From Nakaseomyces glabratus (taxonomy: Eukaryota; Ascomycota; Saccharomycetes; Saccharomycetales; Saccharomycetaceae): DNA of 64,000 nt. A program made the translations under genes and the position numbers. This document shows positions 1 to 64,000 of this stretch, piece by piece. Positions within the stretch are counted from its first letter, which is position 1. Each line of letters begins with the position of its first letter. The notes under the pieces are model-generated. The model worked only from the letters and a program-made list of their open reading frames with translations, did not search any database and had not been told where the DNA came from. The stretch is from the NCBI RefSeq assembly GCF_010111755.1, contig NC_088954.1, positions 558,001 through 622,000 on the forward strand, given 5' to 3'.

Positions 1-1610
1 TTACCAGGTTTAAGAATGAATATGATAGAAGACAGCACTATAACGAAGGCTTAGAGGAAAGAGGTGATCAATTGATCAAGAGAAAGTCTTTTAAAATTTT
101 TTTACATACATTTGAACTTCGAAAACTGTTGCGAAATGTACTCATTAGAAATGAATACAACTCACAGCGAAAATATATGGAAATATGGAAAAGGCGCACC
201 AATCAAATTAAGCTAGCTGATGATATTAGACTGAGTCAGTTGGTAAGAAAATCTAACCAAATCATTTCAATGTGGCACAAGAATGTTATCCTTGAACAAT
301 TGCTAACCAAACACAATACCGATAAGTTACGGAAGCAATTCATACTTAAATGGAGATTAGCAACAAAGTACAAAGTTTTCATGAGAAATACAGACAAACT
401 CTTGAAATTGCATAAACTAGAGATTTGGAAAAGCAACTCAAGAGACTTACAGAGGGCAAACCATTTTAGAAAAACTAAGATGCTACAAAATACATACACT
501 AACTTAACTAAGATTTATGGAAAGATCAATAAGATGCAAAGAAATTCAGCATTACTATGCGAGTATCATTTGAAAAGGAATACATTGTTACAAATGAAGA
601 TTTTTGAAAATAAAAAAGTCGTTTTGATGGGACGGCAACAGAGGTTTGTGAAAGTAAAATATTGGAAAATCATTAAAGACATATATGATACAGATATAGC
701 TCTTAAAAATTTGGAAGCTACATCACTATCAGCAAAGTTATCACGCTTACTACTAAAAAGATACTTCAGGATATGGATGGAAAACTATCAAGATGTAAGG
801 GAGATAAAACTAACAGTCATCGAAAATGAAGTGACCAAGATAATGCATGATCATCTCAAGAAGCGATTTTTAAAGACCCTTTTATTCGCAGTATACGCAA
901 TTGAGGCCGATAAAACTTATGAGCGGTCATTAAAATTAAACGTATACCTGAAATGGCTAGTTAATTCAGAGTCACTTAAAGAAAATGAGAGACAGCTGAC
1001 CACATTATTAGCTAAACAGAAGATTCGTCATCATTACCTTTTGTGGAAAGAACATTCTAAGAAGGTAAACCAACTAAACATCATACTGGATAATAAAAAG
1101 TCAACATTATCTTCCCATCATTTACATAAGTATTTGCAAATTTGGTCCAACAGACTGAAAAATAACTCTTCCCTTATCGAAAAAATACAACTAAGGTGGT
1201 CGAGAGCCCTTTTAAGAGGGTGCTTACAATCATGGAAAGAGAAATCTAAAAACAGAGGGTCAGCCTCCCTATCTGATGAGCTTGATACAGCTTATAAAAC
1301 ACCTCACAGAGAAAATGTACGTAAGTATGACGTGCTTAACTTCAGTGATGCAAAATATAGACAAGCAATGAGAACAAAGAAGATTGCGAGCCCAATTAAA
1401 GCTTCATCTGTTCTCGAATCTGTATTAAAAAGACGAGTGGATAATCCATACAAACTTACAGATGAAAATGCAACTCAAATGACAATAGAAAATGGTAAAG
1501 AACAAATGAAGAAAATAGAATCTAGCATCTCAAAGTTAGCATTCAGTGACGTTCCACAGTTGACACCAAATGATGCGCGCCTCAGAGGTTCACCCGGTAG
1601 AAGAGCGTAA
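1..1610 (+). CDS. SFI1: SFI1, centrin-binding half-bridge protein (5' truncated by window edge)
   Basis: Sfi1 is the long helical filament of the spindle pole body half-bridge. Each of its repeats binds one centrin (Cdc31), and the protein directs spindle pole duplication. The frame is open from base 3 with no in-frame ATG near the edge, so the N-terminal part lies outside. About 535 codons are visible. They show the family signature: short helical repeats each with a conserved Trp in a hydrophobic context, for example YMEIWKRR, ISMWHKN, FILKWRLA, LEIWKSN, YFRIWMEN, YLLWKEHS, YLQIWSNR and CLQSWKEK, spaced roughly 20-40 residues. The last 120 residues lose the repeats and contain Ser/Thr-Pro sites, as in the phosphoregulated C-terminus of yeast Sfi1. 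S. cerevisiae Sfi1 is about 946 aa. RTT109 and DNM1 follow on the same strand, the S. cerevisiae YLL003W-YLL002W-YLL001W order. Confidence 0.93.
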   Translation, partial: TRFKNEYDRRQHYNEGLEERGDQLIKRKSFKIFLHTFELRKLLRNVLIRNEYNSQRKYMEIWKRRTNQIKLADDIRLSQLVRKSNQIISMWHKNVILEQLLTKHNTDKLRKQFILKWRLATKYKVFMRNTDKLLKLHKLEIWKSNSRDLQRANHFRKTKMLQNTYTNLTKIYGKINKMQRNSALLCEYHLKRNTLLQMKIFENKKVVLMGRQQRFVKVKYWKIIKDIYDTDIALKNLEATSLSAKLSRLLLKRYFRIWMENYQDVREIKLTVIENEVTKIMHDHLKKRFLKTLLFAVYAIEADKTYERSLKLNVYLKWLVNSESLKENERQLTTLLAKQKIRHHYLLWKEHSKKVNQLNIILDNKKSTLSSHHLHKYLQIWSNRLKNNSSLIEKIQLRWSRALLRGCLQSWKEKSKNRGSASLSDELDTAYKTPHRENVRKYDVLNFSDAKYRQAMRTKKIASPIKASSVLESVLKRRVDNPYKLTDENATQMTIENGKEQMKKIESSISKLAFSDVPQLTPNDARLRGSPGRRA

Positions 1611-1740
1611 TTCAATATGACATCACTTCTTATAAATAAGTAATATAGAAATAAGATGTATGGTACTAATATTCTAATATATTTTAATGAACTATCTTAA
1701 TAAGTTGACTTATACCCATTCTCTCATTACCAGGGTGAAT

Positions 1741-1770
1741 CGCGAAAGTTATCGCGCAAATCGCGTCGTA
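1741..1770 (+). promoter_or_regulatory. SCB-like CGCGAAA and CGCG cluster upstream of RTT109
   Basis: CGCGAAA at 1741-1747 matches the SBF (Swi4/Swi6) cell-cycle box, and two further CGCG cores follow at about 1753 and 1762. The cluster lies about 125-155 bp before the RTT109 ATG in the 284-bp SFI1-RTT109 gap. G1/S expression would suit an S-phase histone acetyltransferase. The match is seen directly; the regulation is inferred. Confidence 0.5.
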
Positions 1771-1894
1771 ATCACTTTCATAAAAGTTGTAAATAGAACA
1801 GTTTTTGCTAACATAATATAACAACATATAATAGATACTATGAATCAGAAAGTCCAATCAAAATACGTTATTTATCTGATAGGATAAACCACCA

Positions 1895-3166
1895 ATGCTC
1901 CAAGCAATTCTCAAAGAAGTTCTTCCTCAGGATAGTTCATTTGAAATATTACACCTTCAATCACCACCATCAGAATCAGCACCTCTGGTAAACAATACAA
2001 GCAAGCAGAATAGAGCCACCACTATAAAGACTGAACATCTATTTTGCTTAGCTTACAAAGGAAGGATATTTTATGGGCTGGAGTTGTATGTGTATATAAC
2101 ATGCAATCACGATAATGAAGTTGAAAAAACAGAACGGTTGGTCTTTGTCTCAAAAGCGGATACCAATGGATACTGTGATATACGTGTTAACATAAAGCTG
2201 GTTACTCTACAATTGATAAGATATGTACTCTCAATTAATCCCGATTATTATTTACATCGAGTGATACCGAAAGAAAGAGACTACAAAAAGAGCGGTAGGA
2301 CCAACCTGATAACTAAAGCAACTAACTCAAGAAAGGCTCTGAAGATCTTAGCAGATAGATTACAGAACCACAATCTTATAGAACCAGAAATTTTTAATGC
2401 ATTCTACACAAAATTTCATAGTGGAAAGGAATTGGTAACAAAGATTGCACTATTTACAAGGCCTGCAGACCAATATCTATTCCCCAATTCATCTAAAAAT
2501 CCCAATAAACACAACCTTGATGGAGATGGCTTATTGAAATGGTGGGCTTCCTTATTAGACAATTTATTAGTAAGTGATTTTAATCTAAATAAAACTAAAG
2601 CAAAAATAAGAATACCTGGAGAAGATAAATATCGTTTTAGAAGGTATACAAATGCTTTGAAATGTGGAATTTGGACACATGGTGATATTTTCAGCGATAA
2701 TGATAGCGACTCAGTAATAAAATGTATTCCAATGTTCCCTGATGACCCTAAGTCAAGATTTATGAAGCAACTCTTCGAAGAAAACCGCATCCAGACCACC
2801 TCATTGGATACATTCTGGACTGAACTACAGGAAAGACAGGAGTTTAAGCTTAGTGTTGTTGTATCAGTGATGGGTATTTCTGGCATTTACGAAATTGACA
2901 CCAACTATAAACCTTCTACTGATGTGTACAGATGCCGATCCAAGAGGCAATTCCATTGCATAAAGAACTACATCACTGGTGAAGAGTATGACACAGAAGA
3001 AGGGGCGCTAGAGAGTTACCAAAACGTAAACGACTACTTGTCAAGAGAAGGCACCAGCTTACTAACAGTGACAGGTAATGCAGATTACTCAAAATTTAAA
3101 CAAAACCGAACAACCACTTCTACCCCAGTAGTAGTTAATACCCTCCAAGTTCGCAGAAAGAAATAG
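1895..3166 (+). CDS. RTT109: Rtt109-type histone H3-K56 acetyltransferase
   Basis: Rtt109 is a fungal p300-like acetyltransferase. With chaperones Asf1 and Vps75 it acetylates new histone H3 on Lys56 (also Lys9/27) during S phase, stabilising replication forks. The 423-aa product is close to the 436 aa of S. cerevisiae. Its collinear conserved blocks include LVFVSKADTNGYC (about residues 85-97), TRPADQYLFPNSSKN (about 187-201), KIRIPGEDKYR, MFPDDPKSRFMKQL, WTELQERQEFKLSV and the near-terminal YITGEEYDTEEGA. A basic tail ending RRKK is a plausible nuclear signal. The ATG at 1895 begins a stretch alignable with the yeast N-terminus. The gene sits between SFI1 and DNM1 as in S. cerevisiae, and an SCB-like box lies upstream. 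Confidence 0.96.
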   Translation: MLQAILKEVLPQDSSFEILHLQSPPSESAPLVNNTSKQNRATTIKTEHLFCLAYKGRIFYGLELYVYITCNHDNEVEKTERLVFVSKADTNGYCDIRVNIKLVTLQLIRYVLSINPDYYLHRVIPKERDYKKSGRTNLITKATNSRKALKILADRLQNHNLIEPEIFNAFYTKFHSGKELVTKIALFTRPADQYLFPNSSKNPNKHNLDGDGLLKWWASLLDNLLVSDFNLNKTKAKIRIPGEDKYRFRRYTNALKCGIWTHGDIFSDNDSDSVIKCIPMFPDDPKSRFMKQLFEENRIQTTSLDTFWTELQERQEFKLSVVVSVMGISGIYEIDTNYKPSTDVYRCRSKRQFHCIKNYITGEEYDTEEGALESYQNVNDYLSREGTSLLTVTGNADYSKFKQNRTTTSTPVVVNTLQVRRKK

Positions 3167-3769
3167 AAATTCTGAGAACTAAAGAAAAACTTCAAGTTAG
3201 GGAGTTGCATAGACTTTCATATATATTAGATATAGCACTATAATAATAGCATTCAGGCCGCATTCACATGTCCTATTTCGAGCTAGTTCAATATCGAATC
3301 ATATTGCTCCATATTAACTTCATCATGTGACCGAATCAGTGGGTCTCGGGCAATGTTCGAAATCTCGGATCACACACAAAAAATATTAGCTGCGAATGCC
3401 AATTTTGTAGGGATTTAATTTCTAGAACTTTAATAATAAGTATCTTCGAGAAGTAACGAGTTATTTTCCATTAAAATTGGGATTTAATCTTAGGAAATTA
3501 AATTATATCACTGTCTGGCTTTCATATTCCTAAATCCTTAGTTTTGGACAAGTTTGCTGGTGCAGAAATTTCGGATCAAGCGAGTTGAACCAAGCTGCCA
3601 AACACATTTAACATTAGGTAGTCGCGTGTTTGAAATAGCACATTTGGTCGCTGCGAACCCAGTTATCAACGTTTGCTACATATTGTTGATATTCAGAAAA
3701 AGTTGAGAGCCCTATCTGTTGGGTTGCTGATATTTTTGATTTAGAAGTTGAATAATACTAGATTTCAAA
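3167..3769. other. RTT109-DNM1 intergenic region
   Basis: These 603 bp hold the RTT109 3' end and the DNM1 promoter. Two E-box-like Cbf1-type motifs are visible (TTCACATG near 3266, CATGTGAC near 3325). I see no RNA gene, no open frame of note and no clear TATA box. TTTCGG-type strings near 3570 were checked as centromere CDEIII and have the wrong spacing. Confidence 0.6.
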
Positions 3770-6100
3770 ATGGCTAGCCTTGAAGATTTAATTCCTACAG
3801 TCAATAAACTACAGGATGTCATGTATGACTCCGGTATCGATACCCTTGACTTGCCAATTTTGGCTGTAGTTGGTTCCCAATCATCAGGCAAGTCTTCAAT
3901 TCTGGAGACTTTGGTTGGCAGGGACTTCTTACCAAGAGGTACAGGTATCGTGACTAGAAGACCGTTGGTTTTACAACTAAATAACATCTCAGCCTCATCA
4001 CCTTTGATAAAGGAAAATCCAGATCTTATCATGTCTTTAAACAATGCCTCAAGATCACAATCATCACTAAATGGATTTCAGAACAACAACGAGTCCACAA
4101 CATCCTTGAACGACAATAATGGTGCATCCTCCGCAATCGGTGGAAGTAACGCAACCGAAATACGTCGTGATGAATGGGGTGAGTTCTTGCATATTCCGGG
4201 AAGAAGGTTTTACGACTTCTCTGAAATTCGGCGGGAAATTGAAAGCGAGACCGCTAGAATTGCAGGTAAAAATAAAGGAATCAGCAAAATTCCTATCAAT
4301 CTTAAGATATACTCTCCCCATGTCCTGAATTTGACTTTAGTGGATTTACCTGGTATAACCAAGGTTCCAATTGGAGAACAACCCCCAGATATTGAGAAAC
4401 AAATCAAAAATTTGATATTAGATTATGTTGCTACTCCAAACTGCATCATTCTTGCTGTGTCACCAGCAAATGTTGACCTCGTTAATTCTGAATCATTGAA
4501 ACTTGCTCGTGAAGTTGATCCTCATGGTATTAGAACCATTGGTGTCATCACTAAACTGGATTTGATGGACTCTGGAACTAACGCCCTTGACATCTTATCG
4601 GGAAAACTATATCCATTAAAGTTGGGTTTTGTTGGTGTAGTTAACAGATCACAACAAGATATCCAAATGAACAAAACTGTGGAGGAAGCTTTGAACAAAG
4701 AAGAAGAATATTTTAATAGACACCCCGTTTACCGCACAATGTCACACAGATGTGGTACAAGATATCTAGCAAAATTACTGAACCAAACCTTGATAAGCCA
4801 TATAAAAGAGAAATTGCCAGACATTAAAACACGTTTGAATACTCTAATTAGTCAGACCGAACAAGAACTGTCTCAATATGGTGATACGGGTGATATCACA
4901 AAAGAGAACAGGGCTGGGTTGGTGCTGCAGTTGATGAACAAATTTGCGACAGCCTTCATATCATCAATCGATGGTACGTCCTCTGAAATAAGCACCAAAG
5001 AACTCAGTGGAGGGGCTCGTATTTATTACATTTATAATAACATTTTCGGTAATACACTAAAATCCATTGATCCAACAACCAACCTTACAATTCTTGACAT
5101 CAGAACTGCCATTCGAAACTCTACTGGTCCAAGGCCTACACTCTTTGTACCAGAGCTAGCTTTTGATTTGTTAGTCAAGCCACAGATCAAGCTTCTTTTA
5201 GAGCCTTCCCAACAATGTGTAGAATTGGTTTACGAGGAACTTGTTAAGATATGTCACAAATGTGGAACTCCGGAATTATCAAGATACCCAAAGCTTAAAA
5301 GTAAGTTGATTGAGGTGGTTAGTGATTTGTTACGCGAAAGGTTATTCCCCACTCGTTCCTACGTGGAAAGCTTGATTGACATCCACAGAGCATATATTAA
5401 CACAAACCATCCAAATTTTTTGACTGCCACTGATGCAATGTCTGATATAATCCAATCTCGGAAAAGAAATCAAGAGAATCAGAGAGCACAGAAAATGCTA
5501 GAGAAAGAAAAGCAAAATGAAATTCAGGAAAACGGTACCGCATCTCAAAATTCAAAATCTGATATTGAGCCTAGCATCGATGGTACTGAATTGGATAGCA
5601 GTAAAGACGCAACAAAATCGAAAGACACTTTCCTGAATTACTTTTTTGGGAAGGATAAGAAGTCGCAACTTTCCTTATCAAACAGAGATGGAAGGTTTAG
5701 CGAATTAAATGGATACAAAGATGATTTTAGTTCACAATTCCAACAACTAAACTTCAATAGCAATCTCAACAGTGATGATGATGCTTTTGAAAATGCAAAC
5801 CATCCTAAGCTGACCGAAAGAGAAGATTTAGAATGTGAATTAATAAGAAGGTTAATTGTTTCTTACTTTGACATAGTTCGTGAGATGATTGAAGACCAGA
5901 TACCTAAGGCTATTATGTGTCTTCTAGTGAATTTCTGTAAGGATAGTGTTCAAAACAGACTTGTTACTGAATTGTATCGTGAAAGCATGTTCGAGGAATT
6001 ATTGGTTGAAGACCAAACACTAATGCAGGATAGAGAAAATGCGTTGAAATCATTAGAGGTTTATAAGAAGGCTTCTGCACTTATTGGTAATATTCTTTAA
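3770..6100 (+). CDS. DNM1: Dynamin-related GTPase of mitochondrial and peroxisomal fission
   Basis: Dnm1 assembles on the outer mitochondrial membrane through Fis1 and Mdv1/Caf4 and constricts it using GTP hydrolysis; it also divides peroxisomes. The 776-aa product (757 in S. cerevisiae) has the dynamin GTPase domain: G1 GSQSSGKSS (35-43), G2 Thr in TRRP (about 62), G3 DLPG and G4 TKLD. Between G2 and G3 is the fission-type insertion, here rich in Ser and Asn (about residues 95-130). A middle domain, an acidic polar insert B (about 560-660) and a C-terminal GTPase effector domain follow. The start codon is the ATG at 3770, just before the conserved MASLEDLIPTVNKLQ. The gene is left-adjacent to the centromere-like element, as YLL001W is to CEN12. 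Confidence 0.97.
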   Translation: MASLEDLIPTVNKLQDVMYDSGIDTLDLPILAVVGSQSSGKSSILETLVGRDFLPRGTGIVTRRPLVLQLNNISASSPLIKENPDLIMSLNNASRSQSSLNGFQNNNESTTSLNDNNGASSAIGGSNATEIRRDEWGEFLHIPGRRFYDFSEIRREIESETARIAGKNKGISKIPINLKIYSPHVLNLTLVDLPGITKVPIGEQPPDIEKQIKNLILDYVATPNCIILAVSPANVDLVNSESLKLAREVDPHGIRTIGVITKLDLMDSGTNALDILSGKLYPLKLGFVGVVNRSQQDIQMNKTVEEALNKEEEYFNRHPVYRTMSHRCGTRYLAKLLNQTLISHIKEKLPDIKTRLNTLISQTEQELSQYGDTGDITKENRAGLVLQLMNKFATAFISSIDGTSSEISTKELSGGARIYYIYNNIFGNTLKSIDPTTNLTILDIRTAIRNSTGPRPTLFVPELAFDLLVKPQIKLLLEPSQQCVELVYEELVKICHKCGTPELSRYPKLKSKLIEVVSDLLRERLFPTRSYVESLIDIHRAYINTNHPNFLTATDAMSDIIQSRKRNQENQRAQKMLEKEKQNEIQENGTASQNSKSDIEPSIDGTELDSSKDATKSKDTFLNYFFGKDKKSQLSLSNRDGRFSELNGYKDDFSSQFQQLNFNSNLNSDDDAFENANHPKLTEREDLECELIRRLIVSYFDIVREMIEDQIPKAIMCLLVNFCKDSVQNRLVTELYRESMFEELLVEDQTLMQDRENALKSLEVYKKASALIGNIL

Positions 6101-6110
6101 ATATATAATA

Positions 6111-6118
6111 TGTATATA
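6111..6118 (+). promoter_or_regulatory. Puf3-type TGTATATA in the DNM1 3' UTR
   Basis: TGTATATA fits the Puf3 consensus TGTANATA. It lies 11 nt after the DNM1 stop, and a related TGTACATC follows within 15 nt. Puf3 binds mRNAs for mitochondrial proteins. The flanks are AT-rich, so chance is a real alternative. Confidence 0.35.
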
Positions 6119-6267
6119 TCTGTACATCAACTTTCAATAAATTATAGGTCAACTTACGACTAGATAATAAGTGATACGTACGCTATTACTATATTCTAAT
6201 TATATACGAAAATAAAACAACACAATTTCAAAAAAATTGTCAATTATGTTTTTAAAACATAATTTTC

Positions 6268-6373
6268 AGTTCGGAGGACAAGCACTTTCCATTATTTTGC
6301 TTTGCATTTGATAATTAATATTATAAGTATTTAAATATATTATTTATACTAAATGAAAATCAGATCACATGAT
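6268..6373 (-). other. Candidate point centromere (CEN12-position), CDEIII-CDEII-CDEI
   Basis: DNM1 and the YLR001C homologue flank CEN12 in S. cerevisiae, and this 390-bp gap holds a centromere-like arrangement. On the minus strand TGTCCTCCGAA (6270-6280) keeps the invariant CCGAA of CDEIII and the TG six bases before it. About 77-80 bp of roughly 84% AT (6287-6363) then matches the usual CDEII length. ATCACATG at 6364-6371 is an exact CDEI (RTCACRTG), but it reads on the plus strand; the overlapping minus-strand ATCATGTG (6366-6373) fits 7 of 8. The rest of CDEIII is degenerate. An AT-rich inverted repeat (6242-6264) abuts the CDEIII side. It could be a functional centromere with clade-specific CDEIII or a decayed relic. 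Confidence 0.55.
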
Positions 6374-6490
6374 TATATAAATGTTACTATGTTATCATTA
6401 TAGTTATAATTGTTACACTTTTGTAGCTTCCAGTCTTTAATTAAATTACGAGATATATAGTGTTGGTACTCATTGATATATGATAAATAA

Positions 6491-9085
6491 TTACGAGAAC
6501 CTAGCATTAGCAATTGTACTGTTTGTAGAACGTTGCTGTTTAATTGGTAATCTTTGTGCATTAGCTGAGTAAGAAGCTTCGAAACTCTGTGAATTCTGGG
6601 ATGCATTATTGCCAGCGTTTGTGGCTGATATTGAATTATATTGATCACCATGTGCCGCGTTTTGTTGCAAAAGGGGATTTCTTTCAGTATCATCTGGACT
6701 TGAACTTTCCGATGTTGGAGTGTTTGCCAACAGCCGGTCTGCTCTGGAGTTCATTCTCATTAAAATAATGAAACCTAACAACAGGACTACAAACAAAGAA
6801 CCTAAGAGCACACCTATACCAAGAGCAACCCCAGGCAAGTCCAACCTTGTTCTCGGTATTTTTAGCCAATCTGGTGATATTGGTTTATCAATTAGGAATA
6901 TACACGAATTGCTTTTTGAGGATGAACAACCCATTTTCAGAATTCTAACTTCCTTATCTTGCCCATCCATGAAACTCAAAAGCCTACTTGTTTGTGAAGC
7001 CTTACGGCAGTATATTGAATCACCACTTAGACTCTTTGATACGGAGTTACAGTCTAAAAGCGACTGGGTATAATTACCTGGAATAATATGTATCTTTAAT
7101 ATCTTTTCAAGGTTAGTTGTATTTACTGACAACCCATCTGATATTATGGAAGATGATGTCGGAACCAAAATAGAGTATTCGTCATCATTATTTAGAATTT
7201 CTCCAATCTGGTTGATACTTTTCAGTAGATGTTTAAATACAGAGCAATCATCTGATTTCATGAGATCATTCAGTGAAATATTAAGCGAATGTGGAAAAAT
7301 AATCTGATCAATTGGATGGATGACACCTTGGTTAAAAAACACATCGTGTAAACTTTCTATTTTAAGTATACCATCCATACTATCCATTTTTACATTAATC
7401 ACACCTTCTGATGTGTCTGATTTGCTGAAATCAACAGTAACCTCATCTCCAAATTTATTATGAGCAGTAAACTCAGTAGTATCATTGTTTGTGTAATGTA
7501 AACCATCTATGATCAAGTTTCTCATTAATTCATTTAGTGCTGTTTTATTACCGCTTAGGTATTCTAAATTTAATTCCATGATATCCCATGATTGGAAACA
7601 TGGTAGGAAGATAGTATATCCATTGTGGTTAGCTTCCAGATCCAAAAGATTAAGTTCATTCAAAAATCTCAAAGACTTGTAGCAGTGATACAGTGGAGGT
7701 ATCGCAGAAACTAAATCTCCTGGTAGCTGTAGGTTATCAGATATAGTGTATATTAATGTGTTTTTTATTACCATTGGGGCAATTGATGTAATCTTATATC
7801 TGTCATTGATAAAATAATCATCACCTTTCTTAGTTATTTTAAACTTTTGGCAATGACCTCCTAATCTCTTATTTGATGAACAAAAGGCTGAATCATATAA
7901 CTTCGACGCTTGGCTTCCTTCACTAGTGATTTCCCTCTCTATCCATATCTTTTCTTCTGCAAAATGGTATAACAAGGACGGCTTAGTATATCCGGTAACG
8001 TCGTCGTTGCCATCTTCGGAAACAAATATCGTAAGATTCTCATCCGATGTTATCATATTCTGTAATTTCCGGAAATAAAGTTCCTTTACGAATTCTGATT
8101 TATTGAGTCCATGCAGATATTTCTCTGCATTAAATTCTACAGTTGAATTCAATCCACTGAAATCACGAAATATATGTGAAACACCTCTATTATACAATAA
8201 ATTCCCCTTAGTTGATTCAATGGTGTCATTAATCTTTACCTGATTCCCATTACTTATAGAGTCAACCCGAATCATTTTGTTATTTAGATCAAAAGATATA
8301 GCCTCTTCTTCTAGTGAGCCCGCTACCATTTCCCTTAGAATCATTGCTTGCATAAGCCTCAAGCTATCTTCTTTCCATGTTCTTGAAATATCTTCACCTA
8401 TACTATTGGTGCTATTAAAACGGTCCAGCAGATAGTTTAGCTCAATTTCATTGAATGCATCATCAAAGGCCATGTCCTCTATCATCAGTATCGTCCTATT
8501 CTGGATCATACTCTCTAATGTTGCATATAAGTTGTTTGTTAACGTCTTGAAGATACCCAGGTCCTTTCTATGCTCTCTATCAATCAATTCAGCAAATCCA
8601 GGAGGGTTATTTATCAGTGACGATATGCCTTGTACAGTAGCGTTCTGAACGTTTGGTAAAAGATCAGGCTCTATAATTTCTATGCCATTGACGTAGGCAG
8701 ATTCTGGGCTCCTTCGACTCAGGAAGAAAGGGAATTTGACATTCTCTGACAAAAACTGCGTCGAGTTGCCAATATCGGAGGTTATCACCATACAATCTCG
8801 TATAATATAGTTATCGATGTCGAATGTACCCATCAGCAGCTCCTGCTCATCCTCCACAAAGGCTGAATTCACTGGTGCCCACAATGTGAAGTTATCCAGC
8901 TCATTCAAGTACGGAATATACCCGCCTTTCTGAATCAGTGTCAGGAATGTCGAGAATTCGACGTTCTGAGATAGTATATCTACTACTGTGGTGAATGGGA
9001 AGTCGTCGTGCTCGTCTTGTCCTCTCCCATTCCTACCCACTGCACACGTCCAGCCAATAAACCATATAAGCACAAAGATATTCAT
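6491..9085 (-). CDS. Fasciclin-domain type I membrane glycoprotein, YLR001C homologue
   Basis: This 864-aa protein matches the position and length of S. cerevisiae YLR001C (861 aa), a vacuole-associated fasciclin-domain protein of unknown function. I start it at the ATG at 9085; the TTG codon before it is not a yeast start. It begins with a signal peptide (MNIFVLIWFIGWTCAVG), then a long lumenal region with many N-glycosylation sequons and fasciclin-like segments, for example FTTVVDILSQNVEFSTFLTL near the N-terminus, INPVNSAF-type turns (WAPVNSAF) and a GVIHPIDQIIFP block near residue 590. One transmembrane helix (about 751-775, VALGIGVLLGSLFVVLLLGF) precedes a polar Ser/Asn/Gln-rich cytosolic tail. 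It lies on the far side of the centromere-like element from DNM1. Confidence 0.88.
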   Translation of the reverse strand: MNIFVLIWFIGWTCAVGRNGRGQDEHDDFPFTTVVDILSQNVEFSTFLTLIQKGGYIPYLNELDNFTLWAPVNSAFVEDEQELLMGTFDIDNYIIRDCMVITSDIGNSTQFLSENVKFPFFLSRRSPESAYVNGIEIIEPDLLPNVQNATVQGISSLINNPPGFAELIDREHRKDLGIFKTLTNNLYATLESMIQNRTILMIEDMAFDDAFNEIELNYLLDRFNSTNSIGEDISRTWKEDSLRLMQAMILREMVAGSLEEEAISFDLNNKMIRVDSISNGNQVKINDTIESTKGNLLYNRGVSHIFRDFSGLNSTVEFNAEKYLHGLNKSEFVKELYFRKLQNMITSDENLTIFVSEDGNDDVTGYTKPSLLYHFAEEKIWIEREITSEGSQASKLYDSAFCSSNKRLGGHCQKFKITKKGDDYFINDRYKITSIAPMVIKNTLIYTISDNLQLPGDLVSAIPPLYHCYKSLRFLNELNLLDLEANHNGYTIFLPCFQSWDIMELNLEYLSGNKTALNELMRNLIIDGLHYTNNDTTEFTAHNKFGDEVTVDFSKSDTSEGVINVKMDSMDGILKIESLHDVFFNQGVIHPIDQIIFPHSLNISLNDLMKSDDCSVFKHLLKSINQIGEILNNDDEYSILVPTSSSIISDGLSVNTTNLEKILKIHIIPGNYTQSLLDCNSVSKSLSGDSIYCRKASQTSRLLSFMDGQDKEVRILKMGCSSSKSNSCIFLIDKPISPDWLKIPRTRLDLPGVALGIGVLLGSLFVVLLLGFIILMRMNSRADRLLANTPTSESSSPDDTERNPLLQQNAAHGDQYNSISATNAGNNASQNSQSFEASYSANAQRLPIKQQRSTNSTIANARFS

Positions 9086-9623
9086 CAATGCTTCAAGCAG
9101 ACAAATATATATATATCTTTTCGGTAGCCAATTTTGTCAAGCCAAGCCCACCAAAGTTCGTTTGTCCAAAATAACTCCAATTTACCTCACAAAAAAACCG
9201 CTATAAAACCCAGGAAAAAGCCTTGCCCACAATTTCACACACTCTAGACACAGTTAAGCCCTACCTATGCGCCAAAAACACTATAAAGTAGTCCATTTTA
9301 GCCGCCTTTTCCTCGTTGACTCACCTCTAGAAGTCCCGGGTTCAATTTAAAGGTCCAGCCCAGGCAAACCGAGAGATTTGGGGATATCCACACATGATCT
9401 TCTACGTACATCGCTATTTTTGTTTGAAAAATTCTTCGTTTTCAGAAATTTTTGAAAAATTGCGCGATGAGCTTCTGGTTTGTGTGATGCATAAAGGCCA
9501 TCAGTTCGATGCTCATCGCAATTTGAGGAATGAGTATTCAGCTGTTATTGGATGGGGATTACAAATTTGTGAGCGGGCTTTACAGTGGATAGTCAATTTG
9601 TCGATTGGGCGGAGAGAAGTAGC
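9086..9623. other. Divergent promoter, YLR001C-like gene / MPP10
   Basis: The 538-bp gap contains the MPP10 PAC and RRPE boxes listed separately and a TATATATATC stretch near 9107-9117 close to the membrane-protein start. The middle (9180-9400) is more GC-rich. I see no RNA gene. Confidence 0.6.
9444..9519 (+). promoter_or_regulatory. RRPE plus two PAC elements upstream of MPP10
   Basis: A PAC box GCGATGAGCT lies at 9464-9473. An inverted PAC (GCTCATCGC) follows at 9511-9519. An RRPE-like TGAAAAATT lies at 9453-9461 within an AAATTTTTGAAAAATT stretch. PAC (Dot6/Tod6) with RRPE (Stb3) is the standard promoter pair of yeast ribosome-biogenesis genes, and MPP10 is one. The boxes end 105 bp before its ATG. 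Confidence 0.85.
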
Positions 9624-11453
9624 ATGTCGTTTTTAGAGAGTTTAAGTGACCCGGTGAAGGTTGTCGAGGTTTCCAGCGAGGCTCCGCTAGAGTTTGTGAA
9701 GGACCATGTGGACAATGTGATCAAGCTTTCGAAGCAGAGCGGTCTGCGCAACAAGTTTGATCTGGAGGAAGTGACCATCAGTGGTCTGGATGCCAACCAG
9801 GTGTGGTGGCAGGCCAAGATTGTGCAGGATAACATAGAAGGTGAGCTGCTGGACCGTATACAGGAGCTGCGTGAAGTGCTCGGCGCTGGAGAAGCCTCCG
9901 ATGTGTCTGGCGAGGAGAGTGAAGAGCAAGTTAGTGAAGACGAAGAAGATGATGAAGACGGAAGCGAAACTGAACCACTGGAACAGGACCAAGCAGTTGA
10001 ACAAGAGTTATCTGAAGAGGAAGATGTCGAGTCTGATAATGGTGAGATCGAAGGTACTGATCTGTCTGATAAAGAAGAACAAGAGGCAGAAGTGTCGGAA
10101 GGCGATGAAGTGATAGCTGAGAGTAGACATGACAAATCCGATGAGGAAGTTATCCCAGAGTCCAAGCAAACAGAGAGTGAGGTGAACGATCAGTTCTTCA
10201 ATATAGATGAGTTTAACAAACAGACTGACGACTCAAAGGACCCGCTAGCTCCAAAGGTGGAAGACGATGATGAAGACGATATAGACTATTTCGGTGATAT
10301 TCCTTCTGAGGATGATGAAGAGGCTATATATTATGATGATTTCTTTGACAAGCCCGATGCTAAGTCCTCTAGGAAGTTGAACAGAAATGATAAAGAAGCT
10401 GAAAACAATGAGAGTGAAGACGAATTTATGGATGAACCGGATCTTGAGGACGATGACTACTATAATGAAGCTATGGATTCAGCAAAACTTGATCTGTTTG
10501 CGGATGCCGAGGATGAATCAGAGGAAGACGGAGAAAATGATGAGGAAAAATTATCTACATTTGAGAAGAGGCAACTAGAGCTAAAGAAACAAATTGAACA
10601 ACTAGAAAAGGAAGCTATTGCCGAGAAGAAATGGGCATTGAAAGGTGAAGTAAAAGCCCAGGATAGACCGGATGATACGTTGCTGACAGAGGAGCTAGAA
10701 TTTGACAGAACTGCAAAACCTGTTCCAATCATTACACAGGAAGTTACAGAGTCTCTAGAAGAGATGATTAGAAGAAGGATCAAGGAATACAATTTTGATG
10801 ACTTACAACGTAGAACTGTTGCCGATCTAAACCTGGGTATGCGTAGAGAGAAATTCGAGCTAAGTGATGCCAAGTCATCGAAGTCATTAGCTGAGATCTA
10901 CGAGGAAGATTATAAAGGCGTTTCAGAGGAAACAGCAGCATCTGAGGAGCTACAGAAAGAGCATGACGAGATATCAGACATGCTCACGAACTTGTTTTAT
11001 AAATTGGATGCTCTATCTTCTGCCCATTTCGTACCAAGGCCAGCAAAACAATCGTTGGAAGTGAAGGTGGAGAGTGCTGCTATAGCGATGGAGGATGCCC
11101 AGCCATTGACCATGACCACAGCATCCACTCTTGCACCACAGGAGGTTTACAAAGTTGGCAAAGCCGAGAAAGACACAGAAATCCGTCTCAAAGACGGTAC
11201 TGTCATGTCCAAGGAAGAACTTTCCAGAGAGGACAAGACCAGACTACGCAGAGCTGCAAAGAGAAAGAGATCCAAGGCTTTGCAAAACAAATCACAACAA
11301 CCACAAAAGAAAAGCAAAAAATCAGATGTTATCGACACCTTGTCCAAGGCTAAGAACGTCACTGTTATCGATAATAAGGGTCAAAAGAGTGATGTTGGTG
11401 GTAAAGCATTAAAGGATAAGAAGTCGCAGCAAGCAGACTTTATCAAACTTTAG
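9624..11453 (+). CDS. MPP10: Mpp10, U3 snoRNP / SSU processome component
   Basis: Mpp10 forms a subcomplex with Imp3 and Imp4 on U3 snoRNA and the 5' ETS. It is required for the A0, A1 and A2 cleavages that release 18S rRNA in the nucleolus. I start at ATG 9624 (MSFLESL...), giving 609 aa against 593 in S. cerevisiae; an upstream GTG in frame is not credible and the yeast protein aligns from this Met. Diagnostic blocks are GLDANQVWWQAKIV near the N-terminus, several acidic runs (about residues 80-320, e.g. EDDDEDDIDYFGDIPSEDDE), DEPDLEDDDYYNEAMDSAKLD, the conserved core RRRIKEYNFDDLQRRTV, HFVPRPAK, and a basic C-terminus. In S. cerevisiae the gene is YJR002W beside CEN10; here it follows the YLR001C-like gene of the CEN12 arm. 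Confidence 0.95.
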   Translation: MSFLESLSDPVKVVEVSSEAPLEFVKDHVDNVIKLSKQSGLRNKFDLEEVTISGLDANQVWWQAKIVQDNIEGELLDRIQELREVLGAGEASDVSGEESEEQVSEDEEDDEDGSETEPLEQDQAVEQELSEEEDVESDNGEIEGTDLSDKEEQEAEVSEGDEVIAESRHDKSDEEVIPESKQTESEVNDQFFNIDEFNKQTDDSKDPLAPKVEDDDEDDIDYFGDIPSEDDEEAIYYDDFFDKPDAKSSRKLNRNDKEAENNESEDEFMDEPDLEDDDYYNEAMDSAKLDLFADAEDESEEDGENDEEKLSTFEKRQLELKKQIEQLEKEAIAEKKWALKGEVKAQDRPDDTLLTEELEFDRTAKPVPIITQEVTESLEEMIRRRIKEYNFDDLQRRTVADLNLGMRREKFELSDAKSSKSLAEIYEEDYKGVSEETAASEELQKEHDEISDMLTNLFYKLDALSSAHFVPRPAKQSLEVKVESAAIAMEDAQPLTMTTASTLAPQEVYKVGKAEKDTEIRLKDGTVMSKEELSREDKTRLRRAAKRKRSKALQNKSQQPQKKSKKSDVIDTLSKAKNVTVIDNKGQKSDVGGKALKDKKSQQADFIKL

Positions 11454-12177
11454 TTAATTCCAGCATGTATTTCATAAAATCTATCGCCATCTAGTATAGT
11501 TCTAATAACAAACCTGCATCTTAATACGCATTTTGACATAGCAATCAAGTTAAATCTTAGTTTTAAATGGTGTTCCACGTTCAAACGTTTTGTTTAAGAG
11601 ATAAGTAAGTATATGTTGCCAAAAATTGACTGAGATATGATTCCCAGTTTTACCTAGCTATTAGTAAACTCTATTAGTTTTTGTAACTTAGCAACCATAT
11701 TGCTGCTGTTAATATAATTGCCATTATATTAGATTCGCCATATACTGTTATACGACATGTTGCATCTGACAGGTTTTAGGCAAGAAAACCTGAATTGACA
11801 GGTGCTTGACATGAAGGACTGAGGGAATTGGCAAGCAATGGTGAGTCCGCTTGGACTTACATCTGTCGAATGCTTGAGACGGAGAACTAGTTTTGGGAAT
11901 TCATAAGCTTAAGGTTATTTAAATTTGAGTGAGGTGGTTCTTCATTTTCTTTTATCTTTTGAAAGTCCTCTGAAGTCCTGGCCGGCGGTTTCCTTTTGTT
12001 GTGTCATCCTAATACCCAGAAGATAATATTGTGCATATATCTTAGGATTAGTAAAAGAGACTCTTGAAGGAGAACCAAGATCTTTATTTGACCCGACTGA
12101 CTTTTTATAAAGTACCAATTGGGGCTGAACAATTGAAAAAATAGTATTAGAAAAGTCAAAAAGGAAAGGAAAGAGAT
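11454..12177. other. MPP10-PBP1 intergenic region
   Basis: This 724-bp gap is also a synteny junction. Its middle holds the candidate H/ACA RNA (11760-11882). Downstream a pyrimidine-rich tract with several TCTT strings (about 11935-11965) could serve as Nab3-type termination signals. TTTTTATAAAG near 12100-12110 is a possible TATA-like element for PBP1, about 70 bp before its ATG. Confidence 0.55.
11760..11882 (+). ncRNA. Candidate box H/ACA snoRNA
   Basis: Two stem-loops with H/ACA geometry are visible. Hairpin 1 has lower stem GCATCTG (11762-11768) with CAGGTGC (11799-11805), including one G-U pair, and an 8-bp upper stem CAGGTTTT (11770-11777) with AAAACCTG (11785-11792). ACATGA (11809-11814) fits the H box ANANNA, exactly 16 nt after the upper stem. 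Hairpin 2 has lower stem CAAGCA (11832-11837) with TGCTTG (11871-11876) and upper stem GTGAGTCC (11841-11848) with GGACTTAC (11853-11860) closed by GCTT. A box-ACA-like AGA (11877-11879) again lies 16 nt after the upper stem and leaves 3 nt to a plausible 3' end. AGA instead of ACA and the short left sides of the pockets are weaknesses. The rRNA target is not identified. Confidence 0.5.
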
Positions 12178-14505
12178 ATGAAAGGTTCCAAGGGAAGAAC
12201 TGATTTCAATCAGAGGAAGAACTTCAATGCTGTGTCTCAATCTTCTGGATCTGGTTTGTTTCACGAAACTGGTGATGTTACAAGAGGATTTAGCGATAGG
12301 CTGGATTACTTATTGGTGAATGGTATTGGTTCCAATGTGAAGGTGACTACTACGGCTGGTATCCAGTATGAAGGTGTCTTGGCAGCTGCGAATACCGAGT
12401 CCACAAATGGTATTGATGTTGTACTAAAGCATGCAAAGGTCATTGATAATGGTATGGTCAAAGATATTGATGCATTGGCTAAAAGCATTGAAGACACGCT
12501 TTTGATCCAAGGTGAAGATGTTGCAGAAGTTGACTTGAAAAGTATTGATTTTAGTCTGGATGAGAAATGGGAAGCAGCTCAGCAGCAACTCGAAGAAAAG
12601 AAGGCAGCTGCTGTTGAAGCTGAAGCCGCAAAGAAAGCTGCTAGTCCACCATCTAGATCCACTTCCAATACACCTGCTGAAGGTAAAACTGGATTTAGAA
12701 CCGATGTTGACATTTCTCGCGCTAACAAGGACATTAGGGAGCGTGAATTACAGAAATGGACACCAGATACAGACTCAGCCTTCAATGTCGATACTGTTGC
12801 TTTGGAAGATAGCAATGAGAAATGGGATCAATTTGCAGTTAATGAGAAAAAGTTTGGTATCAAGTCTTCTTTCGATGAACATTTCTACACAACTAAAATA
12901 AACAAAGATGATCCAAACTATGCCGAAAGATTGAAGGAAGCGGAAAGAATAGCTAAAGAAATTGAATCTCAAGATGCTTCTGGTAATGTTCATTTAGCCG
13001 AAGACCGTGGTATTGCCATTGATGATTCAGGTATGGATGAGGAAGATTTATACTCTGGTGTCGACAGAAGAGGTGATGAGCTATTGGCATCCTTGAAATC
13101 AAATGCCAAGCCAGCAGCACCGAAGCCAAAGAAATATGTTCCTCCAACATTGAGAAACCAGCCGCACCACATGGATCCTGCTATTATTTCTTCTACTGGC
13201 ACCAAGGCTGTTTCACCCGTTACCAAGCATAGCGCAGGTTTACCAAGAAAGGAACACAGACACAAGAAAGTACCAAACTCAAAAGAAGCTCAAATTGAGG
13301 AATTGAGAAAATTCTCTGAGAAGTTTAAGGTACCATATGATATGCCCAAAGATATGCCAACATCTTCAAAAAGCACCAGTTCTTCAGAAAGTGCTGCTAC
13401 AGAAGCTTCGGTTGACACACCAAACACTACAACTCAATCTCAACCTCAAGCCACTGTTAACAGCGGTTCTAACCTAAAGTCTGACCCAAGTTTGCCTCCA
13501 AAGCCAGTCAACAAATCCTCCAGTACCAAGTCGTCAGTTCCTCCAACACCTTCAACTGCTAAGGGTGAGTTGAAGAAAAGTTCCTCCTCTACATCTGGTG
13601 CTTCACCATCCTCTGCAACATCACCTCAAGCCACTGCGCATGGAGTCTCGCCAGCAGGTGGAAGAGCAAGTGTGTCATCGAGAAGACGCAATGCTGGCTC
13701 GTTCTTTGGCTCCAAAAAGCTACAATCCAAAGACAATGTGAGAAAGGCATTTGCTACTAGTTTCAACATGTTCCTAAGGTCGAAGGAAGCGCATGACCAG
13801 AAGGTTGCTGAACATGCTGCTTCTTCTTCTGATGAGAAGAAGCATGAGAAGTCACCAGCTGTTACTGAGCAATTCTTTATTGAAAAGCCTTATTTCACAG
13901 CCCCAACTTGGGCAAGCACTGTTGAAAAGTCTTTCAAGGAATTTTTCCCAGACGAGAGGAAGGCACTGCAGAAGGCCCAATCAAGACTACAAAAGAGACA
14001 AATGAACGCAATGAATGCAGGCATGATGGGTTCCCATGCACCAGGAGTTATGAACCCTCATATGGGAGTTATGGGCGGCATGGGAGGTCGTGGCAACATG
14101 TCAAACTTTGCAATGGCTCCAATGTCAGGTTCAGGTGCTAACCCAGCAATGATGAACAGCTTTGGTGGTATGTACATGCCATTCCAACCTCAGCCGGTAT
14201 TTTATCCGGGTATGGTTCCAATGATGGGTACCTCTACCAGTGCTAATACTGGAAGAGGCAATGCCGGAGCTCACTCTGATGAGAGTGCTGTCCCAAGTGG
14301 CAGCATGTCTCCGCAAGCGATGTCACCTCATATACCACCAGCTTATATGGCTGGTGCCCCAATGGCCTACCCAGCACCACCAGGTGCTGCTCCATTCCAC
14401 GGAATGATGGGTGGTATGCCTGATAGAAGCCACGGTAACTACTATCACAATAACCACGGCCACAGAAACAACCACCATCACTACCACTCTAAGCAGTATA
14501 ACTGA
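12178..14505 (+). CDS. PBP1: Pbp1, ataxin-2 family poly(A)-binding-protein-binding protein
   Basis: Pbp1 binds Pab1, limits polyadenylation and deadenylation, takes part in stress granules and restrains TORC1 through phase separation. The 775-aa protein (722 in S. cerevisiae) has an Lsm domain (about 35-105, DYLLVNGIGSNVKVTTTAG and STNGIDVVLKHAKVI) and LSDEKWE-type block (SLDEKWEAAQQQ). The LsmAD domain follows at about 210-275 (KWDQFAVNEKKFGIKSSFDEHFYTT). A long Ser/Pro/Thr-rich linker and a Pam2-like region precede it to the C-terminus. Residues about 612-700 are Met-rich, as in the redox-sensing low-complexity region of yeast Pbp1. The extreme C-terminus is unusually rich in His and Asn (NHGHRNNHHHYH). 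It starts the PBP1-ATF2-ERG1-CBP4 block, whose S. cerevisiae counterpart is YGR178C-YGR174C. Confidence 0.95.
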   Translation: MKGSKGRTDFNQRKNFNAVSQSSGSGLFHETGDVTRGFSDRLDYLLVNGIGSNVKVTTTAGIQYEGVLAAANTESTNGIDVVLKHAKVIDNGMVKDIDALAKSIEDTLLIQGEDVAEVDLKSIDFSLDEKWEAAQQQLEEKKAAAVEAEAAKKAASPPSRSTSNTPAEGKTGFRTDVDISRANKDIRERELQKWTPDTDSAFNVDTVALEDSNEKWDQFAVNEKKFGIKSSFDEHFYTTKINKDDPNYAERLKEAERIAKEIESQDASGNVHLAEDRGIAIDDSGMDEEDLYSGVDRRGDELLASLKSNAKPAAPKPKKYVPPTLRNQPHHMDPAIISSTGTKAVSPVTKHSAGLPRKEHRHKKVPNSKEAQIEELRKFSEKFKVPYDMPKDMPTSSKSTSSSESAATEASVDTPNTTTQSQPQATVNSGSNLKSDPSLPPKPVNKSSSTKSSVPPTPSTAKGELKKSSSSTSGASPSSATSPQATAHGVSPAGGRASVSSRRRNAGSFFGSKKLQSKDNVRKAFATSFNMFLRSKEAHDQKVAEHAASSSDEKKHEKSPAVTEQFFIEKPYFTAPTWASTVEKSFKEFFPDERKALQKAQSRLQKRQMNAMNAGMMGSHAPGVMNPHMGVMGGMGGRGNMSNFAMAPMSGSGANPAMMNSFGGMYMPFQPQPVFYPGMVPMMGTSTSANTGRGNAGAHSDESAVPSGSMSPQAMSPHIPPAYMAGAPMAYPAPPGAAPFHGMMGGMPDRSHGNYYHNNHGHRNNHHHYHSKQYN

Positions 14506-15117
14506 ACAAGTATGTACAAAACAACTTTACGTATTCTAAATAGTCTTGCCTCTATATTCCACGGAGGGCAGAACAAATTTTAATAAGTTTTCTAATTTCT
14601 TTTCATAAAATATGTCATACAAATCTCCGTATGTCAAATATGCTTATTCCTTACTTCCGATATCTGAGGATAATCACCAATCCCAGCTGTGCACTCGAGA
14701 TCACAGCTTTATTTATAAGCTTTGACTTGTTCTCCTACATGCATTCGTCATCGGATGGTACATATTCTTGAGCCCGACTCATCCGATTTTTTGTTTGTTT
14801 TTTCACTTTTTCACATTTTCACTCGAGAAAAGCTAAACGACTATAGACAAAAAAGAAATGTCTAGCGATGATCAAGCTAGCAGAAGAAGCAATTCGACTC
14901 CCTGGTGCCCTGGCGATGCTGATCCGCGGACCATTTGATGAGTGTCGAGATCGGCCCTTGAAGTGAGCTTTTATATTTGTAAGCTGGGACAGGTAGCCGG
15001 CATATATAAAAGACAGCAGGTAATCTGGTGGCACTATAACGTCCCATATCCGAATACTACTTGGAGTTCATCCTGGTTAGAATAATTTCCACGCAGAAAC
15101 ACTAGTAACGACAGACA
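14506..15117. promoter_or_regulatory. ATF2 promoter region with TATA box
   Basis: The gap is 612 bp. A TATA box TATATAAA lies at 15003-15010, about 108 bp before the ATF2 ATG. An 8-bp inverted repeat, ATCGGATG (14750-14757) with CATCCGAT (14780-14787), is followed by a T-rich tract. A TCCGCGGA palindrome near 14922-14929 could be a zinc-cluster factor site. No RNA gene is seen. Confidence 0.6.
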
Positions 15118-16812
15118 ATGGCGCCAAACACCAAGTCGATTGAACAGCCGCTGATCTCTAAGGCTAAAATTTCCGGGAAGGGCCCGGATGGGTTTGCGAT
15201 TGAAGAGTCCCTGCTTGAGAGAGGCCATTCCAGAAGGATGGGGCATCTGGAGAACTATTTTGCGATTATGCAAAGACAGAAGCTTTACACCAATTTCAAC
15301 ATGTATGGTGAGCTTAACAAAGAAGTTACCCGTGAGCAATTGGCTGTTGCGATTCGCCAAATTCTGCTGAGACATCCCATAATGATGCAAGCTATCATTC
15401 CTAAGAAGTTCCCAGAGCATGAGGAGTACTACACCAGCGATGATTATTACAACACTCCGTTCCCTGAGAACGACTTTTTAAGGGTAATCACCAGCAAGAT
15501 CAAGCTGAGCGATATCATAATCAATGAGCAAAGCGAGGACTACGGTGAGATTATAGACATGATCCTTTCGGAGTACAAGAAGAACGGTTACAAGTTTGAC
15601 GCGTACATGCAGGAGCTCATTGGGAACATTGTTATTCCTATCGGCAACCCAAACAAGCCTAACTGGAGGCTGCTGTGTCTGCCAAGTGCTGAGGGAGGCG
15701 GGGCCCAGTGGAAGAAGTTTGTGTATATAAGCAACCACTGCTGCTCGGACGCCATCAGCGCTGTGAACCTGTTCCAGGACATTGCGGAGAATGTGTCTCT
15801 TATAGAGCAGAACTCCTGGGCGGTTCCGTATGCGGATGATGTGATTGTGGACTATGAGCAGGACGTTGCGGACATCGCCAAGCTGCCGGCTCCGATCACT
15901 GAGAGGGTTGAGTACAGGCCGCCCTTGAGCAAGCTGCCCAAGATCATGCTGGTGTCGTTCCTGAAGACCGCGCTGAACTTCAAGAGTGATGCGCTGGAGA
16001 CGCGCTGCAACGACGAGTACAGCGGCGAGCCCGAGACCAGCGCTGTGCAGATGGGGGATGTGTGCTACGACTCCATCCTGAACTACACGTGTGAGGAAGT
16101 AGCGGTCATCAGGGACAGGATCAAGCACAACGTGCACGGCAAGTGTACGGTGACGCCGTTCATCCAGGCGGCGTTCTTCGTGGCGATGCACCAGTCGCGG
16201 AAGCTGCTGGGCCAGAAGCAAGGGTTCAAGGAGTGGATGAGCGAGTGGGGGGTGGACATGGCCACGCCCAGCAGCACGAGGCGGTACCTGCCAGAGGACC
16301 CCGAGGTGCGTGACATGTACAAGTACGGCTCCAACGTCGGCGGCATACACTACCTGTACATGATCTCGGGTATGAAGGTCGAGCGCGAGGAGACGGAGAA
16401 GTTCTGGAGCCTCGTGGAGTACTACCACGACATTCTACTCGCGTCGCACAGCAACGGTGACCAGACCGTGGGGCTGGGCACGCTGATGCTGGACGTGATC
16501 GTGGACAAGAAGAACGTCGACAAGCTGATCCGGGACGAGTACCTGTACCAGAAGCGAGGCGGTGTCATCATGAGCAATGCGGGGTACTTCCACCAGGACC
16601 CCGCGCAAGCCTACCACGTCACCGACCTGGTCTTTGGGCAGAGACCCGGCGCGCTGAAGTTCAGCTTCGGCGTGAACGTGGTGTCGACGAACATCGGCGG
16701 CATGAACCTAAACGTCGGCATGGTGCGCCGCACGCTGAGGGACCGCGCCGAGTTCCGCGAGTTCATCGGGATCCTCGACAGAGTGATCCGCGACTTCACG
16801 GGGCTGAACTAG
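15118..16812 (+). CDS. ATF2: Alcohol O-acetyltransferase (Atf1/Atf2 family)
   Basis: This enzyme transfers acetyl from acetyl-CoA to alcohols, giving volatile esters; Atf2 also acetylates sterols for export. The 564-aa product (Atf2 535, Atf1 525) has the family start region RRMGHLENYFAIMQRQKLY (39-57) and the catalytic HxxxD motif at His207-Asp211 (NHCCSDA). C-terminal FSFGVNVVSTNIGGMNLNVG probably takes the place of the family's DFGWG-like element. Location between PBP1 and ERG1 matches YGR177C, so I call ATF2. The 3' half is strongly GC-rich: I count 36/60 G+C at 16201-16260 and 42/60 at 16261-16320, against about 42% near 15241. The stop codon lies inside a 12-bp repeat, so three in-frame TAG codons follow one another. 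Confidence 0.92.
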   Translation: MAPNTKSIEQPLISKAKISGKGPDGFAIEESLLERGHSRRMGHLENYFAIMQRQKLYTNFNMYGELNKEVTREQLAVAIRQILLRHPIMMQAIIPKKFPEHEEYYTSDDYYNTPFPENDFLRVITSKIKLSDIIINEQSEDYGEIIDMILSEYKKNGYKFDAYMQELIGNIVIPIGNPNKPNWRLLCLPSAEGGGAQWKKFVYISNHCCSDAISAVNLFQDIAENVSLIEQNSWAVPYADDVIVDYEQDVADIAKLPAPITERVEYRPPLSKLPKIMLVSFLKTALNFKSDALETRCNDEYSGEPETSAVQMGDVCYDSILNYTCEEVAVIRDRIKHNVHGKCTVTPFIQAAFFVAMHQSRKLLGQKQGFKEWMSEWGVDMATPSSTRRYLPEDPEVRDMYKYGSNVGGIHYLYMISGMKVEREETEKFWSLVEYYHDILLASHSNGDQTVGLGTLMLDVIVDKKNVDKLIRDEYLYQKRGGVIMSNAGYFHQDPAQAYHVTDLVFGQRPGALKFSFGVNVVSTNIGGMNLNVGMVRRTLRDRAEFREFIGILDRVIRDFTGLN

Positions 16813-16844
16813 CGGCTGAACTAGCGGCTGAACTAGCGGCTGAC
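16802..16844 (+). repeat. 12-bp minisatellite spanning the ATF2 stop codon
   Basis: GGCTGAACTAGC is repeated at 16802-16813, 16814-16825 and 16826-16837, with a partial copy to 16844. The unit is a multiple of three, so the ATF2 frame meets TAG at 16810, 16822 and 16834. Confidence 0.95.
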
Positions 16845-16846
16845 GT

Positions 16847-16903
16847 TCTGCCAGCAGTGCTGCCAGAAGTGCTGCCAGAAGTGCTGCCAGAAGTGCTGCC
16901 AAG
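16847..16903 (+). repeat. Second 12-bp minisatellite (TGCTGCCAGAAG)
   Basis: About four and a half tandem copies of TGCTGCCAGAAG, the first carrying CAGCAG instead of CAGAAG. It begins just past the stop-codon repeat and has the same period. Confidence 0.95.
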
Positions 16904-17064
16904 CAAATGGAGAGAAAGAGAGAGGGGTAGAGGATAAGAGGCTGGGGATCAGTCCTCCTTTGCCACAGCCCTTTGCGACAGCCCCTTGCGACAGCGGGTA
17001 AGTAGATGTATAAGCCAATGTAGTAACAGATTGCCGAGACTTTCTATGGGCACACCGACTCTAT

Positions 17065-17086
17065 CACGTATACGATCGTATACGTG
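17065..17086 (+). promoter_or_regulatory. Palindromic double sterol-response element of ERG1
   Basis: A perfect 22-bp palindrome, CACGTATACGA followed by its reverse complement, contains two abutting Upc2/Ecm22 cores: TATACGA (17069-17075) and TCGTATA (17076-17082). A third core, TATACGA, lies at 17222-17228. S. cerevisiae ERG genes are induced by Upc2/Ecm22 through TCGTATA. The array is about 600-760 bp before the ERG1 ATG and could also serve ATF2 only from downstream, so ERG1 is the likely target. Confidence 0.75.
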
Positions 17087-17263
17087 TGCTACCAACACCC
17101 AGACATGCACAGGGCTTGTTCTCGTACAGTGTCACCCCCGTTTAGAGACATCTCTGCTGTGCCATCCAGTGTCCGTAAACGACTAGCGACTCTTTGAAGG
17201 GACCACAAGGCAAGAGCGAGCTATACGAGCGGTGTGACTGCTGCGGTGTGACTGCTGCGGTAA

Positions 17264-17463
17264 TCGGCTGTGATAACGCTGTGATAATCGCTGCACGCAC
17301 CGCCTTATAGAGACCACTTCGGTCAAGGAAACACGTGATCAGCGAAACTAGCTGAGTCGTCTATGTCGTCTATGTCGTAGCAGTCGCGCAGGACAGCCAG
17401 CGACAGCCAGCGACAGCCAGCGATTACCGCAGCAGCCGATTACCGCAGCGTTATCACAGCCGA
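17264..17463. repeat. Long imperfect inverted repeat upstream of ERG1
   Basis: TCGGCTGTGATAACGCTG at 17264-17281 recurs exactly inverted at 17446-17463. Neighbouring GCGGTAATCGGCTG (left arm) and its inverted copies (right arm, near 17421-17445) extend the similarity. The loop is about 160 bp. Confidence 0.85.
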
Positions 17464-17824
17464 TGAGCCAGCCGATGAGAGAGAGAGAAAGAGAGACGCA
17501 GCCCTGTGTGTGACAGATAAAAATCACATGGAGGAGGAGCCATGGGCATGTCTTTTGTGCAGGGTGTTCTGTGGCAGGATCGATATTTCCATTGTCCTCA
17601 CAAAGAAGCGACCCAACTTCGTTTGCAATTTAACGGTGTTTAACTTCATGCCCGTCGTAAAAAATTTTCTTGCTCCATTGTTCCCACTCAAGTATATATA
17701 AGCTGGGATAAGTATAGTCAAAGATTTCGGCAATAGGTTGCTATTTAGTCGCTTAACACCTTATCAAGTGCTCTCCTGAAAACAATCAAGGACCAAAAAA
17801 TTTATAAAGACTATCCCTCCCAAA

Positions 17825-19294
17825 ATGTCTCTCACGAATGCTGATGAAACTGTTACTTACGATGCGCTGATCGTCGGTGCTGGTGTCATAGGGCCATGTG
17901 TTGCTACCGCGCTTGCCAGAAAGGGTAAGAAGGTGCTGATTGTCGAGCGTGAGTGGTCTCAGCCAGACAGAATCGTCGGTGAGCTGATGCAACCAGGTGG
18001 TCTGCGTGCTCTGAGGTCTCTGGGTATGATCCAGTCCATCAACAACATCGACGCTTACCCAGTCACCGGTTACACCGTCTTCTACAACGGTGAGCACGTC
18101 GACATCCCATACCCTTACAAGGCTGACTTGAAGCCAGTCGAGAAGTTGCCAGGCTTGGTCCGCGACGGTAACGACAAGGTCCTGGAGGATGCCACCGTCC
18201 ACAAGAAGGACTTCGAGGACGACGAGAGAGAAAGAGGTGTCGGTCTGGTCCACGGTAGATTCCTGAACAACTTGAGAAACATCTGCGCCGCTGAGCCAAA
18301 CGTCACCAGACTACAGGGTAACGTCGTCGAGATCTTGAAGGACAAGAAGAACGAAGTCGTCGGTGCCAAGGTCGACGTCGACTCCCGTGGTAAGGTCGAC
18401 TTCAAGGCCCACTTGACCTTTGTCTGTGACGGTATCTTCTCCCGTTTCAGAAGAGAACTACACCCAGACCACGTCCCAACCGTCAACTCCTCTTTCGTCG
18501 GTATGTCCCTATACCACGCCCACATGCCTCATGACATGCACGGTCACGTCATCCTAGGTGACAAGCACATGCCAATCTTGGTTTACCAAATCTCCCCAGA
18601 AGAAACCAGAATCCTGTGTGCTTACAACGCTCCAAAGGTCCCAACCGACTTGAAGTCATGGATGACCAAGGACGTCCAACCATACATTCCAAAGACTCTA
18701 AGACCATCCTTCGACGACGCTTTGGCCCAAGGCAAGTTCAAGCCAATGGCCAACTCTTGGTTGCCAGCTAGACAAAACGACGTCACCGGTCTGTGTGTCA
18801 TCGGTGATGCCCTAAACATGAGACACCCTCTAACCGGTGGTGGTATGACCGTCGGTCTAAACGATGTTGTCCTATTGATCAAGAAGATTGGTGACTTGGA
18901 CTTCAGCGACCGTGAGAAGGTCTTGGACGAATTGCTAGATTACCACTTCGAAAGAAAGAACTACGACGCCGTTGTCAACGTCTTGTCTATTTCCCTATAC
19001 TCCCTATTCGCCGCCGACAGCAAAAACTTGAAGGCTCTACAAAAGGGTTGTTTCAAGTATTTCCAACGTGGTGGTGACTGCGTCAACTTGCCAGTCGCTT
19101 TCCTGGCTGGTGTCCTACCAAAGCCATTGCTATTGACCCGTGTGTTCTTCGCCGTCGCTTTCTACACCATCTACTTGAACATGGAAGAACGTGGTTTCCT
19201 AGGTCTGCCAATGGCTCTATTGGAAGGTATCATGATCTTGATCACCGCCATTAAAGTCTTCACTCCATTCTTGGTTCGTGAATTGATCGGTTAA
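17825..19294 (+). CDS. ERG1: Squalene epoxidase
   Basis: Erg1 is the FAD- and NADPH-dependent monooxygenase that converts squalene to 2,3-oxidosqualene in the ER and lipid droplets, the target of terbinafine-type allylamines. The 489-aa product (496 in S. cerevisiae) has the dinucleotide-binding GAGVIG (18-23) with the acidic strand end VLIVER (37-42). The DG motif is CDGIFSRFRREL (about 201-212) and the second FAD motif is GDALNMRHPLTGGG (327-340). The C-terminal 80 residues contain two hydrophobic segments (around LPVAFLAGVLPKPLLLTRVFF and MALLEGIMILITAIKVF) that anchor it to the membrane. Codon use is strongly biased (GGT, GCC, GTC, AAG), suggesting high expression. Sterol-response elements lie upstream. 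Gene order PBP1-ATF2-ERG1-CBP4 matches S. cerevisiae. Confidence 0.97.
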   Translation: MSLTNADETVTYDALIVGAGVIGPCVATALARKGKKVLIVEREWSQPDRIVGELMQPGGLRALRSLGMIQSINNIDAYPVTGYTVFYNGEHVDIPYPYKADLKPVEKLPGLVRDGNDKVLEDATVHKKDFEDDERERGVGLVHGRFLNNLRNICAAEPNVTRLQGNVVEILKDKKNEVVGAKVDVDSRGKVDFKAHLTFVCDGIFSRFRRELHPDHVPTVNSSFVGMSLYHAHMPHDMHGHVILGDKHMPILVYQISPEETRILCAYNAPKVPTDLKSWMTKDVQPYIPKTLRPSFDDALAQGKFKPMANSWLPARQNDVTGLCVIGDALNMRHPLTGGGMTVGLNDVVLLIKKIGDLDFSDREKVLDELLDYHFERKNYDAVVNVLSISLYSLFAADSKNLKALQKGCFKYFQRGGDCVNLPVAFLAGVLPKPLLLTRVFFAVAFYTIYLNMEERGFLGLPMALLEGIMILITAIKVFTPFLVRELIG

Positions 19295-19773
19295 TTTCAA
19301 AACAATTACGGGATGAAACGGACTAACATTTGATATAGACGTGTTTTGCACTTAAACGACTCATTGTATTTTCTCTTATTGAACTCATTTTTTTTATTTT
19401 TCTCATTTTATTTAAATATTTATTTCACATCTCTTTATTTCATTTCCTCACACAATAGAAAACTAACGATTAAAATACTAACTATACATCAACTCATATA
19501 TATTTATGATCTCATTGTAATTAAGAGTAATTATTTATGCTTCTTACTTAACACTCTTCGCTCACTATGACCTTTTGTTATTATCACTAGGCTGGCTCAT
19601 CGCTTTGATCACTCTTTCGGGGTTAAAGTGGAAAAAAATTCAGAGTGACTTCAAATAAAGTCAACTAAATATAAAATATAAAGTGAAGTTACTACTGTTT
19701 CTGTTATAACTTCAAAACCACAGCAATTAACTCAGATAATTACACTGCTCATTATTTATTAACGTGCTTCATA
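19295..19773. other. ERG1-CBP4 intergenic region
   Basis: The 479-bp gap is extremely T-rich after the ERG1 stop (runs near 19388-19440), as expected for a 3' UTR and terminator. I see no other feature. Confidence 0.5.
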
Positions 19774-20232
19774 ATGGATACCCCAGTTTGGCGCCGTTGG
19801 CTGAAAATTTATATCTATGGTGGTTCTATTATACTAGGGGGAGTGTTGCTGTTCAAGTACACAACACCTACTGATGAAAAACTAATAGCCTCGTTATCCC
19901 CAGAACTGAGGTTGCAATACGAGAAAGAGAGGAAGTTAAGACAAGAGGAACAGAGAGAGTTGATGAGAATAGTTCAGGAAACTGCAAAGAGTAACGAACC
20001 TATCTGGAAGACAGGACCAATAGATTCTCCATGGGAGAAGAAGAAGGGCGGAGAAGTTGTAAAGAATGAGAACTTCTTTGACAAGATACAGAAGACTCGT
20101 GCAGAAGAGGCACAGAAGGATGAATTGCAACGGATTAGAGAGGAACTTGACTCATTAAGAGCACAAAGTATGAAGAAGACCAGCGATATAGTCAATGAAA
20201 GGAAAAGCAAAGACTGGTGGAAGATTTGGTGA
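19774..20232 (+). CDS. CBP4: Cbp4, cytochrome bc1 complex assembly factor
   Basis: Cbp4 is a small inner-membrane protein that with Cbp3-Cbp6 stabilises newly made cytochrome b during complex III assembly. The 152-aa product (170 in S. cerevisiae) starts MDTPVWRRWLKIYIYGG, has one membrane helix (about 11-27, IYIYGGSIILGGVLLFKY), then the conserved YTTPTDEKLIASLSPELRLQYEKER block. A charged coiled-coil tail rich in Glu, Lys and Arg ends in KDWWKIW. The topology is short N-terminal in, hydrophilic C-terminal domain in the intermembrane space. It closes the YGR178C-YGR174C-like block; a tRNA gene and a synteny break come next. A Puf3-type site lies in the 3' UTR. Confidence 0.93.
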   Translation: MDTPVWRRWLKIYIYGGSIILGGVLLFKYTTPTDEKLIASLSPELRLQYEKERKLRQEEQRELMRIVQETAKSNEPIWKTGPIDSPWEKKKGGEVVKNENFFDKIQKTRAEEAQKDELQRIREELDSLRAQSMKKTSDIVNERKSKDWWKIW

Positions 20233-20772
20233 CTAATTGTCTTGCCTTAGTTGCATTGAGCTTATTATTTATTCTATTTTATGACTTCTTTTATTTATTT
20301 GATGCATCCCGAACAACACTGTATATAGAAGGGATATCGCTTTAAGAATTCTTGTACACAGAACTTGATATATTATCATTTCAAATGGTGACATAACTCT
20401 TCCACAACTATATAATAGTAACTAGTGAAATCTGAGGGTTTCCCCCAACCAAATACAGTCGATGGAATACATATAATCATCGATTATTAATGATTATATC
20501 GTACATTTGAACTCTGCCAGTTTCAAAAGATATAGTGAAATACAGAAAATTCATTGACGTTTGTTGATATTTAATAATAGTAAAGCAAAACCCAGTGCGT
20601 TAAATCACTATAATGCCTAGATTGATAGAATTGATGGTCATAAGACAAGCGCTAAATTTACCTTGCCATTCTGCGCTATACCCATTTGTTATACTTTGAC
20701 GATAGTCACATGAAAATTATATTAGGGAAGATCATATACGCAACTTTTACCTCCTGTTTTTAACAAGCACAA
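20233..20772. other. CBP4 to tRNA-Gly intergenic region
   Basis: 540 bp, AT-rich. It holds the Puf3-type site and a perfect 10-bp inverted repeat, ATATAATCAT (20471-20480) with ATGATTATAT (20490-20499), 9-nt loop. No LTR or open frame is recognised. This is a synteny junction relative to S. cerevisiae. Confidence 0.55.
20320..20327 (+). promoter_or_regulatory. Puf3-type TGTATATA in the CBP4 3' UTR
   Basis: TGTATATA, matching TGTANATA, lies about 88 nt after the CBP4 stop codon. Puf3 binds this element in mRNAs of nuclear-encoded mitochondrial assembly and translation factors, a class to which CBP4 belongs. Confidence 0.55.
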
Positions 20773-20843
20773 GCGCAAGTGGTTTAGTGGTAAAATCCAA
20801 CGTTGCCATCGTTGGGCCCCCGGTTCGATTCCGGGCTTGCGCA
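20773..20843 (+). tRNA. tRNA-Gly (anticodon GCC)
   Basis: 71 nt without an intron. The acceptor arm GCGCAAG pairs with CTTGCGC (20836-20842), the anticodon loop reads TTGCCAT with GCC, and GGTTCGATTCC forms the TPsiC arm. It is essentially identical to the S. cerevisiae tRNA-Gly(GCC) as I remember it. A T-run (TTTCTTTTTTTT) after the gene is the Pol III terminator. It lies between the CBP4 and RAD7 blocks. Confidence 0.97.
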
Positions 20844-21127
20844 ATTTCTTTTTTTTCCATGTGTTTTTATCGTTTTTGACACTTGAAGCTAATTAAAGAC
20901 ATGTAAAGAATGCGATGACCCTTACTAAAAAAATAGCGTGAGATGCCTGACAAATTATAGCCGCTCTTAACTTTCACACCATATTATTAACAAAGAATAA
21001 AGTAGAGCTATTTTTGTTAAGAACAGACAAGAGATTTTGCCCATTAGGATCTTCAAAAAGTTAACAGAGTTCTGCGCACAAAAGGAAATAGATAAAGGTA
21101 TATACAGACCGAAGTCGTTACAATCTC

Positions 21128-22912
21128 ATGTATAGGAGTCGGAATAGAAACAGGCAAGGTGGGCCTAACTCCATCAAGGGCCCCAGCTCTGCTTTGACTC
21201 AATTTTTGAAAGAAGAAGGTATTAGTGCAGAAGCAATCAGGAATCGATGGTTGCAGAGGCAGGTTAAGGGTGGCGATAAAAAAGAAGGATCACCAGATGA
21301 AGACAAGGACACAGCATTCACAACAAATAACGATGAAGAAGTTAAGAAGGACTACGATTCTGAATCCACTTTATCAGATGAACCTAGACTGAAACGAGAG
21401 GCACTTGAAGCGAATATAGTCAGTGATGAGGAAGATGAAGAGGATGTTGAATACAAGGAGATCACCCCAGCTAAGGATGAAAGCGTCAGCTATGAAGAAA
21501 GGATGAAGCGCTTCAATCAAGACAGTGATGAGGAAGAGTACGATGAAAGTGCTTCGGCTTCTATCGAACCCCTAGTTTTACCAGAAAAGAAAGTTGATAA
21601 AGCAACAATTGAAAAGAAAGCAAGGACAGTTATTCAAAATAGAAGGAAAAAGCAAAGGAGGGCTGCAAATTTGCTGGATAGAAAATCAAACGCTGTATTA
21701 AGCTTACAAGCTTTATGCATAGCAAAGATCAGTCAGAATATCTACAAATGGCAAAAAGACTCGGAAGAGAATAGAAACAATGATCACAATGTGATGTTTA
21801 GTCATTTACGTGAGGTGCTTGGTGGTGTCTCAACTGAAAATTTGAACAACTTAGCCAATGCCCTGTCAAAAAACCGAGCATTGAATGACCAAACACTACA
21901 GCTTTTCCTTAAGACAGATCTTGAAGCATTGACTTTTCATGATTGCTCCAAAGTTTCTTTTGATGGTTATAAGACCTTAGCAATATTTACCCCTCATATC
22001 AAGAAACTTTCATTGCATATGTGTGGCCAATTGAACAATGAGAGTCTCTTGTACATAGCAGAGAAGTTACGTAATTTAACTTCTCTTTACCTAGACGGTC
22101 CATTCCTAATAAATGAAAAGACATGGGTTCAATTTTTTGAAATAATGAAAGGTAGATTGGAAGAATTCCACGTTTCCAATACACACAGATTTACGGATAA
22201 GTCACTTGCAAGTCTATTAATTAACTGCGGATCATCTCTGAAAGCTTTGGGTCTTTCAAGACTTGATGGATTATTCAATTATGCTCTAATCCCTCAATAT
22301 TTATGTAACGAGGAATTTCACTCTTTAGAATTGGGCTATCCCTACAATGATGAAGATATTACCGATGAAGTTGTGATAAACATTCTAGGTCAAATTGGGC
22401 ACTCGCTAAAAAGGCTGGTTCTTTGTGGCTGCTCAGATTTAAGTGATTCCGTCATAATAAATGGCATTGGGGCATTTATTGGGGAAAATAATCGGTTAGA
22501 AGAAATTGGCTTAGAGGAACTTGATCAGATCAGCAACGACTCTCTACTATATTTATTCAGTCAAATTCAATTTCCTAATTTGAGGGTATGCAGTTTCAGA
22601 AGATCTATACAAATAGGGGATGATACTATAATGGAATTATTTCAGAATGCAGCTGTGAACACCCTAGAAATACTAAATCTTAACTCGTTAAACAGCCTCA
22701 CAAAGGAGTCTCTCTTGTTACTCAGTTGTCCACACCTGAAACATTTAGACGTAGCATTTGTGCGAGCTGTTGATGATGAAGTAGTAGGTAGACTAGGCAA
22801 GCAAAACCCAAAATTGTCACTCATGGAAGTATTTGGTGATCCACTTGTAACCGAGAAAGCCAAAATCAGACCCGGAATCACACTAACTGGCCGTCAAAGC
22901 GATAGCATATAG
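21128..22912 (+). CDS. RAD7: Rad7, global genome nucleotide excision repair factor
   Basis: Rad7 works with Rad16 and Abf1 in repair of non-transcribed DNA, and with Elc1 and Cul3 in a ubiquitin ligase acting on Rad4. The 594-aa protein (565 in S. cerevisiae) opens with the conserved MYRSRNRNRQGG and GPSSALTQFLKEEGISAEAIRNRW (about 19-43), followed by an acidic linker (60-150, SDEEDEEDVEYKE). From about residue 210 to the end are leucine-rich repeats of the AMN1/F-box type, for example LTSLYLDGPFL, LKALGLSRLDGL, LKRLVLCGCSDLSDSVI, LEEIGLEELDQISNDSL and LKHLDVAFVRAVDD. It begins the RAD7-BFA1-KCH1-HIT1 block (YJR052W-YJR055W order). Confidence 0.96.
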   Translation: MYRSRNRNRQGGPNSIKGPSSALTQFLKEEGISAEAIRNRWLQRQVKGGDKKEGSPDEDKDTAFTTNNDEEVKKDYDSESTLSDEPRLKREALEANIVSDEEDEEDVEYKEITPAKDESVSYEERMKRFNQDSDEEEYDESASASIEPLVLPEKKVDKATIEKKARTVIQNRRKKQRRAANLLDRKSNAVLSLQALCIAKISQNIYKWQKDSEENRNNDHNVMFSHLREVLGGVSTENLNNLANALSKNRALNDQTLQLFLKTDLEALTFHDCSKVSFDGYKTLAIFTPHIKKLSLHMCGQLNNESLLYIAEKLRNLTSLYLDGPFLINEKTWVQFFEIMKGRLEEFHVSNTHRFTDKSLASLLINCGSSLKALGLSRLDGLFNYALIPQYLCNEEFHSLELGYPYNDEDITDEVVINILGQIGHSLKRLVLCGCSDLSDSVIINGIGAFIGENNRLEEIGLEELDQISNDSLLYLFSQIQFPNLRVCSFRRSIQIGDDTIMELFQNAAVNTLEILNLNSLNSLTKESLLLLSCPHLKHLDVAFVRAVDDEVVGRLGKQNPKLSLMEVFGDPLVTEKAKIRPGITLTGRQSDSI

Positions 22913-23280
22913 GTGATGAAAGACATAGAAGTTATTTAATATATAGATTGATGCATATATATTAACTACTGAACATTTAGCCCAATTACCAAATGAACAG
23001 AGTTATTTCTAGTCTTTATGACTACTTAAACCATTGGCAATATGGATGCCATCGATACCGTATGTAGCGATAGTTAACAGCACTAAAGGACAAAAACAAA
23101 CAACAACGTGATCATAACAACAGAACCAGCTGCTGTAAAGGTACAACTCGGCATGCATGTAGTACTTGGCGCCATTAGTTAACTAATATTTTCAAAATTA
23201 GATACTATAAACAGATTTTATTACACTTTACCTATTATTTCCTAGCGAGCCTATTAGAGAATTTCAATACCGCCTTCTCC
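22913..23280. other. RAD7-BFA1 intergenic region
   Basis: 368 bp with the RAD7 3' end and BFA1 promoter. No distinctive site found beyond AT-rich tracts. Confidence 0.5.
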
Positions 23281-25014
23281 ATGTCGATCAGACCGGCAAA
23301 TATGATGGATTATGATCTTCCAGAAACGTCCTTTGAAGATATTGATGCAACGTTTAGTAGAGATGTCCCAACATCAAGTGTACGGAATACTTTAGATATG
23401 CAACAAAGCATGCCGGTAGAAGATAGAAAGGTGTTGCAAGAGATAGTACAGCCCACGCCATCATCTATAACAACATCCGATACTGGAACCATATTCTCAG
23501 GAAGCAGGAAACAGAGTTGGCTCAATAATCTAGCATCTGATGAAGACAAAAGTGATGGGTTTGAAGATGGTGAAGAGTTCTTGAGCGATTTCCAGGAATT
23601 TCAGAACAGAAAGGATGACTTTGATGAGGCCATTAAATCTCATTTCAACCTACAGAAGAGAAGCTGTCGGGGAGACTACGATTTGGCTACAGATTTTGAA
23701 AGAAAGGTTAATATCAATCCAAACAGTCAGAGAAGATCACTACGACAGCCAAGATCAATGATGGACATGCATCCACTAAGATCTGAAAACTCGTTCAATC
23801 CTCATAGACTTCAAAATAGTATATCAACAAACAATCTACACCGTCCTAATAGACTAGGGTCTTTACATTTTAAGAAATCAATGCCATCTCTTTCGTCTTA
23901 TAATCCTGTAATAGAAGAAGAACCAAGGTATTGGAAAAAGTCTTGGGATATAGAAGAAGCTGAAGAAGATGACGACTATTTCGATGAGGACTTCGATGAA
24001 GATGGACAAGAGACATTTGATCTTGATGAAAAGACTCTAAAAAATAGAGTGCAGTCAAATATACCTACTAGTAAAACACCATTTAAAATATCTCCGACTC
24101 AATTTGATATAATCCAACAAGATGATCTACTAACTCCACGCTTGCACAAGAAACAGAAAGAGCTGAGGTATAAACATAATCTAGAAGCGTTTAAAGAAAC
24201 TAGCAAAGCTAGAAGGCGACGTCATACTGCCAAGTCGAAAATACAAACTATCAAACAACAAATTGACCACAACACACCAATGAAAAGTGGCCTTATGTAT
24301 TATAATCCAAAAAAAATGGCATGGGAAGGAAATGAAAGAGTACTGGATAAATTTCAGGATATTATATCTATTGACAAGCGTCCATTATTGATCAGGAATA
24401 AAAGTAATATTTCACCTAATGAAACTTTAACATACACTGGAAGTGACAACAACAACGTCCAAGATAATGGTTCCAACAGTACGTTCTCTTCAACCACAAA
24501 TCCGCGAGTCGTAGGCAAAATGATGTTCGATGAAAGAAATCTAAGGTGGGTGAGTGTCAATAACGATGAAATTGATCCATTTGCAGAGATAGAAGAAAAT
24601 ATTCCTGAACCTATACTAGGTAAACCAAAACGGTCTTCACCATTTCTTCGATCAAGAAGTCAACTAATATCATCTAATAACCCAGAAGTGTCATTCACCG
24701 AAAGTGACGTCCCAGGAAATGATAAGTTTGCAATTGGCGTCAAGAAGAGGGATAGGTATGCATCCACATCTGCAGCCATAAGCAAACGTGCAGGCGATAG
24801 AGCCGATATGGAGAGAGTCTATCGCCTTTCTTCAAAAGAACTGGAGAGATTATATCATGAAGAAAACCGTTGGCAACGCAAAGTCGGTGGATGGTTTGTG
24901 CTAGGAGATGGCGACCAACAAGATCGAACAATGGCACAGTATGACCCCTCAGATAAGGGCAACAACTTTATGTATGAAATAAGAAAGATGGTAATCAACT
25001 CTACGAAAAATTGA
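23281..25014 (+). CDS. BFA1: Bfa1, subunit of the Bub2-Bfa1 GAP of the mitotic exit network
   Basis: Bfa1 with Bub2 forms the two-part GTPase-activating protein that keeps Tem1 inactive at the spindle pole until the spindle is positioned; Cdc5 and Kin4 phosphorylate it. The 577-aa product (574 in S. cerevisiae) keeps collinear blocks. These are DLPETSFEDID at the N-terminus, TTSDTGTIFSG (about 64-74), FLSDFQEFQNRKDDFDEAIKSHF split around 103-124, RQPRSMMDMHP, LHFKKSMPSLSSYNPVIEEE and LKISPTQ-like FKISPTQFDII. Further on come IKTIKQQIDHNTPMKSG, MMFDERNLRWVSV and the C-terminal YHEENRWQRKVGGWFV and MYEIRKMVINSTK. The middle is acidic and disordered. It is downstream of RAD7 as in S. cerevisiae. 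Confidence 0.96.
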   Translation: MSIRPANMMDYDLPETSFEDIDATFSRDVPTSSVRNTLDMQQSMPVEDRKVLQEIVQPTPSSITTSDTGTIFSGSRKQSWLNNLASDEDKSDGFEDGEEFLSDFQEFQNRKDDFDEAIKSHFNLQKRSCRGDYDLATDFERKVNINPNSQRRSLRQPRSMMDMHPLRSENSFNPHRLQNSISTNNLHRPNRLGSLHFKKSMPSLSSYNPVIEEEPRYWKKSWDIEEAEEDDDYFDEDFDEDGQETFDLDEKTLKNRVQSNIPTSKTPFKISPTQFDIIQQDDLLTPRLHKKQKELRYKHNLEAFKETSKARRRRHTAKSKIQTIKQQIDHNTPMKSGLMYYNPKKMAWEGNERVLDKFQDIISIDKRPLLIRNKSNISPNETLTYTGSDNNNVQDNGSNSTFSSTTNPRVVGKMMFDERNLRWVSVNNDEIDPFAEIEENIPEPILGKPKRSSPFLRSRSQLISSNNPEVSFTESDVPGNDKFAIGVKKRDRYASTSAAISKRAGDRADMERVYRLSSKELERLYHEENRWQRKVGGWFVLGDGDQQDRTMAQYDPSDKGNNFMYEIRKMVINSTKN

Positions 25015-25136
25015 CTCCACTCCGTTAATAATCATGATCTGGAGAGCAACAGCTAGCATTCCATTTTGACCTGGCTATTCATTACCCCCAAATAAATACT
25101 ATACTTTTGGTATGCTATCTATGATTATCACTATCA

Positions 25137-25559
25137 ATGTCACATGAAAGTGCTCAAAGGAATTTCGTGATTTTTCCTAATCCGGACACAAGACGCGATT
25201 TTCCCCTGCGCAAATATTCTGGATCACCGAAAATGCTCGATATCGAAAATCATTTCATTTCTTGTTTTAGTATTTTGGAAAAAAAACTAATCGGGAAAGC
25301 TTTTGTGGTTAAAAATAGCTTGGGAGTCGTGATGGGCTTATTGATATTTGCTTTATTTGACGGATTATTGAGTTTAAGAATACTCAGATTTTTCATATTC
25401 ATCAAGAAGGTACTTGTGTCTTCATATATATGGAGACTATCTACTGAGAAATCCGATTGTATCGTCGCTGAACTGGTTCAAGAGTCTATTCATCACAACA
25501 TATTACTAACGGAAACTATCCTCATTGAATTTATTTTTGCATCACTGTACACTCGTTAA
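25137..25559 (+). CDS. Hypothetical 140-aa protein, possibly spurious
   Basis: An ATG-started 140-codon frame fills most of the 603-bp BFA1-KCH1 gap. I recognise no homologue and S. cerevisiae has no gene here. It contains one strongly hydrophobic basic segment (about residues 57-95, SLGVVMGLLIFALFDGLL then RFFIFIKKVL) and a hydrophobic C-terminus. At about 63% AT a frame this long is uncommon by chance but not rare across this much sequence. It ends 58 bp before the KCH1 ATG, so it overlaps what should be the KCH1 promoter. Treat as a candidate only. Confidence 0.25.
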   Translation: MSHESAQRNFVIFPNPDTRRDFPLRKYSGSPKMLDIENHFISCFSILEKKLIGKAFVVKNSLGVVMGLLIFALFDGLLSLRILRFFIFIKKVLVSSYIWRLSTEKSDCIVAELVQESIHHNILLTETILIEFIFASLYTR

Positions 25560-25617
25560 CTTAAGTATAAGTGTCTCATTCCATTGGGGAAACTAAAAGG
25601 AAAAATACTAGCTTAAA

Positions 25618-27192
25618 ATGCTGGGGAACGACTGGAAGTATTCCATCAACTCGAGAACATTTGATGATCTGGAGGAGGAAGAGTTTAAGAACTACAAGTT
25701 CAAAACTGTACTAAGTTATATCTTTGAAATTGGTGTAATGAATGGTCTGAAGGTTGCATTCTTTGTATCGGATATCTACACCTGTGTTAAGCTTTTGGCG
25801 TATAATAGCTGGTCTAATAATGTCATCAAGCCATATATTTCATTCAAGGTGACCAAGTGGTTATTTACAGCCTGTATTTTTGCATCAATTGTTATCCTTC
25901 TCATAGAGGCAGCTATTGGTTTTAGGATTTATCGTACCAGAAATATTTCTTTGACTTATGTGAACAACTTTTCTAGAAACACATACTCAATTAAATCATA
26001 TTCGAAATTCTGCGTTTACAATAAGATAACACCAAAAGGGTTTTTTCAAAAAGTTTCTTTCTTCACATTTTTTGAGCTCAGAAATTGTATAAGGCTCCTT
26101 TTTACCGACACTCCAAGACAGGTATTCAACGCGTTGACCCTATGGTCTGTACTTGTCACAGTTAATAACGGTGCCGACTTGGGAAGACTGGAAACATTTC
26201 ATGGATTAATCAATAAAATCAAAACTATCGCTGATACAAATCATGCAGAAGCGGTGATATTATCATTCATGCTGTTCTCTTTTGTATTATGGGCATTCTT
26301 TATGTTTAAGTTTTGCTTAGCCTTATTGTCTTCCATTTTTGTTTACTATAACCTAATTAGAAGACACAGATACGGTAGTCTAAAAGCATTCGTTTGCATA
26401 ACAATCGACAAGAAAGTCGACGAGATGGTTAAACAGCATAAGAGTAAGTCTGCATTCCAGAGTATCACTAAAACAACATTATTACAATCGAACTCGATGC
26501 TGGATATCAAGCAAGATTTAGAGAAAAATACAGCAGAAACAACTTACGAGATATACAAGAAACCCAATTATGATTCTGTAAGATCTAACTTACATCTAGT
26601 GAATAGCAGTATAGAAGACGGGTCTACTTCCGAAGAATATGAATTGATGTATGAGGAACCAATGGTGAGGAACTCTGTTATTGACGGCAATGACTTATTG
26701 TTGGATTCTAAGTTTAACGCTAAGCGTGACTTCAACCAATATTATCAAAATGCTGCACGTAACCAGAGTAATTCCCAAGATGTAATCAAGGAAGAGTACG
26801 AGCCCAACTTTGACGTTATGGATTATGCATATAGTAATGGAAGTAACGAATGTCATGATGATGATACGGTTTGGAAAGATTCCGTACGTAGTGGAATCAG
26901 TGATAATATAAATTACGGCCATTCGTCTTCACGTGAACTCGATGACGTTACCCAATCTGTATACCCCCCACAAACTATCGAGATCTCAAGACAGATGCCA
27001 ATTAATATGTCTACACATACCTTAGAACATGTCAGTTCTTCTGTTACATTAGATCAGCAGCCCAGAAGATCTAGAATACCACCACCACCAATCAAGACAG
27101 CATTCATTGACCAAGATATTCAACAACTACATGTATACACACCGGATCAAGCATATTTTAATGAGTTCACAAGAAACCAACACAAATTCTAA
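25618..27192 (+). CDS. KCH1: Kch1/Prm6-type low-affinity K+ transporter
   Basis: Kch1 and its paralogue Prm6 (Kch2) are fungal plasma-membrane proteins that mediate K+ influx needed for calcium-channel activation after pheromone or stress. The 524-aa product (497 in S. cerevisiae) has a soluble start (MLGNDWKYSINSRTFDDLEEEEFKNYKFK) then membrane helices at about 33-60, 80-104, 165-183 and 211-245. Conserved signatures are YNSWSNNVIKPYISFKVTKWLF, FFELRNCIRLLFTDTPRQV and YNLIRRHRYGSLKAFVCI. The C-terminal half (250-524) is a hydrophilic tail with a Pro-rich RRSRIPPPPIKTAF near its end. Position after BFA1 and before HIT1 matches YJR054W, so KCH1 rather than PRM6. Confidence 0.92.
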   Translation: MLGNDWKYSINSRTFDDLEEEEFKNYKFKTVLSYIFEIGVMNGLKVAFFVSDIYTCVKLLAYNSWSNNVIKPYISFKVTKWLFTACIFASIVILLIEAAIGFRIYRTRNISLTYVNNFSRNTYSIKSYSKFCVYNKITPKGFFQKVSFFTFFELRNCIRLLFTDTPRQVFNALTLWSVLVTVNNGADLGRLETFHGLINKIKTIADTNHAEAVILSFMLFSFVLWAFFMFKFCLALLSSIFVYYNLIRRHRYGSLKAFVCITIDKKVDEMVKQHKSKSAFQSITKTTLLQSNSMLDIKQDLEKNTAETTYEIYKKPNYDSVRSNLHLVNSSIEDGSTSEEYELMYEEPMVRNSVIDGNDLLLDSKFNAKRDFNQYYQNAARNQSNSQDVIKEEYEPNFDVMDYAYSNGSNECHDDDTVWKDSVRSGISDNINYGHSSSRELDDVTQSVYPPQTIEISRQMPINMSTHTLEHVSSSVTLDQQPRRSRIPPPPIKTAFIDQDIQQLHVYTPDQAYFNEFTRNQHKF

Positions 27193-28561
27193 TTACAGTA
27201 ACTCGCTTGTTTAAATTCGCAAAACAACTAAACACACACAATACCCGCTATACAGTAGCTTAAATAATCTGCATATAGACTTTATCATTCATTAATCATT
27301 AATAATATCCTCTTTTTTTAGCATCGATTACGTGCTGAAGGTGTTTTTGTAAGACTGAAAAGATAAGCTACATTGATGATTGCTGCAGAGTTCTATCATC
27401 AGAAAACTGGGGAACTGTCCAAAATGGTCAGGAAGCATCATATTGTAGCGATGTGATCTTAGTTCATTGAGGTATTTTTTTATTATAGCATTGGTACTCA
27501 AAAAGTCACTAACTGGTAATCAACTGGAAATTTTGTAAGCATTATGATATTAGTGCACTACATGTGACCTATTTAAGTAGATTCGTAAGGTTGTAGGAAG
27601 CTAAACGCTCTGATGAGTGTGCGTCATGCATAAGTCATGTTATTCAGTTCACACTTGATTGACGGATGAGATGTATCCTTAAAGCCGGCAACATATAAGG
27701 AGAAACCTCAGAAGTAGGAAAGTGGAGAATTGACGTGACATGACGAGGTATCTCATAAGATACCTCGGGAACCTTGTGGGGCATAAACGGATGCCGCCTA
27801 ATAGCTAGCAGCGTGCCCCACTAAATTAAAGATGCGGAGATTAAAGTTATGTTAGCATGACGTACATATGACGAATCAAATCTGAAGCAAGGTGTGACTT
27901 AACCTCAAGATCAGATAAGCGCTTAATAAAATAATTACCCCAATTACTTACCCCAACTAAAAGGAAACTCCGCGGGGTAAAAGGAGATCTTAAGATTCTC
28001 CATTCGGCCATAAGTTATCTAATCCGAGAAGGATATAAATAGCATCCGAATTCTCAGACGTGAGAATTAAAATTCGTTTCTTCAGTAAATTGTATTATTA
28101 TACTTTCCTTATTCTTTCAGTAGAAAGATCACAATAAGAACAGTAATAAGAAATACCAAAAAGCTTATTCTAGTTTTCTAATAAGACTTATTATCATTTA
28201 ACATTTTAGTTTTGATACTTGGTACAAGTTCAGCTTATATCGAGTCACACATTACTATTGTTTCAGAGTTATAAGTTTTAAGTTAAACCAGGAGAATCTT
28301 TGTTCGAAGAACGAGTCTTTATAAGTCACATAGACTTATTAGGTTCCTCTTCTGTGACACATAAGTGAAAGTCCGAACCGTTTATATATTACTGACCTGT
28401 ATTTCTATTATCCAAACTATTACATCCCGTGATACGTACCGATCTACGGCTATAATCCGCTGAATACCTGTGACGAACTCGTACCCTGTATCTTACAAAT
28501 TTCTCCAGAATTTAGAAAAATGAGGCTCGACATGTTTGCAAGCGTGATCAAGGTAACATCT
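27193..28561. other. Long KCH1 to tRNA-Arg intergenic region
   Basis: 1369 bp without a credible protein frame. The segment 27740-27825 has two strong stem-loops (own entry). A TATA-like TATAAATA lies at 28034-28041 in GGATATAAATAGC, far from any downstream gene. Near 28320 ATAAGTC-ACATA-GACTTAT forms a 7-bp hairpin. Composition and a promoter-like box just upstream of a tRNA gene are compatible with an old solo LTR. I could not find terminal TG...CA ends with a matching 5-bp target duplication, so I do not call one. Confidence 0.4.
27744..27821 (+). other. Pair of perfect stem-loops of unknown function
   Basis: Hairpin 1 is CGAGGTATCT (27744-27753), loop CATA, AGATACCTCG (27758-27767): ten perfect pairs. 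Hairpin 2 is GTGGGGCA (27776-27783), 30-nt loop, TGCCCCAC (27814-27821): eight perfect GC-rich pairs. Only 8 nt separate them. They may belong to an unannotated structured RNA, a transposon remnant, or act as DNA elements. No family is recognised. Confidence 0.45.
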
Positions 28562-28633
28562 GGTCCGTTGGCGTAATGGTAACGCGTCTCCCTCCTAAGG
28601 AGAAGACTGCGGGTTCGAGTCCCGTACGGATCG
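28562..28633 (+). tRNA. tRNA-Arg (anticodon CCU)
   Basis: 72 nt. Acceptor GGTCCGT pairs with ACGGATC (28626-28632, one G-U pair), the anticodon stem TCTCC/GGAGA encloses CTCCTAA with CCT, and GGGTTCGAGTCCC is the TPsiC arm. T-rich terminator follows near 28650. S. cerevisiae also has a tRNA-Arg(CCU) gene next to HIT1, so this is an old position. Confidence 0.96.
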
Positions 28634-28734
28634 TTGCATAATTTATTATATTTTTTTTGTAACATAGATCACAGAAGTCACATGACATGACTTCGTCCAT
28701 CTGGAAAAAAAATTCCAAAAAAGCGTTCTAGTAG

Positions 28735-28753
28735 AGCTCATCAAGCTCATCGC
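28735..28753 (-). promoter_or_regulatory. PAC element upstream of HIT1
   Basis: AGCTCATCGC (28744-28753) is an exact PAC box on the minus strand, preceded by a second AGCTCATC (28735-28742). It lies about 145 bp before the HIT1 ATG. An A-rich, RRPE-like GGAAAAAAAATTCC stands about 40 bp further upstream. HIT1 acts in box C/D snoRNP assembly, so ribosome-biogenesis control fits. Confidence 0.75.
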
Positions 28754-28898
28754 ATATACTGCTAGTATACATTCTTTTCTCTAATGTAATATAAACCACA
28801 AATATATTACTAGGTTTTCAATACTGTGAATGTTTTTATATATAAAGCTAACCTAACTTGCATTTAGTTTAAGTTGATTGAACAACTTTTTGATTTAG

Positions 28899-29375
28899 AT
28901 GAGTTCTGGTAAAGAATGTCAAATTTGTAAAAAGGATGACTTTAAGTATAAATGTCCCAAATGTGGTATAAAATATTGTTCACTAGCATGCTACAAGAAC
29001 GAGGAACTGCATATACATAAGGATGCTGTTACAACAGAGCTTAAAACCGAACAGGAGGATAAAACGAGTGCTAAAGATAAAACTGAGTCTTCAGTGATAA
29101 AATTCAAGACGGAAAAATACCAAAATATATACGATAACAGTCCAGAGATACGCGAGTTATTGAATTATAATACAGTAAAATTCCACTTGGCCAAAGTACA
29201 CAAGATTTTAACGACGACTGTTGCTGATTCCAACGATTCTACAACGAGCATGTCATCAGAGGCTAAAAAACAACTAGCAATTGACTACCTTAATACATTA
29301 AGGTATGGAGGTATCCATTATAATGAGGCTCTTGAAGAGTTCTGCCAGCTAACAGTTGCCAAGCTTCACAAATAG
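28899..29375 (+). CDS. HIT1: Hit1, zinc-finger HIT protein for C/D snoRNP assembly
   Basis: Hit1 stabilises Rsa1 and helps the R2TP pathway assemble box C/D snoRNPs. The 158-aa product (164 in S. cerevisiae) opens with a zf-HIT module: Cys7, Cys10, Cys19, Cys22, Cys27, Cys31 and His38/His40 in CQIC...CPKC...YCSLACY...HIH. It chelates two zinc ions. A Lys/Glu linker (about 45-70) follows, then a C-terminal helical region with EIRELLNYNTVKFHLAKV and LNTLRYGGIHYNEALEEFC, the Rsa1-binding part in yeast. The ATG at 28899 places the finger at the very N-terminus as in yeast. It ends the YJR052W-055W-like block. Confidence 0.94.
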   Translation: MSSGKECQICKKDDFKYKCPKCGIKYCSLACYKNEELHIHKDAVTTELKTEQEDKTSAKDKTESSVIKFKTEKYQNIYDNSPEIRELLNYNTVKFHLAKVHKILTTTVADSNDSTTSMSSEAKKQLAIDYLNTLRYGGIHYNEALEEFCQLTVAKLHK

Positions 29376-29772
29376 CACAATTAAATTACGAATTAGTTCT
29401 CCGGATATTTTTATTAATTGAAGTGCCAGTTATGCATATTATGCAAATTATTATGATGATCTCCTAATACTGCAAGTTTTAAAGTAGAAAGAACCAGATG
29501 ATGACCCGACCTTCAGTTACCGGTTCTGGAGGTTCATATTCTTTTTTATATAGCACCGCTAGCTGTATCATAATCCATACCCCAACCCCATATTTAAATG
29601 AATCCATGGATGAGATTATTATAGTACATAGGATCTGTAATGAATGCTATACTTCTTTACTTAAATTTGCCTCAGAAGGCGATAAATCTGCAGGAATTGA
29701 TATAAATATTTGAAAATTCATTACCTAAATATCAAACATGAAAGTTGAAACTTAAAAAGTTAATATATAATT
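29376..29772. other. HIT1 to tRNA-Ala intergenic region
   Basis: 397 bp at a synteny junction. A 71-codon frame (29498-29713) is present but has no recognisable similarity and I do not call it. No repeat or LTR signature seen. Confidence 0.45.
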
Positions 29773-29845
29773 GGGCACATGGCGCAGTTGGTAGCGCGCT
29801 TCCCTTGCAAGGAAGAGGTCATCGGTTCGATTCCGGTTGCGTCCA
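29773..29845 (+). tRNA. tRNA-Ala (anticodon UGC)
   Basis: 73 nt, no intron. Acceptor GGGCACA with TGCGTCC, including the G-U and A-C oppositions I remember in the S. cerevisiae gene. The anticodon stem CTTCC/GGAAG encloses CTTGCAA with TGC. GGTTCGATTCC forms the TPsiC arm. A T-run (29849-29857) terminates it. It stands at the HIT1/HEM2 synteny junction. Confidence 0.97.
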
Positions 29846-31364
<1,519 letters not shown>

Positions 31365-31592
31365 TGTTGGCTAGACGCTAAATTCAATGATTCTCTCTAG
31401 TTATTCAGTAATGATAACTTGCATTATTAACGTTGCTTGGGCAAAAGTAATAATTATTTATAATGAGAAAGACTTTATTAGTCACTTCTAATGGTGCTAT
31501 AACGAATATTAGTTTTATGAAAGTACTATAAAGATGTAAATAAATAGTAAATAATTAATGTTTCATAACCACATAACAATAACTACCCATCA

Positions 31593-32033
31593 TTATTTCT
31601 TTTCCTTTTCAATGCCCAGGACCGTCATTAGAGGTGCCAATTGATCCGGACCGAGCTGAATACCTGCCTTGTCCAGGGAACTTTTGAATTCATTCATGGC
31701 AAGTCTCAGATCCTTATCCATTAGAATCTTGATCATTTGCATTGGTTTGAAACTTCGCTGACCATTGGCATCGTGGTTGTCGCTATTAATGAGATTCTTC
31801 TCGATCATAATCTTACTAACTTTCTCCAGCTTTTCCATAACTGCAGGATTAGCATGAATCTGATCCATCAATTGCTGAACTTTTATATGCGCATCCACTT
31901 TGTCGTTATTATAACGGTTATCCCAGGACTGAGCGTATGCCCTTTGGGTTACCCTTACGCAGGGTAGAGTTCTCATTACGCCAGCGTACCTGGACCTGAA
32001 AGCTGCTCTCGAAGCCAAAATTGACCTCAACAT
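31593..32033 (-). CDS. Small mitochondrial protein, YGL041W-A homologue
   Basis: This 146-aa protein occupies the place of S. cerevisiae YGL041W-A (about 154 aa), a conserved fungal protein of unknown function. The N-terminal 35 residues are rich in Arg, Ser and Ala with no acidic residue (MLRSILASRAAFRSRYAG), a typical mitochondrial presequence. The mature part is helical: AHIKVQQLMDQIHANPAVMEKLEKVSKIMIEK split around 50-80, then a motif FKPMQMIKILMDKDLRLAMNEF (about 95-116) and a hydrophobic end GPDQLAPLMTVLG. Start ATG is at 32033 and the stop at 31593. It converges with HEM2. No biochemical role can be read from the sequence. Confidence 0.82.
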   Translation of the reverse strand: MLRSILASRAAFRSRYAGVMRTLPCVRVTQRAYAQSWDNRYNNDKVDAHIKVQQLMDQIHANPAVMEKLEKVSKIMIEKNLINSDNHDANGQRSFKPMQMIKILMDKDLRLAMNEFKSSLDKAGIQLGPDQLAPLMTVLGIEKEKK

Positions 32034-32436
32034 TATTTCGTTTATTTATTAATTGCAATTTGTGTTTCGATATGGTACTAAGGGTAGTCCTCGTCCACTA
32101 CCGCAACTACCTCTTATGCTTTATTTGTAGCTTATTGGCCTGAAATTGGCTGAGGTCTGGAGGTGTTCTGTAGAACGAGAGTTGAAGATGCTCTGTGATT
32201 CCAGTTATATAGTCAATCAGATGATGTTTTGGTAATTGTTTCTAAGTCATAATCATTCTAGTTACATACCACAATCCCATATACAAAACCGTTGTATTTT
32301 ATATATAACATAATTGGTCTTACACCGAAAGAGCATCTAATGATAATGCCACAGGGCATCAGTCAGTTTATCAGACTTAATAAGAAGCCATCTCGGGAAG
32401 AGAGTTTTACAAATCGATGGAAAACAGGGTAGTTTA
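32034..32436. other. Gap between DST1 and the YGL041W-A-like gene
   Basis: 403 bp serving as DST1 3' UTR and promoter of the small mitochondrial gene, both on the minus strand. No distinct element seen. Confidence 0.45.
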
Positions 32437-33357
32437 TCAAGAGAATTTCCATCTGTTACCGCAGGCCTCACAAGTACAGAAAGTTGTAAGAGGTTCATCC
32501 GCAGATCTTGTTTGTAGTTGGTAGTAGGAGACTTTCTTTTCTTTACACTTACCACAAGTGAATCTGTCTGTCACCGACCTCTCGATAGTGGCACCTTGGG
32601 CGTTGAACAAGTTCTGTTTCTTAATCTCCTCCATCTTCTTCTTTAAATGCTCAGGGGCCAGATCCTTTGGATCGCTGTTGACCAATTGCTCTGGGGAAAG
32701 ATCTCCATTAGCTATCTTAACTTTTAAATCAGGGTTATTTCTGGAGATGATGTTGGAGTAGATCACACGATATTTGTCCTTATATTCTTTCTCCTTTATG
32801 CTACTATCGTTCAACTTATGCATTTCTTCCTCTATAGCAATACTTGTCTGTAGAATAGACTTTGGTGGATGTTCGCTGTCCTTGGCCAAGGCATCGTAGA
32901 GTGCTCTTATCACTTGGTCTCTCAGCTTATTGTTATGCACATTAGGGTCCACGCCGTCATTCTTTGTATTTCTGATTTTGCTGCTGACGAACTTGTCAGT
33001 CTTGCGTGGCTCATCGCCGGACTTCGCACCGTCGTTATTGCTACCATCAGCGGCACCTCCGCTAGATGCAGAAACACCCTGCTGAGGTGGCTGTTGTTGT
33101 CGTAACTTTGCCTTCTTGTGCTTGTTGATGGCGTCCTTCCACGCACCAATCATACGCTTCACCAACTTCGATATCTCAGCATTCTCGCTCTTCTTGAACT
33201 TGTTCACCTCGACACCGACTTTCGTCTCTCTGAGTAGCTTCTCCGTAGGGACTACTTCCTTCTCTAATATCCGCAATATCTCCAGCACCGACTCGTCGTT
33301 GCCCTTGGACTTCTCTAAGTTGCGGACATGCACAACCACATCTTTGGCGTCCATCAT
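32437..33357 (-). CDS. DST1: Transcription elongation factor TFIIS
   Basis: TFIIS enters the RNA polymerase II funnel and stimulates cleavage of backtracked RNA. The 306-aa product (309 in S. cerevisiae) has the three usual parts. The N-terminal LW/TFIIN domain is at 1-78 (LETEKLLRETKVGVEVNKFKK-like PTEKLLRETKVGVEVNKF). A Gln/Ser/Gly linker is followed by the central Pol II-binding domain, about 125-250. The C-terminal zinc ribbon has Cys pairs CGKC and CEACG, and between them the acidic tip Asp-Glu of RSADEP that acts in the polymerase active site. Two ATGs stand in tandem (33357 and 33354); the second gives MDAKDVVVHV, alignable with yeast MDSKEVLVHV, so initiation at 33354 (305 aa) is equally likely. 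It is divergent from RNA15. Confidence 0.97.
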   Translation of the reverse strand: MMDAKDVVVHVRNLEKSKGNDESVLEILRILEKEVVPTEKLLRETKVGVEVNKFKKSENAEISKLVKRMIGAWKDAINKHKKAKLRQQQPPQQGVSASSGGAADGSNNDGAKSGDEPRKTDKFVSSKIRNTKNDGVDPNVHNNKLRDQVIRALYDALAKDSEHPPKSILQTSIAIEEEMHKLNDSSIKEKEYKDKYRVIYSNIISRNNPDLKVKIANGDLSPEQLVNSDPKDLAPEHLKKKMEEIKKQNLFNAQGATIERSVTDRFTCGKCKEKKVSYYQLQTRSADEPLTTFCTCEACGNRWKFS

Positions 33358-33721
33358 TCCAATTCCACAAAACTAGGCAATTTATCTCACTGAAAACTGG
33401 GCTAAACAGAAATATGTCCACACCAATTCGAATGCACAGTGACTCTCCAAATAGAAACCAGATGAATATCCTATTTCTATGCAACTTAACATCTTATAAC
33501 TGCCAAAATGCCAGTTTTTTGAAACTTTTCAGCTTTTTTTCAGAAAATTTGTGAAAAAAAAGCGAATAAGCTTGAACTTGCTGGAACTTTGGCTTAAGAT
33601 AGGTATAAATCCTTCTGAAGCCAATAATAACAGTGTGTTACTGAAGTACTGTGCTAACAGTCGTTTTATATACTGGATAATTTGAGTGCAAATTGAGTGG
33701 GGTAGATTTTGATAAGAGACT
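33358..33721. promoter_or_regulatory. DST1/RNA15 divergent promoter
   Basis: 364 bp shared by two oppositely transcribed genes. Poly(dA:dT) tracts near 33512-33560 are the main visible element; I see no consensus TATA box for either gene. Confidence 0.5.
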
Positions 33722-34564
33722 ATGGCACCATCACAAGGGAATGCTGTTCAGAACAACCCTCCATCGAGGGTAGTGTACCTTGGCTCTATTCCATATGACC
33801 AGACGGAGGAGCAGATATTAGATTTGTGTAGCAATGTGGGGCCTGTCGTGAGCTTGAAGATGATGTTTGACTCGCAGACGGGGAAGTCGAAGGGTTACGC
33901 TTTTGTGCAATACCAGGACCTGGAGTCCAGTGCCTCTGCGGTGCGAAACCTGAATGGGTACCAGCTGGGGTCACGGCTGCTGAAGTGCGGGTACTCTTCT
34001 AACAGCGATATCACTGATCAAGGCGTTGGGAATGCGAACAACAGCGCTATGGATGAATACAATGAGGAAATGCTGTCCAATAGTATAAACAGAAGATTCC
34101 CACAACTTCCGCAAGGTGTGGACGTCAATATAAACATGACCACTCCAGCTATGATGATCAGTAGTGAGCTGGCGAAGAAATCTCCACAAGAACAGAAAAA
34201 CTTGTTAAAAGTCTTCCAAAAGTGGACACGGGAGAATCCTGAGGATGCTGTATATTTGTTACAAGAATGCCCACAACTTTCCTTTGTAATTGCAGAATTG
34301 TTATTGACCACTGGCATAAGTAAAGTCGATGAACTGACGCAGCTAGCTGAGAGTAACCAAACTGGCTCCCAGGGTAATATAACTTCAGATATTTTGAATA
34401 ATGACAAAACAATAGACCCAGCTGTGCGGGCCAAGAAAATAGAGTTACTAAGACAAGTTCTTCAACTGAGTGACGGAGAGATAGCAATTTTGCCTTATGA
34501 TGAAAAAATGGTAATTTGGGACTTGAAGCAAAAGGCTTTGAGAGGAGAATTTGGCGCATTGTGA
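33722..34564 (+). CDS. RNA15: Rna15, CF IA subunit for mRNA 3'-end formation
   Basis: Rna15 (CstF-64 family) binds the A-rich positioning element of pre-mRNA 3' ends as part of cleavage factor IA with Rna14, Pcf11 and Clp1. The 280-aa product (296 in S. cerevisiae) has one RRM at about 16-94, with RNP2 VVYLGS (17-22) and RNP1 KGYAFVQY (57-64). A hinge domain (about 135-205, SSELAKKSPQEQKNLLKVFQ and LLQECPQLSFVIAELLL) binds Rna14. A C-terminal three-helix domain (AKKIELLRQVLQLSDGEIAILPYDE) binds Pcf11. The Gln/Asn-rich stretch of the yeast protein is shorter here. It is divergent from DST1 as in S. cerevisiae. Confidence 0.96.
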   Translation: MAPSQGNAVQNNPPSRVVYLGSIPYDQTEEQILDLCSNVGPVVSLKMMFDSQTGKSKGYAFVQYQDLESSASAVRNLNGYQLGSRLLKCGYSSNSDITDQGVGNANNSAMDEYNEEMLSNSINRRFPQLPQGVDVNINMTTPAMMISSELAKKSPQEQKNLLKVFQKWTRENPEDAVYLLQECPQLSFVIAELLLTTGISKVDELTQLAESNQTGSQGNITSDILNNDKTIDPAVRAKKIELLRQVLQLSDGEIAILPYDEKMVIWDLKQKALRGEFGAL

Positions 34565-34873
34565 GACATACCATTTTCTTTTCGTAATGATATGCCGTTT
34601 TTCTTCCACTTTCCTATATTTAGTATTTTGATGTTGATGGTTCTGAAGTCGTTGTGCTTTGTATATATTTATAGAAATGTCTGTATGTCTCTATAGCATG
34701 CATAATGAAATTTATTCCGATGAAAACTTTATATAGAGTAGAGTGATGTTTATAAATTTGATACAACTGGCAATATTGCAAAGGCAATATACCAGTAAGT
34801 GTTCCGAGAGTAAATGTTTTGTTTTTGACTCTGAATCAGATTCATATTAATATTGAGCAATAAAAAAGGTAAC
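34565..34873. other. RNA15-RIM8 convergent 3' ends
   Basis: 309 bp between convergent stops. AT-rich with TATATA-type efficiency elements near 34661-34671 and 34731; nothing else noted. Confidence 0.5.
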
Positions 34874-36823
34874 TTAAAATTGAGGAGGATCACTCTCAAG
34901 CTCGTGCAAACGCTTGTATTCTAATTCCTGCTTATCTTCAGAAGCAAAGACATTTTCATTTGCGCTGTATTCGGGTACCGGATAATATTCCTCATAGGCA
35001 TTAGCAGGTGACAGCCATTCGTTTAACTGATTACCCATCTTCGTTATATCTTCGTCATAGGAGTCAGTAGATGACTGAGTATCTTGTTCGAAAGAAATGT
35101 ATCTATAACGCACAATACTGTTCGATTCTATCGAACCCGAAGAGCTTGTGTTTTTCGATGTTCCATTCGATTTCATGACCTTACCCTGAGATAATTTTGA
35201 TATCTCTAGCTTAGCTAAATCAATTGCAGGAGATGACCTCTTATTGCCTATTATTGTTTCAATGGAGAGACCTGCAACATTTCTCATGCGTTTCAATCTT
35301 TCTACATCAACCATGTCATCAAATATTATTGTCTGTTCGGCCACATGAATTTCATCAATATTTTTTAAACCGAACAATGTAGACTTATTGAATGCTGAAC
35401 CAAATTTACTCTGGAAGTCATTTCTCGAACTGTCTATACCACCATTCGACTTTTCGTTATTAAGAGAAGGTCGTGGTACTTCCCATGCGCCATTTTCATT
35501 GACGGATGCCGGTAAGTTCAGCTCTTTCAAATCTCGTGGTATCGTCAGAGGTTTTTTTGTTTTTTGCTTCTCCAGTATATACGATAACGGTTTCTGGGAA
35601 TGGGAATATATTTCAAGCTTCCTGGATAAGTTTATTACCACTTCAACGAAATATTGAAAAGTAAAATGTTCTGGCAGGCTAGTCATTGATGCAATAATGT
35701 CATTCGGTACTTTTAGATAAGTAGAAATGGTATTTTCCAGTTTATTGGATTCTATAAGCAATGGAGAAATACTCTGGCATATATCTTTTCTATAAATTTC
35801 CTTTGTATCCTCCTTTCTGCCACTAGCAACTTTGCATACCCTCACTAAAGTTGCAATAACTCCAGCAGGGTGGTAATATTCCCGATAGTGACTAACATTG
35901 ATAGTTAGGGGAATGTATTCACCCTGCACAAAACCTGAATGCGGTAAGCGGACATCAATTTTAACAGTTTGATTATCTGCATCCCTGTTCATGCCATTGG
36001 TGAGCACAGCATTATAAGATACTTGTGATGATGTTTCAGGAAGCTGATTTATCTGGCCTGTAGATGCCTGAATGCTCTCGGATTTTGAACCTTCAGATTT
36101 TGATTTCTGGAGAACTTGCCTTTGTGACAAATTGTTAATTATTTGCGATTCCGAAATAGTTTTCTTTGTACCTTCGCTTGACCCATCGCTAGTAGTAAGA
36201 GTAGTCACATCACCATTTAGATGACCATTGTGGTCGTTGCTATTTATTTTGTGAGATTTACTCTTAGCATTCGAGTTCAGCAGTATGGTCTTGACAACTA
36301 CATCACTATATCTGTAAACATCTATTGGCACGAGTATATTAACTTTCGTGCGAACCTTTGCGCTAACACCCTCTGGCTCCACAACACTCTCAAAAACTGC
36401 CATCAGATGGTAAGAAACGGAACCTCGCTCAAACTTTATAGATGAATGTATCTTTTTGCCGCTCGGTACTCGTATACTAAAGGGGAACTTGTGCACACCT
36501 TTTGTGAGCCCATTGACTGTAGGCTCCATTTCGTCTGTATCCAAGTCACCGTCGTCTCCATATAGCACTGTCGACTTCTCCATGAAGCAACCACCCCGCT
36601 TGTGCGCCGTGCCGTACTTGGACTTCACCTCGCCGATAAATGTCAGCCGTACCCTCACATTTGCCACGTTCTGCTTCAAGTCCAGTAGTACCTGCCCAAA
36701 CAGTACGTCCCTAGGTCTATATGTCGCATGGGGGTCATCCAGCGTAACTTGTAGGTGACGCACCGCTTTCGCCAGCCGCGAGGGCTCGTCCTTGGTCTTC
36801 CTGAGCAGCTTGATGAACGCCAT
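34874..36823 (-). CDS. RIM8: Rim8, arrestin-like protein of the alkaline pH (Rim101) pathway
   Basis: Rim8 links the plasma-membrane pH sensor Rim21 to ESCRT (Vps23, Vps28) so that Rim20/Rim13 can cleave Rim101. I start at ATG 36823 (MAFIKLLRKTK); a GTG two codons earlier is not a start. The 649-aa product is longer than the 542 aa of S. cerevisiae because of two polar inserts (about 185-270 and the C-terminal third). Arrestin N (about 25-170) shows YRPRDVLFGQVLLDL, VRVRLTFIGEVKSKYG, KFPFSIRVPSGKKIHSSIKF and YHLMAVFE. Arrestin C (about 285-420) has DVRLPHSGFVQGEYIPL and VPNDIIASMTSLPEHFTFQY. A Ser/Pro-rich tail ends with acidic ELESDPPQF. In yeast a C-terminal SPxP-type motif binds Vps23. Confidence 0.92.
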   Translation of the reverse strand: MAFIKLLRKTKDEPSRLAKAVRHLQVTLDDPHATYRPRDVLFGQVLLDLKQNVANVRVRLTFIGEVKSKYGTAHKRGGCFMEKSTVLYGDDGDLDTDEMEPTVNGLTKGVHKFPFSIRVPSGKKIHSSIKFERGSVSYHLMAVFESVVEPEGVSAKVRTKVNILVPIDVYRYSDVVVKTILLNSNAKSKSHKINSNDHNGHLNGDVTTLTTSDGSSEGTKKTISESQIINNLSQRQVLQKSKSEGSKSESIQASTGQINQLPETSSQVSYNAVLTNGMNRDADNQTVKIDVRLPHSGFVQGEYIPLTINVSHYREYYHPAGVIATLVRVCKVASGRKEDTKEIYRKDICQSISPLLIESNKLENTISTYLKVPNDIIASMTSLPEHFTFQYFVEVVINLSRKLEIYSHSQKPLSYILEKQKTKKPLTIPRDLKELNLPASVNENGAWEVPRPSLNNEKSNGGIDSSRNDFQSKFGSAFNKSTLFGLKNIDEIHVAEQTIIFDDMVDVERLKRMRNVAGLSIETIIGNKRSSPAIDLAKLEISKLSQGKVMKSNGTSKNTSSSGSIESNSIVRYRYISFEQDTQSSTDSYDEDITKMGNQLNEWLSPANAYEEYYPVPEYSANENVFASEDKQELEYKRLHELESDPPQF

Positions 36824-38124
36824 CCGCACTGTCAGCTCCTATCCCGCACTAAATCTACTCACCCGCAAGCTGAGCTCTTGTCTCAAGCAGAACCGTATAA
36901 CTTTAAGCATTCTGTGACGCCCAAGAGGGCACTTCCTTTCAAGAACTCTTATGGTGAAAGGACAGCTTGTGAGCTGAGGGGCAGAGCTGCCCTGTGTGTG
37001 AGAAAATATCACAACATAGAGTTCTGCGCTAGTTTCACTGGATAGCCTTCATATATGCTCAGAAGCCAGCGTGGAATAAACTGCTCAGTATTTGCCTATT
37101 AATAAAAGCATTGTATTACAAAGTTGGAGTACGTGGTGTGGTAATTTCTGTGCAGTACCTTAGAAATTTGCGCATGTCCTAGGGTGCTGGATCTAAATGT
37201 TTAAATAAGCCAACAGGCATAGAAACACCTGCAGTAAGTAGCTTTTATTAGGGATGAAATGGAATTAGTTTGGATACTGCGGTGCTCTCTGCGACAAGAG
37301 AGAAACTGTCCCTAGAAATACCCCCAGACAGCTTCTCCTTTGTGGTGTCCCTACAGCTCTTCTAGCTTGTGTGGCGTGATAATTAGTCTTCCCTTACAAC
37401 TCTGTGGAGGTGCTGCGATTTCGTATTATTTTCTCTTGGTATTTTTTCCCCTTTGGGAAATTCCCATACAACCTAGATGTAGCAATGCTAAGACAAGTGC
37501 GTACATCATATACTATATGATACTGTGTAATTACTGTGGCTCAGCATGTGAGTTGTGATACACGGTGGGCTGTCATGTCATACAAGGATGGACTCCAGGA
37601 TGTGGCCAGAGAAGAGCAAGGAGAAACAGGAAGACAAAACAACCTTGCCATGGAAAACGCCAAGAATTTTTGGTTAAAAGAGGATTTACTAGATACATGT
37701 CTGCAGGGCTTCTGAGAGATGACATGAAGCTGTACCTGGATCTCTGAGGGCTTCTCCTGTATCGCTATTCAATCGAAATTTCCTCTCAGACCTCAGTGGG
37801 TTTGACACTTTCTATTGTTCCGATAAAATGCCGACAGTGGGCCAATACCTGGGTGACGCACAGAAAGGGCGCGTAAGGGGCACAGCTGATATCTGTCAAA
37901 TTCTTTTGTCGGCAATAGGACCTGGTCGGCATTTCAGAGGTAAATAGGCGTGCTATGACATAATCAGGTTAGTCTTTAATTAGTTTCCTAGTTAGGCGAT
38001 GTCTTTTATATTAAACTATAAATTTGCATAACGTACTACTGCTGAGAGCTATACTCAAAGGGACGAAAATAATGTAGAGTGTGCGGAGCTGGGCAAAAAT
38101 GAGCGTGAACTGAAGAAACATGTA
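36824..38124. other. RIM8 upstream region and wall-protein 3' flank
   Basis: 1.3 kb between two minus-strand genes. An exact inverted repeat joins TGCCGACA (37829-37836) and TGTCGGCA (37907-37914); a third TCGGCA lies near 37925. The segment 37840-37925 is more GC-rich than its surroundings. Open frames in the first 900 bp are short and unconvincing. Nothing that I can assign to a gene. Confidence 0.45.
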
Positions 38125-40455
38125 TTAGATATGGATAACGAGTGTAAATATAATCAGTATGAGTCTCCAAAACGACTTTAATGTAGTAGCTTCTCCTTCA
38201 AATATCGACACAGAGTGGGAAGAGGTTACTGTTCTCGAGGATCCCACCGGAGACACTATAGTGGGGCTGGTTGGTAGGTCAGATTCACTATCCGGTGTCG
38301 ATGTCTCCCCTGCTGACTCAACGGTTTCTCTTGCTGGCGATTTCTCAACAGCAGTCTTAGTTGATGGGATTGGAGCAGTGGACTTGGCCTGTGTAATCAC
38401 TGCAGTCACAGGGCAACTGTGCTCAGTAATTGTCACTGTCTTAGCTGAACCTACGTAGATACTTTCAGGTGGACCAGCCTCAAGTTCTACAGGAATCATA
38501 GAAATACCAGTTACAGTGGCATGTACAGTCTCCTTGATGTACTTAGTTACCGTTATTGGAGCATTCTCTGAGATAGTAGATAGCACCGAAATGTTTCCGT
38601 TAATGGTATGTGTCACCGTTTCTCGCAAGACAGTAGTAACAGTGATATAATTGCTAACCAAGGCGCTGTCCTTACCCGTATGTATTTCATTGGAGGCGTT
38701 ATTCCAAGGTGAATTTATGGAAATATTTGTTGCTGCCAAGTTCTGTTGCAGGGTCGTTTTATAAACTGTCGTGATTATCATTGATTCAATGGCATGTGGT
38801 GTAGTCACACTAATAGACCATGTGCTGTTATATCGGCATCTTTCTGGCAAGACCGTCAAGGTTGAAGTTGTTGTTAACGTGCGTTGAGCTGTTGTAGTCG
38901 TTGTGACTGTGTCTGGTGTGTTTTCGCAATCTGTGTACACGGCAGGAGGGCAAGCTAAGAATTCATTGTCAAACACGGTAAAAGTTGTTAACACAGTCTC
39001 TGTTCTGTTATATGTAAATGTTACATTAGTTGTTAAAGTTGATAGTATACTTTCGACAGCTGTTTCCGTTTTGGTTTGAGTTTCGACAGCAGTGACCCAA
39101 GTTGTATTGTTCAACTGAATAAAAGAGGTTATATTTAGATATGCTGTATCAGTTACAGTTACTGTCGCCGTATCGGTCATTTTTACCGTTTCTATTGTAG
39201 AGAGAGTGAGACTAATTAGCTCCGTGATAGTACTAAAAACCTCTTTAGTTGTATAGTGGGTTGCTTCTTTAAAAGTCGTTTTCTGGACCGTATTAGTTAC
39301 AGTCTCAAAATCGGTTTCTGTTATCGTTTGATTTTCAAATTCTGTAGTAGTAGTTGTAGAACGATCAATAATTGTGGATGTGATATAAAGAATACTGTAA
39401 TCAATGCTATTGACGCTTAGATACTTTGTATCATAAACGATATTTGTGATGGTTTCATTAACATATGAAGTTATTGTACGAGATGTTATGTCCGTCCGTG
39501 TTACTACATCTGTGGTGTGAGTAACAGACGTGATGTATATTGTCTCGCTATATGTTTCGGTAATACTAGCAGTATTGGTGATCGTCTCTGTTGTTTTTTG
39601 AATTTCTGTCGTTGATTTTGTTTCTGTTGTCAGTGTGGTTTTAATTTCAATCTCAGTCTGCGTTTTAAACTTAGTTTCCGTGGTTAAAAGTGTCTCAACT
39701 TCTATGGTTGTTGTTGTCGTAAACTTCGTCGCAAGTTGTGTTATTGTTGTTAGTTCGGTCTTAGTTGTAACTTGTGTATCAATTTGGATTTCGGTTATCA
39801 CCTCAACTTCTGTGGTGAGTTTAGTTTCCGTAGTTAGTTCAGTAGTGACCTCGGTTGCTGTCTCAGTAGTTAATTTCGTTTCAGTGGTCACTGTGGTCTC
39901 AACCTCGGTCTCTGTTTCGGTGGTGAGCTTAGTTTCCGTAGTTAGTTCAGTAGTGACCTCGGTTGCTGTCTCAGTAGTTAATTTCGTTTCAGTGGTCACT
40001 GTGGTCTCAACCTCGGTCTCTGTTTCGGTGGTGAGCTTAGTTTCCGTAGTTAGTTCAGTAGTGACCTCGGTTGCTGTCTCAGTAGTTAATTTCGTTTCAG
40101 TGGTCACTGTGGTCTCGACTTCAGTTAAAGTTGTCAATGAAGTTTCCAAATCAGTTCTGGTGGTACGAGTAGTTTCCGTTATTGTGACCGTTATTGTTAC
40201 TTCAGCAGCATGTGGAGGCGGATCTTCTGGCTTCGTTGGAGGTAGGTCTTCAGGTATCATGGGAGGCGGATCTACTATGTTGGGTATATTAGGGGGAATA
40301 GATGAGGGTGACAAAACTGTCTTAATAACACAAGAAGGGCATATTCTTGTAGTGATTGTAGTTGTTACTTTTATTGTTCTAGTCGATTCCTGTGCATTCC
40401 CTTGAATAGCACCCAAACTTAGTACCAACAGATATACTAAAACTTGTGCTAACAT
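38125..40455 (-). CDS. Thr-rich GPI-type cell-wall protein (adhesin-like) with tandem repeats
   Basis: A 776-aa secreted protein with no S. cerevisiae counterpart at this place. It has an N-terminal signal peptide (MLAQVLVYLLVLSLGAIQGNA) and then a short Cys pair (CPSC at 37-40 region) and a Pro-rich stretch. The long body is dominated by Thr with Glu and Val in a TTETKLTTETATEVTT style. The C-terminus ends in a hydrophobic segment (SFWRLILIIFTLVIHI) typical of a GPI-attachment signal. A 36-aa repeat (108 bp) is present about 2.8 times. Later Cys residues occur in FLACPPAVYTDCEN, PERCRYN and TEHSCP. It is probably a heavily O-glycosylated wall protein; a ligand-binding domain is not evident, so adhesion is only inferred. 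It interrupts the RIM8-ALG13 neighbourhood. Confidence 0.8.
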   Translation of the reverse strand: MLAQVLVYLLVLSLGAIQGNAQESTRTIKVTTTITTRICPSCVIKTVLSPSSIPPNIPNIVDPPPMIPEDLPPTKPEDPPPHAAEVTITVTITETTRTTRTDLETSLTTLTEVETTVTTETKLTTETATEVTTELTTETKLTTETETEVETTVTTETKLTTETATEVTTELTTETKLTTETETEVETTVTTETKLTTETATEVTTELTTETKLTTEVEVITEIQIDTQVTTKTELTTITQLATKFTTTTTIEVETLLTTETKFKTQTEIEIKTTLTTETKSTTEIQKTTETITNTASITETYSETIYITSVTHTTDVVTRTDITSRTITSYVNETITNIVYDTKYLSVNSIDYSILYITSTIIDRSTTTTTEFENQTITETDFETVTNTVQKTTFKEATHYTTKEVFSTITELISLTLSTIETVKMTDTATVTVTDTAYLNITSFIQLNNTTWVTAVETQTKTETAVESILSTLTTNVTFTYNRTETVLTTFTVFDNEFLACPPAVYTDCENTPDTVTTTTTAQRTLTTTSTLTVLPERCRYNSTWSISVTTPHAIESMIITTVYKTTLQQNLAATNISINSPWNNASNEIHTGKDSALVSNYITVTTVLRETVTHTINGNISVLSTISENAPITVTKYIKETVHATVTGISMIPVELEAGPPESIYVGSAKTVTITEHSCPVTAVITQAKSTAPIPSTKTAVEKSPARETVESAGETSTPDSESDLPTSPTIVSPVGSSRTVTSSHSVSIFEGEATTLKSFWRLILIIFTLVIHI
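39811..40116 (-). repeat. 108-bp in-frame tandem repeat in the wall-protein gene
   Basis: Two full, almost identical copies lie at 39901-40008 and 40009-40116, with a partial, more diverged copy at about 39811-39900. Each codes 36 residues with the pattern VETTVTTETKLTTETATEV. Near-identity suggests recent expansion. Confidence 0.9.
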
Positions 40456-42027
40456 TTCACTAGTTTGATGCTAGAAGAGTGTCAGTTCACTCGAAATCCA
40501 GCTCATTAGTCAATTTTAGAGAAATCAAAATACGCCTGATGGCAATTACATTTCATAAATTACATTTTAATTCCTTTTATATTTCATAGTATCATTTAGC
40601 ATTATAATAATCGTAAAAACCTCTTGACTTTCACTTAAAATATTGCCAAAAACATGTTATCTGATCAATTTAACCACCATGCACAGTTTTTAGCATAGTT
40701 GATAACCACACATCCATGATTTGAGTAACCTCATTCAGGGCTAGGCCGCAAGACGCTTGTGTAAAGCGTACTCTATCAACGCGACAACGGAGCTTTAGAT
40801 ACCTTAGAGCGCCATTATCCATTTATCCATTATCTTATTCGATTTGAAACACAGTCTTGATTGATCTGACATAATATGTGTATTGAAATCCAAGATCAAA
40901 GCCGATCCAACAAAGCTTTGTTATTGATCATCGGGTAAATTTCTGATTATCATCAAAAGGATGTGCATCCCCAAAAAAGAATAATATGCAAAACTGCTCA
41001 AAAACACAAGTTATCATATAGAATCTCTATAATCTTGTAATTTACCCATTTGGGAAGATTACATGACCTAGCAAAATAAGTCTACTCAAGCTGAGTGCTA
41101 AATTCTGTTTCAGTAGTTTAAAATCTTAGAGTTGCGCTACTTTCTTTCAGTGCTTTCTGAATTTCCAAAAATGACATGAATTTCTCGACCTCAAAGACCA
41201 TGGACTTGATGCAAGGTTATATTAAATGCCATTTAGTTAAACAATTACCATGATGTCACCAGTGATTTACCATGAAGGAGCCAGTTTGGGTGGAGTTCCC
41301 ATTCGCATGAAATCAGATTTACACTTTAAGATTGTTCGATATAGTCTTTAGAGCTAGGCTCACCAGAATCTATACCCCAATGCTCTAACACATCTTACAA
41401 TCTAGGTACATAATAAAGTTATGCAGTTGAATATTCTGGGTTGTAGATATCAAGTCAGGTTCGCAGAAAGTGTGCGGTATAGATAGATTTTCAGCTTGTT
41501 TTAAGTTAATGAATTGCAACTATGGTTACAATGGAAGCATTGAAACAAGCTGGGAAGTGTAAAAGTTGTTGTATTTCTGGACGTTCGAGTATAAAGTATA
41601 TTTCATTTTGTTAGCTCGAACTATGGTAGGCATATGTTCTACAAATATTCAACCAATGTTTAGCTATTGGGTATAATATTGCAGTTGCTCCTATGACTGA
41701 CATTTTGAGGTATGGAAGTTTTAGCAGTACCTGTAATTAATCCTTTACAAATATTTCTACAATAAGTGTGACTCAGTCTTATGTTCTATGGTAGTTATTT
41801 AATAACAAAAGTAAATGTAGCGTTTGCATAAGGGCATGAACAAATGCTCTACTGAAAGGCTTTAGTGTATCGATATGTGGCTGTAGATAACCTCTCACAG
41901 TTACAGACTATGTATCGAATCTTTCTTGAGGAATATGCATTAATAAATGAGCATGCTAAGATTTTCGAAGAATAATCTTAGTGAACATGATGCAATACGC
42001 ACCATCAACATACCATCAAATTAGTAT
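40456..42027. other. Gene-poor region, left of tRNA-Val
   Basis: 1572 bp, AT-rich. The first few hundred bases should hold the wall-protein promoter. A short tandem ATCCATTT/ATCCATTA occurs near 40818-40835. No frame over 60 codons, RNA gene or recognisable transposon is visible. Confidence 0.45.
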
Positions 42028-42101
42028 GGTTTCGTGGTCTAGTCGGTTATGGCATCTGCTTAACACGCAGAACGTCCCCAGTTCGATCCTGGGCGAAATC
42101 A
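42028..42101 (+). tRNA. tRNA-Val (anticodon AAC)
   Basis: 74 nt. Acceptor GGTTTCG pairs with CGAAATC (42094-42100), the anticodon stem CTGCT/CGCAG region encloses TTAACAC with AAC, and AGTTCGATCCT forms the TPsiC arm. T-run terminator follows (42105-42113). It matches the S. cerevisiae tRNA-Val(AAC) sequence as I remember it. Confidence 0.97.
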
Positions 42102-44314
42102 TTTATTTTTTTGATTCCTTAGTATTTGCTAAGGCACATATTAATTGCAGGTCATTGGAATAGAACAAAACATTAAAGCTAATTTAAATTACATCAATAA
42201 AGTGATTTTTTAGCGGTTCTCGACTCACACTATGGGCGATTCCTTCATGAGGAAATCATCGAAAATACTTTAAAATAATTCTATTATATTACAAATATCT
42301 AACATAGTCAAAAAACTGAACGATCGAGGTCGGCATAGTTGTCTATTTCAAGCCTTCATACTTGTCATACACATTCAACTAAGCACACTTCGATAAGAAT
42401 TATGCTATATATGATGCTGCACTTTCCCTCAAATTTCAAGAGAAAAGGTTATTAAATTAACAGCTTCAAGCTAATTGTAGTGGCTGGAAAAAATGCATAA
42501 AATACCAGATTCTATCCATTTTAGAAAGTATTCCACATACCAATCCATCGCTTGTATGAAGCATAATAACAAAAACGCTATTCGAATTTGAAATTTGAGG
42601 TAAAGAAAACCCCTTCATAGAGGCTGTAAGTGGTCAAATAATTTGCAGTGCAAAACAAACTATCTGCCGGGAAGGTTGCTATTAGCCGCTTCTTCCTCAC
42701 CCTTGGAGATACACATAGATTTGGTAGATCTATGATGTAGGTAATAAGGGATAGAGAAATCTTAGGCATCCAATTATGCACAGGTAGTTAAGTTCAAGTC
42801 GATTCACCATCCCTGCAATGCTATGAAATTAAGCAAAGCATTTTAAGCAGCATTTGGATGACAATTCCCACAAAACCGTGTTTCTCAATATGTGACTGTA
42901 GTTACCTTTCTCTTATTAATTGTTAGACCAAAGGTAGGAGACAATCAATAGCATCGAAGCATTGATATTAGGGTAAAAACAGAAATTGAGATTGTAAACA
43001 TATTCATCTAAGCAACAAACATCATGTATAGCGGTCTTCTCAGATCCAAGGTATGGATTAAAAATCTAAAAAGTTAAATGGATCAGAATGGGATCATGAA
43101 CTAAAGAAGACAATGCATATTGTCCATCTACACATGTACAATAGTCTGCTAGTAACACACTATCAGTATCCATGCAAATGAAAAGCAACCCTCCCTACTT
43201 TCATACAAACAACCAAGAAAGGCACAGATATTTTTAGTTTTTTGCCTCTTATGCTATAGCCCTTTTATACAAGTATTTCAGATATGAATCGCATCTCAAT
43301 TTATGAAAGAAGAAGGGTTCATCCATAAATAATGATTGCACACATGGGTTGTTTACGACACCGAAATTTACATAATAAAGCAAAATCTCTACCAACTGTA
43401 GAAAAATAGAGGGAGCATATGCAGAAGAAACATTTCAGGTTGGCTAGATCAGATTTGATCTTGATGGCCTTCGCAATTACATACTAGAGAATGCTTTTGA
43501 AATCTCGGGGGAAATATTACATCGCTGTTTTAGAGCTATGACCATCTATGATCTAATGTTTTAAACATCTTCAATAAGCCTCGCGGTGAACAGTTTCAGT
43601 ATATCAACATATCGGACATATAATACACTTCCCATACAAGTACTAGAACAAATTATATAAGAGTTAGGACAAATTTGGACAATAGAATTGATGGGATATG
43701 ATTTCACAAAGCTGTAGATCAAAGCATATTTAAGCTTCTCACTGATGAATAGTGTTAGGCGGTCTCAACAAATGGACACCGACTATTAGGCACTCTTGAC
43801 TGTTCGTTGATGAATAAAAAAATTCATACAATACAGGTCGATGAAAAAAGAGTTGCGACCCATGATTTCTCGTAGATTCGTGTTTAGTACTCTCTCTTGA
43901 ACAACATTTCAACTAGCGCGAAGGTGATACGTGTCCTTTTAATTATAGGCACATGGTAGACAAAAGAGCAATCATAAAACATTAACATAGAAACAAGTAA
44001 TACTTTAACTAGTCCATAAATAGGGTTACAATTTAGCGGAGTTTCATGTATACTATGCTAGTAGAAAAGGCCCAAATCCAACAGGTTGAGTTAACTGTCT
44101 GCTACCTATTGCCAGAATAATCACAACGTAAACAATGACATGATGACTACCGTTTAGTAATTTAGTAATAAAACAGCTACAAGGCCCAAAGTAACTGGAG
44201 AAGGTGACGTATACCACTGTTATAAGTCCGAGTATTGTATAAGTCAAGGACATAACGACAGAAAGTTATTGCTCTTCCTTTCTCGGGAAAGTGTGCAAAG
44301 ATTTCTAATTTAAT
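42102..44314. other. Gene-poor region, right of tRNA-Val
   Basis: 2.2 kb, the longest stretch here without any gene I can support. Two 60-70 codon minus-strand frames (42578-42781, 44053-44253) have no recognisable similarity. A weak 25-bp similarity links about 41870-41893 and 42889-42911 (core ATGTG-CTGTAG). No repeats, LTR ends or structured RNA stand out by eye. Confidence 0.45.
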
Positions 44315-44911
44315 TCATGAGTAGGCAATGCTCTTCAATCTCTCCATGAACTCGGTATTGGTCTCGCTCGAGAGTGGTATCAAGTCTTCATGTTTCAACC
44401 TCTTCATAGCATCGCATAGTTCAATCGCAGTAGGATTAGTCGCCAAGATATGACCAAGGTTTTGGAACTTCTCTGCGATCTGTTTCTGGTGGTTATCCAT
44501 CAGTGTGTGATTAACTACCACTATAAGTTTTTTATTCAACCTGAGCGAGTCCAAGATCGACCCCGTGCCCGCATGCGAGATAACCACATCCCCGTACCGG
44601 TCGATGATTTGTAGGATATTGTTAGAGTACGCGAAGCCCAGCACCACGACATCTTGCACTTTGTAACCCATCACAGTCACTCGCTCATCCCGGACTAATT
44701 GCCTCAGCTCGCTGACCTCTGCACTCTCCAACGGCATACGTGTACAGGTCACCGACGTAAACTGGGCCTCAAAGTCATACCCACGGCCAAACTGGACACA
44801 TAGCACCCGGTAACCCTCCCGGGACAAACACCCAACAAATTCTGGCGCCAGAACAGCCTCAACCAACGCGGGAAACGGCACCGTGGCCCCACAAGTAACG
44901 AACGCACTCAT
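44315..44911 (-). CDS. ALG13: Alg13, catalytic subunit of the second GlcNAc transferase of N-glycan synthesis
   Basis: Alg13 joins membrane-bound Alg14 on the cytosolic ER face to add the second GlcNAc to dolichol-PP-GlcNAc. I start at ATG 44911 (MSAFVTCGATVPFPALV), giving 198 aa (202 in S. cerevisiae); the longer frame begins at a GTG. Family features are the N-terminal FVTCGATVPFP and the UDP-GlcNAc-site block VVISHAGTGSILDSLRLNKKLIVVVN (about 115-140). LMDNHQKQIAEKFQNLGHI follows, and the last three residues IAYS correspond to the C-terminal helix that binds Alg14. The order ALG13-RPT6-TIF4632-TYW3 equals S. cerevisiae YGL047W-YGL050W. It is divergent from RPT6. Confidence 0.95.
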   Translation of the reverse strand: MSAFVTCGATVPFPALVEAVLAPEFVGCLSREGYRVLCVQFGRGYDFEAQFTSVTCTRMPLESAEVSELRQLVRDERVTVMGYKVQDVVVLGFAYSNNILQIIDRYGDVVISHAGTGSILDSLRLNKKLIVVVNHTLMDNHQKQIAEKFQNLGHILATNPTAIELCDAMKRLKHEDLIPLSSETNTEFMERLKSIAYS

Positions 44912-45285
44912 TCTTGATACTGCCCCCCTCAACCACTGCACTGAACGCACTCGACAACCTTCATATAATCACAATCTTCTACTGCTTAAATCCCAGTCGT
45001 CAAGACTACTCCCGGAAGATCATCGAGGACCTTCTATTATTGTACACACATACGTAAAAGCACATGTGTAGCGTACACAACGATTCTTCAATGTGGCGAA
45101 TAAATCAGAATATCATTAAGTACGCCATACTTAAAAAGTCGATTTGGTTTCTCGCTGGCTGATGGCCCCCCCAAAGCGCTGCAACTCAGTGGATCCACGG
45201 CGTCTACTTATAAGAGCAGGGCTTTGGGGGAGAATTGCGTCCTCAATTGGGAAGGCAAAAGCGCTGAGAACACGGTATAGCGAAT
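44912..45285. promoter_or_regulatory. ALG13/RPT6 divergent promoter with possible weak PACE
   Basis: 374 bp. TGTGGCGAA (45092-45100) matches 7 of 9 bases of the proteasome control element GGTGGCAAA bound by Rpn4, about 190 bp before the RPT6 ATG. A canonical PACE is absent. TACTTATAAGAGC near 45207-45219 could be a weak TATA element for RPT6. Confidence 0.4.
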
Positions 45286-46488
45286 ATGATTAGCAAGGGT
45301 ATGGTTCATGAGAGCGGTATCAAGCCGTACTTTGAGCATAAGATACAGGAGACGGAGCTGAAGATCCGGGGGAAGACAGAAAACCTGCGGAGACTGGAAG
45401 CCCAGAGGAATGCGCTTAACGACGAGGTGCGTTTCATCAAGGATGAATTGCGTCTGCTGCAGGAGCCGGGCTCGTACGTTGGTGAGGTCATAAAAGTTGT
45501 CTCTGACAAGAAGGTGCTGGTGAAGGTGCAGCCTGAGGGTAAATATATAGTCGATGTGGCGAAGGATATTAATGTCAAGGACCTGAAGGCCTCTCAGCGT
45601 GTGTGTTTGCGTAGTGATTCCTATATGCTGCACAAGGTGCTGGTCAACAAGGCGGACCCACTAGTCTCGCTGATGATGGTAGAGAAAGTGCCAGACTCAA
45701 CATATGATATGGTCGGTGGTCTTACGAAGCAAATCAAGGAGATCAAGGAAGTCATTGAGCTTCCAGTTAAGCATCCTGAGCTGTTTGAGAGTTTGGGTAT
45801 TGCACAGCCTAAGGGTGTCATCCTATATGGTCCGCCAGGTACTGGTAAGACTTTGTTGGCAAGAGCAGTCGCCCACCACACAGACTGTAAGTTTATCAGA
45901 GTAAGTGGTGCAGAATTAGTGCAGAAGTATATCGGTGAGGGTTCCCGTATGGTCCGTGAACTGTTTGTGATGGCCAGAGAACATGCACCATCCATCATCT
46001 TCATGGATGAAATCGACTCCATAGGTTCCAGTCGTGTTGAAGGTGGTGGTTCCGGTGGTGGTGACTCAGAAGTGCAAAGAACGATGTTAGAGCTACTGAA
46101 TCAACTAGATGGTTTTGAGACTTCCAAGAATATTAAAATCATCATGGCTACAAACAGACTGGATATCCTTGATCCAGCTTTGCTGAGACCCGGTAGAATA
46201 GATAGAAAAATTGAGTTTCCACCACCAACCGTAGCCGCAAGAGCAGAGATTCTACGTATTCACTCCAGAAAAATGAATCTGACCCGTGGTATTAACCTCA
46301 GGAAGATTGCAGAAAAGATGAATGGCTGCTCTGGTGCAGATGTGAAAGGTGTATGTACAGAAGCAGGTATGTATGCTTTGAGAGAGAGAAGGATCCATGT
46401 TACTCAGGAAGATTTTGAGCTTGCCGTCGGTAAAGTCATGAACAAGAACCAAGAGACTGCCATTTCTGAGGCCAAGCTGTTCAAGTGA
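45286..46488 (+). CDS. RPT6: Rpt6, 19S proteasome AAA+ ATPase
   Basis: Rpt6 (Sug1) is one of six ATPases of the proteasome base ring that unfold substrates and open the 20S gate. The 400-aa product (405 in S. cerevisiae) is almost collinear with yeast Rpt6. It has an N-terminal coiled coil (about 15-60), an OB domain (about 63-132) and then the AAA module, with Walker A GPPGTGKT (182-189) and Walker B IIFMDEID (237-244). A Gly/Ser-rich pore-2 loop [15 protein letters not shown] follows, with sensor 1 ATNR and the arginine-finger stretch [10 protein letters not shown]. It ends in AKLFK, the tail that docks near 20S. The N-terminus is a few residues shorter than yeast. It matches YGL048C in order. 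Confidence 0.98.
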
Positions 46489-47518
46489 TTTCACTAATTT
46501 TATGTGACTCATTATATTCATTGAAACTATTGCATCTGTGCTGCATTAGCACATGCATCGGGGTCAAGTAGAGCATTAAAACCATATTTACAATACTAAT
46601 ATATATAGACCTGTATCTGTATAACCATAACGTGAAAATATATGAAAAAAAATAACATAAAAATATTTCACCCATGAGAGGGGCAGCTTGATAGCAATCT
46701 AGATTTGCTATTGCGTCAGCATTATTCGTATACTCTATTGCTTGTAAGGCTTGCCAATATTGCCTCTCGTTCGATACTCATCTCAAACGAAATCAAGGAC
46801 GCTCGCCTTTGAACTCCCGGACGTTCTTTCAATTCGAAACAATGGCAGTCTCATGTAAACTGGTGTCATAGAGAATAAAGGTCTGGCACCGTTATACCAT
46901 ACAATTTAACGGGTCTCATAGCTATACTTGATTTCTAAGGAAAACAACCCAAGGCTCTGAACCATAGTTCTAATCATTGATCATCAAAAGCGATCAGGAC
47001 ATAGCTGCATAGAACTTACACAGCAAAAGGCAATCAAACAGAAGCAAGTATTCTAGTTTCAGAACCAAGGCGTTATTTTTCCCCCAATTCTGGTGAAAGT
47101 ATCTATACACTGCAGAGCAATTGGCGATTATCGTGTGATTCTTTTACAGTACTCAGAATCGACACTAAACCATAGCAAAATAGCTGCACCACTGAAAGTT
47201 GAAAGAACGGTTCTCAGAACGCGTTTTTGATTCAACTTTCCATAGGAATTGATCAGGAATTTAAACAGCTGAGACGGTGAAATCATTGTGCTCAAACATA
47301 GATTGATCTCAACGGACATTCAATATATTGATCCAAAAGAAGAGTACCGAACCATACTTTTTTTTTTTAAAATCTGAACCATCCTTCTTATTAAGACCTA
47401 TTTGCATTTCCTGTTAAGTTAACTTCTTTAGACATCTGAGCAAGACATAAGCTGCATTTTTTTTCAAAATCATACTTAATTAATAATTAGAAAGATTGAC
47501 ATTAATAAAACTTGCAAC
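46489..47518. other. RPT6-TIF4632 intergenic region
   Basis: 1.03 kb. Just after RPT6 lies a near-perfect palindrome at 46691-46711 (ATAGCAA and TTGCTAT arms, centre TCTAGAT). A T10 run (47358-47367) and further T-runs near 47458-47464 precede TIF4632. No gene seen. Confidence 0.5.
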
Positions 47519-50500
47519 ATGACAGAACAAGAAGCTAACGCTATAAAGAATGAGGGAAGTAATGATTCTATCCAGACTACCAAAATGCAAAATGAAAATC
47601 CTGAACCCAGTAAGGAAGACAATACTAATACTTCTTACACCAATGGTAATGATAAGGTAAACAATGGAGGAAACAACTATAACAACTACAACAATTATAA
47701 TAATAGAAATTCCTACCACAGCAATAATTACTCCAGAAATTATCAACAAAGAAATACTGGAGGGAGGTATAATAACCCAAATAAGTTTAACAATGGGGGG
47801 ACTCGTGTCAATTCCAAAAATGTTAACCAACAAAATAATTATAACAACTACAACGCATCTGGGACCAATAGATACATGAATAACTATAATAAGCACAACA
47901 GAAACCAAAAAGGAACTCCGGGAATAAACCCAGCTGCTGCAATGCAATGGGCCGGCTATTATGGTAATCAAATGTACTATTTCCCACAAGGTATGGCTGC
48001 CATGGGTAACCCAGCTGGTATGGATATGGCTGCTATGATGGCTGCACAACAAGGTATGATGACTTCACCACAACCAGGTGTCACAGCATCTGAAACACCG
48101 TCTCCACCCCCTATAAAGATTGAAATAACAAAGAAGACTGGTGAACACTTAGACCTTGATGAGATTCGTGCACAACATAAGGCAGCAGCGGCAAATAAGG
48201 AAAAATCCCCCTCTGCAAGCATTGAGAATGATGTGGCTGACAAAAAGGAGTCGGAGAAAGAAGGCAGTTCCATTGTAGAATCGAAAGACGAAGAGAAAGA
48301 TAAACAAGAAGTTAATGCTACAAAACCAGAACCTGAACAAAAAGAAGACGCCTCGGAGGTTAGACGTTTGTTTCTTGAACAGGTTAAGCTACGTAAAGCC
48401 GCTATCGAAAAAGCGAAACGTGGAGAAAGTACAGAGGCATCTGAGGCATCTGATTCTACTGATAAAGCTGTAGGGAACAATGAACCTTCTACCGATGAAT
48501 CTGATTCTAATAATAAAGATGCAGAAAATAGTGAAGACCAAGACACATTTTTTGACAGTAAAGACACCATAACTGAGAAAGATAATGAACTAGAATCAGG
48601 ATCCAAGGATTCTTCACCAAGGCCTTTGACTTTTGCAGAAAAGCTAAAATTGAAAAAGAAACAAACAGAGGAACATAAAGAAGAAGACTCTAACAAAGAA
48701 GAACATGAACAAGTTAATATCGACACTACAGAAAATTCTGGCGATAACAATCAGCATGTCAACGAAGTCGAATTGGAATCTAAAGAAAAGAATGAGAGCG
48801 ATGTTCCGATAATAAAGAAAGTTACTTTGGAAGAACCAATCAAAGATACTACAGAAACTGTCGAGGGAGTTACTAACGATGAAGAGAATGTTACTGGACC
48901 GCTTGCCAAGCAGCCAGCTGACATCTTGACCATGACTGAATTTTTGGCAAAGTTAAAAGAAGTTGAACCAGTCGATGACATCTATACCTTCACATACCCA
49001 CCTGAATTTGAGGAACCAGATCCAAAATACAAAAAACAAACGGTTAAATATACATATGGACCAAGCTTTTTACTACAATTCAAAGAAAAAGCTAGAGCCT
49101 TCCCAGATGATCCTTGGCAATTAAGCACCGCAGCTAAAATTGTCATCCCACCAAGTATATCAAAGTCTAAATCAAGAGATTCCAATCGTTTTAACAATGG
49201 TCCATCTGGTCGTATGGGTGAGTTTAGAAACGGATCAATGAGAAATATGGATATGCGTAGCGGTTCTAAGGTTTCATCCAAAAGAAAATCCAAGAGAATG
49301 GATGATAGGAAGTCAACTAGAACATCTTACACATCAAGAAAAGACCGTGAAAGGATGGCTGAAGAAAACAGAAGGGATGAACCTAAGGTGGAAGTGGCTC
49401 CTCTTGTACCAAGTGCTAACAGATGGGTTCCAAAATCCAAACAGAAGAAAGAAACTGAAAAGAAGTTGGCACCAGATGGCACAGAGCTACTAGATAAGGA
49501 AGAGATAGAAAGGAAGATGAAATCCTTGTTGAACAAGTTAACCCTGGAGAAATTTGAACCTATCTCTAACGACATCTTAGCCATGGGTAACCAATCGAAA
49601 TGGGAAACTGAAGGTGAGACCTTGAAGCTAGTCATTGAACAAATTTTCCTCAAAGCTTGTGACGAACCACATTGGTCTTCCATGTATGCACAATTATGTG
49701 GTAAGATTGTGAAGGAATTGGACGCTTCCATTTATGATAATACCAATGAGGGTAAGACTGGTCCAAAGCTGGTTTTGCACTACTTGGTTGCAAGATGCCA
49801 CACCGAGTTTGAAAAAGGTTGGACTGATAAATTACCAACTAAGGAAGATGGTAGCCCATTGGAACCTGAAATGATGTCTGATGAATACTACCAGGCAGCT
49901 GCCGCTAAGAGAAGAGGTTTAGGTCTAGTCAGGTTTATTGGTTTCCTATACCGTTTGAATCTGTTGACTGGAAAAATGATGTTCGAATGTTTCCGTAGAC
50001 TAATGAGGGATCTTACTGGTAACCCATCAGAGGAGATTCTAGAATCTGTTGTCGAACTATTAGAGACTGTTGGTGAACAATTTGAAACCGACAGCTTTAG
50101 AACGGCTAACGCAACGCTTGAAGGCTCTGCATTATTGGATAGTCTATTCCAAATCCTACAAAGCATTATTAATGAAGGCAAGATATCAAGTAGAATTAAA
50201 TTCAAATTGATCGATGTTAAGGAATTGAGAGAATTAAAGCATTGGAATAGCAGTAAGAAGGATGCTGGTCCAAAGACTATACAACAAATTCATGAAGAAG
50301 AAGAGAGGCAACGTATGTTGAAGAGTAATTCTAGACAAAGTTCAAGACGTGTAAATAACAATTCCATGGGTAACCATAATAACAGAGATAGAGGCTTTTA
50401 TAGAAGAGAAAACACCATGAATTCGAGAGACAATTTCCAGTCTACACGCTCTCCATCCACCAGATATAACTCAAAAGATACAAAAGAAGATCAAGCTCCA

Positions 50501-50557
50501 GCTCCGAAAACTACGAACATGTTTAGTGCGCTAATGGATACAGATGAAGAAGAGTAG
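47519..50557 (+). CDS. TIF4632: eIF4G translation initiation scaffold
   Basis: eIF4G bridges cap-binding eIF4E, eIF4A and Pab1 to recruit ribosomes. The 1012-aa product (914 and 952 for the two yeast paralogues) begins with an Asn/Tyr-rich low-complexity RNA-binding region (about 45-125), then a Pab1-binding zone and a long acidic/Lys segment. The eIF4E-binding motif YxxxxL-phi is Tyr513-Leu519 in KYTYGPSFLLQF. An Arg/Ser-rich RNA2-type region (about 545-620) follows. The MIF4G HEAT domain (about 665-900) contains LNKLTLEKFEPISNDI and FIGFLYRLNLLTGKMMFECF. The C-terminus is RS/N-rich and ends in FSALMDTDEEE. Its position after RPT6 equals YGL049C, so I name it TIF4632 rather than TIF4631. Confidence 0.94.
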   Translation: MTEQEANAIKNEGSNDSIQTTKMQNENPEPSKEDNTNTSYTNGNDKVNNGGNNYNNYNNYNNRNSYHSNNYSRNYQQRNTGGRYNNPNKFNNGGTRVNSKNVNQQNNYNNYNASGTNRYMNNYNKHNRNQKGTPGINPAAAMQWAGYYGNQMYYFPQGMAAMGNPAGMDMAAMMAAQQGMMTSPQPGVTASETPSPPPIKIEITKKTGEHLDLDEIRAQHKAAAANKEKSPSASIENDVADKKESEKEGSSIVESKDEEKDKQEVNATKPEPEQKEDASEVRRLFLEQVKLRKAAIEKAKRGESTEASEASDSTDKAVGNNEPSTDESDSNNKDAENSEDQDTFFDSKDTITEKDNELESGSKDSSPRPLTFAEKLKLKKKQTEEHKEEDSNKEEHEQVNIDTTENSGDNNQHVNEVELESKEKNESDVPIIKKVTLEEPIKDTTETVEGVTNDEENVTGPLAKQPADILTMTEFLAKLKEVEPVDDIYTFTYPPEFEEPDPKYKKQTVKYTYGPSFLLQFKEKARAFPDDPWQLSTAAKIVIPPSISKSKSRDSNRFNNGPSGRMGEFRNGSMRNMDMRSGSKVSSKRKSKRMDDRKSTRTSYTSRKDRERMAEENRRDEPKVEVAPLVPSANRWVPKSKQKKETEKKLAPDGTELLDKEEIERKMKSLLNKLTLEKFEPISNDILAMGNQSKWETEGETLKLVIEQIFLKACDEPHWSSMYAQLCGKIVKELDASIYDNTNEGKTGPKLVLHYLVARCHTEFEKGWTDKLPTKEDGSPLEPEMMSDEYYQAAAAKRRGLGLVRFIGFLYRLNLLTGKMMFECFRRLMRDLTGNPSEEILESVVELLETVGEQFETDSFRTANATLEGSALLDSLFQILQSIINEGKISSRIKFKLIDVKELRELKHWNSSKKDAGPKTIQQIHEEEERQRMLKSNSRQSSRRVNNNSMGNHNNRDRGFYRRENTMNSRDNFQSTRSPSTRYNSKDTKEDQAPAPKTTNMFSALMDTDEEE

Positions 50558-50803
50558 TTATATTGGAATGTCAATCTTCTTACTATATTCACCGCTTTTA
50601 AGACTACCTACCTTTGCATTTTATTCTTGTACGATATATATATATATTTATATGTATGCCTTTTATGTTAATGCTAGCCTCATATTGAGGATCAACATTA
50701 TAAACACGATATCATTATTTGAATACTCAATGCCATAACACCCATTAGGAAATTAGATATTACTTCTCAAGGTTGGTTAAATTCTACCAAATATCATATA
50801 CAG

Positions 50804-51613
50804 TCATTTGCCTATCTGCTTCTGTTGAAGAAGACGTTGTTTCTCAAGTCCCTCTCTTCTTTTCCTTTCACGGCGCTCCTCTTTTGTCTCCTCTTTCACT
50901 TGTGTATTTACATCTTTTGGTGATTCAACTATCTCAGATTTTATCTTGGCAAACAAGACTGTCATTTTCTTTTCGTTTTCAATAAATTTTGCCTTTGTGA
51001 TTCTATCAAGAACAGTAATGTAGGAGGGATCAACAATTAACGCCAGATGGCCATTTTCCTTAACGTATCCAATTGGAACATCAAGCTTTATATTTATTCT
51101 AATCGCAACAATAAAATTTGAGCCAATACCACTTTCTCTAAAGCCACACGCCATTGCAGTGTTATAAAGTTTTGATGCACTTTCAAAATCACGACATTTC
51201 ACATGCAATATGAAGGGCTCGTATTTGTATAGGATCATACTGGAACTGCCATCATCGTTGATGTCCTTTGTATTAGAAGCATCTATGACCCAGTTAAGAT
51301 TCTTGGAAGCAGTAGTTCTGTCAAACCAATTATCAATATCCTTGAACTCATGACTTACAAAGAGCCAAACACCTCCGTCACCTTTACCACCAACTTTTAC
51401 ATCTCCGTTAATAGCTTTTTGACCTTCAATAAATACACTGATTCTACCTGAACAAGATGAAGTTGTAACCATATCAGGTGAACTATTTATTAGATCGATT
51501 ATTGGTAAACATAACACATCTATAGTGCCTTTGGGTGACAGATCAAGCTGATCTGAGTTTATTTCCTGCAGGATCGCTAACTTCTTCTGGTCAAAGGCAT
51601 TCTGTTTAGACAT
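50804..51613 (-). CDS. TYW3: Tyw3, wybutosine-synthesis methyltransferase
   Basis: Tyw3 N-methylates the tricyclic base at position 37 of tRNA-Phe with S-adenosylmethionine, the third step towards wybutosine. The 269-aa product (273 in S. cerevisiae) contains the family core: FDQKKLAILQEINSDQLDLSPKG near the N-terminus, then the conserved TTSSCSGRISVF (about 51-62). GGKGDGGVWLFVSHE (about 76-90) is followed by LKVEPFILHV-like YKEPFI region (YKYEPFILHVKC), ACGFRESGIG and a Lys/Arg/Glu coiled tail. It converges with TIF4632 and precedes the tRNA-Arg gene, closing the YGL040-YGL050-like block. Confidence 0.93.
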   Translation of the reverse strand: MSKQNAFDQKKLAILQEINSDQLDLSPKGTIDVLCLPIIDLINSSPDMVTTSSCSGRISVFIEGQKAINGDVKVGGKGDGGVWLFVSHEFKDIDNWFDRTTASKNLNWVIDASNTKDINDDGSSSMILYKYEPFILHVKCRDFESASKLYNTAMACGFRESGIGSNFIVAIRINIKLDVPIGYVKENGHLALIVDPSYITVLDRITKAKFIENEKKMTVLFAKIKSEIVESPKDVNTQVKEETKEERRERKRREGLEKQRLLQQKQIGK

Positions 51614-51951
51614 CTTTCAGTATTTTAAACCTGCAGTAACCCTGTAGTCAAATTTTTAAGCAACAATAAACGTACTAGCTCAATAAAATATCCAATATTT
51701 TACAATTCTGACTAGCCTCTAATCAATAAATATTTGCAAATACGAGCCCAGAAACTTCCCGTCTGCACAATTTTTTAAAGAACAGTAAAACTGCTTTCGA
51801 GATCACAATGCTATTCAGATAAACTCTAATTCCTACAAGCAATTGTTCCTGCATCATGCTCTGTATTCAACTTTTGCACTATTAGTGCTGATATGGGCAA
51901 TGCTCATCGCATATTTTCAAAAAAAAATTTGAAGAAGTTTAAAAAAAAAAG
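51614..51951. promoter_or_regulatory. TYW3 upstream region with a PAC-like box
   Basis: 338 bp between TYW3 and the 3' end of the tRNA-Arg gene. GCTCATCGC (51902-51910) is a PAC core with an A-rich RRPE-like stretch beside it (51921-51932), about 290 bp from the TYW3 ATG. The T/A runs at 51941-51950 include the tRNA terminator (minus strand). Confidence 0.5.
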
Positions 51952-52023
51952 CACTCACGATGGGGGTCGAACCCATAATCTTCTGATTAGAAGTCAGACG
52001 CGTTGCCATTACGCCACGCGAGC
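51952..52023 (-). tRNA. tRNA-Arg (anticodon UCU)
   Basis: 72 nt on the minus strand. Acceptor GCTCGCG pairs with CGTGAGT (two G-U pairs), the anticodon stem TCTGA/TCAGA encloses CTTCTAA with TCT, and GGGTTCGACCCCC is the TPsiC arm. It matches the S. cerevisiae tRNA-Arg(UCU) as I remember it. A run of T on the minus strand (51941-51950) terminates it. It lies at the break between TYW3 and the MET17 block. Confidence 0.97.
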
Positions 52024-52769
52024 TTAGTAATTAATATAATAAAACATATAGGTACTAGAAACATATCTAGCAGGTCCTCTAAAAAAAAGAAATGTGAAAA
52101 ATGCACTGGGAACAATGCAGCTAACTCATATTTAGTGCCAAACACAAAACTTGAGTATTTAGCAAAAATGGCAAATATACCAAGAATTCTACATAAATTG
52201 TTAAATATGATCTAAAAATACCACATATCGACCCTAAATTCCCATAGCGGTGACACATTTAGTTTTACGTATAGACCTTGGTTAGTAAAGTCCGGAGTTC
52301 TTCCACTGGGGGAATTTCCATTTGACAGCAATTTAGATTGGCAAAGAAATTATTAGAAGCCAAGCACATTTAACTTGCGTTGGAAATGTTCCTCACTCTC
52401 GGAGTTTTTACGTAGAAACTCGGACTACCCAAATTGGAATTTTTAGGTTTAGGTAATATTTAGCTTGACTTGCCAATGTTATCTATTGGCAGAATTATAA
52501 CTTGAGAGAGTCTATACTATTAACAAAATTTATATGAGTACTTACATCCTAGAATCAAATACTTAGCAAAACAGTATTGCTAATATCAGTCTCGAGTGTT
52601 GGACTCTGAATTTTTGGAAACGTATAAATAGGCGTCGAGGTTCAGGAATTTTCCATTACAATCCATATTCCATTATAAACTCTTTCTCTCTCTCACATTA
52701 TATATTTTTATATATATTTATTTTAATTCTTATAACATAACAAGAAATCAAGGAAAGCTACTAAGAGTC
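52024..52769. promoter_or_regulatory. Upstream region of the secreted orphan
   Basis: 746 bp. A near-perfect 20-bp palindrome (GAGTTTTTAC, then GTAGAAACTC) lies near 52411-52430. AGTCCGGAGTT near 52290 is roughly inverted as AACTCGGACT near 52425. A pyrimidine tract (CTCTTTCTCTCTCTC) is followed by TATATATTTATTTT just before the gene, and TATAAATA occurs at 52624-52631. These suggest a strong, regulated Pol II promoter. Confidence 0.5.
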
Positions 52770-53813
52770 ATGAAAGTTTCTAATATCAACTCCGTTTTAT
52801 TTCTCGCTTCTCAGTTGGCTTCTGCCGCTGGCGGTGAGATTGTCACTGTGACTGAGACATCTACAGTCTGCTCCACCAAGACCCTAACAGTGCCAATGAC
52901 TGTCACAGTCACGCCAAAGCCGGCGCCTCCTGTGCGTCCTTCCAAAGTCGCGAAGCTCGCCAATGAGATGAACTTCATCTTCAACATGGCTGGTGCCATC
53001 AAGTCGTGTCTGCCTGACTCTGGCATAACTGTGCCACCCAGCTGGGCGCGCGTGCAATGCACATTCTATGTGTTCAACCTGATGCTTTCCCTAACCATTA
53101 ACATCATTGGTGGTAAGGACCACCACGAGTTTTGGAAGAAAAGGCAACAGCAATGGAGGGAGTGGGAGGAGAAGTACTGGCAAGAAGCGGGCGACGGCGA
53201 AGACGAGGGCGATTGCTCTGATGAGGAAGAGAGCTCCACTGACCCTCACGGGAATGCGGTGGCCACCAACGACAACGCTTTGCTATCTTTCAAGACCACG
53301 AAGATGCTCATGGACAAGCTCGGTGTGCAGGTGTACCCTTACATGAACGAAACCACTTTGCAAGAGTGTGTGCACTACAAGTTTGTCAAGGACCGCTACA
53401 AGGACTTACTGGGCCAGGACCTGGTCGAAGGCACCGTGTGCTTGTCTCAGCATGGATTAGCAACTTTTGTGAAGTTGCCAGACAACAGTGCAGAAGACAC
53501 AGAGGACGGCAAAGACAGCGGTACTGGTGCTACGGGTGGTGAACTCTTGGACTACCAAAGCTTCATGAACAAGTTGCGGCCACAGATGTACGTGAAGAAG
53601 TTCGACAAGTACCTGCACAACATCAAGCAGGCCAAGTTCATGACCACCTGGCAGCTCATCAACTTCAAGCAGTACTCCAAGGACATCATGCGCGAGCTCG
53701 CCTATGTGACGGACCAGCTGCGGGACCCCGACCACAAACACATCTCCTTCGAGCTCAAAAACAAGGAGGACCCAGCGGATCTCACACCAATGATGAGTTT
53801 CAACATATTGTGA
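52770..53813 (+). CDS. Secreted protein of unknown family
   Basis: I do not recognise this 347-aa protein, and S. cerevisiae has no gene between its MET17 and the neighbours. It starts with a signal peptide (MKVSNINSVLFLASQLASA), then a Thr/Val segment (GGEIVTVTETSTVC and VPMTVTVTPKPAPP) of the type used in fungal wall proteins. The rest is not Thr-rich. It is a folded-looking domain with a hydrophobic stretch (about 88-114, VQCTFYVFNLMLSLTINIIGG), a Trp-rich helix (FWKKRQQQWREWEEKYW, about 117-133) and an acidic loop (GDGEDEGDCSDEEESS). Six Cys are visible (STVC, KSC, VQC, GDC, QEC, TVC). There is no GPI tail. G+C is high (37/60 at 53161-53220) and codon choice biased, which suggests strong expression or foreign origin. 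Confidence 0.75.
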   Translation: MKVSNINSVLFLASQLASAAGGEIVTVTETSTVCSTKTLTVPMTVTVTPKPAPPVRPSKVAKLANEMNFIFNMAGAIKSCLPDSGITVPPSWARVQCTFYVFNLMLSLTINIIGGKDHHEFWKKRQQQWREWEEKYWQEAGDGEDEGDCSDEEESSTDPHGNAVATNDNALLSFKTTKMLMDKLGVQVYPYMNETTLQECVHYKFVKDRYKDLLGQDLVEGTVCLSQHGLATFVKLPDNSAEDTEDGKDSGTGATGGELLDYQSFMNKLRPQMYVKKFDKYLHNIKQAKFMTTWQLINFKQYSKDIMRELAYVTDQLRDPDHKHISFELKNKEDPADLTPMMSFNIL

Positions 53814-54227
53814 AGAACACGGACTTAAATGCAAGGACTCTATGTATGGGGGGGGTTACTTATACTCTTTTACTACATGTACTTTGATAATACTATATAA
53901 AATATAAAAACGTTACTATGCAACCAGCGTCTACAAAAACACCATGTGACTTTCACGTAGGTAAATATAGAAATATATACCACATATACACCCATACACC
54001 CATACACCTATACACCACAAAGTAAAACGTACAGTCGAGGAGGAAGACCACACTGTAGAGCAAATACAACGTGACTCGCTGTGGAGCAGCCAAGGGAAGG
54101 GGAACTGCACGCTCGATAGCGCTCGGGACGACCAAAAAGAAAGTGTGACAAGGTGCAGCCACCACAGTTAGCCATATCCCGTGTCCCCCCCCGGTGGGTT
54201 AGGGGTTCCCTGGGAGAGCAGAACAGG

Positions 54228-54249
54228 GACTGTGGAAAAGAGTCACATG
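54228..54249 (+). promoter_or_regulatory. Met31/32-like and Cbf1 pair upstream of MET17
   Basis: GACTGTGG (54228-54235 region) resembles the Met31/32 site, and GTCACATG (54242-54249) is a Cbf1 E-box-type site (RTCACRTG) a few bases later. Both factors recruit Met4 to sulfur genes. About 455 bp before the ATG. Confidence 0.55.
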
Positions 54250-54555
54250 TCTCCTAGCCCCTCCTGGCCTCCCCTTCACTTCCTGGATCCCAGGTCACGT
54301 TCACCAACTCCCACAATATAGAGACTACACACTATACACTATACACTATACACTGCACACTGCACACAACAAATGGCTGACATGCCCCGGTCAGGATCAC
54401 ATAGCCCTCAGGAACCGAGACGAGACTGTGCTAGGAATGGCACTTGGATATGTACCAATTCCCTGTGTGGTGTCGCTATACCCAGCTACACCCACACTAT
54501 TGGGCACAATTCCTTCGAGCACCAGGTCCCTTCCCTTTCCCACCGGGGTTCATAA

Positions 54556-56031
<1,476 letters not shown>

Positions 56032-56328
56032 GTATAGTAAAAGCACATACCAAGCATGCAAATATGTATGCCAATGTAAACCTTCCACAGAAGCACACAT
56101 GCACTCTAATACACTGTCTCTAAGAATCATATTTTTGAACAATGTATTAGAAAGAGTTACGGATATTTGAGATGTTCTTAATTCTATGTAGTATTTGTCA
56201 TTTACCATTTCTGTTTTAATTGTTATGTATATTTTTTCATTGTAAGTATAAATTCTAATATCGTATCATTTTTAATATAAGCTACATCATTCAGACGTTA
56301 TATCGTTTTTGAATATAGGGAAGAAAGG

Positions 56329-56359
<31 letters not shown>

Positions 56360-56836
56360 TCGATGGACTAACCTAGTCAATCATGCTTACATAAGAAAGT
56401 TAGTTTTTGAGTTAAGTCCAGGAATATTAATTAATTGCCCAATAAAATTAGGTTAACAGAAATAAATAAGTTTGTTCATATAGACAATATATACTATTAT
56501 CTTGATCCCAAATTGCAAATTCTAAGAATAAAATATCAATCAGGGTATATTAGTATTGGGAATGAAATAAATACAGTTTTCGATTATGTCTAGCTCGATG
56601 CATGCGGTCTTGAAACCAAACTAGGATGATAAATACAGCGGAAGTAAAAAGGTGACAAATTACTTTAATGGAAAATGAAATGAAAAAACAATAATAAATA
56701 AATAAAGGTAGTCAAATCATGGCATACTAATAAAGTTTACCAATTGGTCCCACATTTGTTTTAAACAAAAAAAGACAAGACGAGTTGCTAAAATGTCTTT
56801 ATTAGAAGTCCCATTTAATCAATTTTTTTCGTTTGC
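56032..56836. other. MET17-ACO1 convergent intergenic region
   Basis: 805 bp between convergent stops, AT-rich, with the CA microsatellite listed separately. No gene is seen; more DNA than two terminators need. Confidence 0.5.
56331..56360 (+). repeat. CA dinucleotide microsatellite
   Basis: An uninterrupted (CA) run from about 56331 to 56348, then ATATA and a further CACACAC. Likely length-variable between isolates. Confidence 0.9.
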
Positions 56837-59170
56837 TTAAGCTTTGTCAGCCTTAATCTTGTTTAGAGCAGAACCGTACTTGAACCATTCGATTTGCTCG
56901 CTGTTGAAAGTGTGAGTCAACTCACAGTCCCAAGCTTCACCGTTCTTTGGATGAACTCTCATGGTGACGTTCTTACCTGGAGCAAGCTCGGTCAATCCTA
57001 GAATATCAATCTTGTCATCTGGGTTAATCTTGTCGTAGTCAGCTGGGTTCTTGAAGTTCAATGGCAACAAACCTTGCTTCTTCAAGTTAGTTTCGTGGAT
57101 ACGAGCAAATGACTTAGTAATGATAGCGAAACCACCCAAGAATCTTGGTTCCAAAGCAGCGTGTTCACGAGAAGAACCTTCACCGAAGTTCTCATCACCA
57201 ATAACAACCCACTTAATACCTTCGTCTCTGTAGTCTCTGGCAGTGTCTGGAACACCCTTGTATTCACCAGTGTAGACGTTTCTAACACTGTTGGCCTTCT
57301 TGTTTTCAGCATTGATAGCACCAATCATGTAGTTGTTAGAAATGTTTTCCAAGTGACCTCTGTACTTCAACCATGGACCGGCCATAGAGATATGGTCAGT
57401 GGTGGTCTTACCCAAAGACTTGATCAAGATTGGCATGTTTAGAGCATCCTTACCATCCCATGGCTTGAAAGGCTTTAGGACTTGTAGACGGTCGGAGGTT
57501 GGAGCAACCTTAACATCAACAGCGTTACGGTCCTTTGGTGGAGCTTGGTAAGTGTTCTCACCTGGGTCGTAACCACGTTCTGGCAAACCGTTACCGAATG
57601 GTTCCTTCAACTTGAATTCGTTACCATCCTTGTCCTTCAACTTGTCAGTCAATGGGTTGAATCTCAAGTCACCGGCAATGGCGAAAGCAGTAACAATTTC
57701 TGGAGAAGCAACGAAAGCGTGGGTTTGTGGGTTACCATCGTTTCTGGAAGTGAAGTTTCTGTTGTAAGAAGAGACAATAGTGTTCTTGTCACCCTTCTTG
57801 ATGTCTTGACGGTCCCATTGACCAATACATGGACCACAGGCGTTAGCCAAGACAATACCACCGAATTCCTTGAAAGTTTCCAATTGACCATCACGTTCAA
57901 TGGTGGCTCTAATTTGTTCAGAACCTGGGGTAACTGTGAAGATGGACTTAGCCTTCAAACCGTGAGAGGCAGCATCCTTGATGATAGAAGCGGAACGAGA
58001 CATATCTTCGTAAGAAGAGTTAGTACAGGAACCGATCAAACCGACCTTGACTTCCAATGGCCAATTGTTTTCGACAGCAACTTCCTTCATCTTAGAGATT
58101 GGAGTGGCCAAATCTGGGGTAAATGGACCGTTAACGTATGGTTCTAGAGTGTTCAAGTCAATTTCAATGACTTCATCGTATTCAGCACCTTGGTCAGCGG
58201 ACAATAGATCCTTGTGGTACAATTGAGCGAATTCGGCGATCTTGTCACGACGAGTAGCCTTCAAGTAGTCAATCATAGACTTGTTGAATGGGAAAACGGA
58301 AGTGGTAGCACCGATTTCAGCACCCATATTACAGATAGTACCCATACCAGTGGCGGAGAAAGTGTCAACACCTTCACCGAAGTATTCGACGATCTTACCA
58401 GTACCACCCTTGACAGTTGTAATACCAGCCAACTTCAAGATGATATCCTTTGGAGAGGTCCAACCGTTCATTCTACCGGTCAACTTAACACCCAAAATCT
58501 TTGGAGCCTTTAGTTCCCATGGTAGACCAGCCATGACATCGACGGCATCAGCACCACCGACACCGATAGCCAATTGACCTAGACCACCAGCGTTTGGAGT
58601 GTGGGAGTCGGTACCGATGATCAAAGCACCTGGGAAAGCGTAGTTTTCTAGAACAATTTGGTGGATAATACCAGAACCTGGCTTCCAGAAACCGATGTTG
58701 TACTTAGCGGAGGCAGAAGCCAAGAAGTCGTAGACTTCCTTATTTAGGTCGACGGCTCTCTTCAAATCCTTCTCACCACCAATTTGGGCTTGGATCAAGT
58801 GGTCACAGTGGACTGTGACTGGTCTAGCTACTTCTGGCAAGCCAGCGGACATGAATTGCAAGATGGCCATTTGGGCGGTAGCATCCTGACATGCGACACG
58901 GTCTGGTCTTAGCTTCAAATAGGAAACACCTCTCTCGATCTGTTGTCCGTGTGGGTCGTCCAAGTGACCGTACAGGATCTTTTCAGCGTAGGTCAATGGT
59001 CTGCCTAGCCTCTTTCTCACTATGTCGACATACTCGATGTTTTGCTTGTAATTGATGAAAGAATGGTCCTCCAACAAGTTCTGGTTGACCTTAGAGTCTC
59101 TAGTCAAGTTAGAGACTGTAGCCAGTCTCCTGACACCAGTGTTTCTCACCACTGTTCTAGCAGACAACAT
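56837..59170 (-). CDS. ACO1: Mitochondrial aconitase
   Basis: Aco1 interconverts citrate and isocitrate in the TCA cycle, and in yeast also binds and stabilises mitochondrial DNA. The 777-aa product (778 in S. cerevisiae) has a presequence rich in Arg, Ser and Thr ([20 protein letters not shown]). The three Fe-S cluster cysteines are Cys382 (GSCTNSS), Cys445 and Cys448 (ACGPCIGQ). Substrate-site landmarks are HCDHLIQAQ (121-129), [11 protein letters not shown] (186-196) and the domain 4 block [18 protein letters not shown]. No gaps in the family alignment are apparent. Codon bias is strong. A tandem CCAAT array lies upstream, in line with HAP control of this gene. It converges with MET17. Confidence 0.98.
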
Positions 59171-60234
59171 TTGTTATAGTGTATTGTGTATGTATATTCC
59201 TCTCAACCTAGAAAAAAAACAAAAAGAATATTATAGCTTTGTCTTGCTCCTTTTGTATTTCAATTTACCAACGTAAACTTCCCTTCTTCCGGCTGTAGGC
59301 GAGTGTCCTGCTCTGTGTTGTATATTATATACTCAGCTATAGTGCTCGACAGCGCCTAAAGTCGAAAATCCCGAGAAGAACGAGAACGGCGAGTTTCCAG
59401 GCCCTTTTTATACTTCAGGGAACTGCGAAATGCTACTCCTTCCCCCCTCCAACGGGCTCCTACCTTCCCCCCCAGGCCACGATTATCAAATCCCTGCGCA
59501 GATACACTGCAACTGCCATAACGCTCAATTCCCACTTTCATGGCCTAACCACACGCACTACGCCATTTTACTGCACAAACTGGAACTCACACCGCAAACT
59601 CGCTCCAGTGTCCTTCACTGTGCCCAGCAAATAGCCGCAGAGCCCGCTCTGCCTGAAAGCAAAACGGAGTTCCTGCCGGCGTTTCTCTCGTAATTCGACT
59701 GTTCTCGTACCTTATTGGTCCATTCCTCGCTAATAGTTGCTCCCTTTCTTTGTTCCCATTCGCTGCTGTGCAGCTGTTTCTGCGGTGGGGGGGGGCAGGA
59801 CGACCGATCACTCCCTTCACTGTACGTTCCATTTGTCCGTTGTCTCTGTTATCGTGCAGCACGTCTGTGCTTTCATTGGTCTCATTGGTCTCATTGGTCT
59901 CATTGGTCCCTCCCCGTCCCCCGTCCCTCTCTGGTGCGAATTCGCGGCCACTGCTGTTCCTGGCACCGACAGCCCAGCTGGGCCGAGTTCTCGGTGATTA
60001 CGCTGTTTATCCCCCGACGTGATCACTCTCTTGGCGGGAAGCGTCACGGTTGAAGACGTGGGTTTTCTGGCGTTCGCAAGCAGAAGCCGAGATTTCGGGT
60101 TTTCCAGAACCTCGGACTTGGCATCGCAACTAGAATCGGAACTGCAATTGTAACAGCAATTGTAACAGCAATTTGGACTACTAAAAAAAATTAGGGCTAT
60201 GAATTATTATGAAAAAAGAGAATGCTACTTAGAT
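59171..60234. promoter_or_regulatory. ACO1 upstream region
   Basis: 1064 bp between the ACO1 start and the STT4 stop, more GC-rich than most gaps. It contains the HAP site array, a G9 run (59787-59795), a C-rich stretch near 59446-59476, and a GTCAC (near 60044) of the type bound by Rtg1/Rtg3, known regulators of ACO1. CAATTGTAACAG is repeated near 60145-60172. Overlapping frames here are composition artefacts. Confidence 0.6.
59712..59907 (-). promoter_or_regulatory. HAP (CCAAT) sites of ACO1, four in a 9-bp tandem array
   Basis: On the minus strand (the ACO1 sense) ACCAATGA occurs four times with exact 9-bp spacing at 59873-59880, 59882-59889, 59891-59898 and 59900-59907. Each fits the Hap2/3/4/5 consensus ACCAATNA. 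A fifth, ACCAATAA, lies at 59712-59719. The array is about 700 bp before the ACO1 ATG. HAP activates TCA-cycle genes on respiratory carbon sources. Confidence 0.75.
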
Positions 60235-63200
60235 CTAGTATGGGATACCGTTGGTGATACGTTGGAACTCGTCGTAACCCTTTGTGAACACGGACTCGTA
60301 ACTCTTGTTGATCAGTTGTTTCATGTAGTTCGCTGCCTCTTGGTCTGTGCGGTGCGGTTGGAACCGGTTCTCCAGGTTGCGCATTGTCTTGCTGCCTTTG
60401 AAACAGGGCAACCCGCTGCCTAGCATGGGCTCGACACACGACAGAATCATGTCCATGTGCGGCCTAGCCGCTAGGTACGCCTTGATGCACAGCTCCTCGA
60501 AGTCCTGGTACGCTTGCGTGTTCTGCGAGCCACCCATGACGCGCACCATCTCCTTCGTAAGCTTGAATGGTACTGCTTCGAATTTCACACCACCGGGAAC
60601 AATGTCAAAGATAAAACCGAAGTCAATGTGCAGACAGTGGCCATCCCCATCATACATAATGTTACCATTGTGACGGTCCTTAAATTGCAACAGATAAGAG
60701 ATAACACTGTAACCAGCTAGAGACTTGACAAAATTGGTGCGCGCTTTCTGAAACTCAATGGTGTTCTCATGGCCGAACTTTGACACGAAGTACTCGTATA
60801 ACCCATTCACAGCTTCACGGCCAAGCATGTCCCTCGATATACTGTTCGGCAACACATCGATAACACCACACCCAGGTGCAGTAGCAGTCACCCTGTTAGG
60901 ATAGACGTACACGTCAAGCCCAATACTGGACCATATGGTCTTGAAAACGGAAATCAATTGCAACGCCAACACATCTTGTCTACAATCATCACCTACTTTG
61001 AAAATGGCTGCTTGCCAGTTCTCAACAGTAATACGATCACCAGTCTTAGAGTCTTGCAACTCCTTTTTGATCTTAAATGTAGCCATAAATGGTGCTTTGG
61101 CATGGGATTGCAAAGGCTTACCACTCTTCCTATCTATGTCAATAACAATACCATCAGGGTTCGATGGCAGATATACACCTGGCTTAACGACAACCTTGCT
61201 CATCTCTTCATCGATCTTCTTCTTCTTTTCGGCTTTTGTCTTCTTGATATATGGCTTCAATTTACCTGAAATACCAGTGACTTCATTGAAGAAAGAAAAT
61301 TCCTTTTGATATAGCTCCAATGCGGGCTGATCAAATTCGGATACCATATGTGTACGTACCCGATCCAATATGGGCTTGATGTCATCCTCAATGATACCCT
61401 CATCATCTTTGTAGCAGTTAGCAAGCATGTTCCAAATAATTTGGTGTGAGAATAACATACTGATCTTTGCAGTCTCCATGATTAACCTCTCTACATATCC
61501 TGTTTTATCATATCTCAAACATTGAACAATCTGAGGAACATAAAAGAACGTCAAGTTAACATCATGTGATTCAAGGGCAAAAATACTGTATTGCAAAATA
61601 AATTCATTCTGATTCCAATTCGGCAAAAAGAGATTGATAGCTTTTAGAGGAGCAACAGGTACCCAGTATAGGATGTGATGTAAATCGGAGTTTTTGTTTA
61701 ACCTTCTTTCATCCAAATACAAGCTTAACGCAGATGCAGTAGTAACGGATTTTAATGGCTCCTTGATTATCATATCAACTAATGCTTGATCCAACTTCTT
61801 ACTCTGATATCTTTGCGCAATATTGAGAGCTAAATCAGGATTAATATCAAAAGCTGTTTGTAGCATATTCAGTGGCAAGTCATTACTATTTGCGCCTTGA
61901 ATTTTATCCAAAGGCGTTAACCAAACCTGTATTTGCTGTATCTCATGGGCAATAAAATACTCAAACAATTTGAAAGACTTACCAGAGTGTTCTGAGAAGA
62001 CTGAACTTAGAGAATCAGTCGCTTTATAAACGTCACTCAAAATTGACAGATCGGCCCTAATTTTTAATTCATTTGAACCGAAAGGCCATGAGAATGGCTT
62101 TCTAAACCATTCTAGACCGGCATTAATGATTAAACGACATAAAGATGACACTGTATTCGTATTTCTTCTAACATTAGCCCTTAAAATAGATATACCAAAA
62201 AGCAAATATTCGTTTCTAATCAGACGAGCAAAGGGATGTAATGAGGCCTTTGAAAACTCTTGAACACCATAAATGAAGCAAGTCGTGAACAGATTCAGTA
62301 GATGATCACTTTGGTGTTGAGTACCAGCAAAGTGTGAAGAAAAGAACTTGATAATATGTCTGTGTGGCTCAAAAGTACTAGATGCAATTCTTGCATCTCT
62401 ATCAATTTTGACTTTATCATATGGTGCATACTCCATCATTTGATAATCTTCCGGTAGTAAATCATGCTCACGATCGAATAAACCCTTCTTTGAAATTATA
62501 GACTCCTTCCAACACAAGATCACATCACTTAAAATAACATGAGCAAGGTCAGGTCTTTCAGTTATAACTGTTAGCCAAATGTTTGTTGCGCTTTTCATTG
62601 AGAAAGATGTGAAAACTTCGAAAGGGATACGCACTAGATTATACAATACCGACTTCCCATTATAATTACCAATGATTAGAAGAGCAGCACAGAAGTCAAG
62701 CAAATCAGATACTTCCTGGCCTGAAACAAAACGTTTTGCTTGAACTTTCACTCTGATATCATCAGCTTGCTTTTGAATTTCATCAGCAAACACCTCAGGA
62801 GTAAATGAAATGCTAGTATCGGCAAGGAACTTGGATCTCCAAGATTGCTGTGATATAAAACCTGCAACTGCATTTGGTCTTTGGAAACCTCCAAAAGACA
62901 TTTTACTTAGTTCTCTATCGGCATTTAAAATAGAACCCGCCATTTCAATCGCAAAGGATACACCATATTCAATTGTATTTGATCTATAAAACTGTGCGAC
63001 ACCAGAAATGTATGTATTCAACAAAATTTTCGAGTTTTGATTAGCTGTCTCCAAAATTATCAATAACCAAGTCCTGGCAGATTTATGTAACCTTGCCAAA
63101 GTCTCCTTTCTCCAATATATGGAACCCGGTAGTAATACTCTCACTTGTGAGTATTTTAATAAAAACTCATAGTTCGGATCAAATTTTGTTCTTTCACAGT

Positions 63201-64000
63201 CCTCAATACTATCAAAAAGTGTAGTTAGTAAATCCAAAAGAGTGTATAACGAGTGATGATGCAACAATGAAGATGGAATACTCTTGATAAATAGATCACA
63301 AGCTTGAAATGCTATATTCTGAAGGTTTTCATCTCTATGAGCCAGACACAATAGAAGATTGTTCAGTTGGTCGGCAATACGAGTAGAATTGAATTGTTCA
63401 GTAGTTTCTCTTTTTGCTATTTCAGCATATTTTTTAATCATCGCAATTGTCATAAAGCTAATGCAATTTTCAACAGAGCTAGAAGTCATAGCTGGATCTG
63501 ACAAGTATTGGACAAGCTTAGAGCAATCCCCAACCTCGCATCTGATTGTTTCTAGAAGTTTAGCAGCGGCTAAAAACATCACTTTTGGAGTAGAAACTGT
63601 TCTGGCTTGTACAATGTTCGAGTTTAGATATTCTGATATTGATTGTCTTTGCTGTTTAATATTTGCACTTGAAGAGCTTCTTCTCAAAATTGAGTTTAAG
63701 TCAATAGAAAGTTCCTTATTATTTGATGGAAAATCTGAAGTCAAAGGAGGACTATTAATTGCAATTCTTTGAAGTTGGTTATAGTTGATTTTCACTATGT
63801 CAGATTCAAAATAAAAACCATGAATTACCATATTGAACCATATATTTCTGAACATAGTCGTTGTCTTAGCATCTGTAGAAAGATCCAATGGTTTCTGACT
63901 GATGGGGGGAAGTAGTGCAGCCAAAGGCTTCAGATAAATTACAATTTGATCTGCAACTCGGGTAATTTCAGATTGTGTACGATGGTGATCTGACCTTTCA
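60235..64000 (-). CDS. STT4: Stt4, phosphatidylinositol 4-kinase III alpha (5' truncated by window edge)
   Basis: Stt4 makes plasma-membrane PI4P in complex with Efr3 and Ypp1. The minus-strand frame is open to the window end with no start ATG, so about 1254 C-terminal residues of a roughly 1900-aa protein are visible. The first 700 are helical solenoid with Asn/Ser loops. A PIK helical domain follows (for example LARLHKSARTWLL earlier, PLNMLQTAFDINPDLALNIAQRY later). The C-terminal kinase domain has the ATP-site Lys region (APFMATFKIKKELQDSKTGD), the catalytic loop KDRHNGNIMYDGDG and the metal-binding HIDFGFIFDI. It ends LESVFTKGYDEFQRITNGIPY-like (YDEFQRITNGIPY). Gene order ACO1-STT4 matches YLR304C-YLR305C. 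Confidence 0.96.
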   Translation of the reverse strand, partial: ERSDHHRTQSEITRVADQIVIYLKPLAALLPPISQKPLDLSTDAKTTTMFRNIWFNMVIHGFYFESDIVKINYNQLQRIAINSPPLTSDFPSNNKELSIDLNSILRRSSSSANIKQQRQSISEYLNSNIVQARTVSTPKVMFLAAAKLLETIRCEVGDCSKLVQYLSDPAMTSSSVENCISFMTIAMIKKYAEIAKRETTEQFNSTRIADQLNNLLLCLAHRDENLQNIAFQACDLFIKSIPSSLLHHHSLYTLLDLLTTLFDSIEDCERTKFDPNYEFLLKYSQVRVLLPGSIYWRKETLARLHKSARTWLLIILETANQNSKILLNTYISGVAQFYRSNTIEYGVSFAIEMAGSILNADRELSKMSFGGFQRPNAVAGFISQQSWRSKFLADTSISFTPEVFADEIQKQADDIRVKVQAKRFVSGQEVSDLLDFCAALLIIGNYNGKSVLYNLVRIPFEVFTSFSMKSATNIWLTVITERPDLAHVILSDVILCWKESIISKKGLFDREHDLLPEDYQMMEYAPYDKVKIDRDARIASSTFEPHRHIIKFFSSHFAGTQHQSDHLLNLFTTCFIYGVQEFSKASLHPFARLIRNEYLLFGISILRANVRRNTNTVSSLCRLIINAGLEWFRKPFSWPFGSNELKIRADLSILSDVYKATDSLSSVFSEHSGKSFKLFEYFIAHEIQQIQVWLTPLDKIQGANSNDLPLNMLQTAFDINPDLALNIAQRYQSKKLDQALVDMIIKEPLKSVTTASALSLYLDERRLNKNSDLHHILYWVPVAPLKAINLFLPNWNQNEFILQYSIFALESHDVNLTFFYVPQIVQCLRYDKTGYVERLIMETAKISMLFSHQIIWNMLANCYKDDEGIIEDDIKPILDRVRTHMVSEFDQPALELYQKEFSFFNEVTGISGKLKPYIKKTKAEKKKKIDEEMSKVVVKPGVYLPSNPDGIVIDIDRKSGKPLQSHAKAPFMATFKIKKELQDSKTGDRITVENWQAAIFKVGDDCRQDVLALQLISVFKTIWSSIGLDVYVYPNRVTATAPGCGVIDVLPNSISRDMLGREAVNGLYEYFVSKFGHENTIEFQKARTNFVKSLAGYSVISYLLQFKDRHNGNIMYDGDGHCLHIDFGFIFDIVPGGVKFEAVPFKLTKEMVRVMGGSQNTQAYQDFEELCIKAYLAARPHMDMILSCVEPMLGSGLPCFKGSKTMRNLENRFQPHRTDQEAANYMKQLINKSYESVFTKGYDEFQRITNGIPY

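Follow-up and report, generated by a model that had tools for sequence, protein, structure and literature searches.

Results

Genes and features at the locus

The gene described here lies in a 64,000-nucleotide stretch of Nakaseomyces glabratus DNA, the whole of which we analysed and refer to as the window (G000:C4:558001-622000, within a 12.7-Mb, 13-contig genome). Its reading frame opens with an ATG at 52770 and closes with a TGA at 53811-53813, exactly where the first-pass annotation of this sequence had placed it. The tRNA gene and the MET17 gene that the annotation had set on either side were recovered as tRNA-Arg(TCT) and a Cys/Met PLP-enzyme gene of the MET17 type (Pfam), and the pyrimidine tract and TATA-like element that it had described are present upstream (Table 1).

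To the left of the target, Pfam identified genes of the ALAD, TFIIS, CSTF2, arrestin, glycosyltransferase-28 (ALG13 type), proteasome AAA, MIF4G and TYW3 types, and to the right the Cys/Met PLP-enzyme gene is followed by aconitase and PI4-kinase genes. We take the left-hand genes to be the YGL040-050 block and the right-hand genes to be the YLR303-305 block (MET17-ACO1-STT4) in S. cerevisiae order; ORFs further to the right resemble, by eye, what are presumably the next YLR genes. Because a YGL040-050-type block here meets a YLR303-305-type block, the target and tRNA-Arg(TCT) lie in a rearrangement interval, and the synteny break noted earlier holds on the Pfam assignments read against the S. 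cerevisiae gene order. A subtelomeric location was rejected, as the gene stands among ordinary genes about 56 kb from the end of a contig of 667,900 bases.

Table 1. Coordinates of features at the locus (window positions) and their basis
Feature	Position	Strand	Basis or remark
Junction interval between two gene blocks, with tRNA-Arg(TCT)	51614-52769		
tRNA-Arg(TCT)	51951-52023	-	
TATAAATA, promoter-like	52623-52630	+	sequence match without computed significance
15-base pyrimidine tract	52680-52694	+	sequence match without computed significance
Gene for 347-aa secreted-type protein, stop included	52770-53813	+	ORF; conserved in three clusters
Signal-peptide-like N-terminus, residues 1-20, boundary approximate	52770-52829	+	own hydropathy rule; hydropathy peak from residue 9
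Thr/Val-rich segment, residues 21-56, Cys34	52830-52937	+	47% Thr+Val
Proposed alpha-like region, residues 57-125, Cys80 and Cys97	52938-53144	+	Cys aligned in 3/3
Hydrophobic helix (predicted), residues 97-115	53058-53114	+	hydropathy
Sixteen consecutive invariant residues 116-131, Trp-/Lys-rich	53115-53162	+	alignment, 3/3 sequences
KKR125, possible Kex2 site	53136-53144	+	in 3/3; pattern from sequence
Acidic variable stretch, residues 133-170, Cys149	53166-53279	+	net charge -13 over 126-170
C-terminal region, residues 171-347, Cys200, Cys224, sequon N193	53280-53810	+	Cys and sequon in 3/3
Second basic pair, residues 276-277: KK; relatives KR and RR	53595-53600	+	alignment
Cys/Met PLP-enzyme gene	54703-56031		Pfam

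Elsewhere in the window, two minus-strand ORFs begin with a signal-like sequence. One (38125-40455; 776 aa) is Thr/Val-rich, has no Pfam match and contains a 108-bp repeat array of 2.9 copies at 99% matches; the other (6491-9085; 864 aa) encodes a Fasciclin domain (PF02469, E 4.2e-23). The 3.86-kb interval at 40456-44314 holds no ORF of at least 150 aa and two of at least 60 aa. ARAGORN places a tRNA-Val(AAC) in this interval (42027-42102, plus strand); with the Rfam tRNA model, the other four window tRNAs alone reached the gathering cut-off, and no further Rfam family did so within the window. A telomerase-RNA template was rejected (0 matches to the repeat), as was a point centromere: the core pattern matched twice where 0.42 matches were expected, two were also reached in 4 of 100 shuffles, and both matches fall inside long ORFs.

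Conservation and codon use

The target matched its own genome once, at itself, and a paralogue family was rejected accordingly. Relatives were sought among 5.8 billion proteins with three queries, namely the target, the alignment and the sequence downstream of the Thr/Val segment, and were confined to three clusters. The first (P0001) comprises 30 sequences, which lie on 28 contigs named Nakaseomyces glabratus, 99% identical to the target and of the same length; as far as the representative that we read for the cluster indicates, the frame is not disrupted in these sequences, disruption in other strains, together with a lack of expression, being what the first-pass annotation had named as evidence against it. 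The second (P0002) is a 352-aa sequence from N. bracarensis with 48% identity, and the third (P0003) a 375-aa sequence from a 1,560-base Logan contig with 44% identity. Both align to the target over its full length with indels in frame, and the ORF is for this reason more than a chance one. No paper naming its locus tags (three taken from the cluster records, and CAGL0D06380g, B1J91_D06380g and GVI51_D06270 guessed from the numbering) was found in the main texts of the open literature, in which one paper names the MET15 and ACO1 loci.

The strong codon bias claimed for the gene proved to have two components that behave differently. Its GC3 is very high, at 0.697, ranking second among the 26 genes of the window and third among 107 ORFs of at least 150 aa (median 0.389), these being drawn from 294 kb of the same genome rather than from the whole of it; the 37 G+C in 60 at 53161-53220 were also counted as described. 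Preferred-codon use, scored with the S. cerevisiae set, is 0.575, seventeenth of the same 107 ORFs (median 0.465). The value expected at the target's GC3 and composition is 0.467 (sd 0.025), and the excess over it makes some translational selection likely, much less than on the genes for MET17 (0.757) and aconitase (0.876) or on the gene at 17825 (0.818). The step from codon bias to abundant expression holds up poorly: preferred codons exceed expectation, but most of the bias is GC3, and we therefore do not accept it as proof of abundant expression. The highest GC3 of the 26 window genes (0.791) belongs to an alcohol acetyltransferase-family ORF (PF07247; 15118-16812, plus strand) with ordinary preferred-codon use (0.465), so that high GC3 here is uncoupled from translational codon choice.

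High local GC lengthens open frames, and with the downstream intergenic DNA also GC-rich (0.471) the ORF might have been a chance open frame rather than a gene. The full-length relatives, the conserved cysteines, the in-frame indels and a preferred-codon use about 4 sd above the GC3 expectation all speak against this; conservation of the frame refutes it, and we regard it as vanishingly improbable. Judged by its matches, the ORF is a real gene, and its product would be a secreted preproprotein found so far in the glabrata group alone.

Anatomy of the predicted protein

The N-terminus is signal-like by our own hydropathy rule, in agreement with the signal peptide read there earlier, and the Thr/Val-rich entry segment that follows was likewise borne out; in the three-species alignment it ends with an invariant R56-P57-S58. 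The 19-residue hydropathy peak reaches 1.54 at residue 95 in the target and 1.79 and 1.83 at matching places in the relatives, and two Asn residues lie inside the hydrophobic segment. A Cys pair marks the start of this predicted central helix in all three sequences, as a sequence pattern. The invariant block directly after it includes Trp122, KKR125 and Trp129, KKR125 being a basic site 10 residues past the helix.

The Cys-containing domain with a Trp-rich helix and an acidic loop that had been proposed for the remainder is reflected in six cysteines in total, four Trp residues (122, 129, 132 and 137) and a strongly negative stretch. This acidic stretch is poorly conserved, but one Cys within it is retained in every species; the Cys of P0003 falls in a shifted alignment column. 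A GPI-type tail was sought in the last 25 residues, which have no hydropathy peak in any of the three members.

Family and fold searches

No credible family emerged from Pfam, NCBIfam or PDB sequence searches or from protein-database searches, as expected from the initial impression of a protein matching no described family; these results support the view that a secreted-type protein not described before is encoded at the synteny break. DUF5341 was absent from all three members in Pfam scans to E 5 and 10, a setting in which HMMER filters drop most weak matches. A search of the own genome with the PF17276 profile found no match, but it found none in any of the 14 control genomes either. No PDB chain linked the protein by sequence to a toxin. 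Moreover, the K2-type C-terminal motif is absent, because the last Cys is residue 224 of 347 and none occurs in the final 123 residues; the same is true of both relatives. On these tests, the protein is not a member of the K2/DUF5341 family.

Two AlphaFold models built from the three-sequence input had pLDDT of 36.3 and 38.2, and because of these values we drew on them, cautiously, for the succession of predicted helices and strands alone. Fold searches gave no usable match and are uninformative at such pLDDT. The order of elements in these weak models fits a helix-and-sheet core with a C-terminal strand-helix-strand-strand.

A layout filter requiring a signal, a Cys pair, a helix and KR/RR was written after the target had been seen. 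It was passed by one of the 107 ORFs, the target itself, and by 11, 31 and 31 of 20,000 residue shuffles of the three members. Given the helix, the chance rate is 3.3% for the Cys pair alone and about 6% for the basic site. With rates of this size and a post hoc filter, one or two chance passes per whole yeast genome would not surprise us.

Discussion

The arrangement of parts leads us to propose, tentatively and at less than even confidence, that the product is secreted, processed by Kex2 and disulfide-bonded, with a layout resembling that of the K21/KHS killer preprotoxins, and that it is killer-toxin-like and membrane-attacking. The signal peptide would direct the protein into the secretory pathway, where disulfides would most likely join Cys80 to Cys97, Cys200 to Cys224 and Cys34 to Cys149. 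A Kex2 cut after KKR125 would release an N-terminal chain bearing the hydrophobic helix, still tied to an acidic C-terminal chain. Since K21/K66/KHS-type preprotoxins have their parts in this order, the most likely job would be membrane attack on competing yeasts, in which the C-terminal part would bind to the surface of the target and the hydrophobic helix would insert. The basic sites are retained, KKR125 in all three members and KK, KR or RR at 276-277, but the conserved block straddles KKR125, and in both models (pLDDT 36 and 38) the proposed cut falls inside a helix. That the strongest conservation spans the proposed site is explained at least equally well by a membrane-anchoring flank.

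That flank is the core of one alternative, in which the protein would be a single-pass type I membrane protein with residues 97-115 spanning the bilayer, the Lys/His/Trp flank 116-131 acting as a stop-transfer and residues 126-347 cytosolic. The hydropathy peaks of all three members and an invariant basic, Trp-rich flank directly after the segment are what such a protein would have, but two Asn residues lie within the proposed span, and both the single Cys that every species retains in the variable acidic stretch and the N193 sequon, present in all three members, argue for a secreted C-terminal part and fit an extracellular location better. We consider a membrane protein of this kind unlikely. 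The retained cysteines and sequon also speak for a non-toxic secreted or wall-associated protein, in which the Thr/Val segment would be an O-mannosylated spacer and the rest a surface or matrix domain evolving rapidly in this genus. The Thr+Val content of residues 21-56 and the orphan, restricted nature of the family also point that way, but all three members lack a hydrophobic GPI-type tail, and a wall role needs no buried-type hydrophobic helix followed by KKR; we hold this explanation to be possible, if rather improbable.

If the toxin-like reading is true, a chromosomal killer-type gene is present in a yeast that is both a common commensal and an opportunist, and it belongs to a sequence family that surveys built on DUF5341 would miss. 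It is tempting to speculate further that the gene founds a subfamily of chromosomal killer toxins in the glabrata group, outside DUF5341, with a Trp/Lys helix after the inserting helix, a proposal that we think distinctly unlikely. Torulopsis glabrata was reportedly once found to secrete killer activity, although our literature search did not recover the report. The target could be a candidate determinant of that activity, and would then supply a gene for what has reportedly long been known as a phenotype alone. If the toxin-like reading is false, what stands is a secreted-type protein restricted to the genus, in which 16 residues form a strikingly conserved block.

Comparison with known systems

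The protein shares with Thr-rich yeast wall proteins a signal-like N-terminus and a Thr/Val-rich segment; unlike them, it has no GPI-type tail and is mostly charged rather than Thr-rich. With the K1 superfamily, SMK and KP4, as described in PMC13211469, it may share a predicted central helix, strands, a long helix and two C-terminal strands, in models of pLDDT 36 and 38, but it has no sequence match among PDB chains.

The closest parallel in layout is with the K2 family (K2, K21/K66, the chromosomal KHS1; DUF5341), whose members have a signal, then an alpha region that is hydrophobic and carries a Cys pair at the central helix, a basic site after it and a long C-terminal part. The target differs in having neither DUF5341 nor the C-terminal K-x-C ... 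E-x-Y ... GG-x-D ... C motif, which in K2 corresponds to the conserved residues K326, C328, E346, Y348, G353, G354, D356 and C359 (PMC13404059); it has instead the Thr/Val-rich segment and the invariant Trp/Lys block. K2 cleavage sites sit in exposed loops according to the same paper (PMC13404059).

The length is nearly the same, and the order of parts agrees. In PMC13211469, K21 is divided into delta (41-59), alpha (60-129), gamma (130-240) and beta (241-346), and KHS has alpha at 64-132 and beta at 238-350; the alpha ends at 129 and 132 compare with the basic site at 125 in the target, and the lengths of K21 (346), KHS to its beta end (350) and K2 (362) with the 347 residues of the target. 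The hydrophobic spans given for K66 are 21-42, 62-85 and 97-119 (PMC6213463), the last of which compares with the target helix at 97-115. Alpha domains are further described in PMC13211469 as having in common a disulfide by which the beginning of the central helix is pinned, with C37-C53 in SMK and C109-C129 in K2 as examples (PMC13404059); the counterpart in the target would be Cys80-Cys97, 17 residues apart and ending at the helix.
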